NCBI GenBank assembly: GCA_030145195.1
Contig: JAQYVY010000038.1
Span: 1 to 33,950, forward strand
DNA length: 33,950 bases
From: Desulfuromonadales bacterium
Lineage (GTDB): Bacteria; Desulfobacterota; Desulfuromonadia; Desulfuromonadales; BM103
Direction of reading: 5' to 3'
Shown: piece by piece, positions 1 through 33,950 of the stretch
Position numbering within the stretch: position 1 is the stretch's first letter
Layout of the letters: each line of letters begins with the position of its first letter
Position numbers and translations under genes: made by a program
The notes under the pieces: generated by a model
What the model was told of the DNA's origin: nothing
Databases searched by the model: none
The model's input: only the letters and a program-made list of their open reading frames with translations

Positions 1-408
1 AGTGAAGTTCAGAACGACAATGGAGGCATTCTCAATAGTGACATCCTGGATGTCGGCGCAGATCATCTTGACCGGAACAGCTGATGTTGTATCGGAGGCT
101 AAAAGCTGTTGGCCACGTTCAATCATGGCCGGTGAATTATCCACTGCGATGATGTCGCAGCCCGACTGGCGAATCCGTTGCCGCATGGCAAGGCTGACGG
201 CTCCTAACGAGCACCCCAGATCATAACAGTGGCTATTGGCTTGAGCATGTTTCGCCGCCAACAATCCAATCGTGGAAATCATCGTGCTATAGCCGGGAAC
301 AGAGCGTTGAATCATGTCTGGAAAGACTTCGGCGACTCGCTCATCAAAATGGAAATCAATGATTTCATTTAAGGGTGAGGCGTAAATGGCATCTGGTTTT
401 TTGACCAC
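1..408 (-). CDS. cmoA: Carboxy-S-adenosyl-L-methionine synthase CmoA, 5' part
   Basis: Reading the minus strand from a GTG at 408 gives 136 codons that run off the window edge, so only the N-terminal half is present. The residues include FDERVAEVFPDMIQRSVPGY, then YDLGCSLGA (SAM-binding loop), IIAVDNSPAMIERG and IENASIVVLNFT, which match the order and wording of CmoA proteins. CmoA converts SAM and prephenate to carboxy-SAM, which CmoB uses to make 5-carboxymethoxyuridine at the tRNA wobble position 34. The GTG start is chosen because AAAGG lies 9 bases upstream and the preceding frame holds no family-like sequence. cmoB may lie beyond the window edge; that is a guess. The family call is secure; the exact start is probable. 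Confidence 0.93.
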   Translation of the reverse strand, partial: MVKKPDAIYASPLNEIIDFHFDERVAEVFPDMIQRSVPGYSTMISTIGLLAAKHAQANSHCYDLGCSLGAVSLAMRQRIRQSGCDIIAVDNSPAMIERGQQLLASDTTSAVPVKMICADIQDVTIENASIVVLNFT

Positions 409-660
409 GAATTTTTACCTTTCTTCTGTGGATGTTTCGCAAGGATGATGCATTCACCAGGAACACGTCCTCGACAGATGATTGTCCGTTTAGACGGCAA
501 TGTTGTCAAGGGACTCTTTTCCCCCCAAGTCCAATAATTCTATTCGCTTTGGAGAAACCTGCGTGAGTTGGTATCCTTTGGTTCCCCCTCTTGGGTGTTT
601 GATCTTTATCGCATTATCCGCTAATATTAAAAATGTATTTGTTGTGATAGAGAACCGAAG
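409..660. other. Intergenic region between divergent cmoA and histidine kinase
   Basis: Together with the leader element at 661-750 this makes a gap of about 360 bases between two divergently transcribed genes, so promoters for both should lie here. The stretch around 610-645 is A+T rich (TAATATTAAAAATG) and is the likeliest promoter area. I see no reading frame with coding character and no clear repeat. Confidence 0.5.
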
Positions 661-667
661 AATGTTT

Positions 668-748
668 CCCCGCCAATGACTGGGCGGGCGGCTTTCGGCT
701 CCCCAAGCTAAGTCACCGGACGCGCGAACCAGCGGGCTCCGGTTTTTT
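668..748 (+). promoter_or_regulatory. Structured G+C-rich leader ending in a terminator-like hairpin
   Basis: Two hairpins are visible just before the histidine kinase. The first pairs CCCGCC with GGCGGG (about 669-688). The second pairs ACCGGA (715-720) with TCCGGT (738-743), with an inner CGC/GCG, and runs into six T residues (743-748). The T run ends only 19 bases before the kinase ATG at 768. A rho-independent terminator in that position would stop transcription of the kinase unless it is prevented from forming, as in riboswitch or attenuator control. I could not match the sequence to a known riboswitch class (not c-di-GMP, cobalamin, TPP, glycine or SAM by consensus). It could also be the terminator of a short upstream RNA. 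Confidence 0.5.
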
Positions 749-767
749 ACGAGTATGGGCCCTTTGT

Positions 768-1730
768 ATGACTCATAAAAAAGACGCCATCTTTCATCTG
801 AAGCCGCATGTGCTTTTCGTGATGACTCTGGCCGCAGTTTTCTCCGTTGAACTGTTGGTCATGTTCTTGTTGCCTTTCTTGCCCCGATTCTCTCCGGTGA
901 TCGAGGCCTTTTTGGATGCCTGCCTGTTGTCTCTGCTGGTGGTCCCCTTTCTTTTTTACTTTTTCCTCAAGCCGCTTTCTCGCAACATTGAGTTGCGTAA
1001 ACAAAAGGAAATCGAGCGTAATAATTTACAGGAAATTGATACTATCAAAAACGAATTTATCTCGACTGCAGCCCATGAACTGCGCACCCCGGTCGCCACG
1101 ATTATGGGTTACACCGAGCTTTTGTCGGATCATGGACCGATCGGCCCGATTAGCGATGTTCAAAGGGGGGAGTTCCTCGATGAAATCTATGCGAGTAGTG
1201 AACGGCTTAATAAAATTGTCGATGACGTTCTCGACGTTAGCCGCATCGAATCCGGCCAGAAGATTGCCCTCAATAAGCAGTCCTTATCAATCAAGCAACT
1301 GCTTGAAAAAGTTGTCAAGCGTTTAAGCTTGAAGGCAAGTCATCACCTTGTCCTGGAGGTCAGCCCTGGGATCCCCGAAAGGTTTGACTTTGATGATGAT
1401 CGTATCGATCAAGTTCTGGGGAACCTCATTGGCAACGCAATCAAATACTCCCCTGAGCAGAGCACCATTACGGTCGTTGCCGTGGCCGATGCTGACCGAT
1501 GCAAGATCACGGTTGCGGACCAGGGCATCGGCATGTCTGCTGAACAGCAGGCTCGTGTTTTTGAAAAGTTCTACCGCGCTGACACTTCAGATACGTCGGT
1601 TGGTGGGCTTGGCCTTGGGATGAGCATTGTTAAACAGATTGTCGAGGATCATGACGGCACCATTGTGGTTGAGAGCGTTCTTGGGGAAGGAACCCGGGTT
1701 TGTTTCTCGTTGCCGGTTCAGCAGGACTAG
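768..1730 (+). CDS. Orphan membrane sensor histidine kinase
   Basis: 320 residues. Two hydrophobic segments (about 14-38 and 49-68) anchor the protein in the inner membrane with almost no periplasmic loop. A short linker leads to a HisKA domain with the phosphoacceptor His103 in AAHELRTPVATIMGY, then a HATPase domain with the N box (NLIGNAIKYSP, Asn223), G1 box DQGIG (251-255) and G2 box GLGLGMS (280-286). All kinase motifs are intact, so it should autophosphorylate. There is no response regulator beside it, so its partner is unknown, and there is no PAS or HAMP domain. The ATG at 768 has no convincing Shine-Dalgarno sequence and lies 19 bases after a terminator-like T run, which suggests control at the leader. 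Downstream it faces the convergent metalloprotease-like gene. Confidence 0.92.
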   Translation: MTHKKDAIFHLKPHVLFVMTLAAVFSVELLVMFLLPFLPRFSPVIEAFLDACLLSLLVVPFLFYFFLKPLSRNIELRKQKEIERNNLQEIDTIKNEFISTAAHELRTPVATIMGYTELLSDHGPIGPISDVQRGEFLDEIYASSERLNKIVDDVLDVSRIESGQKIALNKQSLSIKQLLEKVVKRLSLKASHHLVLEVSPGIPERFDFDDDRIDQVLGNLIGNAIKYSPEQSTITVVAVADADRCKITVADQGIGMSAEQQARVFEKFYRADTSDTSVGGLGLGMSIVKQIVEDHDGTIVVESVLGEGTRVCFSLPVQQD

Positions 1731-1906
1731 CCGTGTGATTACAAATCGATTGGCAGTGGTGCCAGACTCTATGGGGGCACAGGCGTTTTGACTTGAGGCG
1801 CCCTTTGGGTTTCAAAAAACGAATAACTTTCAATCCCACCTTTTACTCGTCTTGACCACCTTCTTGGCGGGGCTTCTGCGTAATATATTCCAGAGCCATA
1901 GCTCCA

Positions 1907-2896
1907 CTACTCGCGTTCAAGACTCGCCAGTACAATCTTCTCGCTGAGCTGTCTGCCATACGAATGGGCTCGTTCGATCATCTCCTCCGGGGCGATGCCG
2001 GTTGTCTTTTGCATGATGGCGATCAGGTCTGTGCCACAAACCGGTCCGCTGCAAGTTTCCAGCTTTTTGAGCAATTCACCGAGGCTAATGGATTCGGTCC
2101 AGGCCATCATTGTCAGCATGGCGGCGCCATAGAGGTCAGATTCGAGGACCATACCGTTATCGTTGTTCTGCGCCCAACTCAGTAGATCGATCCGCATCTG
2201 GGCTTCTGCCAACACGGTATCCACGTTGCGGAGTGACAGAAAATGCCGGTATAGAGCCGGATCTTCGCGCTGTGAAAAACCCTTTGCCAACAGTTCGCAG
2301 CAGCCCTCAATAAACCAACGCGTGTAATGAGAGGACTCGCCGTCGATGTCATGCAAGAGCTGAGGGATGTTGTCGAGGACGTCATGGCCGAGTTCATGCG
2401 GCAAGGTGTCGTAGAGCAGGTCAGAGAGACTGGATGGGGCATGCAGGCCACTGAGTGGGGCATCACGGTTGATCAGGGCCAGACGTACTTCGCTCCACTG
2501 CGAGCTGTCATTGTAGGTCACGCGAAAATTGTAGGCATAGGGGATCTCATCAAGTTCGATCAGGTAGAGCATGAGACCGCGATCCAACTGTTGGCCGGTC
2601 GTGGTCTCGATGTAGCGGTAACAACGTTCGACCGAGGAGACCACATCGTTTAGTCCTCGTTGTTCGGCGTTGCTGATATTGGTTTGAATCCGCAGCAGAC
2701 GCTCGCGACCAAGATCAAAGTCGAGAGTCCGTATGCCCGCCATGGTCTCCGGTTCAATCTTGACCGGGGGAATCAGGCTGCCGTCTTCCGCAATGGCGAT
2801 GACCTCTTGAGAGAAGATGATTGCTGGCGGGGTGTTGGCTGTCGCCGTAGCAACGGCACAGAAGATCAGGCTGAAGACAAAGAAAAGTTGTTTCAT
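1907..2896 (-). CDS. Secreted HExxH metallopeptidase-like protein
   Basis: 329 residues with an N-terminal signal peptide (hydrophobic 3-18, likely cut after ATATA near 20). The centre holds DTLPHELGHDVLD with the zinc motif HELGH at 167-171, followed 26 residues later by WFIEGCCELLAKG, where Glu197 sits in the WxxEG context of the third zinc ligand of gluzincin peptidases. From this I infer a periplasmic or secreted zinc metallopeptidase of the gluzincin clan, resembling the peptidase MA group. I do not recognise a specific family, and the substrate is unknown. It is a single gene, convergent with the histidine kinase and divergent from the repeat lipoprotein. The Shine-Dalgarno sequence is weak (GAGAG). 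Confidence 0.75.
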   Translation of the reverse strand: MKQLFFVFSLIFCAVATATANTPPAIIFSQEVIAIAEDGSLIPPVKIEPETMAGIRTLDFDLGRERLLRIQTNISNAEQRGLNDVVSSVERCYRYIETTTGQQLDRGLMLYLIELDEIPYAYNFRVTYNDSSQWSEVRLALINRDAPLSGLHAPSSLSDLLYDTLPHELGHDVLDNIPQLLHDIDGESSHYTRWFIEGCCELLAKGFSQREDPALYRHFLSLRNVDTVLAEAQMRIDLLSWAQNNDNGMVLESDLYGAAMLTMMAWTESISLGELLKKLETCSGPVCGTDLIAIMQKTTGIAPEEMIERAHSYGRQLSEKIVLASLERE

Positions 2897-3318
2897 TGAA
2901 ATAGGGTCTCTCGGGTTCAGGTTGTGTTGGCTAAATGGTGGGCAGAAAAAAAATATTCATGACAAGGATAGTAATCAATCTTTGTGCCAAGTTGCTCGCG
3001 GATATGTATTTTATCGTTCGGCTTATCTTCTCCTGCGGCTAAGTTCCTGAAATTAATGACTCACAATCTCGATTAAAAAGTGCTGTAAATTAGATGGTTA
3101 GTTGATTTTCGCTCATTGAGGGCAACACTTGTGTCTTCGAAACGGAATGGATCGAAATATGTGCAGTCATATGACTTGACAGTGGGCAATTTAGGGGTTT
3201 AATCGAACTTGAAAGGTATGAAATAGGCGTTGATATTTATCAGGCTGTGATGCGTACAAGACCTTTCATGACACTTAAGCCCTTGTAGGCCTAACCCTAA
3301 CGAAAGAGGAGGCACGCA
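2897..3318. other. Divergent intergenic region upstream of the repeat lipoprotein
   Basis: About 420 bases between a minus-strand and a plus-strand gene. It is A+T rich and has no credible reading frame. A sigma70-type promoter candidate for the plus-strand gene is listed separately; no clear promoter for the minus gene could be chosen. Confidence 0.5.
3176..3204 (+). promoter_or_regulatory. Candidate sigma70 promoter for the repeat lipoprotein
   Basis: TTGACA (3176-3181) is followed after 17 bases by TTAATC (3199-3204). The -35 is a perfect consensus and the spacing is ideal, but the -10 is poor. It would give a 5' leader of about 105 bases before the ATG at 3319. Confidence 0.4.
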
Positions 3319-4476
3319 ATGAAAACGCTACGGATTTCTGGTTGGGCCATCATCCTGGCCCTAATGGTTTTTTTGACCGCCTGTGCAACCCACGAGGCCA
3401 AGATGGCCGACACCGACATGATGTCCGGTTCGGATATGGCCATGGCTCAACTCGATGAGCAGCAAAGGCAAATTGATCAAAGGGCGGAAATGCTGAATCG
3501 GCAGGAACGTTCACTGGCCGAACAGAAGCTCCAGCTTGATACTCGCGCATCGCAAATGCAGAGCATGGAGCGCAGCGACAGTGAGTCCTCACCGCTTGCC
3601 AGTGCTAGCCTGTTTCCTCCCAATGCCGAACAGGGACATTGTTATGCTCGCTTGTTCATCCCGGCTGAATATCAGACTGTGACCGAGAAGGTGCTGAAGA
3701 AAGAAGCTGGGTCGTACGTGGAGGTCATCCCGGCACGTTACGAAACAGTCACTACGCAGGTTTTGGTCGAGGACGCATCGCAGGCACTTAGGGTGATTCC
3801 GGCCCAGTACGGCGAGGTCACTGAGCGCGTGATGGTTGAACCGGCCAAAACGCGCCTGGTCAAAATTCCGGCCCAGTATGAGCAGATCAATGAGAAAATG
3901 CTGGTCAAACCAGCTTACACTGTCTGGAAGAAGGGCACCGGCCCGATTCAGCGAATTGACCAGACAACCGGAGAAATCCTCTGTCTGGTTGAGATTCCTG
4001 CTGAGTACCGAACTGTTTCCAAACGCGTCCTCAAGGCTCCAGCTGCGACCCGCGAGGTCGAAGCGCCGGCTATCTATAAGTCGGTCACACGTCGGGTCGT
4101 CACCACACCAGCCACTACCCAGGTGATCGATATCCCCGCCAAGTACAAAACCGTGCAAGTCACTAAGCTGGTAACACCGGCCTCTGAGAAGCGGATCCCG
4201 ATCCCTGCTCAGTACCAGACCGTAACCAAGCAGAGCAAGGTCTCCGAAGATCATATGGCGTGGCAGGAGATTCTCTGTGAAACCAATATGACCCGCGGGA
4301 AGGTCAGCGATATCCAACGCGCACTTGCTGCTGCTGGTTTTAACCCCGGTCCGATTGATGGCGTGATTGGTCAACAGACCATGGCCGCTGTCAACGCCTT
4401 TCAAGAGGATCGTAAGCTGACCGTTGCCAAGTACTTGACCATCGACACTGTCAAAGCCTTAGGTGTTAATCTCTAA
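3319..4476 (+). CDS. Lipoprotein with 4+4 23-residue repeats and C-terminal peptidoglycan-binding domain
   Basis: 385 residues, start preceded by AGGAGG. A lipoprotein signal peptide ends in the lipobox LTAC (Cys22). Residues about 43-85 are a charged, Gln-rich coiled coil. Residues 113-310 hold eight repeats of the type IPAxYxxVxxxVxxxPA. The IPA/APA triplets begin at 114, 137, 160 and 183, then 226, 249, 272 and 295: an exact 23-residue period in two blocks of four. Each block starts a few residues after a Cys (108, 222) and ends with a Trp and then ILC (Cys222, Cys320). The C-terminus (about 325-385) is a PG_binding_1 domain (IQRALAAAGFNPGPIDGVIG). I infer an outer-membrane lipoprotein that reaches the cell wall, a structural or tethering role. 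Function is unknown. A strong terminator follows. Confidence 0.85.
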   Translation: MKTLRISGWAIILALMVFLTACATHEAKMADTDMMSGSDMAMAQLDEQQRQIDQRAEMLNRQERSLAEQKLQLDTRASQMQSMERSDSESSPLASASLFPPNAEQGHCYARLFIPAEYQTVTEKVLKKEAGSYVEVIPARYETVTTQVLVEDASQALRVIPAQYGEVTERVMVEPAKTRLVKIPAQYEQINEKMLVKPAYTVWKKGTGPIQRIDQTTGEILCLVEIPAEYRTVSKRVLKAPAATREVEAPAIYKSVTRRVVTTPATTQVIDIPAKYKTVQVTKLVTPASEKRIPIPAQYQTVTKQSKVSEDHMAWQEILCETNMTRGKVSDIQRALAAAGFNPGPIDGVIGQQTMAAVNAFQEDRKLTVAKYLTIDTVKALGVNL

Positions 4477-4510
4477 TCTCTTGATGGTGCAATTATCGTC
4501 TACAAGCCTG

Positions 4511-4536
4511 AACCGGGGTTCTCCCCGGTTTTTTTT
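4511..4536 (+). terminator. Rho-independent terminator after the repeat lipoprotein gene
   Basis: AACCGGGG pairs with CCCCGGTT around the loop TTCT and runs into eight T residues. It starts 34 bases after the stop codon. Confidence 0.92.
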
Positions 4537-4629
4537 GATCCGTTCGGACCGGACCGGCACGCAGCGTATGTCAGATAAGGCAAAAACAAGATTGCGCTCT
4601 CGTCCTGATGGATCCTCTTGGCTGACTTG

Positions 4630-4662
4630 GCAGCCTGTCGGGCTATCAACAGACTGGTTGCT
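4630..4662. repeat. Solo end of the MITE-like repeat seen at 33231
   Basis: GCAGCCTGTCGGGCTATCAA here is identical to the left end of the palindromic element at 33231-33398, and similarity continues weakly for about 12 more bases (ACTGG, TGC shared). No second inverted end lies nearby, so this is a truncated or solo copy. It sits in the 337-base gap between the repeat lipoprotein and the cold-shock gene, which otherwise holds only the two hairpins listed beside it. Confidence 0.7.
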
Positions 4663-4746
4663 AGTGGTCTTTAAGTGAGATAAATGCAGGTGGCTGTCTT
4701 CTGTTGTTTGTTCATTGGCACCTGGACTGGTATAAAAATTGGTCAA

Positions 4747-4794
4747 ATCACAAACAAGAGCCCCACGGAAATCCGCAGGGCTCTTGTTTGTGAT
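4747..4794 (-). terminator. Long hairpin, probable terminator of the cold-shock gene
   Basis: A perfect 17-base inverted repeat (ATCACAAACAAGAGCCC, 4747-4763, against 4778-4794) with a further CGG/CCG pairing inside the loop. It begins 19 bases after the cold-shock stop codon on the minus strand. The stem is symmetric, so it may stop transcription from both sides; the following T-rich stretch on the minus strand is interrupted. Confidence 0.75.
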
Positions 4795-4813
4795 AATCAA
4801 TGGTGCAAATTAC

Positions 4814-5014
4814 TTAAATTTTGCGCACATTAGACGACTGGGGACCTTTCTGGCCCTCAGTAACATCAAAACTCACCCGGTCTCCCTCGGCGAGAGATTT
4901 AAAACCATCACCTTGGACCTCGGAAAAATGGACAAACACATCTGGCCCATTGTCCTGCTCGATAAAGCCAAAACCCTTCGCATCGTTGAACCACTTCACT
5001 GTACCTTCTGCCAT
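4814..5014 (-). CDS. Cold-shock family RNA-binding protein
   Basis: 66 residues, the usual length for a CspA-type single cold-shock domain. The sequence opens with [20 protein letters not shown], which contains RNP1 (KGFGFI), followed by RNP2 (VFVHFSEV). It ends with a beta strand typical of the family (NVRKI). Such proteins bind single-stranded RNA and DNA and melt RNA structure in the cytoplasm. The Shine-Dalgarno is GGAGG, 7 bases before the ATG. The upstream region is long and A+T rich, as is common for cold-shock genes whose leader RNA controls expression, but I cannot define a conserved cold box. Which paralogue it corresponds to cannot be told from sequence alone. Confidence 0.95.
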
Positions 5015-5386
5015 TTACTCCTCCATCTTTCCCTATGGGAACATTGTTGTTGTGTAAATTTCGATCGCTTGAAGAAGAAAGTCACGCTGCTCAAGTGGGC
5101 TCGCTTGCCATGAATCGTGCTGACTCCACGTTGAGCTGATGGCGATGGAAAATACACAAATATTGTAACTTGAGTAATATTAACAGTATATTTGTGGAAA
5201 GCAAAAAAAAATCCCGATTTCAGGAGATGATTCCTGCTTTTATGAACACATCTCTAGCTTCAGAGGACTTTTTTAGGACAGGGTGCCGGGAAGTGTTTTA
5301 AGATGGAGAACAACTCGCAAATCTCAAAGGATCCTCTGTTTGCATGGTGAGATCCCGTCTGAGGTGCGAGGCAACAGGGTGCTCAA
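5015..5386. other. Divergent intergenic region, cold-shock leader side
   Basis: This stretch separates the minus-strand cold-shock gene from the plus-strand CDGSH gene. It includes an A+T-rich patch (5155-5215) that probably holds the cold-shock promoter and a long 5' leader. No reading frame with coding character is visible. Around 5220-5400 I see nothing recognisable. Confidence 0.45.
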
Positions 5387-5416
5387 TTCGCAGCGTTACT
5401 TTTTTTGGGCTATAAT
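5387..5416 (+). promoter_or_regulatory. Candidate promoter for the CDGSH gene
   Basis: A perfect -10 TATAAT (5411-5416) is preceded at 18 bases by TTCGCA (5387-5392). Transcription would start near 5423, about 75 bases before the ATG at 5498. Confidence 0.5.
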
Positions 5417-5497
5417 AGATCTTAACGTGTCCTTCGGGGGGCATGCTTTTTAGATGTTTGTTTGGGATACGTCCCTCTTTTTCGAAATGGAGACCTT

Positions 5498-5749
5498 ATG
5501 TCTAAGCTCAACATAGACGCAGGCATGCCCATCGCTCTGACTCTTGAGCCGGGAACTTACCACCGCTGTACCTGCGGCAAGTCGCAGAATCTGCCTTTCT
5601 GTGATGAATCACATAGTGGCACGGGCCAGCTGCCGATTGCATTTACGATTAAGAGGCGGCAAAAGGTGCATCTCTGCAGTTGTGGCTTGACCGCGGACCA
5701 ACCTTATTGTGATGGGAGCTGCGGAGTGTCACTGGCTGGTCGCGAGTAA
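5498..5749 (+). CDS. Double CDGSH iron-sulfur protein
   Basis: 83 residues from the ATG at 5498, chosen because GGAGA lies 6 bases upstream; an in-frame upstream ATG at 5462 has no ribosome site. Two CDGSH-type motifs are present. The first is CTCGKSQNLPFCDESH with ligands Cys24, Cys26, Cys35 and His39. The second is CSCGLTADQPYCDGSC with Cys60, Cys62 and Cys71, but the fourth ligand position, normally His, is Cys75. Proteins of this family bind [2Fe-2S] clusters by three Cys and one His and act in electron transfer or iron-sulfur sensing in the cytoplasm. The all-Cys second site, if it binds a cluster, should have a lower and less pH-dependent potential; that is inference. It is not clearly part of an operon. 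Confidence 0.92.
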   Translation: MSKLNIDAGMPIALTLEPGTYHRCTCGKSQNLPFCDESHSGTGQLPIAFTIKRRQKVHLCSCGLTADQPYCDGSCGVSLAGRE

Positions 5750-5807
5750 AAATATGCCTGCTGTCTGGCTTGCTCTTTGTGCCTCTCTCCAGTAGAATCT
5801 TCGCATT

Positions 5808-6260
5808 ATGTCAATTCATTCAGGCCAATGGAAACCCGCCGAGTTAAACTCTCTTGTCTCTGACGTGATTGAGGCGGTGGAAAGTGGCGAAATAGACTCT
5901 GCTTTTGACAATATTGAAATGATCTCAGGAAATCTAACGTCGTCCAAAAATGCCCGTAATCTCACAAAGAATTATCTGATGGCTTGTCTCCAGGCGGGAA
6001 TCCACGGCATTTCTGAAGCGGCCGGTGAAACGGCGTTGGGGCTGGTCAATGCTTACCGGATGATGAACGCTGAGATGCCCCTTGATAAGCTCCCAGACGG
6101 CTTCAAGGTGTTTGCCATCAAGTTGCATCGTGAAGGCGGCAACCCGGATGTTGAAATCTATATCAAGGACGGCGACAAAGTGCTTTATGGAGAGAAAGTT
6201 ATGCCCCGGGGAGTCTTGACGGAAAATTTTCTAATATTAACCGGTTCCACCCTTTTGTGA
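5808..6260 (+). CDS. Unknown conserved-looking protein
   Basis: 150 residues, no signal peptide or membrane segment. The N-terminal two thirds are predicted helical (AELNSLVSDVIEAVESGEID, then KNYLMACLQAGIHGISEAAG); the C-terminal third looks like beta strands (GFKVFAIKLH, VEIYIKDGDKVLYGEKVMP). I do not recognise the family. There is no clear Shine-Dalgarno before the ATG. The stop codon overlaps the GTG start of the following YciH/SUI1 gene, so the two are probably translated together and it may have a cytoplasmic role linked to translation; that is inference from position only. Confidence 0.7.
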   Translation: MSIHSGQWKPAELNSLVSDVIEAVESGEIDSAFDNIEMISGNLTSSKNARNLTKNYLMACLQAGIHGISEAAGETALGLVNAYRMMNAEMPLDKLPDGFKVFAIKLHREGGNPDVEIYIKDGDKVLYGEKVMPRGVLTENFLILTGSTLL

Positions 6261-6637
6261 CGTCACCTTGTAATTTCGTGAAAAAATCTCTCTCAAATCT
6301 TGTCTATTCGAGCGAGCATGGCCGCATCTGTCCGGTATGCAGCAAACCGGTCGCTGACTGCGTCTGTCGCACCGCACGCTCTTCTGTGCTTCCCGGCGAT
6401 GGCGTCGTGCGCGTCGGTCGAGAGACCAAGGGGCGCAAAGGCAAGGGCATGACCCTGATCAGTGGAGTCCCTTTGCCACCGGAAGAGCTTAAAAAACTGG
6501 CCCAAGAGCTCAAGAAGAAATGCGGCACGGGCGGTACTCTGAAAGATGGTGTGATCGAGATTCAGGGTGATCACCGTGACGGATTGATCGATTTGCTTAA
6601 GGCTAAAGGCTGGACGGTCAAGCGAAGTGGCGGTTAA
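6257..6637 (+). CDS. yciH: YciH/SUI1 (eIF1-like) translation factor
   Basis: 126 residues from the GTG at 6257, which overlaps the previous stop codon; a second in-frame GTG at 6278 (start of [16 protein letters not shown]) is nearer the usual start of the family and is an alternative. The N-terminus has [14 protein letters not shown] followed by CVC, the Cys-rich lead common in bacterial YciH. The SUI1 fold covers about 50-126, with [34 protein letters not shown] and a closing LKAKGWTVK. This is the eIF1 core; in bacteria it influences initiation fidelity on the 30S subunit but is not essential. It is followed after 29 bases by the YaiI family gene in the same direction. Confidence 0.92.
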
Positions 6638-6666
6638 GCATGAATCTGACAGAAGGAGAATCCTCG

Positions 6667-7110
6667 ATGAAAATATGGGTTGATGCCGACGCCTGCCCCA
6701 AGGTGATAAAAGAGATCCTGTTCAGGGCGGCTGACCGAAAAAAGGTGCATCTTACCTTGGTGGCGAATCAGCCGATGCGCGCTCCTGCCTCGCCCTACAT
6801 CAACTCAATGGTGGTCGGCTCCGGGTTCGATGTGGCGGATGACAAAATTGTCGAGCTGCTTAACCCTGGAGACCTGGTTATCACCGCTGATATCCCTCTG
6901 GCTGCGGCTGCTATCAAAAAAGAGGGGCATGCGCTTAACCCTCGGGGTGAGTTTTACACGCCGGACAATATTCAGGAGCGTCTCGCAGTTCGCAACATGT
7001 TGGATGAACTCCGAGGCTGCGGGGTGGACACCGGAGGCCCTGACGCCTTCAACCTTGGCGACAGGCAAGCCTTCGCCAATCAACTTGACAAGTTCCTGGC
7101 CCGAATATAA
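6667..7110 (+). CDS. yaiI: YaiI/YqxD (DUF188) family protein
   Basis: 147 residues from the ATG at 6667, chosen for AAGGAG 8 bases upstream; an earlier in-frame ATG at 6640 lacks a site. The N-terminal [18 protein letters not shown], the central [16 protein letters not shown] and the later [19 protein letters not shown] are hallmarks of UPF0178/DUF188. The conserved Asp residues resemble those of PIN-like nucleases, and a nuclease role has been suggested but not proved. Full length. It probably belongs to one transcription unit with yciH. Confidence 0.95.
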
Positions 7111-7283
7111 CGAGCTTAAAACAAGGTTCGTCAATGTTTATAACCTTGCCCGCGCAGTGGGTTCGAGCAAGGCAATGTTGCATTGGTCTCATTCCCAAAA
7201 TGCACTCATCGTATCTGCCCTCTAAGTCCTGAGGCGTAGCTACTATTTTTGCGTGGGAAACCGAAAAGGAAAGGCTTCTCAGG

Positions 7284-8198
7284 ATGGCGAGTTCATCAAA
7301 GAAGGTCATTTATGCGGCATTAATCGGCAACGCTTTGGTGGCCATCACCAAGTTTATTGCCGCGACTCTCACGGGTAGTTCCGCGATGCTCTCTGAGGGG
7401 ATTCATTCGGTGGTCGATACCGGCAACCAGGTACTCCTGTTGCTCGGTTTGCACCGGGCCAAAAAGCCTGCGAGTGACCGTTTTCCCTTTGGACATGGCA
7501 AGGAAGTCTACTTCTGGAGTTTTGTCGTTGCCATATTGATCTTCGCGGTTGGTGCCGGAGTCTCGCTGTATGAGGGGATTTCTCATTTACGCCACCCGAC
7601 TCCGATTGAAAGCCCATATATAAACTACATTGTGCTAACCCTGGCGATTCTCTTTGAGGGGGCCGCTTTCTATTTCGCTTTGACCGAGTTTACACGGGCC
7701 AAAGGCAAGTGGGGTTATCTCGAGGCCATTCGTAAAGGCAAAGATCCGACAACTTTTGTCGTTCTGTTTGAAGATTCGGCAGCGCTGATTGGTTTGGTGG
7801 TTGCTTTTCTGGGGGTCTTCCTGACCCAGGTGACAGGCAACTTGGCCTTTGACGGGATTGCGTCGATTATTATCGGGCTGATCCTTGGTGGCACCGCGAT
7901 CTGGCTGGCTTATGAAACCAAGGGGCTGCTGATCGGCGAGAGCGCCAATGTGATGGTGGTTGAGGAGATTCGCCGAATTGTTGGTGCCTACCCGCAGGTT
8001 GAGCATGTTAATGAGGTTTTGACCATGCACATGGGACCGCAATATATCCTGGTGAATTTGAGCGTCGACTTTGCTGACCAGGTCTCTGCTTCAGAGATGG
8101 AAGTCGCCATCGCCGGTCTGGATCAAAAGATCAAGACCGGCTTCCCCAACGTGAAGCGGGTTTTTATCGAAGCTGAGGCGAGAAGGATTAGCGTCTAA
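7284..8198 (+). CDS. Cation diffusion facilitator (CDF) family transporter
   Basis: 304 residues with about six membrane segments in the first 205 residues and a soluble C-terminal domain (about 210-304, SANVMVVEEIRRIVGAYPQV onwards). The motif LSEGIHSVVDTGNQ carries the His41 and Asp45 pair of the transport site in segment 2, and FPFGHGKEVYFWS after it is typical of the YdfM/Czc-like subgroup. The second half of the site is likely in LFEDSAAL of segment 5. CDF proteins export divalent metal ions (zinc, iron, manganese or cobalt) across the inner membrane in exchange for protons. The metal cannot be named with confidence; an Asp-His arrangement of this type occurs in both zinc and other transporters. 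Its 3' end overlaps the convergent GspE-like gene by 4 bases. Confidence 0.93.
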   Translation: MASSSKKVIYAALIGNALVAITKFIAATLTGSSAMLSEGIHSVVDTGNQVLLLLGLHRAKKPASDRFPFGHGKEVYFWSFVVAILIFAVGAGVSLYEGISHLRHPTPIESPYINYIVLTLAILFEGAAFYFALTEFTRAKGKWGYLEAIRKGKDPTTFVVLFEDSAALIGLVVAFLGVFLTQVTGNLAFDGIASIIIGLILGGTAIWLAYETKGLLIGESANVMVVEEIRRIVGAYPQVEHVNEVLTMHMGPQYILVNLSVDFADQVSASEMEVAIAGLDQKIKTGFPNVKRVFIEAEARRISV

Positions 8199-10024
8199 CC
8201 GGTTACGGTCACAACCTCGGCGAAGGTGGTCTGCCCTTCGAGCAGCTTGCGAATCGCGACCTCGCGTAATGGGACCATGCCATCGGCTTTGGCTGCGGCA
8301 TAGACTTCGGCCATATCCGTCTTGTCGGTGATGGTTGCCTTCAATTTATCCGTGAATTCAAGAACCTCAAAAATGCCGGTTCGGCCCTTGTAACCGGTTC
8401 CGCGACACTCGTCGCAACCTTTCCCTTCCCAAACCGGGTATTCTTTTTCCTCCAGTTTCAAGTACTCAATTTCGTCACTGGTCAAGGCGCGTTCAAACTT
8501 GCATTCTGTGCAGATTTTTCGAAGCAGTCGTTGCGCAACGATGCCGACCACGGTCGAGGTGATCAAGAAGGCCGGAATCCCGATGTCGAGGAGTCGGGTG
8601 ATCGAAGTCGGCGCATCGTTGGTGTGCAGGGTGGAGAGCACCAGGTGACCAGTGAGGGCGGCCTGTACGGCGTTTTCGGCAGTCTCCTGGTCGCGAATTT
8701 CACCGATCATGATGATGTCCGGGTCCTGGCGAAGAATGTTCCGTAAGATCGTTGCAAAGGTGACATCAATGGCGGTTTGTACGCCGACCTGGTTAAACTC
8801 TTCCATCACCATCTCGATCGGATCTTCTACGGTCAGGATGTTTACTTCTGGTGTTGAAAGGGTTTTTAACGATGAATAAAGTGTTGTCGTTTTGCCACTG
8901 CCCGTCGGTCCGGTGACCAGGATGATGCCGTTGGGTTTGTTGATGAACGAGGAGTAGAGCTTGAATTCTCGCTCATCAAAGCCGATCTTTTCCAACTTCT
9001 GCATCAGGATTTCCGGGTCAAAAATACGAATGACGATTTTTTCACCGAAGGCAACGGGCAAAGAGGAGACCCGTAGTTCAATGTCTTTGCCCAGATGCTG
9101 GGTCTTGATCCGTCCGTCCTGAGGACGACGTTTCTCGGCGACGTCGAGTCGGGCGAGTAGCTTTAGGCGGGAGATGATGGCCGGATGCAGGTTCATCGGC
9201 ACGGTGTGAATGCCGTGCAGGATCCCATCGACCCGGAGTCGGATCATCGACTTCTCGCGCTTTGGCTCAATATGAATATCGCTGGCCCTCTGATCGAAGG
9301 CATACTTAAGAAGAAACTCCACCGCCGAAATAATATGTTGATCGCTACTCTCAATCTCATGGCGACCGCGCATTCTGAACAGCTGCTCCAGGTTGGAGAG
9401 CTCGGAGCTGAGTCCCATTTCCCCTTGAGCCGCCTTTACCGAGGCTTGGAAACCGAAAAACTCCTCCAGAATTTTCATGACATCGGTGCGTGAGGCCAGA
9501 ATTGTCTTGACCTGGATGCCGAGGGCCTGTTGCAGGTCTTCGATTGGTCTTTTGTTGAACGGGTCAGCCAGCGCAACGGTGACGATGCCATCCTTGAGGC
9601 CAATCGGTACGACCAGGTTTTTAAGGGCAAAGGCCCGGGGGATCTGGTCAGTCACCGTGTCGAGCTCAAGCTTGAGCGGGTCGATCTTGATGTACTCCAT
9701 GCCCGCGGCCTTGGCGATCATCTCGGTAATGAGGTCTTCCGATAACTTCTTGTTGCTGGCCGGGATTTCCAGGTTGAAAGAGCCGATTACCTGGGCCGGA
9801 GAGGCCACTTCGGCCAGATACCCGTCTTTCTGCGCATATCCCGGTAGGAGGTGAGCGTTCAGGCGTTCTGCCTGGACTTTGCCATGCTTTATGATGATAT
9901 CGAACTGCTCATCACTAATCGTCTCCATCTTGCGCAACAGCTTGGCAATGTCCTTGATAGTCAGGCTCTGTTTGGAGGGTTTTTTGTTGGATATTTGATT
10001 ATGCTTTTTGTGTGAATGTGACAT
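8195..10024 (-). CDS. GspE/PulE/PilB-type assembly ATPase, orphan
   Basis: 609 residues, start preceded by GGAAGG. The first 60 residues are basic and helical. An N-terminal T2SSE/MshEN-like region spans about 75-200 (LSEDLITEMIAKAAGMEYIK). The ATPase follows: Walker A GPTGSGKTTT (372-381), Asp box TVEDPIE (398-404), Walker B DIIMIGEIRD (436-445), the His box TGHLVLSTLHTND, and a zinc site of Cys505, Cys508, Cys537 and Cys540 (CTEC, CDEC). It should power assembly of a type II secretion pseudopilus or type IV pilus at the inner membrane. No gsp or pil genes are beside it, so it either serves a system elsewhere or another filament. MshEN domains bind c-di-GMP in some homologues, but I cannot confirm the binding motif. 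Confidence 0.93.
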   Translation of the reverse strand: MSHSHKKHNQISNKKPSKQSLTIKDIAKLLRKMETISDEQFDIIIKHGKVQAERLNAHLLPGYAQKDGYLAEVASPAQVIGSFNLEIPASNKKLSEDLITEMIAKAAGMEYIKIDPLKLELDTVTDQIPRAFALKNLVVPIGLKDGIVTVALADPFNKRPIEDLQQALGIQVKTILASRTDVMKILEEFFGFQASVKAAQGEMGLSSELSNLEQLFRMRGRHEIESSDQHIISAVEFLLKYAFDQRASDIHIEPKREKSMIRLRVDGILHGIHTVPMNLHPAIISRLKLLARLDVAEKRRPQDGRIKTQHLGKDIELRVSSLPVAFGEKIVIRIFDPEILMQKLEKIGFDEREFKLYSSFINKPNGIILVTGPTGSGKTTTLYSSLKTLSTPEVNILTVEDPIEMVMEEFNQVGVQTAIDVTFATILRNILRQDPDIIMIGEIRDQETAENAVQAALTGHLVLSTLHTNDAPTSITRLLDIGIPAFLITSTVVGIVAQRLLRKICTECKFERALTSDEIEYLKLEEKEYPVWEGKGCDECRGTGYKGRTGIFEVLEFTDKLKATITDKTDMAEVYAAAKADGMVPLREVAIRKLLEGQTTFAEVVTVTG

Positions 10025-10236
10025 TTTGGCCTTCCGGGACGTTTAGATATTGATTGTGGCGTTAATCGCTGGGACAGCCTTTCCCTCATGAATAGACAGT
10101 TTTAACGAAAGTTACACTTTATCATAGACCACCGTTTGGATTATATATCTCTTCAGGCTTTTATTTTAGTCTGATATGTGTGAAATTACATCAAGTTTGT
10201 ATCTTTAGAAGTCGGAACATCCCGAAGGGTAAATAC

Positions 10237-10713
10237 ATGTCTGCTGTTGATGAACTGGTTGCAAAATATCAGGAACTTCTCGGCCAGGAAATTCATGTCG
10301 GGCCATGGTTGGAGATTGATCAGCAAAGGATTGACGCTTTTGCCAAGGTGACCGGTGATGAGCAGTGGGTTCATATTGATGCACAACGGGCGGCGCAGGA
10401 ATCACCCTATGGCACCACTATCGCGCATGGATTTCTGACTCTTTCGTTGTTGCCGTATCTGACTCAGAGTAACCACCCGGATTTTTTCTCAGACAATTAT
10501 CCTGGAATGCGCTTGCGGGTTAATTATGGCCTCAATAAGGTTCGTTTCCCGGCGCCGGTTCTCTGTGGCGCGAAAATTCGTGCCCGAACTACGGTGAAAT
10601 CCGTAGAAGCCGTTCGCAATGGTGTCCAAATCATTTATGCTTTGACCGTAGAGATAGAAGGCGTAGGGAAACCGGCTTGTGTTGTCGAGCAGGTTCTTCA
10701 GCTTTATTTGTAA
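10237..10713 (+). CDS. MaoC-like (R)-specific enoyl-CoA hydratase
   Basis: 158 residues from the ATG at 10237 (GAAGGG upstream); an in-frame ATG at 10180 would add 19 residues with no family resemblance. Hot-dog fold signature: TGDEQWVHID with the catalytic pair Asp41 and His46, followed by YGTTIAHGFLTLSLLPYL. Later LRVNYGLNKVRFPAPVLCGA matches the family strand order. The likely reaction is hydration of trans-2-enoyl-CoA to (R)-3-hydroxyacyl-CoA in the cytoplasm, feeding fatty acid breakdown or polyester-type metabolism. No neighbouring beta-oxidation genes are seen, so its pathway is open. It is followed at 54 bases by the isochorismatase-like gene. Confidence 0.92.
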   Translation: MSAVDELVAKYQELLGQEIHVGPWLEIDQQRIDAFAKVTGDEQWVHIDAQRAAQESPYGTTIAHGFLTLSLLPYLTQSNHPDFFSDNYPGMRLRVNYGLNKVRFPAPVLCGAKIRARTTVKSVEAVRNGVQIIYALTVEIEGVGKPACVVEQVLQLYL

Positions 10714-10767
10714 CCATAGGATATGACGTGTTGTCGTGTGCTGTTTCCAATGTCAGGGAGTTTTGTG

Positions 10768-11343
10768 ATGCCGAATGATCTAGGTAAGTTTTCGTTGTCA
10801 GCCGATAAGGCTGTGCTGGTGGTTATTGACATTCAGGAACGACTGGTTCCAGCCATGCCGCAGGATGTTTATCTGCGGATGCGTGCGAGTGTCGATATGT
10901 TGGTCAAGGGTGCTAACCTTTTGGGTGTGCCGGTCGTGACGACGGAACAATACCCTCAAGGCATTGGTCACACGGTTTCTGAGCTTGCTCACGCCTGTGA
11001 GGGCACGGTCATAGAAAAGGTCAGTTTCGGTTGCTGTGGAGAACCTGCGTTCCTTGATGCTTTAAAAAAACTGGGCCGCAGCCAAGTGGTTGTCACCGGC
11101 ATGGAGGCTCACGTCTGCGTCTACCAGACGGTGCTCGGTTTGCTCGGTGATGGTTATAATATTCATCTGGTTCGCGATGCGATCTGTTCGCGTAATAAAA
11201 TGGATTATCTGACTGGGGTAGAAAACTCCTCGCGAGCCGGAGCAGTCATTGCCACCGCCGAAATGGTTTTGTTCCAAATGCTTAAAGAATCGACCCACGA
11301 GCAGTTCCGTGCGGTCTCAAAGCTGGTTAAAGCAAGAGGCTAA
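10768..11343 (+). CDS. Isochorismatase-like cysteine hydrolase
   Basis: 191 residues from the ATG at 10768, chosen for AGGGAG 7 bases upstream; an ATG at 10723 in frame lacks a site. The catalytic triad is visible: Asp21 in VVIDIQERL, Lys84 in EKVSFGCC, and Cys117 in GMEAHVCVYQT. The TTEQYPQGIGHT stretch matches the YcaC/nicotinamidase-like branch. Members hydrolyse amides or vinyl ethers (isochorismate, nicotinamide, carbamoylsarcosine); the substrate cannot be named. It ends 4 bases before the next gene, so the two form an operon. Confidence 0.92.
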   Translation: MPNDLGKFSLSADKAVLVVIDIQERLVPAMPQDVYLRMRASVDMLVKGANLLGVPVVTTEQYPQGIGHTVSELAHACEGTVIEKVSFGCCGEPAFLDALKKLGRSQVVVTGMEAHVCVYQTVLGLLGDGYNIHLVRDAICSRNKMDYLTGVENSSRAGAVIATAEMVLFQMLKESTHEQFRAVSKLVKARG

Positions 11344-11347
11344 GTCT

Positions 11348-12445
11348 ATGGCACGTAAAGTTTTTGTCGCGGCTACTGGCCAGAACAGTGGTAAGACGAC
11401 AACCAGCCTTTCGCTGATGTACATGGCGCGCAAAAAGTATAAGAAGGTTGGTTTCATCAAGCCCCTCGGGCCTAAGCCTGCGGTCGCTGAAAATGGTATG
11501 GTCGCCGACAAGGATGCGGCGTTGATGGCCGAAGTGTTCGGTCTTGAAGACGATTTGCACCTGATGTCGCCGGTTGTGCTGTTGCCCGGTGACACCCAGA
11601 GAGTGCTGGATGGCAAGATTTCGGGGGCGGATCTTCAAAAAAAGATGGTCGATGCCATTACTGAACTGGACCGCAAAAACGATTTCTTGATCATTGAGGG
11701 GGCCGGGCATACCGGCGTCGGTTCGATCATTGGTCTTTCCAATGCGCGGGTGGCTAAGTTGGCAGATGCTCCTGTGGTCATGGTAACCGGGGGTGGCGTT
11801 GGCAACGTGGTTGATGAGGTTTTCATGAACCTGGCGTTGTTTGAGAAGGCGGGGGCGGATGTGCGCGCCATCCTGACCAACAAAATTATGCCGGATAAGC
11901 GTGAAAAGATTCTACGCTACCTGACGCTGGCCTTTCAGCACGAACCATTCAAGGTCCTGGGCGGTTTCAACTATCAGCCGATTCTGGCCAACCCGACCTT
12001 ACTCCGTATCAGTCAGACCCTTGACCTCGAACTGATGGGCAACCCGGACACTGATAATCAGATTGTTCATCACGTGCAGATTGGTGCTGCCGCAACTCAG
12101 CGCGTGACTGAACTGCTCAAGGAATCATCGCTGGTGATCGTCACCAGCAGTCGCGATGAATTACTCGTCACGCTGGCTAATATCTATCAGATTCCAGAAT
12201 ATCGGCCGCTGTTGACAGGGTTGGTGATCCCAGGCATTGCTGCTATCAGCGCCATTACTCAAAAGATTCTTGATCGTAGCGGGATCCCTTATATGCGTAC
12301 CAACCGTACGACTGCTGATGTCTTTAATACCATCAATGACGATGTCTCCAAACTGAATGCCCGAGACACCCAGAAAATTGACTTGGTTATGGAACTGGCC
12401 GACAAACGGTTCGATTTCGAAGCCATTGATACACTGCTTTCCTGA
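11348..12445 (+). CDS. BioD-like P-loop protein with DRTGG-type domain
   Basis: 365 residues from the ATG at 11348; AAGAGG inside the end of the preceding gene supplies the ribosome site. The N-terminus has RKVFVAATGQNSGKTTTSLS, a dethiobiotin synthetase-type P loop (GQNSGKTT, 11-18), then LIIEGAGHTGVGSIIGLSNA and APVVMVTGGGVGNVVDEV, the nucleotide-pocket loops of the BioD/CobQ fold. The C-terminal third (about 235-330) resembles the DRTGG domain found between BioD-like and phosphotransacetylase domains in long Pta enzymes. Here the phosphotransacetylase domain is absent, so this is a stand-alone version of the Pta N-terminal regulatory half. Role unknown, possibly metabolite sensing. Confidence 0.8.
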   Translation: MARKVFVAATGQNSGKTTTSLSLMYMARKKYKKVGFIKPLGPKPAVAENGMVADKDAALMAEVFGLEDDLHLMSPVVLLPGDTQRVLDGKISGADLQKKMVDAITELDRKNDFLIIEGAGHTGVGSIIGLSNARVAKLADAPVVMVTGGGVGNVVDEVFMNLALFEKAGADVRAILTNKIMPDKREKILRYLTLAFQHEPFKVLGGFNYQPILANPTLLRISQTLDLELMGNPDTDNQIVHHVQIGAAATQRVTELLKESSLVIVTSSRDELLVTLANIYQIPEYRPLLTGLVIPGIAAISAITQKILDRSGIPYMRTNRTTADVFNTINDDVSKLNARDTQKIDLVMELADKRFDFEAIDTLLS

Positions 12446-12559
12446 ATGAGCTTCGGAGTGTAAACTGTGGTTTTCAAAAATAGTGATACTACAATAATGA
12501 ATTCCAGTTTTGTCGCAGATATTGCTCGTTTTGAATTGTCTGAATTTTAGGGAGAACTT

Positions 12560-13513
12560 ATGCAGATAGCACTGATCGGAATTGGCAAGATAGCAAACTA
12601 CCAGATGCAGGCGATTACCCACACCGAAGGGATCAAGCTGGTTGATGCGCATGACCTAGATTCCAACAAGGCCGAGGAGTTGCCAGGTAGCGTACAGTTC
12701 CACAATAACCTGGATAAGATGCTCAAAAAGTCGAATGCCGATGCTTTCCTGGTTTCGACTCCGACTTCGACGCATTTTGAGATTGCCATGCAAGTGATTG
12801 AATCGGACCGCATCGCGATTGTCGAAAAGCCACTCTGTACCAGCCAGTCGGAAATGGATGCCCTGTTGACGGCGGCCCGAACGCGCAAACTTCCACTTTA
12901 TACAGCGTTTCACCCGGCCTATGGTCGCGAGGTGGATTGGTGGCGCGAGCAGATCGATGCGCAGAACTTCGAGTTGGGAGCACTTTTAGGCTTTGAATCG
13001 TGTTTCGCTGACCCTTATTACATTGACGGCAAGTTGACCCTGGGAGCTGTCGGCAAGGCCGGAGCCTGGACCGACAGTGGTGCCAGTGGGTTGAGTGCGC
13101 TGGCTCGGCTGGTTGATCCCGAAAGCATGAGCCTTGTGGATGGTCGGATGACGGTTATTCCATCACTGAACTGCGCCCAGGTTCAGGGCTTGGGTATCTA
13201 CCGCTTCGTTGAGAATAATCGTATGGTTTACGGAATGGTCGACACCAACTGGACTCTTGGTAAAAACTATAAGACGACCCGCCTCCGTTACGAGAACGGT
13301 ATTGTCGAGCTCGATCATGCCAAAGAAGCTGCACATCTGGTGCTGGAAGGGCAGGAGGCACTGATTTTTAACCTTGCAACGGACAAGCCGCGTTTGGTGA
13401 ATCATTATTGCGGAGTTTTCGCAGATTTGACGGCGATGTATGCTAAAGGGGAAGATAATACAAGGCTTTCCGAGGCGTTGCATCATCTGCTTTTCGATGC
13501 GTTGAATTGTTAG
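12560..13513 (+). CDS. Gfo/Idh/MocA family oxidoreductase
   Basis: 317 residues, ATG preceded by AGGGAGA. The N-terminal Rossmann fold shows IALIGIGKIA (dinucleotide loop 7-12) and FLVSTPTSTHFEIAMQVI, and IVEKPLC with the conserved Glu89-Lys90-Pro91, where the Lys is usually catalytic. The C-terminal half (about 120-317) is the substrate domain (GALLGFESCFADPYYIDGKL). Enzymes of this family oxidise or reduce sugars, inositols or related compounds with NAD(P). The substrate is not evident. It lies 114 bases after the BioD-like gene and is followed by two strong hairpins, so it ends the run that started at maoC. Confidence 0.92.
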   Translation: MQIALIGIGKIANYQMQAITHTEGIKLVDAHDLDSNKAEELPGSVQFHNNLDKMLKKSNADAFLVSTPTSTHFEIAMQVIESDRIAIVEKPLCTSQSEMDALLTAARTRKLPLYTAFHPAYGREVDWWREQIDAQNFELGALLGFESCFADPYYIDGKLTLGAVGKAGAWTDSGASGLSALARLVDPESMSLVDGRMTVIPSLNCAQVQGLGIYRFVENNRMVYGMVDTNWTLGKNYKTTRLRYENGIVELDHAKEAAHLVLEGQEALIFNLATDKPRLVNHYCGVFADLTAMYAKGEDNTRLSEALHHLLFDALNC

Positions 13514-13581
13514 GGGGTGTGCGGGGTGAAAAGGTGCTGAGTGTCCCCGTTGCCATCAACTCTGATTTAATAATTTGAAGC

Positions 13582-13597
13582 GTGCGGTTCGCCGCAC
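13582..13597 (+). other. Hairpin with UUCG tetraloop
   Basis: GTGCGG and CCGCAC enclose TTCG, a very stable RNA tetraloop stem. It lies between the oxidoreductase stop and the terminator and may protect the transcript 3' end. Confidence 0.6.
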
Positions 13598-13603
13598 AAG
13601 TGT

Positions 13604-13637
13604 AAGGCCCGCCTCTTTTTGCGCGGGCCTTGCTTTT
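13604..13637 (+). terminator. Rho-independent terminator after the oxidoreductase gene
   Basis: AAGGCCCGC pairs with GCGGGCCTT around a T-rich loop and is followed by GCTTTT. The rest of the 443-base gap up to 13956 shows no gene; the promoter of the next gene should lie within it but none stands out. Confidence 0.85.
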
Positions 13638-13956
13638 ACCTATCATCTTACCCTAATCACGGGCTATTCCGGTGATCCGAAACCACCGGTTCGTTGAAAA
13701 ACCATCTGATTGATCGGGCGTATTATCGATAGGCAGAACCTCCTTGTCAGGGTTAGCGTTCTCAGCAGTACTGCTTAAACCCAACTATATCGGTTCTTCT
13801 TGAAAATGCACCATCTGGCTTCACTTTATCCCTCCCAAAGTCTCACCTGTTGACATCTTCACGATATGCGGTCAAATGATAATAGACGTTTGTGCCTCTT
13901 TCTTTGCTAAGTGTAGATGGCCCCAGAGCAATAATGCCATCGAAGCAGGTTGCCTT

Positions 13957-15717
13957 ATGGGTTTAAAAAAGTGCCCCATAATTAGAACTCCCAATTATCG
14001 AGAACTTTATCTACGGACCCCAATGATGATGCATTCTCTTGATCTCAATGGGCGGATTATAGCTGTTAGTGACTTCTGGCTGGAAACTCTAGGGTATTTG
14101 ACGGAAGAAGTCCTCGGCCATAAATTGACTGATTTCTTTACGGAAGAATCACGTCAGTTGGCTGAAAAAACGGTACTACCCAAATTTTTTGAAGTCGGTT
14201 CGGTCCGCGATGTTCCCTACCAAATGGTTAAAAAAGACGGCAGCCTGATTGATGTTCTGATCTCCGCCTGTTCCGAGTGTGACGAGCAAGGTGGAATAAT
14301 CTGTAGCCTGGCTGGTGTCGTCGATGTGACCGAGCTCAAGAAGGCTGAGGCCGAGGCCATGAGACTGGCTCATTACGATACTCTGACTGGTCAGCCGAAC
14401 CGTTTTCTGCTTCAGGATCGGCTGGGACATGCCTTGGAGCATGCTCATCGCGAGGGTGAAACGGTGGGGGTTTTGTTTATTGACCTCGATCACTTCAAGT
14501 GGGTTAACGATACCCTTGGTCATGCTTTTGGTGATCAACTATTGAAAATGGTCGCGGGTCGTTTGCAAAATTGTGCTCGTAAGGGGGATACGGTTGCCCG
14601 TCTTGGCGGCGATGAATTTGTTGTTGTCCTGTGTGATTCCAATTCGCAGGAGGATCCGTCGCATTTTGCAAAACGTTTTCTCGATGCGCTGGCCCAACCG
14701 ATTCATTTGGAGGGGAAGGAAATTCACAACTCCGGTAGTATTGGCATTGCCATTTATCCCATGGATGGTCGAGATGTCGATACCTTGTTGCGCAATGCCG
14801 ACATCGCCATGTACGCTGCCAAGGAATCGGGACGCAACAACTACCAGTTTTATTCATCGGAAATGAATGCCCTGTCCATCGATAAAATGAATATGGAGAG
14901 TAATCTTCGCCGTGCACTCAAGAATGAAGAGTTCTTTCTTGAATTTCAGCCGCAGCTTGATCTGTCCGGTGCTGGAATTGTTGGTTTCGAAGCGTTGATT
15001 CGCTGGCAGGACCCGGTTGCAGGGCGAATCATGCCTAAGGATTTTATCCCCCTTGCCGAAGAGAGCGGCTTGATCTGTCAGATTGGAGAATGGGTCCTCA
15101 GGACGGCCTGCAGGCAGGCACAAGACTGGCGTAAATCCGGACAACCACCTGTGCGAATCGCCGTCAATGTGTCAGGCAAACAGTTTCGGCAACACGATTT
15201 CATGGATATGCTCGAGGAGGTTCTCAATGATACCGGGTTTAATGCCAGCGACCTGGAGATTGAACTGACGGAGAGCGTCGTTATGGATAATATAGAAGGC
15301 AGTGTTGGGACTCTGACCGATCTCAAAATGCGCGACATCCATCTCGCCATCGACGATTTTGGCACGGGGCACTCGTCATTGACTTACCTCAAACACTTTC
15401 CGTTTGATCGTCTGAAAATTGCCCAGGAATTTGTGCGCGACATCCCTGATGATCCAGAGGATATGGCAATTGTTCAGGCTATTGTGGCGATGGCAAAGAG
15501 CTTAAAGCTGGGGGTGATTGCCGAAGGCGTCGAGAATAAAGCACAACTCGATTTTCTGCGCTCCAGACGCTGCAATGAGATGCAAGGTTTTTACTTCTCC
15601 CCGCCGTTGCCTGCAGATATCCTTGCTGAGCGCTTTGAGGATGGTTGGCTGCAACGGAGGCTCTGCCCCTTTTCTGGATGGAGAAGAGGCCCCGATGCTG
15701 TTGCGGTGTCAAACTGA
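13957..15717 (+). CDS. PAS-GGDEF-EAL cyclic di-GMP signalling protein
   Basis: 586 residues from the ATG at 13957; an in-frame ATG at 13876 would add 27 residues but has no ribosome site, while AGCAGG precedes 13957. Domain order: PAS (about 18-128), GGDEF (about 135-295), EAL (about 315-560). The GGDEF motif is intact (217-221) and preceded by the product-inhibition site RKGD at the canonical spacing (RxxD, five residues, GGDEF). The EAL domain has Glu in GFEALIRW (345), Asn404, Glu436, Asp466-Asp467, Lys487, Glu523 and Gln543, so all metal and catalytic positions are present; only the Asp after KI in KIDxxF is Ala (KIAQEF). It can in principle both make and break c-di-GMP. No membrane segments. 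It stands alone, convergent with the rhodanese gene 20 bases away. Confidence 0.94.
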   Translation: MGLKKCPIIRTPNYRELYLRTPMMMHSLDLNGRIIAVSDFWLETLGYLTEEVLGHKLTDFFTEESRQLAEKTVLPKFFEVGSVRDVPYQMVKKDGSLIDVLISACSECDEQGGIICSLAGVVDVTELKKAEAEAMRLAHYDTLTGQPNRFLLQDRLGHALEHAHREGETVGVLFIDLDHFKWVNDTLGHAFGDQLLKMVAGRLQNCARKGDTVARLGGDEFVVVLCDSNSQEDPSHFAKRFLDALAQPIHLEGKEIHNSGSIGIAIYPMDGRDVDTLLRNADIAMYAAKESGRNNYQFYSSEMNALSIDKMNMESNLRRALKNEEFFLEFQPQLDLSGAGIVGFEALIRWQDPVAGRIMPKDFIPLAEESGLICQIGEWVLRTACRQAQDWRKSGQPPVRIAVNVSGKQFRQHDFMDMLEEVLNDTGFNASDLEIELTESVVMDNIEGSVGTLTDLKMRDIHLAIDDFGTGHSSLTYLKHFPFDRLKIAQEFVRDIPDDPEDMAIVQAIVAMAKSLKLGVIAEGVENKAQLDFLRSRRCNEMQGFYFSPPLPADILAERFEDGWLQRRLCPFSGWRRGPDAVAVSN

Positions 15718-15737
15718 CGCGTGAATCGGTGGAAGCT

Positions 15738-16169
15738 CTACAGTTCCTCTACCTCCAGGCCTGCTCCTTGCCACGCTTCATAGCCACCCTCTAATGCCCA
15801 AACGCGAACGAACCCCTGTGCTTTGAGTATTTGCGCCAAACTGGCGCTTGAGGCCTCATTCGGTCAGGTGCAATAGGTCACAATGGCCGTGTTGGTCGGA
15901 TACTTGCCTGCAAAGTCGGCCAACTCTCGGTTGTTGGTCAGACGAAGAGCTCCCGGAATCTTGTTGGTTGCCTTTGTCCAATGACCACTGTTCCGGGTAT
16001 CGATGAAGAGAGGTTCCTCTCCCCCGGACATCATGGCTTGTAGCTCTTCAATGGAGATTCGTGCGGCCTGCTCGTTGCTCGCAGCATAACTGTTGGTCGC
16101 GTTTGCACCGCTGAGGAGAAAGCCTGCGACCAGCAGGAATAAAAACAAGTGGATTCTGATGTTGCGCAT
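15738..16169 (-). CDS. Periplasmic rhodanese-like protein, probable selenoprotein (in-frame TGA at 15864-15866)
   Basis: 143 residues if the TGA at codon 102 is read as selenocysteine; 101 if it stops. The ATG at 16169 has GGAGGT just upstream. A signal peptide (hydrophobic 8-20) predicts export. The rhodanese fold shows FIDTRNSGHW, then the active loop VTYCT followed by TGA and PNEASSASLAQILKAQGF, and finally VWALEGGYEAWQGAGL. The loop in close homologues reads YCxCPNEA, so the TGA sits exactly where a Cys is expected, giving Cys-Thr-Sec. All 41 codons after it still encode the expected rhodanese C-terminus with no further lesion. A SECIS-like hairpin lies at the right distance. Alternative: a recent nonsense mutation. 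The TGA was read from the given sequence and not independently verified. Confidence 0.8.
15833..15847 (-). promoter_or_regulatory. SECIS-like hairpin 16 bases after the in-frame TGA
   Basis: On the mRNA the sequence GCGCCA-GUU-UGGCGC forms a 6-bp stem with a loop that begins with G. The loop starts 23 bases after UGA. Bacterial SECIS elements need a small apical loop with a G in its first positions, roughly 16-37 bases after UGA, so this fits. UGAG and CUCA further out could extend the stem. Confidence 0.6.
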
Positions 16170-16286
16170 AAATGACCTCCGGGCCTTTTAGGATTTCAGC
16201 TTTCGAGGCTGATTATAACATTAAATTAAATCCCGTGCTTTTAACTGTGGTTTGGGGTTGTTGTGAGCTACAAACTCAAAGATAAA

Positions 16287-16310
16287 GGGACAGACGGTTG
16301 TGTCTGTCCC
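16287..16310 (-). terminator. Hairpin after the ACT-domain gene, GGGACAGAC repeat type
   Basis: GGGACAGAC pairs with GTCTGTCCC around six bases. On the minus strand it is followed by TTTATCTTT and lies 27 bases after the stop of the ACT-domain gene, so it may terminate that transcript. The GGGACAGAC word recurs in intergenic repeats of many proteobacteria, so it may also be a scattered repeat. Confidence 0.5.
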
Positions 16311-16337
16311 CTTGCAATCGTTGCTGTTGAAAACCTT

Positions 16338-16868
16338 TTATCTTAAGACCGTAATATCCACATTGAGGTCTTCTGCGACCGCAGTAAGCCCTTGGTCAAT
16401 CTGTTCCAATGTCATTTCGGCGGGGACCTGAATATGGATGTCCATGAGGTAAAGGTCTGTGCCGCTTTCAGGGGAGGCCTTGGCCATCGATTTTAGATCG
16501 ACAATATTCAGGCTGTGGTCGGCAAGAAATTGACTGATCTTGTAGACGATGCCTGCCTGATCCAAGCCCTCGACATGGAGAGTGTAGTTGCTCAGGCCGT
16601 TTTGCGGAAGTTCCTGTCGTTCCTTGAGTGGACGAACAAAAGCCGAAATCCCCTGGTTGCTCTCCAGTTGTCGACATGCTGCACTCAGTTGTTCGTTGAT
16701 ATCTTTGCCGGTGAATGAAAAAAGCAGGTTGAGGGCGAATTCATCAGCCAGCATGGACATGGTGGTGTCTTCAAGGTTGCAGCCGTTCTCGTATAATACT
16801 TTGGTCACCTCAGCGACAATACCTGGTCTGTCTTTGCCGAAAGCGGTCATGATAAAACGATTCTGCAT
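16338..16868 (-). CDS. Double ACT-domain protein, GcvR-like
   Basis: 176 residues from the ATG at 16868, chosen because GGAGG lies 5 bases upstream; an ATG four codons earlier overlaps that site. Two ACT domains are visible: residues about 3-75 (RFIMTAFGKDRPGIVAEVTK) and about 92-170 (YTLHVEGLDQAGIVYKISQF). The layout matches GcvR and related glycine-cleavage regulators, which bind small ligands such as amino acids and act by protein-protein contact in the cytoplasm. There is no DNA-binding domain. No glycine cleavage genes are nearby, so GcvR itself is not proved. It is a single gene with its own hairpin after the stop. Confidence 0.88.
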   Translation of the reverse strand: MQNRFIMTAFGKDRPGIVAEVTKVLYENGCNLEDTTMSMLADEFALNLLFSFTGKDINEQLSAACRQLESNQGISAFVRPLKERQELPQNGLSNYTLHVEGLDQAGIVYKISQFLADHSLNIVDLKSMAKASPESGTDLYLMDIHIQVPAEMTLEQIDQGLTAVAEDLNVDITVLR

Positions 16869-17094
16869 CAGTTCCTCCATAGTTGTCTTCTGTTGTTTTT
16901 CACGTAAAGAGTCACGTTAAAGAGTTAGGTATCTTCTCATTTTCCAGTTTTGACTTCAATCCTTTACCCTTTTAAACTTAAAGACTTGGAAGAAAGGGCT
17001 CATTCCCGCTAAGGAGGCCGCGGTTTATGGTAATCTTTTTTTGATAGATAGTTTATGCTGATGCAATTCAAACAATATTCAAGGAGTCAAGGTT

Positions 17095-17586
17095 ATGACA
17101 GATCAAAATGAAAATAATAAAGATCAGGAAGACGTCGGTTTATATGAAAAAATTGCTTCACGAACAGCGGACCTGTTTGAAGAGGGCCGCAAAACCTTTG
17201 ATGAAGCGTTGAAAAAGGCCAAAGAGGAAATTTCATCGGCCGGTGACTATTCAAGGGAGCAAGCAGACAAAATCGGTGAATATGTTCGTCGTGATTTGAA
17301 GGCGAATGCCAATAAAGCTAAGGATGCCTTTATCAAGGCTGTTGAACCGCAACGTTTGGCCGTCGGTGCACAAAGCGCCTTTTCAAGGATCCTGAGCAGT
17401 GCCGCCGGGACTCTGACCGACCTGGCAGAGAAGTCCGAAAAACTTCTTGAACACAAGACGGGTGAGCTGACCAGCCCCGGGACCCTGACCTGCAAAAATT
17501 GCGACGCCGAGATGCACCTGACAAAAACAGTGCGCATTCCGCCCTGTCCGAAATGTCATAAAACTATTTTCCGTAAGTCTTATTGA
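17095..17586 (+). CDS. Zinc-ribbon protein, YbeL-like (DUF1451)
   Basis: 163 residues, ATG preceded by AAGGAG. Residues about 15-115 are helical and charged, including SREQADKIGEYVRRDLKANA. The C-terminus is a zinc ribbon with CKNC (about 134-137) and CPKCHKT (about 152-158), in the order typical of the DUF1451/YbeL group, whose members share a long helical region with a zinc ribbon. The function of the family is unknown. It lies 40 bases upstream of the RbgA gene in the same direction, so they may be cotranscribed. Confidence 0.82.
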   Translation: MTDQNENNKDQEDVGLYEKIASRTADLFEEGRKTFDEALKKAKEEISSAGDYSREQADKIGEYVRRDLKANANKAKDAFIKAVEPQRLAVGAQSAFSRILSSAAGTLTDLAEKSEKLLEHKTGELTSPGTLTCKNCDAEMHLTKTVRIPPCPKCHKTIFRKSY

Positions 17587-17626
17587 TGAATTTCATTGAA
17601 TGGATGCCAGCTGAAAGGGTGACAAG

Positions 17627-18487
17627 ATGTCAATAGAATGGTATCCGGGGCATATGGCCAAGGCCAAGCGACAAGTTATTGAAGCCATGCCGATAATTGA
17701 TGTGGTCGTCGAGGTGATTGATGCACGGCTGCCCTTGTCCAGCGCTAACCCGATGTTAGAGAAATTGCGTGGTGTTAAACCGTGCATCAAGGTTCTGAAC
17801 AAAAACGATCTTGCCGATCCGCTTGTGACCAAAGCCTGGGTCGAATACTTTGAACGACAAGACAATGTGCGCGCGATTCCTTTGGAGGCGAAACATCGTA
17901 AAGAGGCGGGGCAGGTTCCTCAGCTTTGTCGCCGTCTGGCACCTACTCGCGGCGTTCCGGGTAAAACGCTACGAGTTATGGTGATTGGCATACCGAATGT
18001 GGGCAAGTCGACCCTTATTAACACTCTGGCGGGAAAGAAGATGGCACGGGTTGGTGATCGTCCAGCAATTACGACCTGCCCGCAACAGATTGATCTGCGC
18101 AATGGTATCCATCTAGCCGATACCCCAGGTCTGCTCTGGCCTGATATCCGAAACCAGAATAATGCTTACCGCTTGGCGGTTAGCGGCGCTATTGGTGAGA
18201 GCGCGATGGATTATCACGATGTGGCACTGTTTGCCGCTGATTATCTGCTGAAGCGTTATGCCGGGCGATTGACCAACCGTTATAAGATTGAGGAACTGCC
18301 GGACAATGCAACGGCTCTGATTGAGGAGATTGGACGTCGGCGTGGTTGCCTGGCCGCTGGCGGTGTGGTTGATCGACAACGGGCCGCGGAGCTTCTGTTG
18401 CGTGAACTGCGTGCTGGCTTGCTCGGTCGAATTAGCTTGGAGGAGCCGGGTCAGGACGTAATGGAGGCTCTTGCAGCAGGAGAGTGA
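17627..18487 (+). CDS. rbgA: Ribosome biogenesis GTPase RbgA (YlqF)
   Basis: 286 residues, close to the usual 280-290. It begins with IEWYPGHMAKAKRQ, the family hallmark. The GTPase motifs are circularly permuted: G4 NKND (58-61) comes first, then G1 GIPNVGKST (121-129), then G3 DTPGLLWP. The C-terminal helical domain (about 205-280) binds rRNA. RbgA helps late assembly of the 50S subunit. The ATG is preceded by AAGGGTG. The gene is followed, convergent, by a small membrane protein gene only 21 bases away. Confidence 0.96.
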   Translation: MSIEWYPGHMAKAKRQVIEAMPIIDVVVEVIDARLPLSSANPMLEKLRGVKPCIKVLNKNDLADPLVTKAWVEYFERQDNVRAIPLEAKHRKEAGQVPQLCRRLAPTRGVPGKTLRVMVIGIPNVGKSTLINTLAGKKMARVGDRPAITTCPQQIDLRNGIHLADTPGLLWPDIRNQNNAYRLAVSGAIGESAMDYHDVALFAADYLLKRYAGRLTNRYKIEELPDNATALIEEIGRRRGCLAAGGVVDRQRAAELLLRELRAGLLGRISLEEPGQDVMEALAAGE

Positions 18488-18508
18488 CCTGATTCTGTTG
18501 CGAGGCTC

Positions 18509-18670
18509 TCAGGGTTTTTTTATGAGCAGGTGGAGGATCAGGTAGAACACAATCAAGCCGATGGCGTAGCCGTAAGAGGGAACACCCTTGGCGAAGTTGA
18601 TGAAAGCATAGAAAACGTTTTGTGCGTGTTCGCTGAGGGAGATGTTCAAGAGGGCACCATACTCGAACAT
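18509..18670 (-). CDS. Small membrane protein of 53 residues
   Basis: The ATG at 18670 has a strong AGGAGG 5 bases upstream. The product starts MFEYGALLNISLSEHAQNV and carries one clear membrane segment near the C-terminus (YGYAIGLIVFYLILHLLI), ending in KKP; a weaker hydrophobic patch (NVFYAFINFA) lies before it. The Lys pair after the segment suggests the C-terminus faces the cytoplasm. I do not recognise a family. The ribosome site and clean hydrophobic pattern support a real gene. It is monocistronic as far as can be seen, with a 214-base gap to the hydrolase gene upstream on the same strand. Confidence 0.72.
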   Translation of the reverse strand: MFEYGALLNISLSEHAQNVFYAFINFAKGVPSYGYAIGLIVFYLILHLLIKKP

Positions 18671-18720
18671 TCAGTTCCTCCTGTACAAAAAGGTCGTTCC
18701 CCATGATTTTGCGAAATTGT

Positions 18721-18751
18721 AAGTCAACAAAGGGGTGACCCTTAAGTCAAC
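18721..18751. repeat. Direct repeat AAGTCAAC flanking a palindrome
   Basis: AAGTCAAC occurs at 18721-18728 and 18744-18751, on each side of the palindrome AAGGGGTGACCCTT. It lies upstream of the 53-residue protein gene and may be a binding site. Weak evidence. Confidence 0.35.
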
Positions 18752-18884
18752 GCAGGTTCATGTTGAGTTCTACCGCTTTTTATTCTCAGAATAAATCTAT
18801 CGTGTCGCAACATGATTGCAAGTAATATTCGAAACAAGTCGTCAACCTTTCGGTAAATTGTAGGCTTGTTCTTTTTTGGCGCCG

Positions 18885-19697
18885 TTACGCCGCCATGGAC
18901 AACGCCGGGTGACGTGTACGAATTGTCCTTAACCAATGCAAAAAGTCGAGCAGCGAGCAGTTGACGGTGCCAGCCCTGTCGAGGTTGATTAGCGGCCCGG
19001 CACCGGCAATGGCCTGAGTCACGGCATTTTGCAGCAGCCCATGCATTCGGCCCGGTTGTGACTTTTCTCCTGTCATAACCAGCGAGTGAGAAGGTTCTGA
19101 CCTGCCGGTTTGCTCCAATAAGGTGTTGGCCAAATAGGTCAACCATCCGGCCAGCGACTGCTTGTCGGCAGCTTCCATCCATGCGCGCACATCGTAGGCC
19201 TGCTGCTGGACGTGAAGGGGCTTATGCTCAGGCAAATACTTACTGCAGAGAACGTCAATTGCGGTCTGATGGTGACCTTCACGAACAAGCTCGGCAAGAT
19301 CCTGAAGGCGAACCTTGTCTGCTGCCTCGGATGGCTTTAGTTCCGGGGACAAGAAACAGTTTGCGGTAAACCGGTGGGCGTGATGTTCGTTCATCTCGAG
19401 CGCCAAATGGCCTGCAGTGGATGATGCGACCACTACGGCCCGACCGATGCCGAGATAATTCATCAGCGTGATGATATCGTCAATGTGCGTATGGATAGAG
19501 AAGGGTTTACCTCCTGATGGGGTTTCGCCAAAGCCGCGCAAATCTGGTGCGATGACGCGATACCCGTTTTCAGCCAAAGCTTCCAGCTGTGGATGCCACA
19601 TTCTGCGGTTAAAGGGGAAACCGTGAAGCAAGAGTACTGCCGGTCCATTACCCCTGTCGTCGTAAGTCATGTGAATGTTGTTTACAAAAGCCTTCAT
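18885..19697 (-). CDS. Alpha/beta hydrolase-fold protein with degenerate catalytic site
   Basis: 270 residues. The N-terminal half is a standard alpha/beta hydrolase: oxyanion loop LLHGFPFNRRMW (24-35), then VIAPDLRGFGETP. The nucleophile elbow, usually GxSMGG, reads ASSTAG (91-96), which keeps Ser93 but loses the leading Gly. The position of the catalytic Asp (usually GExD) is Ser213 in TGEKSQP, and the His of AGH near the end is Thr244 (RAGTVNCSLLDFL). Two of three triad residues therefore seem to be missing. It may be a pseudoenzyme or use other residues; the alignment is by eye. Shine-Dalgarno GGAGG precedes the ATG closely. Single gene. Confidence 0.82.
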   Translation of the reverse strand: MKAFVNNIHMTYDDRGNGPAVLLLHGFPFNRRMWHPQLEALAENGYRVIAPDLRGFGETPSGGKPFSIHTHIDDIITLMNYLGIGRAVVVASSTAGHLALEMNEHHAHRFTANCFLSPELKPSEAADKVRLQDLAELVREGHHQTAIDVLCSKYLPEHKPLHVQQQAYDVRAWMEAADKQSLAGWLTYLANTLLEQTGRSEPSHSLVMTGEKSQPGRMHGLLQNAVTQAIAGAGPLINLDRAGTVNCSLLDFLHWLRTIRTRHPALSMAA

Positions 19698-19863
19698 ATT
19701 CTAGCCTCCCGCTGGTTGTGTGTTTTTGTTGTTTGTTTTGTAGCTTATTAAGGCAATTTGTATACCATCGTTCTATGTTTGTTTTTTTGTCGTGAATAAG
19801 AAGTAAATATAGACACTTACCGTTGAAGAGCGGGCGTCTTCAAAGGCTTGCACATTTGACGGG

Positions 19864-19914
19864 TTTTGCATTTATGCAAAACATGATTATAATATTTTTG
19901 CATTAATGCAAAAA
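19864..19914 (+). promoter_or_regulatory. Promoter flanked by two palindromic operators
   Basis: TTTTGCATTTATGCAAAA (19864-19881) and TTTTTGCATTAATGCAAAAA (19895-19914) are near-perfect palindromes with the same half site TTTTGCAT. Between them lies TATAAT (19888-19893). TTGCAT inside the first palindrome (19866-19871) sits 16 bases upstream of it and can serve as the -35. A repressor dimer bound at either site would block the promoter. The arrangement is typical of autoregulated toxin-antitoxin or MarR/Xre control regions. Confidence 0.7.
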
Positions 19915-19968
19915 AACATCAGGGCCGAAAGCCTTCCAATTGTGTGTAGAGAGCCGTATTTTTTAATC

Positions 19969-20334
19969 ATGACGAATATTCCAGAATTTATGTCAGCTCC
20001 TTATATCTACCATCCGACATCATGTTTCGATGACAAGTTGGACAAGATCAAAAAACAGGATCCGCCCGGTCATAAACGGATCCTTAAGGTTGTTGTCCGC
20101 CTGTTGCATAATCCCACTGAAGCCGATGGACGGATGCATGGGCTGCATCACAGTCGTTTCAAGAAATATGTCGGGCGAGGCGATTATCGCTTGATTTACG
20201 AATGGTGTGCGGAATGCCGCAAGTCAAGCCGTAAACTTGAAGATCGTTGTGACAAATGTGATGAGATTGCAGATAATAGCGTGATTTTTTTTGATGTATA
20301 CCATAAGAATCAAAAGCTGAAGCCTGGATGTTAG
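19969..20334 (+). CDS. RelE/ParE-like protein with inserted CxxC-CxxC motif
   Basis: 121 residues from the ATG at 19969. An upstream in-frame ATG at 19906 lies inside the second operator palindrome and is unlikely; ATG 19990 is another option. No strong Shine-Dalgarno is seen for any. The core resembles RelE/ParE toxins: HKRILKVVVRLLHNPTEADG, then HHSRFKKYVGRGDYRLIYEW and VIFFDVYHKNQK. Between the last two strands is an insertion with Cys80, Cys83, Cys94 and Cys97 (CAEC, ten residues, CDKC) that could bind zinc. In RelE toxins this part lies near the ribosome-facing side. No antitoxin gene is visible on either side. It may be an unusual mRNA-targeting toxin, or a domesticated one; function is inference. 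Confidence 0.75.
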   Translation: MTNIPEFMSAPYIYHPTSCFDDKLDKIKKQDPPGHKRILKVVVRLLHNPTEADGRMHGLHHSRFKKYVGRGDYRLIYEWCAECRKSSRKLEDRCDKCDEIADNSVIFFDVYHKNQKLKPGC

Positions 20335-20783
20335 TTCTGCTGATTGAGTTTTTTTGCTGCGATAGTTGTGCTGCTTTTTTGATGTTCCTCAAGTGAGTTT
20401 TATCCGAAACCTCTGGTAGGCTCTCTGTTAAAACCTTTTCTGTCCTATGTTGATAACTTTAACCGCTGAATTGACCGACTGTAGAAATGCCAGTAGTGGT
20501 CCTTCTTGTTGTTGAGACAGTAACCCGTACAGCAATTCTCTCGTTGTAGCCCAGAGGCCGAAGTAAGTTTAGTCAATAAGGCTCTAGAAGAGAGGTGTCG
20601 TGTTATCTATTGGCCGGGAATTGTCACGACAGGTCTGTCGTATTGGTTTAGCTAATTCATCATCGCTGGCGTGAAATTATTTAAGTTGAACCAAGGTTAG
20701 AAGTGGTTTAATGTTTAAAGTATTAGTTTGTTGCTGAGCGACTTTTCTAAATATGGTTCCCCCATAATCAGATGGAGATTGTC
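20335..20783. other. 449-base gap after the RelE-like gene
   Basis: I looked here for an antitoxin and found no reading frame with coding character or ribosome site on either strand. No strong hairpin or repeat is visible apart from short T runs. The promoter of the double rhodanese gene is presumably near the 3' end. Confidence 0.5.
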
Positions 20784-21524
20784 ATGTTCGAACGAATTAA
20801 ATTGTTTGCTCTGCTTGGTGTTGTGCTCTTGCTGCCCTTATTTGCAGATTATGCTGTGGCAGCGAACCAATATCTTGATGTCGACGCTGCTACTGTCAAA
20901 AAGATGATAGAAACAGAAGACGTTTTGGTGGTTTTCCCATTAAGCCCGATTGAGTTTAACGATCTGCATATTAAAGGTTCAGTGAATATTCCGATGGAAC
21001 GTCTTTCTGCGGAACTGCCAATGGATAAAACCCGGAAACTGGTTTTTTACTGTCTCGGAGTGAAGTGTGTTGCGTCATGGCGGGCTGCCGAAAAAGCGGT
21101 TGAGCTGGGCTACAAAAAAGTTTATGCCTTCCGCGAAGGCTTGCCAGCCTGGGTCGCTGCCGGGTATCCGACCGTATCCCTCGGGAAATTGCCAGACTTT
21201 CCGGTCAATACTATTTCAACCGAGGAATTGGCTACCAGCCTTGAGTCCGATAATTTTACTCTGGTCGATATTAACCTTGAAGAGGATGCCCAAAAGTTCT
21301 GGATTAGTCATCCGCAAAGGATTCACATCCCTCTCAATGAACTGCATCTGCAATGTGATCAGCTTGACAAGTCACATCGAATCGCCGTGATGTGCCTTAA
21401 AGGCAAGCGTTCACCAACGGCGGTTCGCTACCTTAAGAGCAAAGGTTTTGATGATGTTGTGTCTGTTGATGGCGGCATCCAGAAGTGGCTTCTAGAGGGT
21501 CGCCCGGTTAAACAGGGCGGCTAA
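20784..21524 (+). CDS. Exported double-rhodanese protein
   Basis: 246 residues from the ATG at 20784, chosen for GGAG 7 bases upstream; an ATG four codons earlier has none. A signal peptide (hydrophobic 7-20, likely cut after AVA near 26) predicts a periplasmic protein. Two rhodanese domains follow. The first (about 30-132) has the loop FYCLGVKCVAS with Cys90 and a second Cys five residues on. The second (about 142-243) has VMCLKGKRSPTA with Cys204 and the usual basic residues. Both keep a candidate catalytic Cys, so both may carry persulfide sulfur; the usual aspartate region in domain 1 is altered (VVFPLSPIEF). It ends with a strong terminator. Confidence 0.9.
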   Translation: MFERIKLFALLGVVLLLPLFADYAVAANQYLDVDAATVKKMIETEDVLVVFPLSPIEFNDLHIKGSVNIPMERLSAELPMDKTRKLVFYCLGVKCVASWRAAEKAVELGYKKVYAFREGLPAWVAAGYPTVSLGKLPDFPVNTISTEELATSLESDNFTLVDINLEEDAQKFWISHPQRIHIPLNELHLQCDQLDKSHRIAVMCLKGKRSPTAVRYLKSKGFDDVVSVDGGIQKWLLEGRPVKQGG

Positions 21525-21580
21525 TCTGACCCATACAAGATCCTTGTCCTGTTGCCTGTGACCTGGTGACAGCTCTATTT

Positions 21581-21610
21581 AAGCCCGTCCGAATCTGGAT
21601 GGGCTTTTTT
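21581..21610 (+). terminator. Rho-independent terminator after the double rhodanese gene
   Basis: AAGCCCGTCC pairs with GGATGGGCTT around GAATCT (one G-U pair) and ends in six T residues. Confidence 0.9.
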
Positions 21611-21727
21611 GCGTCCAATCAGCCTGTTTTGAGGCTGAACCTTCGCAAATACCGCGAAAAGGTATAAAGCATTTAACGCAAAGTTATTTTAGACTCTATA
21701 ATGCTACCCATAGCTACGGAGGTTCCT

Positions 21728-22453
21728 GTGAAGCAGACAATTTGTTTGAACAGATATCGGCGGCTGTTGTTGCTGTCCGTGGTCGTTATGCTTTTATCGG
21801 TAACGGGGTGCGCGAAAAAAATCCTCCTGCAAGCGGAAGATGTCGTCGACAAAGCTTGGTTGAGGCCTTTGGTTGGTGGTTTTGACGGCTTTGTCCCGGT
21901 GGCAGACGGCCGTTTGCTGATGGTTAATCATCCTGCCATGAAGGGAGAGCGGTGGGCCTTGCAGGAAGACCAATTGCTACTCTGGACTGACTCGAAACGT
22001 TCTGCCGAAGCGCAGTCGCTTGCATACCGTGCTCGTCTCGATGGCGACGACCTTGTGCTGCTGACGTCCGAGGGCAACGATACTCTGGTTTACACTTCAA
22101 TGAAAACGGCGGAGCCGCTCAATGGCGTCCCTTATTTTCCCTTTTATCTGAAAAATCCGCGAGTTTCAAAATTGCCCATAAGTCAGGAATCAATTTACCT
22201 GCAATTCAATATCGAGGAAAAATCGGTGCGGGGCTTCGGTGGTGTGAACAATTTTCAAAGTCAATACCAGCGCTTCGGATCTATCGGTTTTAAGTCCGAA
22301 CCTGTGATGTCAACGATGATGTCTGGGCCAGGGATGGATTGTGAAATGCTGCTTTTGTCTTGTCTCAATCATGCTGACACTGTCATCTCGCTGGAGAACT
22401 TCCTGTTTTTCTACCAGGGGAAAGAGCTGCTTGGTTCGTTTCGAGCTGAATAG
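21728..22453 (+). CDS. META-domain lipoprotein
   Basis: 241 residues from a GTG at 21728, chosen because GGAGG lies 5 bases upstream; an ATG at 21701 in frame has no site and sits before that Shine-Dalgarno. The signal peptide ends in the lipobox VTGC (Cys28). Residues about 150-240 form a META (DUF306, HslJ-like) domain: VRGFGGVNNFQSQYQRFGSI, TMMSGPGMDCEMLLLSCLNH, then ISLENFLFFYQGKELLGSF. The middle (about 35-145) may be a second small beta domain. META lipoproteins are found at the outer membrane in stress settings, but no molecular activity is established. Preceded by a terminator, so it has its own promoter. Confidence 0.87.
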   Translation: MKQTICLNRYRRLLLLSVVVMLLSVTGCAKKILLQAEDVVDKAWLRPLVGGFDGFVPVADGRLLMVNHPAMKGERWALQEDQLLLWTDSKRSAEAQSLAYRARLDGDDLVLLTSEGNDTLVYTSMKTAEPLNGVPYFPFYLKNPRVSKLPISQESIYLQFNIEEKSVRGFGGVNNFQSQYQRFGSIGFKSEPVMSTMMSGPGMDCEMLLLSCLNHADTVISLENFLFFYQGKELLGSFRAE

Positions 22454-22804
22454 AACCTATTCCTCTGTGAGCAAAGTTAAAATCACTTCGACCGTAGCGG
22501 GCGGTTTGGGCTTGGTTACGGCCGCACAATGCCAAAGTGGAATGGCCGTAAATCTCGAAATGCTGCTGATTGTTGGCTGTGGGATTCAGCCATGAATTAT
22601 GTTATAGTTCCGCAGTACTTTTTACCATTAGACATTGAAAGAAGTTTTAACGCAGAGCCGCAAAGAACGTAGAGGAAATAACTCCTTTTGTGTCGTTAAC
22701 TCTGGCGTATCCGCGTCTTTACATTAATGTTTCGCTTAAACTGTTTTTGCCTTTGTTCTGGCTGAAAAGATCTTATCTCCTCATTTGTTGACAAGGTGGT
22801 TTTG
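22454..22804. other. 351-base gap with a fragment of an intergenic repeat
   Basis: No credible reading frame. Around 22645-22675 the text TTTTAACGCAGAGCCGCAAA and then GAACGTAGAGG resembles the intergenic repeat of the form 'AACGCAGAGACGCAAAGAACGCAGAG' that recurs in many bacterial genomes. The rest is featureless; a promoter for the following long gene run is expected here. Confidence 0.45.
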
Positions 22805-23353
22805 ATGCATACGCCAACCGTTATTTTTGCTCATGGTCGGGAAAGTGGCCCTTGGGGTACCAAGATCAGGGCCCTCTCTAAAATCGCCGAAAAACATGGC
22901 TGCAAGGTAATCAGTCGCGATGACCACGGTAATTTTGATCCTGAACTGAGGGTTTCCCGTCTGATCGAAGAGGTTGAATCTGTTGAGGGGACGGTGATCC
23001 TGGTTGGCTCAAGTATGGGTGGTTATGTTGCCACCGTTGCCTCACAGGTGGTGCGGCCTGCCGGTCTGTTTTTGATGGCTCCGGCCTTTGGTCTGCCTGG
23101 TTACGAGAAGCAGGATCCTCAGCCCATCGCTCGTGAGCTAACGATTGTTCATGGCTGGGATGATGATCTTGTCCCGTTCGATGCGGTTCTCAACTTTGCT
23201 CGCAAACATGAGGCAATGATGCATCTGGTCCCGGCACGACACGCACTTCTTGAACAGGTCAGTTGGCTGGCTCAGATTTTTGATCTGTTTTTGGGACGTT
23301 GTCTTGATAACGCCGGTCTTAACTTGAAAAACCGCCTGCTGGCGTCATTCTAG
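22805..23353 (+). CDS. Small alpha/beta hydrolase, YqiA-like
   Basis: 182 residues from the ATG at 22805, with AAGGTGG upstream; the GTG at 22796 lies within that site. The fold is a compact alpha/beta hydrolase: VIFAHGRESGPWGTKI, the nucleophile elbow VGSSMGGYVA, the acid in HGWDDDLVPFD, and the His in VPARHALLEQ. All triad residues are present. It resembles the UPF0227/YqiA group of small esterases; the substrate is unknown. It ends 3 bases before tlyA and opens the co-directional run to 31.2 kb. Confidence 0.88.
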   Translation: MHTPTVIFAHGRESGPWGTKIRALSKIAEKHGCKVISRDDHGNFDPELRVSRLIEEVESVEGTVILVGSSMGGYVATVASQVVRPAGLFLMAPAFGLPGYEKQDPQPIARELTIVHGWDDDLVPFDAVLNFARKHEAMMHLVPARHALLEQVSWLAQIFDLFLGRCLDNAGLNLKNRLLASF

Positions 23354-23356
23354 ACG

Positions 23357-24103
23357 ATGGCTACCAGGGAGAGATTGGATAAACTGCTGGTGCTTCGCCA
23401 GTTGGCCGGCTCCAGAGAACGGGCCAGAGCGCTGATTCTTGCGGGTAGGGTGTTGGTTAATGACCAACTCGTGGATAAGGTCGGTACTCAGGTTGATATC
23501 GAGGCTGAGATTCGTCTCAAGGGTGAGGATATCCCGTTTGTGTCGCGTGGTGGATTGAAACTTGCCGAGGCGCTCAAGGTCTTTAATGTGCCGGTTGCGG
23601 GACGGATCGCCCTCGATGTTGGGGCTTCGACCGGTGGCTTTACTGATTGCCTGCTGCAGAATGGGGCCAGCCAGGTTTTTGCGGTTGATGTCGGTTATGG
23701 TCAACTGGCTTGGAAGTTACGTGAGGATCCCCGGGTGATCAACCTCGAACGGACCAATATCAGACATCTAAAGCCGGAGCAGCTTTCGGCGGTCCCTGAT
23801 CTTGCTGTGATCGACGCCTCCTTTATTTCGTTGGAGAAGGTTCTGCCACCAACCTTGGCTCTGCTGCAACCGCTGAGTGATATCATTGCCCTGATCAAAC
23901 CGCAGTTTGAGGTTGGAAAAGGACTGGTCGGTAAGGGCGGCGTGGTTCGCGACCCGAAAATGCATGCCGCTGTAGTGGAAAAAATCAAGCAGCAAGCGGG
24001 TCAACTTGGCTGTTCTGTTGTCGCCGTTACGGAAAGCCCGGTTCTTGGCCCGAAAGGCAATCGAGAGTTTTTGATTCATTTACGTCTGGAGAGAGCATCA
24101 TGA
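23357..24103 (+). CDS. tlyA: TlyA family rRNA 2'-O-methyltransferase
   Basis: 248 residues, as expected. The N-terminal S4 RNA-binding domain (1-60) reads RERLDKLLVLRQLAGSRERA and includes VLVNDQLVDKVGTQV. The FtsJ-like methyltransferase follows with the SAM loop LDVGASTGGFTDCLL, AVDVGYGQLAWKLR, and VIDASFISLEKVLP, then LIKPQFEVGKGLVGKGGVVR. TlyA methylates cytidines in 16S and/or 23S rRNA at the 2' oxygen. Its stop codon overlaps the next ATG (ATGA at 24100), so translation of the two is coupled. Confidence 0.95.
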   Translation: MATRERLDKLLVLRQLAGSRERARALILAGRVLVNDQLVDKVGTQVDIEAEIRLKGEDIPFVSRGGLKLAEALKVFNVPVAGRIALDVGASTGGFTDCLLQNGASQVFAVDVGYGQLAWKLREDPRVINLERTNIRHLKPEQLSAVPDLAVIDASFISLEKVLPPTLALLQPLSDIIALIKPQFEVGKGLVGKGGVVRDPKMHAAVVEKIKQQAGQLGCSVVAVTESPVLGPKGNREFLIHLRLERAS

Positions 24104-24867
24104 GCCATCAGGTTTATTTTCTTGGTGCTGGTCCGGGAGACCCGGAACTTTTAACGCGGCGTGCTGAACGCCTGCTCAGGGAGTGTCCGGTTGTTTACGT
24201 GCCGCCTCTCTACGATGTGACCTTCGCCGAGTTGTTGCTTGATAAAGAAGTCCTGGTGCCTTTTGAATTCTATTTCGCAGAGCTGCTTGATCGTATTGAA
24301 CAGCAATTGTTGCTTGGGCCGGTCGCTTTTCTGGTCCCGGGTGATCTCACCTTCTATTCACCGTTCCAGGCTCTGGTTGATGCCCTTGGCGATAAGGCGA
24401 TCGTGGTGCCCGGTGTTGGCGCGGCCAACGCGGCTTCGGCGCTATTGAAGAAGACGCTGGACCTGCCGGGAGTCTGCAGTCGAGCCATACTGGCGTCGCC
24501 TCGGACCCTTGGTGACGGCCCGGACGCACCGAATATGGGAGATCTGGCGGCGCCGGGGGTTTCTCTCCTGATCTATATGAACAACCTGCCCCTCGCGGAG
24601 TTGGTGGCTCAGTTACGGCATGGGTATGGTGCCGACGTGCCGATAGCTCTGGCACACCGGGTGGGACTGCCGGACCAGGAACTGATTGTCGCGACCCTCG
24701 ATACGATTGTTGCCGAAGTCGGTGACCGCGATTTCTTTAATTTGAATACGCCTGATCGTCGGCCAGCCCTGACCTTGTTGTTGGTCGGCGAAAGCCTCGC
24801 CGCAGACGCCGATGGCGCCTGGTGGGACTATCGCCGTGATCATATATGGAAGCCTCAGGACAGTTAG
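24100..24867 (+). CDS. Tetrapyrrole methylase family protein, CobM/CbiF-like
   Basis: 255 residues. It opens with VYFLGAGPGDPELLTRRAER, the SAM-binding signature of precorrin/cobalt-precorrin methyltransferases, followed by FLVPGDLTFYSPF, VVPGVGAANAASALLKKTL and SLLIYMNNLPLAELVAQL. The order matches CbiF/CobM (C11 methylation of precorrin-4). No other cobalamin synthesis gene is in the window, and the GDP/PxxYS region differs from standard CbiF, so the substrate may be a different one. It is tightly coupled to tlyA before it and to the U32 gene after it (stop at 24867, ATG at 24870). Confidence 0.85.
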   Translation: MSHQVYFLGAGPGDPELLTRRAERLLRECPVVYVPPLYDVTFAELLLDKEVLVPFEFYFAELLDRIEQQLLLGPVAFLVPGDLTFYSPFQALVDALGDKAIVVPGVGAANAASALLKKTLDLPGVCSRAILASPRTLGDGPDAPNMGDLAAPGVSLLIYMNNLPLAELVAQLRHGYGADVPIALAHRVGLPDQELIVATLDTIVAEVGDRDFFNLNTPDRRPALTLLLVGESLAADADGAWWDYRRDHIWKPQDS

Positions 24868-24869
24868 TA

Positions 24870-25832
24870 ATGCGCATAATCTCACCGGTTGACAATCTCG
24901 AAGAAGCGCCCATGCTTTTGGCGGCTGGTGCCGACGAACTCTATGGCGGCTTCATTCCACCGGAGTGGGCGCATTACAGTCTTGCTGCCTCACTGAATCA
25001 GCGGACTTTCTCTACCGCGCAGATTTCTACGGAACAGGAATTGGCCGGGATTATTGAACTGGTTCATGACCAAAGTAAGAAATTTGCCCTGACTTTGAAC
25101 GCACCTTACTATACGGATGAACAGCGACCGCTGTTGATTGATTATGTTGACCGCATGGTCAGTCTTGGCATCGACAGTCTGATCCTGGCTGATCCTGGTC
25201 TGCTGCGTTGTCTGTGTCGACGGCACCCTCAACTGGAGTATCATGCCAGCACCCTGGCACATCTGGGGAACTCTGGGGCGATTCGATTTTTTGCTGATTT
25301 GGGCATACAACGGGTCGTGTTGCCACGTCATCTGAGTGTGACCGATATGGCTGCGATTGCTCGCGAAGTTCCAGACGTTCGTTGTGACGCTTTTCTGTTG
25401 GTTGGTAAATGTCCGAATACGGAAGGGTTGTGTACTTTCCATCATTCCAGTCCTGAACGTATTTGGCCCTGTGAAATTCCGTATCGGATCACTCCGGTTG
25501 CAGCAGAGCCTTCGCCGCAGCTGAAGACCGCCATAGCTCGACAGCAGAGTTGGTCGTCAACGGATCGGCGCCACGGTTGCGGCCTCTGCGCCATACCAGC
25601 CCTGATGAAAGCGGGGCTTTTTGGCCTGAAACTGGTCGGCAGGGGCGCGCCTGCCGCACAAAAGGTTGCGAACCTTTTGCTGACCCGCGATTTTCTGGGC
25701 CTGGCGGAAACAGAATGTGACTTCGCCAACTATCGTCAACAGGCCATGGCGGCTCATCAGCGCAGGTTCGGAGCCACATGCCACCAAAACATCTGTTACT
25801 ATCCCGAGTTTCTTGAGGGGGGAGCGGTATGA
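24870..25832 (+). CDS. Peptidase U32 family protein
   Basis: 320 residues from the ATG at 24870, preceded by AGGA; an ATG at 24846 in frame, inside the previous gene, is possible. The TIM-barrel N-terminus has MRIISPVDNLEEAPMLLAAG, then DELYGGF, FALTLNAPYYTDEQR and LILADPGLLRCL. The Cys cluster typical of U32 proteins follows: GKCPNTEGLC (Cys181, Cys188), WPCE (Cys201) and HGCGLC (Cys237, Cys240). U32 members act in tRNA or 23S rRNA hydroxylation (TrhP, RlhA) and in ubiquinone O2-independent hydroxylation (UbiU/UbiV) and bind a 4Fe-4S cluster in some cases. The exact role here is not clear. ATGA overlap with the next gene. Confidence 0.88.
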   Translation: MRIISPVDNLEEAPMLLAAGADELYGGFIPPEWAHYSLAASLNQRTFSTAQISTEQELAGIIELVHDQSKKFALTLNAPYYTDEQRPLLIDYVDRMVSLGIDSLILADPGLLRCLCRRHPQLEYHASTLAHLGNSGAIRFFADLGIQRVVLPRHLSVTDMAAIAREVPDVRCDAFLLVGKCPNTEGLCTFHHSSPERIWPCEIPYRITPVAAEPSPQLKTAIARQQSWSSTDRRHGCGLCAIPALMKAGLFGLKLVGRGAPAAQKVANLLLTRDFLGLAETECDFANYRQQAMAAHQRRFGATCHQNICYYPEFLEGGAV

Positions 25833-26014
25833 CATATTTACTGGATGATGCTGAGATAAAGGCTCTGGCACGGGAAGAGAGTGTCCGTGGTACGTTGGTG
25901 CAGCTGGCTCTAAATCAGGCCGCCGAAGCTGATGATCAAGAAAGAGAGATTCTGGAGGAGGCTTTGCAGCTGTTGTTGCAACAGTTTCGAGTTATCGAAG
26001 GGACTGCACCATGA
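25829..26014 (+). CDS. 61-residue helical protein between U32 and YhaN-like genes
   Basis: The gene overlaps both neighbours by ATGA (25829-25832 and 26011-26014), which strongly supports translation. The product is acidic and almost fully helical (DDAEIKALAREESVRGTLVQ, then a Glu-rich helix REILEEALQLLLQQF). No signal peptide or membrane segment. I do not recognise a family. Position suggests an accessory subunit or regulator of the ATPase. Confidence 0.8.
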   Translation: MTYLLDDAEIKALAREESVRGTLVQLALNQAAEADDQEREILEEALQLLLQQFRVIEGTAP

Positions 26015-28191
26015 TACTTCGCAGTGTAGAGCTTGAGAACTTTGGTCGATTCCATGCTCAGACGTTTGAGTTCCGGCGCGGCATCAATTTGGTGATTGGC
26101 CCGAACGAAGCGGGCAAGTCGACCCTTGCTGAGGCGATTCCAGCAGTCCTCTTTGGTTCAACACGCCTGGAGCGCTTTAAACCGTGGGGTCGGAACAGCT
26201 GTATTGCCGGGCTGGTCTTTGAGGAGCAGGGCCGAACCGTTCATCTCAAACGCAATCTGTTAACGGATGAAGTTCAACTTGTCGAGAGGGACGACCTGTA
26301 CCACTCATTGTCGAAATTTGAGGGCAAGGTGCCGCTGAAGGGGCGTACTGCAGCCTGTCGTGAATACCGTGACCTATTAAATGGGTTACTTGGCCTCGAA
26401 GATGAAAGTTTGTTCCGGGCCACCTGTTTTTTTGGTCATTATCCTCAGGAGTGGACTGGCGATGATCTCTCCCGAAAGTTGCGCACCCTGGTCAGTGGCT
26501 CGGCAGAAACTGATTATGCTCAAATCCTTGATCAGCTACTTGAAGAACATTTTCAACTAACGCGCAGTAGCCCGTGGGGCCGTGACAAAAAGCGCGACCG
26601 GGAATATGAGAACCTCTGTGGTCAACTTGAGGGGCTTGAGGCCGGAGATATGACCGTTGCTATGGTCGAAAACGACGCTTCTTCGGAGTTGCATCAACAC
26701 ATTGATGCGTTAACGGAAGAACTGTCTCGCGACCGGCAGGAATACCAAAAAGGCGTGCGCTATATAGACCATGTCCGCCAACAGGGGACTATTGAGCCTG
26801 CGGACCAAGAGACAGAGCAGGAGACAGAGCAGGAGACAGAGCAGGCGGGGATACAAACAGTACAACGCGGTGATTCTGAGGCTTGTGACTTACGGGCAAA
26901 GTTGGCTGCGGCAGGTTTGCCTGATAATCTTTCCTGTGAAGTCCCTGGGCTGTTGGCAGAGGCAGAACAAATTCGCCAGAATATGGCCAAGCTGCAACAG
27001 CCTCTTTCAATGTTGAACCAACGTGAAAAACGCATTGCTCCGGTCCCCTGGTTCCTTCCGCTGGGGATTACAGCCCTCGGCACACTGCTGACTGTTGCCG
27101 CCTGGGTTACGCCGTTTTCGTCGGTGCTGGTGACTGTTGCTGCTAGTTTGGGCGTTGCCGCAGGGTGGGGGTGGGGCGTCTGGAGACATTTTCAGCGACA
27201 GAAGATCCTGGAGGTGTGTCGCCAGGAACGTAACAAGCTTGAACAGAAAAGAGCTGTAGCACAAGCTCTTCAGTCCGATTTGAGTGAACGCTGCGAAGCT
27301 CTCGGGCTACCCTCTTCCGCTATTGATTTAGTCCGACTGCAGAAGAAGGTTAAAGATCATCGTGACTTACTCGATCTGTGGTGGAACAATGAGAGTCCAC
27401 CGGCCGGACGAGTGAAGGCTGAAGCTGTTTCTGAGTCACAATCACAAGACGTTATTCAAGAGGCCGTGGTCGCTACTACAGCATCATCAGAGGATTCAGC
27501 AGAGCTGACTCAAATGCAAGCACGGCTGGTTGAGTTTGCCGATCAGTTGCGCGAGAAAGAACAGACTCTGACCGATATGAAGCAACAGCTTCAAGATTCC
27601 GTTTCTGCTGGCGAAACTTCGATCGACGTCTCGGTTGTTACTCTGCAGCGCCGCAAACTTGAACTTGAACGTCGCATCTTGGTGTTGCGTCAAGCGGTCG
27701 ATCTGCTTGCTGCCGCTGTGGATGAATACAGCAAATCGCACCTGTCACGTTTGAACAAAGAAGTCAGCCGCATGTTCAGTCAATTGACTGATGGTCGCTA
27801 CACCGCCGTGCGGCTCGATGACAATATGATGCCTTCTATTCAGATAGATGGTCGCAGCTGGCGGCCGGTTGACCGTTTCAGCCGCGGGACTTTCGATGCT
27901 CTTTACCTGTCGTTGCGGATCGCGCTGGCCAAGGTTCGCAGCGATGGTCGTATTCTGCCATTAATGCTTGATGACCCGTTTGTGCATCTTGACCAGCGGC
28001 GGTTGTCTAAAGCGTTGAACCTGATCGATCTTGCCGCCTCGGATGGACAGTTAATCTTGTTGAGCCATAACCAGGATCTGGGCAAACGTGCTGCCCGTGA
28101 ACGCTGGCACGTCGTTTCCCTTGATGGTGCCAGTGATGAGGCTTTGCCTGAAGAAGGAGAAGACCATGTCGGACAATTGCATCTTTTGTAA
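26011..28191 (+). CDS. YhaN-like membrane-associated SMC/Rad50-type ATPase
   Basis: 726 residues. The N-terminal ABC half has ILRSVELENFGRFHAQTF and Walker A GPNEAGKST (30-38). A coiled region (about 170-340) follows, containing three copies of ETEQ (267-278). Two hydrophobic segments (about 347-391) interrupt the coiled coil, then a second coiled region to about 595. The C-terminal half carries the ABC signature FSRGTFDALYLSLRIAL, Walker B LPLMLDDPFVHLDQ and the switch His in LILLSHNQDL. This layout is that of YhaN-like proteins, relatives of Rad50/SbcC with an internal membrane hairpin. YhaN homologues usually pair with a YhaO/Mre11-like nuclease; none is here. A role in DNA repair or membrane-linked chromosome work is inference. 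The last 26 bases overlap the HIT gene. Confidence 0.88.
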   Translation: MILRSVELENFGRFHAQTFEFRRGINLVIGPNEAGKSTLAEAIPAVLFGSTRLERFKPWGRNSCIAGLVFEEQGRTVHLKRNLLTDEVQLVERDDLYHSLSKFEGKVPLKGRTAACREYRDLLNGLLGLEDESLFRATCFFGHYPQEWTGDDLSRKLRTLVSGSAETDYAQILDQLLEEHFQLTRSSPWGRDKKRDREYENLCGQLEGLEAGDMTVAMVENDASSELHQHIDALTEELSRDRQEYQKGVRYIDHVRQQGTIEPADQETEQETEQETEQAGIQTVQRGDSEACDLRAKLAAAGLPDNLSCEVPGLLAEAEQIRQNMAKLQQPLSMLNQREKRIAPVPWFLPLGITALGTLLTVAAWVTPFSSVLVTVAASLGVAAGWGWGVWRHFQRQKILEVCRQERNKLEQKRAVAQALQSDLSERCEALGLPSSAIDLVRLQKKVKDHRDLLDLWWNNESPPAGRVKAEAVSESQSQDVIQEAVVATTASSEDSAELTQMQARLVEFADQLREKEQTLTDMKQQLQDSVSAGETSIDVSVVTLQRRKLELERRILVLRQAVDLLAAAVDEYSKSHLSRLNKEVSRMFSQLTDGRYTAVRLDDNMMPSIQIDGRSWRPVDRFSRGTFDALYLSLRIALAKVRSDGRILPLMLDDPFVHLDQRRLSKALNLIDLAASDGQLILLSHNQDLGKRAARERWHVVSLDGASDEALPEEGEDHVGQLHLL
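26809..26844 (+). repeat. Tandem 12-base repeat inside the YhaN-like gene
   Basis: Three perfect copies of GAGACAGAGCAG encode ETEQ three times (residues 267-278). The repeat is identical at DNA level, so it is recent and can change in number without breaking the frame. Confidence 0.9.
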
Positions 28192-28513
28192 GATTATTTC
28201 CGGAGAGATTCCGGGAAAATTCATCTATCAGGATGATTATGTGGTTGCGTTTGAAGACCTCAATCCTCAGGCGCCTTGCCATGTTCTGATCGTGCCGCGC
28301 AAACATATTCGCACCACTCTTGATCTGACCACTGCCGACAATGAGCTGGTCGGGCATATTTATCAGGTTGCTGGCAAGATCGCTCACGACCAAGGTTTTG
28401 CTGATGACGGGTTTCGGGTGGTGAACAACTGTAACGAAGCTGCTGGGCAAACTGTCTGGCATATCCACTTTCATCTGCTTGCCGGTCGAGATATGATTTG
28501 GCCTCCAGGTTAG
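28166..28513 (+). CDS. HIT family nucleotide-binding hydrolase, HinT-like
   Basis: 115 residues from the ATG at 28166, chosen for AAGGAG upstream; earlier in-frame ATGs lie within the YhaN-like gene and carry no family sequence. DNCIFCKIISGEIPGKFIYQ at the N-terminus and HIHFHLL (His99, His101, His103) at the C-terminus are the HinT hallmarks. HinT enzymes hydrolyse purine nucleoside phosphoramidates such as AMP-lysine. Full length. The start overlaps the upstream gene by 26 bases, so it is cotranscribed with it. Confidence 0.95.
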   Translation: MSDNCIFCKIISGEIPGKFIYQDDYVVAFEDLNPQAPCHVLIVPRKHIRTTLDLTTADNELVGHIYQVAGKIAHDQGFADDGFRVVNNCNEAAGQTVWHIHFHLLAGRDMIWPPG

Positions 28514-28657
28514 AACTTAAGGTTCATACCTCTGCGCTGCTCTACTTTTACAGTAGGTATTGCAGGCCTGCATGTTCTGATTTACTATTGAGATGCTATC
28601 TGAAAAAGTCAGATAGGCACCCTTTTAAAGTCACCTTTGTCTTCGAGAGCGGTTTTC

Positions 28658-30148
28658 ATGGATTATAGGCATCAACCAATAACCCTTCCAGAGGCTCCTG
28701 AGAGTTACGATGATCGTCGTCTGCAGCGCTTGATCAGTGAGATCATGGAACTGCTGGTGACGCATTACGGTGGTAGTCTCAGTGAAGAGACTCTCGACAG
28801 CTCGATTGATGCCTTGCAGTTGGCGATTCAGACTGCGCAGAAGGCTCATCGAGGTGTGGTGCGAAAATCTGGCGAGCCTTATTTTTTCCACCCGCTGCGA
28901 GTGGCTCACCTTGCTGCCCGGCACTGGATGGATTTCGCCTCGGTTATTGCCGCCTTGATGCACGATGTCGTTGAGGACACTCCCGCGACCATCGACGAAG
29001 TCCAGCAGTTGTTCGGCAAGGAGGTCAGCCTTCTGGTTGATGGTTTGACCAAGGTTGATGATGACTTGCTTAGTCGCAGTGCCCTGAAAGAGCAGACCTA
29101 TCGCAAACAGGTCCTCCTGGCGGTCAAGGATGTGCGGGTCCTCTGTCTGAAATTCTGGGATCGGATTGACAACCTGCGAACCATTGAAGCACTGAACCCC
29201 GAAAAACAAAGTTTGATCGCCGAAGAAACCCATACCATCTATGTGCCCTTGGCCCGTCATCTCGGGATGGGCCGGGTGGCCACTGAGCTTGATGAACTCT
29301 CCCTGAAAATTATTTATCCGACCCGTGCCCAACGTTATGTCGAGACTGTTGAGGAGACGCGCTTGAAGTACGAGGCGACACTTGGTCGCGTTCGCTCCGA
29401 AGTCCACAACATACTCAAAAAATACAAAGTCGAGGCTCTGGTTCAGGATCGTTGGCGACCATTCTCCATCTACGCGGCTCGTACCACCAATCGAGGGCTG
29501 CCTGCGCTCTACACCCTCGATATTCAGGTTGATCGCAGTATGGATGCCTATCAGGCTCTCGGTTTGCTGCATCGTCTCTATTCGCCGATACCGGGTAAAC
29601 TGCGCGATCATCTCAATGTGCCCTCGCCATTTGGCTACCAGGCTCTGAAAACAACCGTGCAGGCTGGTGAAGTCCGGTTGCGTGTCGAGATTACGACTCG
29701 CAAGCTTTCCCGCTTCAATGACTCCGGGGTGCTGGCTCCCGGCTTCGAGTTCCGCAGTTCCAGTTTCGAGGATTTGATGAACTCTCTGGCTGAAGGTGAA
29801 TCTGCCTTCGATATGGACAGCCTGCGGCTGGCGTCAGCATCAATTCAGGTTTATACTCCATTGGGTGATGTTCGGTCTCTTCCTGAGGGTAGCAGCGTGC
29901 TTGATTTTGCTTTTAATATTCATGAACATCTGGGCCTGCACGCAGTTGGCGTTCGCATTAACGGAAAAACGCGTCAACTCAAGGCACGACTGATGGATGG
30001 TGATCAGATCGACATCGAGACGGCCGATCAACCAACCGTCTTGCCAAAATGGCTCGAATGGGCTGTGACCCCACGGGCTAGAAACAGTATTCGTCGTTAC
30101 TTGCGCTCCAAGGTTAAAGCGCCACGGGATGGTAAAGCTAAGACGTAA
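28658..30148 (+). CDS. Short RelA/SpoT homologue, probably hydrolase only
   Basis: 496 residues from the ATG at 28658 (GAGAGCGG upstream). HD hydrolase half: HRGVVRKSGEPYFFHPLRVA, AALMHDVVEDTPATIDE (His102-Asp103), VDGLTKVDDD, and LKFWDRIDNLRTI for the last metal Asp (the usual DRxHN is DRIDN). The synthetase half (about 245-360) is recognisable (RPFSIY, ALGLLHRLYSPIPGKLRDHL, PSPFGYQALKTTV) but altered: RFKDYI-type residues are KLRDHL, the GYQSLHT His is Lys, and EIQIRT is EITTR. A TGS domain follows (IQVYTPLGDVRSLPEGSSVL). No ACT domain, so it is much shorter than the usual 700-plus residues. I infer (p)ppGpp hydrolysis without synthesis. Its 3' end overlaps the deacetylase gene by 20 bases. 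Confidence 0.88.
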   Translation: MDYRHQPITLPEAPESYDDRRLQRLISEIMELLVTHYGGSLSEETLDSSIDALQLAIQTAQKAHRGVVRKSGEPYFFHPLRVAHLAARHWMDFASVIAALMHDVVEDTPATIDEVQQLFGKEVSLLVDGLTKVDDDLLSRSALKEQTYRKQVLLAVKDVRVLCLKFWDRIDNLRTIEALNPEKQSLIAEETHTIYVPLARHLGMGRVATELDELSLKIIYPTRAQRYVETVEETRLKYEATLGRVRSEVHNILKKYKVEALVQDRWRPFSIYAARTTNRGLPALYTLDIQVDRSMDAYQALGLLHRLYSPIPGKLRDHLNVPSPFGYQALKTTVQAGEVRLRVEITTRKLSRFNDSGVLAPGFEFRSSSFEDLMNSLAEGESAFDMDSLRLASASIQVYTPLGDVRSLPEGSSVLDFAFNIHEHLGLHAVGVRINGKTRQLKARLMDGDQIDIETADQPTVLPKWLEWAVTPRARNSIRRYLRSKVKAPRDGKAKT

Positions 30149-31196
30149 TGCTTTCTTGAAAATTGCCCTGACTGGGCTGTGCCTGGTCGGGTTGCTCTCA
30201 AGTGCCACGGTTGCGACCGCAGGACAGGCCAATATCTTTATCTATCACCGCTTTGGTGATGTTCGCTATCCCTCCACCAACATTTCCCTGCAAGATTTCC
30301 GTTCGCACCTGGAACTTTTACGCCAAGAGAACGTTACTGTAATGTCTCTGGGGCAAGTGGTTGAGCTCCTGCTCAAGCGCCAGTCGCTACCGAGCCATAG
30401 TGCCGTGCTGACTGTTGACGACGCTTATCGCTCATTTCTCTCTGGAGCCTGGCCTCTCCTGAAGGAGTACGGGTACCCTGTTACTCTCTTTGTCAGTACT
30501 GATGCGGTCGGTGGGAGCGAGCATCTTGGCTGGCGTGATTTGCGGCTGCTGCGAGACCAGGGTGTTGAGCTCGGTAACCATTCCTCAGCGCACGATTTCC
30601 TGTTGGATCGGTTGTCTGGGAAAGACGACGAAAGGTGGGAGCGTTGGGTGAAGGCTGATATTGGTCGGGCGCAACAGGCTTTTATTGATAACCTTGGTTT
30701 TGCTCCAGTTCTGTTTGCCTATCCTTATGGCGAGTTTGACCCGCACTTGAAAGACCTTGTGCGGAGCCTCGGGTTTAAGGCGGCCTGCGGGCAGCAGTCC
30801 GGGGTTGTCACAGACGACAGTCCTCTTTATAGTCTGCCGCGTTTTCCGATGGGAGGGACTTATGCCAGTAAGGATGAGCTCCGGCGCAAGCTTTTTATGA
30901 AGGCCTTATCGATTGATGTCTTGTCGCCTGAAGATACTGTCGTTAAGAGTGAAAACCCTCCAAAGCTAAGGTTTTACTTGAAGACTCCAGGGTTGGATGT
31001 TAGCACTCTGCGGTGTTTTGTGCCGGGTCAGCCGAACGGCTTGGTCAGACGCATATCGACTGATGGCCTCTATGAAGCGGTGGCTTTGCGACCGCTCACT
31101 GGTCGGCGCAGCAAGTACACACTGACGATGACCGACCAGCAGGGGCGGAGTTGGTACTGGTACAGTCAATTATGGGTTTTCCCGGGGAGACGGTGA
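30129..31196 (+). CDS. Exported polysaccharide deacetylase family protein
   Basis: 355 residues with an N-terminal signal peptide (hydrophobic 11-25, likely cut near ATAG 29-32). NodB homology region: IFIYHRFGD, then VLTVDDAY with Asp97 and Asp98 (usually TFDDG), HSSAHDFL with His151 and His155 as metal ligands, and FAYPYGEFD. The C-terminal part (about 255-355) looks like beta strands (LRFYLKTPGLDVSTLRCFVP). It should remove acetyl groups from an N-acetylated glycan in the periplasm or envelope. The first 20 bases overlap the RelA/SpoT-like gene; the last 27 overlap the convergent Bax-like gene. Confidence 0.9.
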   Translation: MVKLRRNAFLKIALTGLCLVGLLSSATVATAGQANIFIYHRFGDVRYPSTNISLQDFRSHLELLRQENVTVMSLGQVVELLLKRQSLPSHSAVLTVDDAYRSFLSGAWPLLKEYGYPVTLFVSTDAVGGSEHLGWRDLRLLRDQGVELGNHSSAHDFLLDRLSGKDDERWERWVKADIGRAQQAFIDNLGFAPVLFAYPYGEFDPHLKDLVRSLGFKAACGQQSGVVTDDSPLYSLPRFPMGGTYASKDELRRKLFMKALSIDVLSPEDTVVKSENPPKLRFYLKTPGLDVSTLRCFVPGQPNGLVRRISTDGLYEAVALRPLTGRRSKYTLTMTDQQGRSWYWYSQLWVFPGRR

Positions 31197-32183
31197 AAAA
31201 TGGCCGATAGCCCGGTTTCGGGAGGAAATCAGTCCACTACCGGTAGTGTTGATGCTGATCAGAACGTCTACTCCCGGTTCTCTTAAAAAGGTTTCGTTTG
31301 CCACAGCTAGCTTGTTCTGCCGAATCATCGATTGAATCTCTTTGATATATTCATCACCACGTTGCGAATATTTGGAGAGCCCCCGGGCGAGAGCAATCCC
31401 GGTGACCGGTTTCTCTTCCTGGCGTAGCTTTGCTCGGATGTCACGAAGTTTGCGATAAGCACCGTTGGTGTTCAGGTTCCGCATGTAACTGTGTATTGCG
31501 GCGTAGATACTCGAGAACTTACGCACCTCGTAGGTTTCCCCTGGGGGACGTCCAGCTGGGATTATGCCCGTTCCGGGTTTGTAGGTCCATTCTCCAAACA
31601 GGTTGTTACCCAACTGTGCAAAGCGTGAGGTTCCCCAGGCTGATTCGTTTGCCGCCTGGGCGAGAACCATTGAGGGGGGGATGATGTCGATGCGTTTTAA
31701 CAGGCGCTCACGTGTACGATGGTCGGTTATTGGGTCGCCACGTAGCCGATAGGCTTGGGTTGTTTTTTCAAGACGTTCCAAGTCTTCGTCAGAAGTCTCG
31801 CGGGCTTTGTGGCTGCGCTCAAGAATCTGGGTAAAGGCCTTGCGTTGATCTTCGATTTCCTGATTGACCATCAGGATCATCGGCAGCAGCCCCATAAAGA
31901 AAGCCTGTTTCTTCGCGATTACGCTGGTGGCCTGATTGATGTCCTGTGGAAATCGCTCAAGTATGAATGGCGGCACCCCCTGATCCAGTTGTTGCCAGTC
32001 GTAGTCGAGTGCCTGGAAAAAGGTTTGTAGTCCAGACAGGGTTTCAGCACGGATAATTTCCGGGTTAGTCCCAGAACCATTCTGCTCCATGGCTGTGGCT
32101 GCTTGGCTTTGAAGTAGCAGGCAGGCCAGTACCATGGTCTGCAGGACTAAATTACGTATTAATATGTTATGGTAGACAGACAT
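31170..32183 (-). CDS. Bax-like glucosaminidase-domain protein
   Basis: 337 residues with a signal peptide (hydrophobic 11-24). The middle has DYDWQQLDQGVPPFILERFP, KKQAFFMGLLPMILMVNQEI and RLLKRIDIIPPSMVLAQAAN, then ESAWGTSRFAQLGNNLFGEW with catalytic Glu180 and FSSIYAAIHSYMRNLNTN. This is the pattern of E. coli Bax and related glucosaminidase-domain proteins (glycosyl hydrolase family 73-like) that act on peptidoglycan. About 60 residues at the C-terminus have no clear match. It is convergent with the deacetylase gene; both products act on cell-wall or envelope glycans. Confidence 0.92.
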   Translation of the reverse strand: MSVYHNILIRNLVLQTMVLACLLLQSQAATAMEQNGSGTNPEIIRAETLSGLQTFFQALDYDWQQLDQGVPPFILERFPQDINQATSVIAKKQAFFMGLLPMILMVNQEIEDQRKAFTQILERSHKARETSDEDLERLEKTTQAYRLRGDPITDHRTRERLLKRIDIIPPSMVLAQAANESAWGTSRFAQLGNNLFGEWTYKPGTGIIPAGRPPGETYEVRKFSSIYAAIHSYMRNLNTNGAYRKLRDIRAKLRQEEKPVTGIALARGLSKYSQRGDEYIKEIQSMIRQNKLAVANETFLREPGVDVLISINTTGSGLISSRNRAIGHFSPSPRENP

Positions 32184-32351
32184 CGGGTTCCATGGTTTAG
32201 GGTGATTGAGGAATTGCAGTTATTCGTAGCAGAATACCATAATTGCTTTTTGTTCGACAAGTTGCTGTTCTTTGGAACCTCCTGAAGTTAGACTTGTTAT
32301 AACTCTGGAGTGTCTAGGAAACTAGCGGCGATTCAATAAAGAGGGAATGAA

Positions 32352-32771
32352 ATGAAATCTTATCGAAAAGAGCTTTGGTTTGAGATTCCTACAAGACGGG
32401 GATTTGTAAATATCACTTCGCGACTAAACGACAGTCTGCATGAAAGTGGAATTAGTGAAGGGCTGCTGCTCTGTAACGCGATGCACATAACCGGCTCGGT
32501 TTTTATAAACGACGACGAGCAAGGGCTGCATCAAGACTTCGAAAGGTGGTTGGAGCAATTAGCACCGCACGAGCCATTAGCTCTATATCAACATAACAAC
32601 ACTGGTGAGGATAATGGTGATGCTCATCTCAAACGCACCATCATGGGACGTGAGGTGGTCATTGCTATTACCGCCGGACAACTTGACTTTGGCCCATGGG
32701 AGCAGGTTTTTTATGGCGAATTTGATGGTCGCCGCCGCAAACGGGTTCTGGTGAAGATTATTGGTGAATGA
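32352..32771 (+). CDS. yjbQ: YjbQ (UPF0047) family protein
   Basis: 139 residues, the family length. It carries [34 protein letters not shown] and [18 protein letters not shown], which correspond to the conserved His and metal-site motifs of YjbQ. Some members show weak thiamine-phosphate synthase activity, but the physiological role is not settled. The ATG has AGAGGGA upstream. It is a short unit of its own, with the small membrane gene 127 bases later in the same direction. Confidence 0.95.
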
Positions 32772-32898
32772 TGCCCGGACTGCTTTTTGCTAATGTCGTA
32801 GAACGACGTTCTGATGCTTCTTGCTTTCGTCGCCGGATTGATTATAATGTAAGCATCTGACGTATTTCTCTTTGTCATGAAATGACATGGAGTTGAAC

Positions 32899-33234
32899 AT
32901 GAATGCTTATATCGTTTTGGGCTTGTTTGCATTGTATGTTGCGTCGATGTCCCTTTATCTGGTGCTTTCTGGATATCAGGATGCGATGTTGGCGCTTTTG
33001 CGCCGTTTCTGGGGCCGATCCCTCGGCCACTCCCTCTACTTTATCTGTCATGTGGCTTTACCTGTCGTCGTCTGTGTCGTTTGCCTTGGTTGGGGCGTAC
33101 GACATTACGATGTTTCAGTCGTTTACAGTAAAGTCGAGGCCCCTTTGTCCCTGAATATTGATCATTACCGCAAGTTATTACCGCTGCCGTACACGATCGA
33201 TCCAGACCGGATGGGGGTTATTTACGGCGCCTAG
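32899..33234 (+). CDS. Small membrane protein, stop codon at a repeat boundary
   Basis: 111 residues from the ATG at 32899, with GGAG 7 bases upstream; an in-frame ATG at 32887 lacks a site. Two membrane segments (about 4-24 and 44-64) are separated by a basic loop (RRFWGRSLGH), and a 45-residue tail ends in YGA. I do not recognise the family. The stop codon TAG (33232-33234) coincides with the edge of the MITE-like element (its CTAG flank), so the original C-terminus may have been longer. Confidence 0.65.
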   Translation: MNAYIVLGLFALYVASMSLYLVLSGYQDAMLALLRRFWGRSLGHSLYFICHVALPVVVCVVCLGWGVRHYDVSVVYSKVEAPLSLNIDHYRKLLPLPYTIDPDRMGVIYGA

Positions 33235-33398
33235 CAGCCTGTCGGGCTATCAATGAACTGGCTGCAAATTCGCCTGTTTGGCCCATATCTTAGCTCCTTT
33301 TCGACCAATAGCTATGGCTATTACTCTCAAATGAGCTAAAATCTGGTCTCAAACGTCCAAATTTTCGCTTCAGCCCTGATAGTCCGACAGGCTGCTAG
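33231..33398. mobile_element. MITE-like palindromic element
   Basis: CTAGCAGCCTGTCGGGCTAT at the left and its inverted copy at the right end (33377-33398) form terminal repeats of 22 bases with one mismatch, each bounded by CTAG. The interior is also largely palindromic, with the apex at AATAGC-TAT-GGCTATT near 33308-33324, so the RNA would fold into one long hairpin. There is no reading frame. The 4-base CTAG flanks could be a target duplication of the YTAR kind made by IS5-type transposases; that is inference. A truncated copy lies at 4630. Confidence 0.8.
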
Positions 33399-33436
33399 TT
33401 CTTGCCTTGGTCTTGACCTTCCGAATTATAGTAACA

Positions 33437-33465
33437 AACGCCCCAGGAAACTCTGGGGCGTTTTT
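33437..33465 (+). terminator. Rho-independent terminator before htpG
   Basis: AACGCCCCAG pairs with CTGGGGCGTT around GAAACT, followed by further T residues. It probably belonged directly to the small membrane protein gene before the MITE-like element inserted between the two. Confidence 0.92.
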
Positions 33466-33485
33466 ATATTTGTCTAGGCCCTGGG

Positions 33486-33514
33486 TTGACATACACCACA
33501 TTGATGCATAGTTT
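33486..33514 (+). promoter_or_regulatory. Candidate htpG promoter
   Basis: TTGACA (33486-33491) with 17 bases to TAGTTT (33509-33514). The -35 is perfect and the -10 weak. No clear heat-shock sigma32 motif or CIRCE element is seen. Confidence 0.45.
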
Positions 33515-33567
33515 ATGCTGCAGGAAAAAAACAATTATCAATATATTCCTTAGGAGGTAGTACCAGC

Positions 33568-33950
33568 ATGTCAGTAAGTAAACGTAAGTTCAAGGCCGAG
33601 GTTAACCAGATCCTCGACCTTATGATTCACTCTCTCTACTCGCACAAAGAGATTTTTCTCCGCGAGTTGATCTCCAACGCGTCCGACGCCATCGACAAAG
33701 CCCGCTATCTGTCGCTGACCGAAAAGACGGTCAACCCGACAGGTGACGAGTGGCAGATCGAGTTGATCCCCGACGTCGAGGCTGGGACACTGACAGTGCG
33801 CGACAACGGCATTGGCTTGACCCGCGACGAAGCTGCTGAGACACTGGGCACCATTGCCCATTCAGGCACCAAGGAGTTTCTCAAACTACTCGAAAGCAAC
33901 AAGGCCAAGGACAATCCGGAGTTGATCGGCCAATTCGGCGTCGGTTTTTA
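33568..33950 (+). CDS. htpG: Molecular chaperone HtpG (Hsp90), 5' part
   Basis: The ATG at 33568 has TTAGGAGG 10 bases upstream. 127 codons are present before the window ends, so this is the N-terminal ATP-binding domain only. KFKAEVNQILDLMIHSLYSH, IFLRELISNASDAIDKARYL, VRDNGIGLTRDEAAETLGTI and AHSGTKEFL, then LIGQFGVGF, are the conserved GHKL nucleotide-pocket motifs. HtpG is a cytoplasmic ATP-dependent chaperone. It is preceded by its own promoter and the terminator of the upstream unit. Confidence 0.97.
   Translation, partial: MSVSKRKFKAEVNQILDLMIHSLYSHKEIFLRELISNASDAIDKARYLSLTEKTVNPTGDEWQIELIPDVEAGTLTVRDNGIGLTRDEAAETLGTIAHSGTKEFLKLLESNKAKDNPELIGQFGVGF

Follow-up and report, generated by a model that had tools for sequence, protein, structure and literature searches.

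The window examined here, i.e., the whole 33,950-nucleotide stretch of DNA from a Desulfuromonadales bacterium (contig JAQYVY010000038.1), harbors a small rhodanese-like reading frame with a TGA codon in the middle of its predicted active loop. The locus raises the question of whether this TGA ends the protein or is decoded as selenocysteine (Sec, U), and of what a rhodanese fold equipped with Sec might do in the cell.

The interrupted frame and its surroundings

The frame extends over 144 codons on the minus strand (16169–15738), and its sole interruption is the TGA at 15864–15866. The first-pass annotation had described the same single break without giving the strand, and the loop it had read (TYC-T-U-PNEA) as well as the normal LEGGYEAW end following the TGA were both borne out by the sequence. 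On reading through, the product would be a rhodanese of 143 residues with the active loop Y-C100-T-U102-P-N-E, the LEGGYEAW motif falling in its C-terminal part. The features of the locus are as follows:

16176–16180, minus strand: GGAGG, likely ribosome-binding site, 6 bases 5′ of the ATG (from the sequence)
15738–16169, minus strand: predicted rhodanese selenoprotein coding sequence, 143 residues plus the TAG stop (supported by relatives whose homologous frames contain a single TGA); the ATG start at 16169 and the TAG at 15738–15740 were read from the sequence
16080–16169, minus strand: signal-peptide-like N-terminus, about residues 1–30 (hydrophobic stretch, by inspection)
15765–16052, minus strand: rhodanese domain, residues 40–135 (Pfam PF00581, 52.5 bits against a cut-off of 22.2)
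15870–15872, minus strand: codon of Cys100, which aligns with the catalytic Cys of rhodaneses (rhodanese-domain alignment; among the 103 TGA relatives, 99 have Cys and 4 have Sec)
15864–15866, minus strand: TGA, predicted Sec codon, residue 102 (TGA 103, TGC/TGT 17, TCA 2, and TGG 0 of 134 aligned loci)
15833–15847, minus strand: putative SECIS hairpin with arms 15847–15842 and 15838–15833 and loop 15841–15839, GUU (covariation in 101 relatives)
15822–15866, minus strand: UGA together with the putative SECIS, as matched by the covariance model R1 built without the window (52.8 bits, E 2e-12; next match in the window 10.0 bits)

Standard-code frame calling cuts the protein at residue 101, midway through the active loop. 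The rhodanese domain spans the TGA, since the Pfam Rhodanese match covers residues 40–135. Were the TGA a normal stop or the result of a nonsense mutation, the gene would be a pseudogene or yield a truncated protein of 101 residues. Such frame calling agrees with this reading, and TGA does terminate other frames of the window, e.g., a PAS-GGDEF-EAL gene at 15717, but the truncated product would be devoid of roughly one third of the domain.

By a crude count, a hydrophobic N-terminus was present in 92 of the 103 TGA relatives, and the N-terminus of the window's rhodanese probably directs it to the cell envelope. The gene is preceded upstream by an ACT-domain gene on the same strand, and the PAS-GGDEF-EAL gene converges on it from the other side; viewing these flanking genes gave no sign of an operon at the rhodanese locus. 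A scan for promoters and terminators returned no promoter-like and one terminator-like site, which was not above the level of shuffled sequences. AlphaFold2 modeling of the protein alone, without an alignment, gave a mean pLDDT of 61.9, too poor for describing the loop, for a fold search, or for a Cys–Sec distance. The window also contains a second rhodanese gene on the plus strand (20772–21524), with two stretches matched by Pfam Rhodanese, a signal-like N-terminus, and no Sec.

The TGA column in homologs and the decoding machinery

In a set of 147 relative genomes that also contained the genome of the window, 126 had a match to the protein at E 0.001 or better. The best 55 matches in these genomes each contained an in-frame TGA, and one of them also contained a TAA. 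In a draw of 395 genomes from the phylum, the protein had matches in 92 at a threshold of E 1e-9, with TGA in most, among the matches listed. After 12 duplicates had been dropped from the 146 extracted rows, the 134 non-redundant aligned loci showed TGA in 103, a Cys codon (TGC or TGT) in 17, TCA in two, and TGG in none at the Sec column, the sequences being related so that these counts, like the stem counts below, are not counts of independent events. The remaining 12 rows (35.0 to 65.5 bits) were rhodaneses with other loops. The frame following the TGA was conserved across the 103 loci, and a stop codon held at one column with a conserved frame beyond it makes a pseudogene or a truncated protein highly improbable.

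The first-pass annotation had placed the TGA where homologous loops of the YCxCPNEA type have Cys, and it had proposed the alignment of this column as a check. The comparison, from which L011 (47 bits) and the 12 rows carrying other codons were left out, agreed with this: the column is predicted Sec in the 103 related loci, and 16 homologs of at least 55 bits have Cys there, the loop being CxC in 15 of them and SxC in one. Nine of the 16 Cys homologs came from plasmid records (9 fetched of 34 matching). In two relatives (L159 and L161), TCA encodes Ser at the Sec column while Cys100 is kept; hence, Sec or Cys may not be essential in every relative. A scan of the genome's contigs returned eight loci, with a CxC or CxU loop in none of their alignments. 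L100 represents another rhodanese, in which an in-frame TGA lies elsewhere in the loop (YCNGFS-U-GQS) and which resembles the UxxS form in the available part of the review tables.

The genes selA, selB, selC, and selD, which had been suggested as a further check, were all present in the genome. tRNA-Sec (selC) scored 68.1 bits, with the anticodon tca according to ARAGORN, while SelA, SelB, and SelD scored 617.9, 398.7, and 350.5 bits, respectively. SelD (contig C39, 1–882; locus L106) carries one in-frame TGA of its own and is therefore probably a selenoprotein too. Contig C39 carries selA, selB, and selD together, and the window's rhodanese and the sel genes are on different contigs; a selenium operon, considered as a candidate arrangement, was rejected on this ground. 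The co-occurrence with SelB is uninformative because 126 of the 147 relatives pass the SelB cut-off.

The genome is represented by one assembly and single-base errors do occur, so that the TGA might be a sequencing error, or it might stand for tryptophan in this organism. Such explanations are opposed by the TGA common to 102 other loci, by the lack of any homolog with TGG, by the presence of tRNA-Sec and SelB, and by the other genes that end in TGA, and they are scarcely credible. The locus almost certainly encodes a small rhodanese-like protein in which the TGA is read as Sec and not as a stop, and on the comparative sequence data it can be regarded with very high confidence as a true selenoprotein gene belonging to the CxU rhodaneses.

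A conserved hairpin downstream of the UGA

Sixteen bases 3′ of the UGA lies GCGCCA-GUU-UGGCGC, i.e., a stem of 6 bp with a GUU loop starting at base 23, exactly the geometry given in the first-pass annotation. Its proposal that this hairpin suits a bacterial SECIS was in turn upheld by conservation of the hairpin in the TGA genes, with compensatory changes at synonymous positions. All five core pairs (positions 17–21 with 27–31 after the UGA) were intact in 100 of the 103 TGA genes; on synonymous codon randomization (500 trials), the core stem was intact in 4.6% on average and in 12.6% at the maximum. All five pairs were present in two of the 16 Cys homologs (L112 and L151), a number reached by 18 of the 500 randomizations. 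Positions 18 and 30, which are mostly synonymous third codon positions, showed C-G in 48, U-A in 41, U-G in 13, and C-C in one of the 103 genes. In the 90 genes having Ser AGY and Ala at these codons, in which the change is silent, the counts were C-G 40, U-A 38, U-G 11, and C-C 1.

Of the 103 TGA rows, the covariance alignment took in 101 and left out the window plus one other. In these 101 sequences, 99.2% of cells were paired and four of the five pairs showed double changes, with a covariation score of 0.285 as against 0.139 for shuffled and at most 0.136 for slid alignments. The covariance model built from the relatives served as the SECIS search; in the whole genome, the site scored 52.9 and the next candidate 17.9 (150 of 1386 first-look candidates scored), protein conservation also contributing to these scores. 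The G of the apical loop at position 23 (alignment column 26) was invariant in the 101 relatives, and positions 23–24 were GU in 90 of the 103 TGA genes and GG in the other 13.

The folding energy of the window's hairpin was unexceptional (z −1.46), 19 of 200 shuffled sequences folding at least as well, and Rfam at its gathering thresholds gave no match in the window. The hairpin is a real constraint on these genes as judged from the comparison of relatives, and not from the folding energy of a single hairpin; covariation at synonymous positions constitutes strong comparative evidence for a SECIS even without an experiment. A shorter group of proteins (L091, L092, L093, L094, L099, L102, and L103; about 105–110 residues where complete), apparently unexported and with an FYC-x-U loop, has the hairpin stem altered by paired substitutions.

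Family placement and proposed chemistry of the active loop

The best NCBIfam match of the protein was NF041203 (“rhodanese_LYCAU,” a rhodanese-related (seleno)protein), with a score of 97.5 bits, below the model's cut-off of 115; when the genome was searched, the score was 90.2 bits. This model scored over its cut-off in 25 of the 147 relative genomes, with one TGA each among the matches listed. Phylogenetic analysis placed the window's protein in a 20-member clade made up entirely of Sec rows (support 100/97), and the LYC[AST]U type in a separate clade of 47 (41 Sec, 3 UxU, 2 Ser, and 1 Cys; support 97/96), in a tree of 117 of the 121 rows (four TGA rows were too short) that has few columns and a bootstrap not fully settled. 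Owing to the score below the cut-off and the separate clade, the protein is grouped as a CxU rhodanese selenoprotein in the broad sense and not as a member of the curated family in the limits set by that cut-off; a rhodanese domain and Cys-x-Sec in the active loop, the features of this broad kind in the available part of the review tables, were both found in it. It shares with NF041203 a single rhodanese domain, a Y-C-x-U loop, Glu three residues past the Sec, and the same SECIS geometry, but the loop is LYC[AST]U in NF041203 and TYCTU in the window's protein.

The protein was also compared with other known systems. Fusions of a VTT/DedA-like domain with rhodanese, annotated in plasmid records as DedA family protein/thiosulfate sulfurtransferase GlpE, have the same loop as CxCPNE with Cys in the Sec column; those of the plasmid records are all Cys (9 of 34 fetched), carry the membrane domain in front, and mostly lack the SECIS-type stem. 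Proteins of the GlpE type (Escherichia coli GlpE, PDB 1gmx) consist of a single rhodanese domain as here, and the window's protein scored 24.6 bits to the solved chain; they differ in having no Sec, and the score with the GlpE model was 42.1 bits, below its cut-off of 102. TsoB (NF045694), which is rhodanese/DsbD fusion-like, likewise has a rhodanese domain in a selenoprotein, but it differs in its UxxxxU motif and fused DsbD-like part, as given in the available part of its description, and the window's protein scored 21.1 bits with this model against a cut-off of 805.

The first-pass annotation had noted that rhodanese-related selenoproteins were predicted before, and the accessible parts of the literature support this. 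The CxU form is listed as “COG0607 form 2, CxU” in PMC9312934, where it is credited to Zhang and Gladyshev (2005), and as rhodanese “form 3, CxU” with NF041203 in PMC13188914. Earlier rhodanese-type selenoproteins are found in the available parts of PMC1088965, PMC2398784, and PMC5029168, and the corresponding part of PMC8318568 includes a rhodanese-like domain among the Sec proteins predicted for a marine deltaproteobacterium. Rhodanese appears in PMC1794560, as far as its text was available, in the reference list only, and it is not mentioned in PMC12013277. According to the available part of PMC9312934, it is not clear what most of the predicted selenoproteins do, and no experimental test of CxU rhodanese function was found in the open-licence literature searched. 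The CxU rhodanese kind is already known as a prediction, and the window's gene is a well-supported new member of it, in a clade that the curated selenoprotein model NF041203 misses at its cut-off.

With regard to the active loop, Cys100 occupies the place where rhodaneses bind sulfur. None of the 103 TGA relatives had anything but Cys or Sec at position 100; among the aligned relatives with this loop, those without Sec have Cys in the Sec column, save for two with Ser; and L095, which has Ser at position 100, keeps the other Cys; these observations suggest that the two chalcogens work together. Thiosulfate sulfurtransferases have Arg or Lys in the loop at the place of Glu105. Since Glu was found there in 102 of the 103 TGA relatives in place of the basic residue, the loop is suggestive of a redox or persulfide center rather than of sulfur transfer from thiosulfate. 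The protein is probably an envelope Cys–Sec redox or persulfide center, as far as its function may be read from the loop and the N-terminus.

In the mechanism proposed, SelB and tRNA-Sec would decode the UGA at 15864–15866 as Sec, directed by the hairpin 17–31 bases downstream, to give a 143-residue protein of the rhodanese fold with Cys100 at the catalytic place and Sec102 two residues on. The selenol would attack an oxidized or sulfane-sulfur substrate (a disulfide, persulfide, polysulfide, sulfenic acid, or peroxide), the Cys would resolve the intermediate as an Se–S bond, and another envelope donor would reduce this bond. That Cys100 and Sec102 form one redox pair operating in this manner is a proposal for and against which we see about equal grounds.

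The selenoprotein could instead act as a classical sulfurtransferase via Cys100, Sec102 merely tuning the reaction. The rhodanese fold and the conserved position of the catalytic Cys are in favor of such a role, as is the GlpE annotation of some VTT/DedA-fused Cys homologs in plasmid records, but the Glu in the loop, the retention of the other Cys in L095 when Cys100 is replaced by Ser, and the low score with the GlpE model make it rather unlikely. A further alternative is that of a selenium carrier, holding perselenide in the envelope and having a role in selenite reduction or selenium supply. Rhodanese has reportedly been converted to a perselenide form (in work said to be that of Ogasawara in 2001). 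In Geobacter, the available parts of two reports on the ext cluster with its rhodanese lipoprotein ExtH place extH together with extI, the loss of which impairs selenite and tellurite reduction (PMC5877670, PMC6148476). ExtH (49 kDa) is much larger, though, and at most a candidate for the CxU kind, and the window's gene and the sel genes are on different contigs; a carrier role appears improbable.

With the Cys–Sec redox or persulfide center as the preferred reading, the locus is a clear instance, open to testing, of a rhodanese fold that has probably become a selenium redox center. A broader scheme, speculative and itself rather doubtful, would regard the CxU rhodanese as a modular selenium redox center of the envelope and not as a sulfurtransferase, in which CxC, CxU, and UxU loops pass electrons between envelope donors and oxidized sulfur and the TYCTU protein of the window is the free-standing form; in relatives, this module would be the part fused to a multiheme cytochrome c or to VTT/DedA-like membrane domains and, in one sub-clade, the neighbor of a Sec-MsrA gene.

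The relatives showed several variants of the loop and of the domain arrangement. In L126, L127, L131, and L137, the loop is the double-Sec Y-U-x-U, with TGA also at the place of the catalytic Cys and the same hairpin downstream. The UxU label needs three changes on the tree, in two separate clades, and more than one origin is therefore the simplest reading. A Sec-rhodanese is located behind a VTT/DedA-like membrane domain in L148 and L149 (Pfam-checked), and by look alone also in L144, L145, L146, L147, L150, L155, and L156. In L162 (3–836, minus strand), a Sec-rhodanese of the LYCAU type is joined to a multiheme cytochrome (Cytochrome_C554, Pfam) in a frame that runs off the fetched stretch. 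The UxU loop, the fusion of Sec-rhodanese with VTT, and the cytochrome fusion were not found in the available parts of the open-licence literature searched by topic, and UxU was absent from the accessible part of PMC13188914. The cytochrome and VTT/DedA-like fusions are hints to possible partners, and together with the double-Sec loops they point to electron transfer rather than sulfur transfer as the first question.

Across the 32 loci examined, no operon or partner was conserved in the whole clade. In seven of these 32, the Sec-rhodanese had an MsrA-type ORF next to it on the other strand, and an MsrA start with GUFWG (Sec) was observed in L025, L026, L027, L031, L037, and L104 (L081 and L025 are one place). 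Two MsrA genes occur in the genome of the window, both on other contigs and with no TGA, on account of which a firm tie between Sec-rhodanese and Sec-MsrA was rejected; a Sec-MsrA neighbor that this genome does not share amounts to a weak hint. L147 (TGA), one of the VTT/DedA-like fusions, and L151 (TGT) are sisters in the tree, indicative of a recent exchange between Sec and Cys with the hairpin still present.
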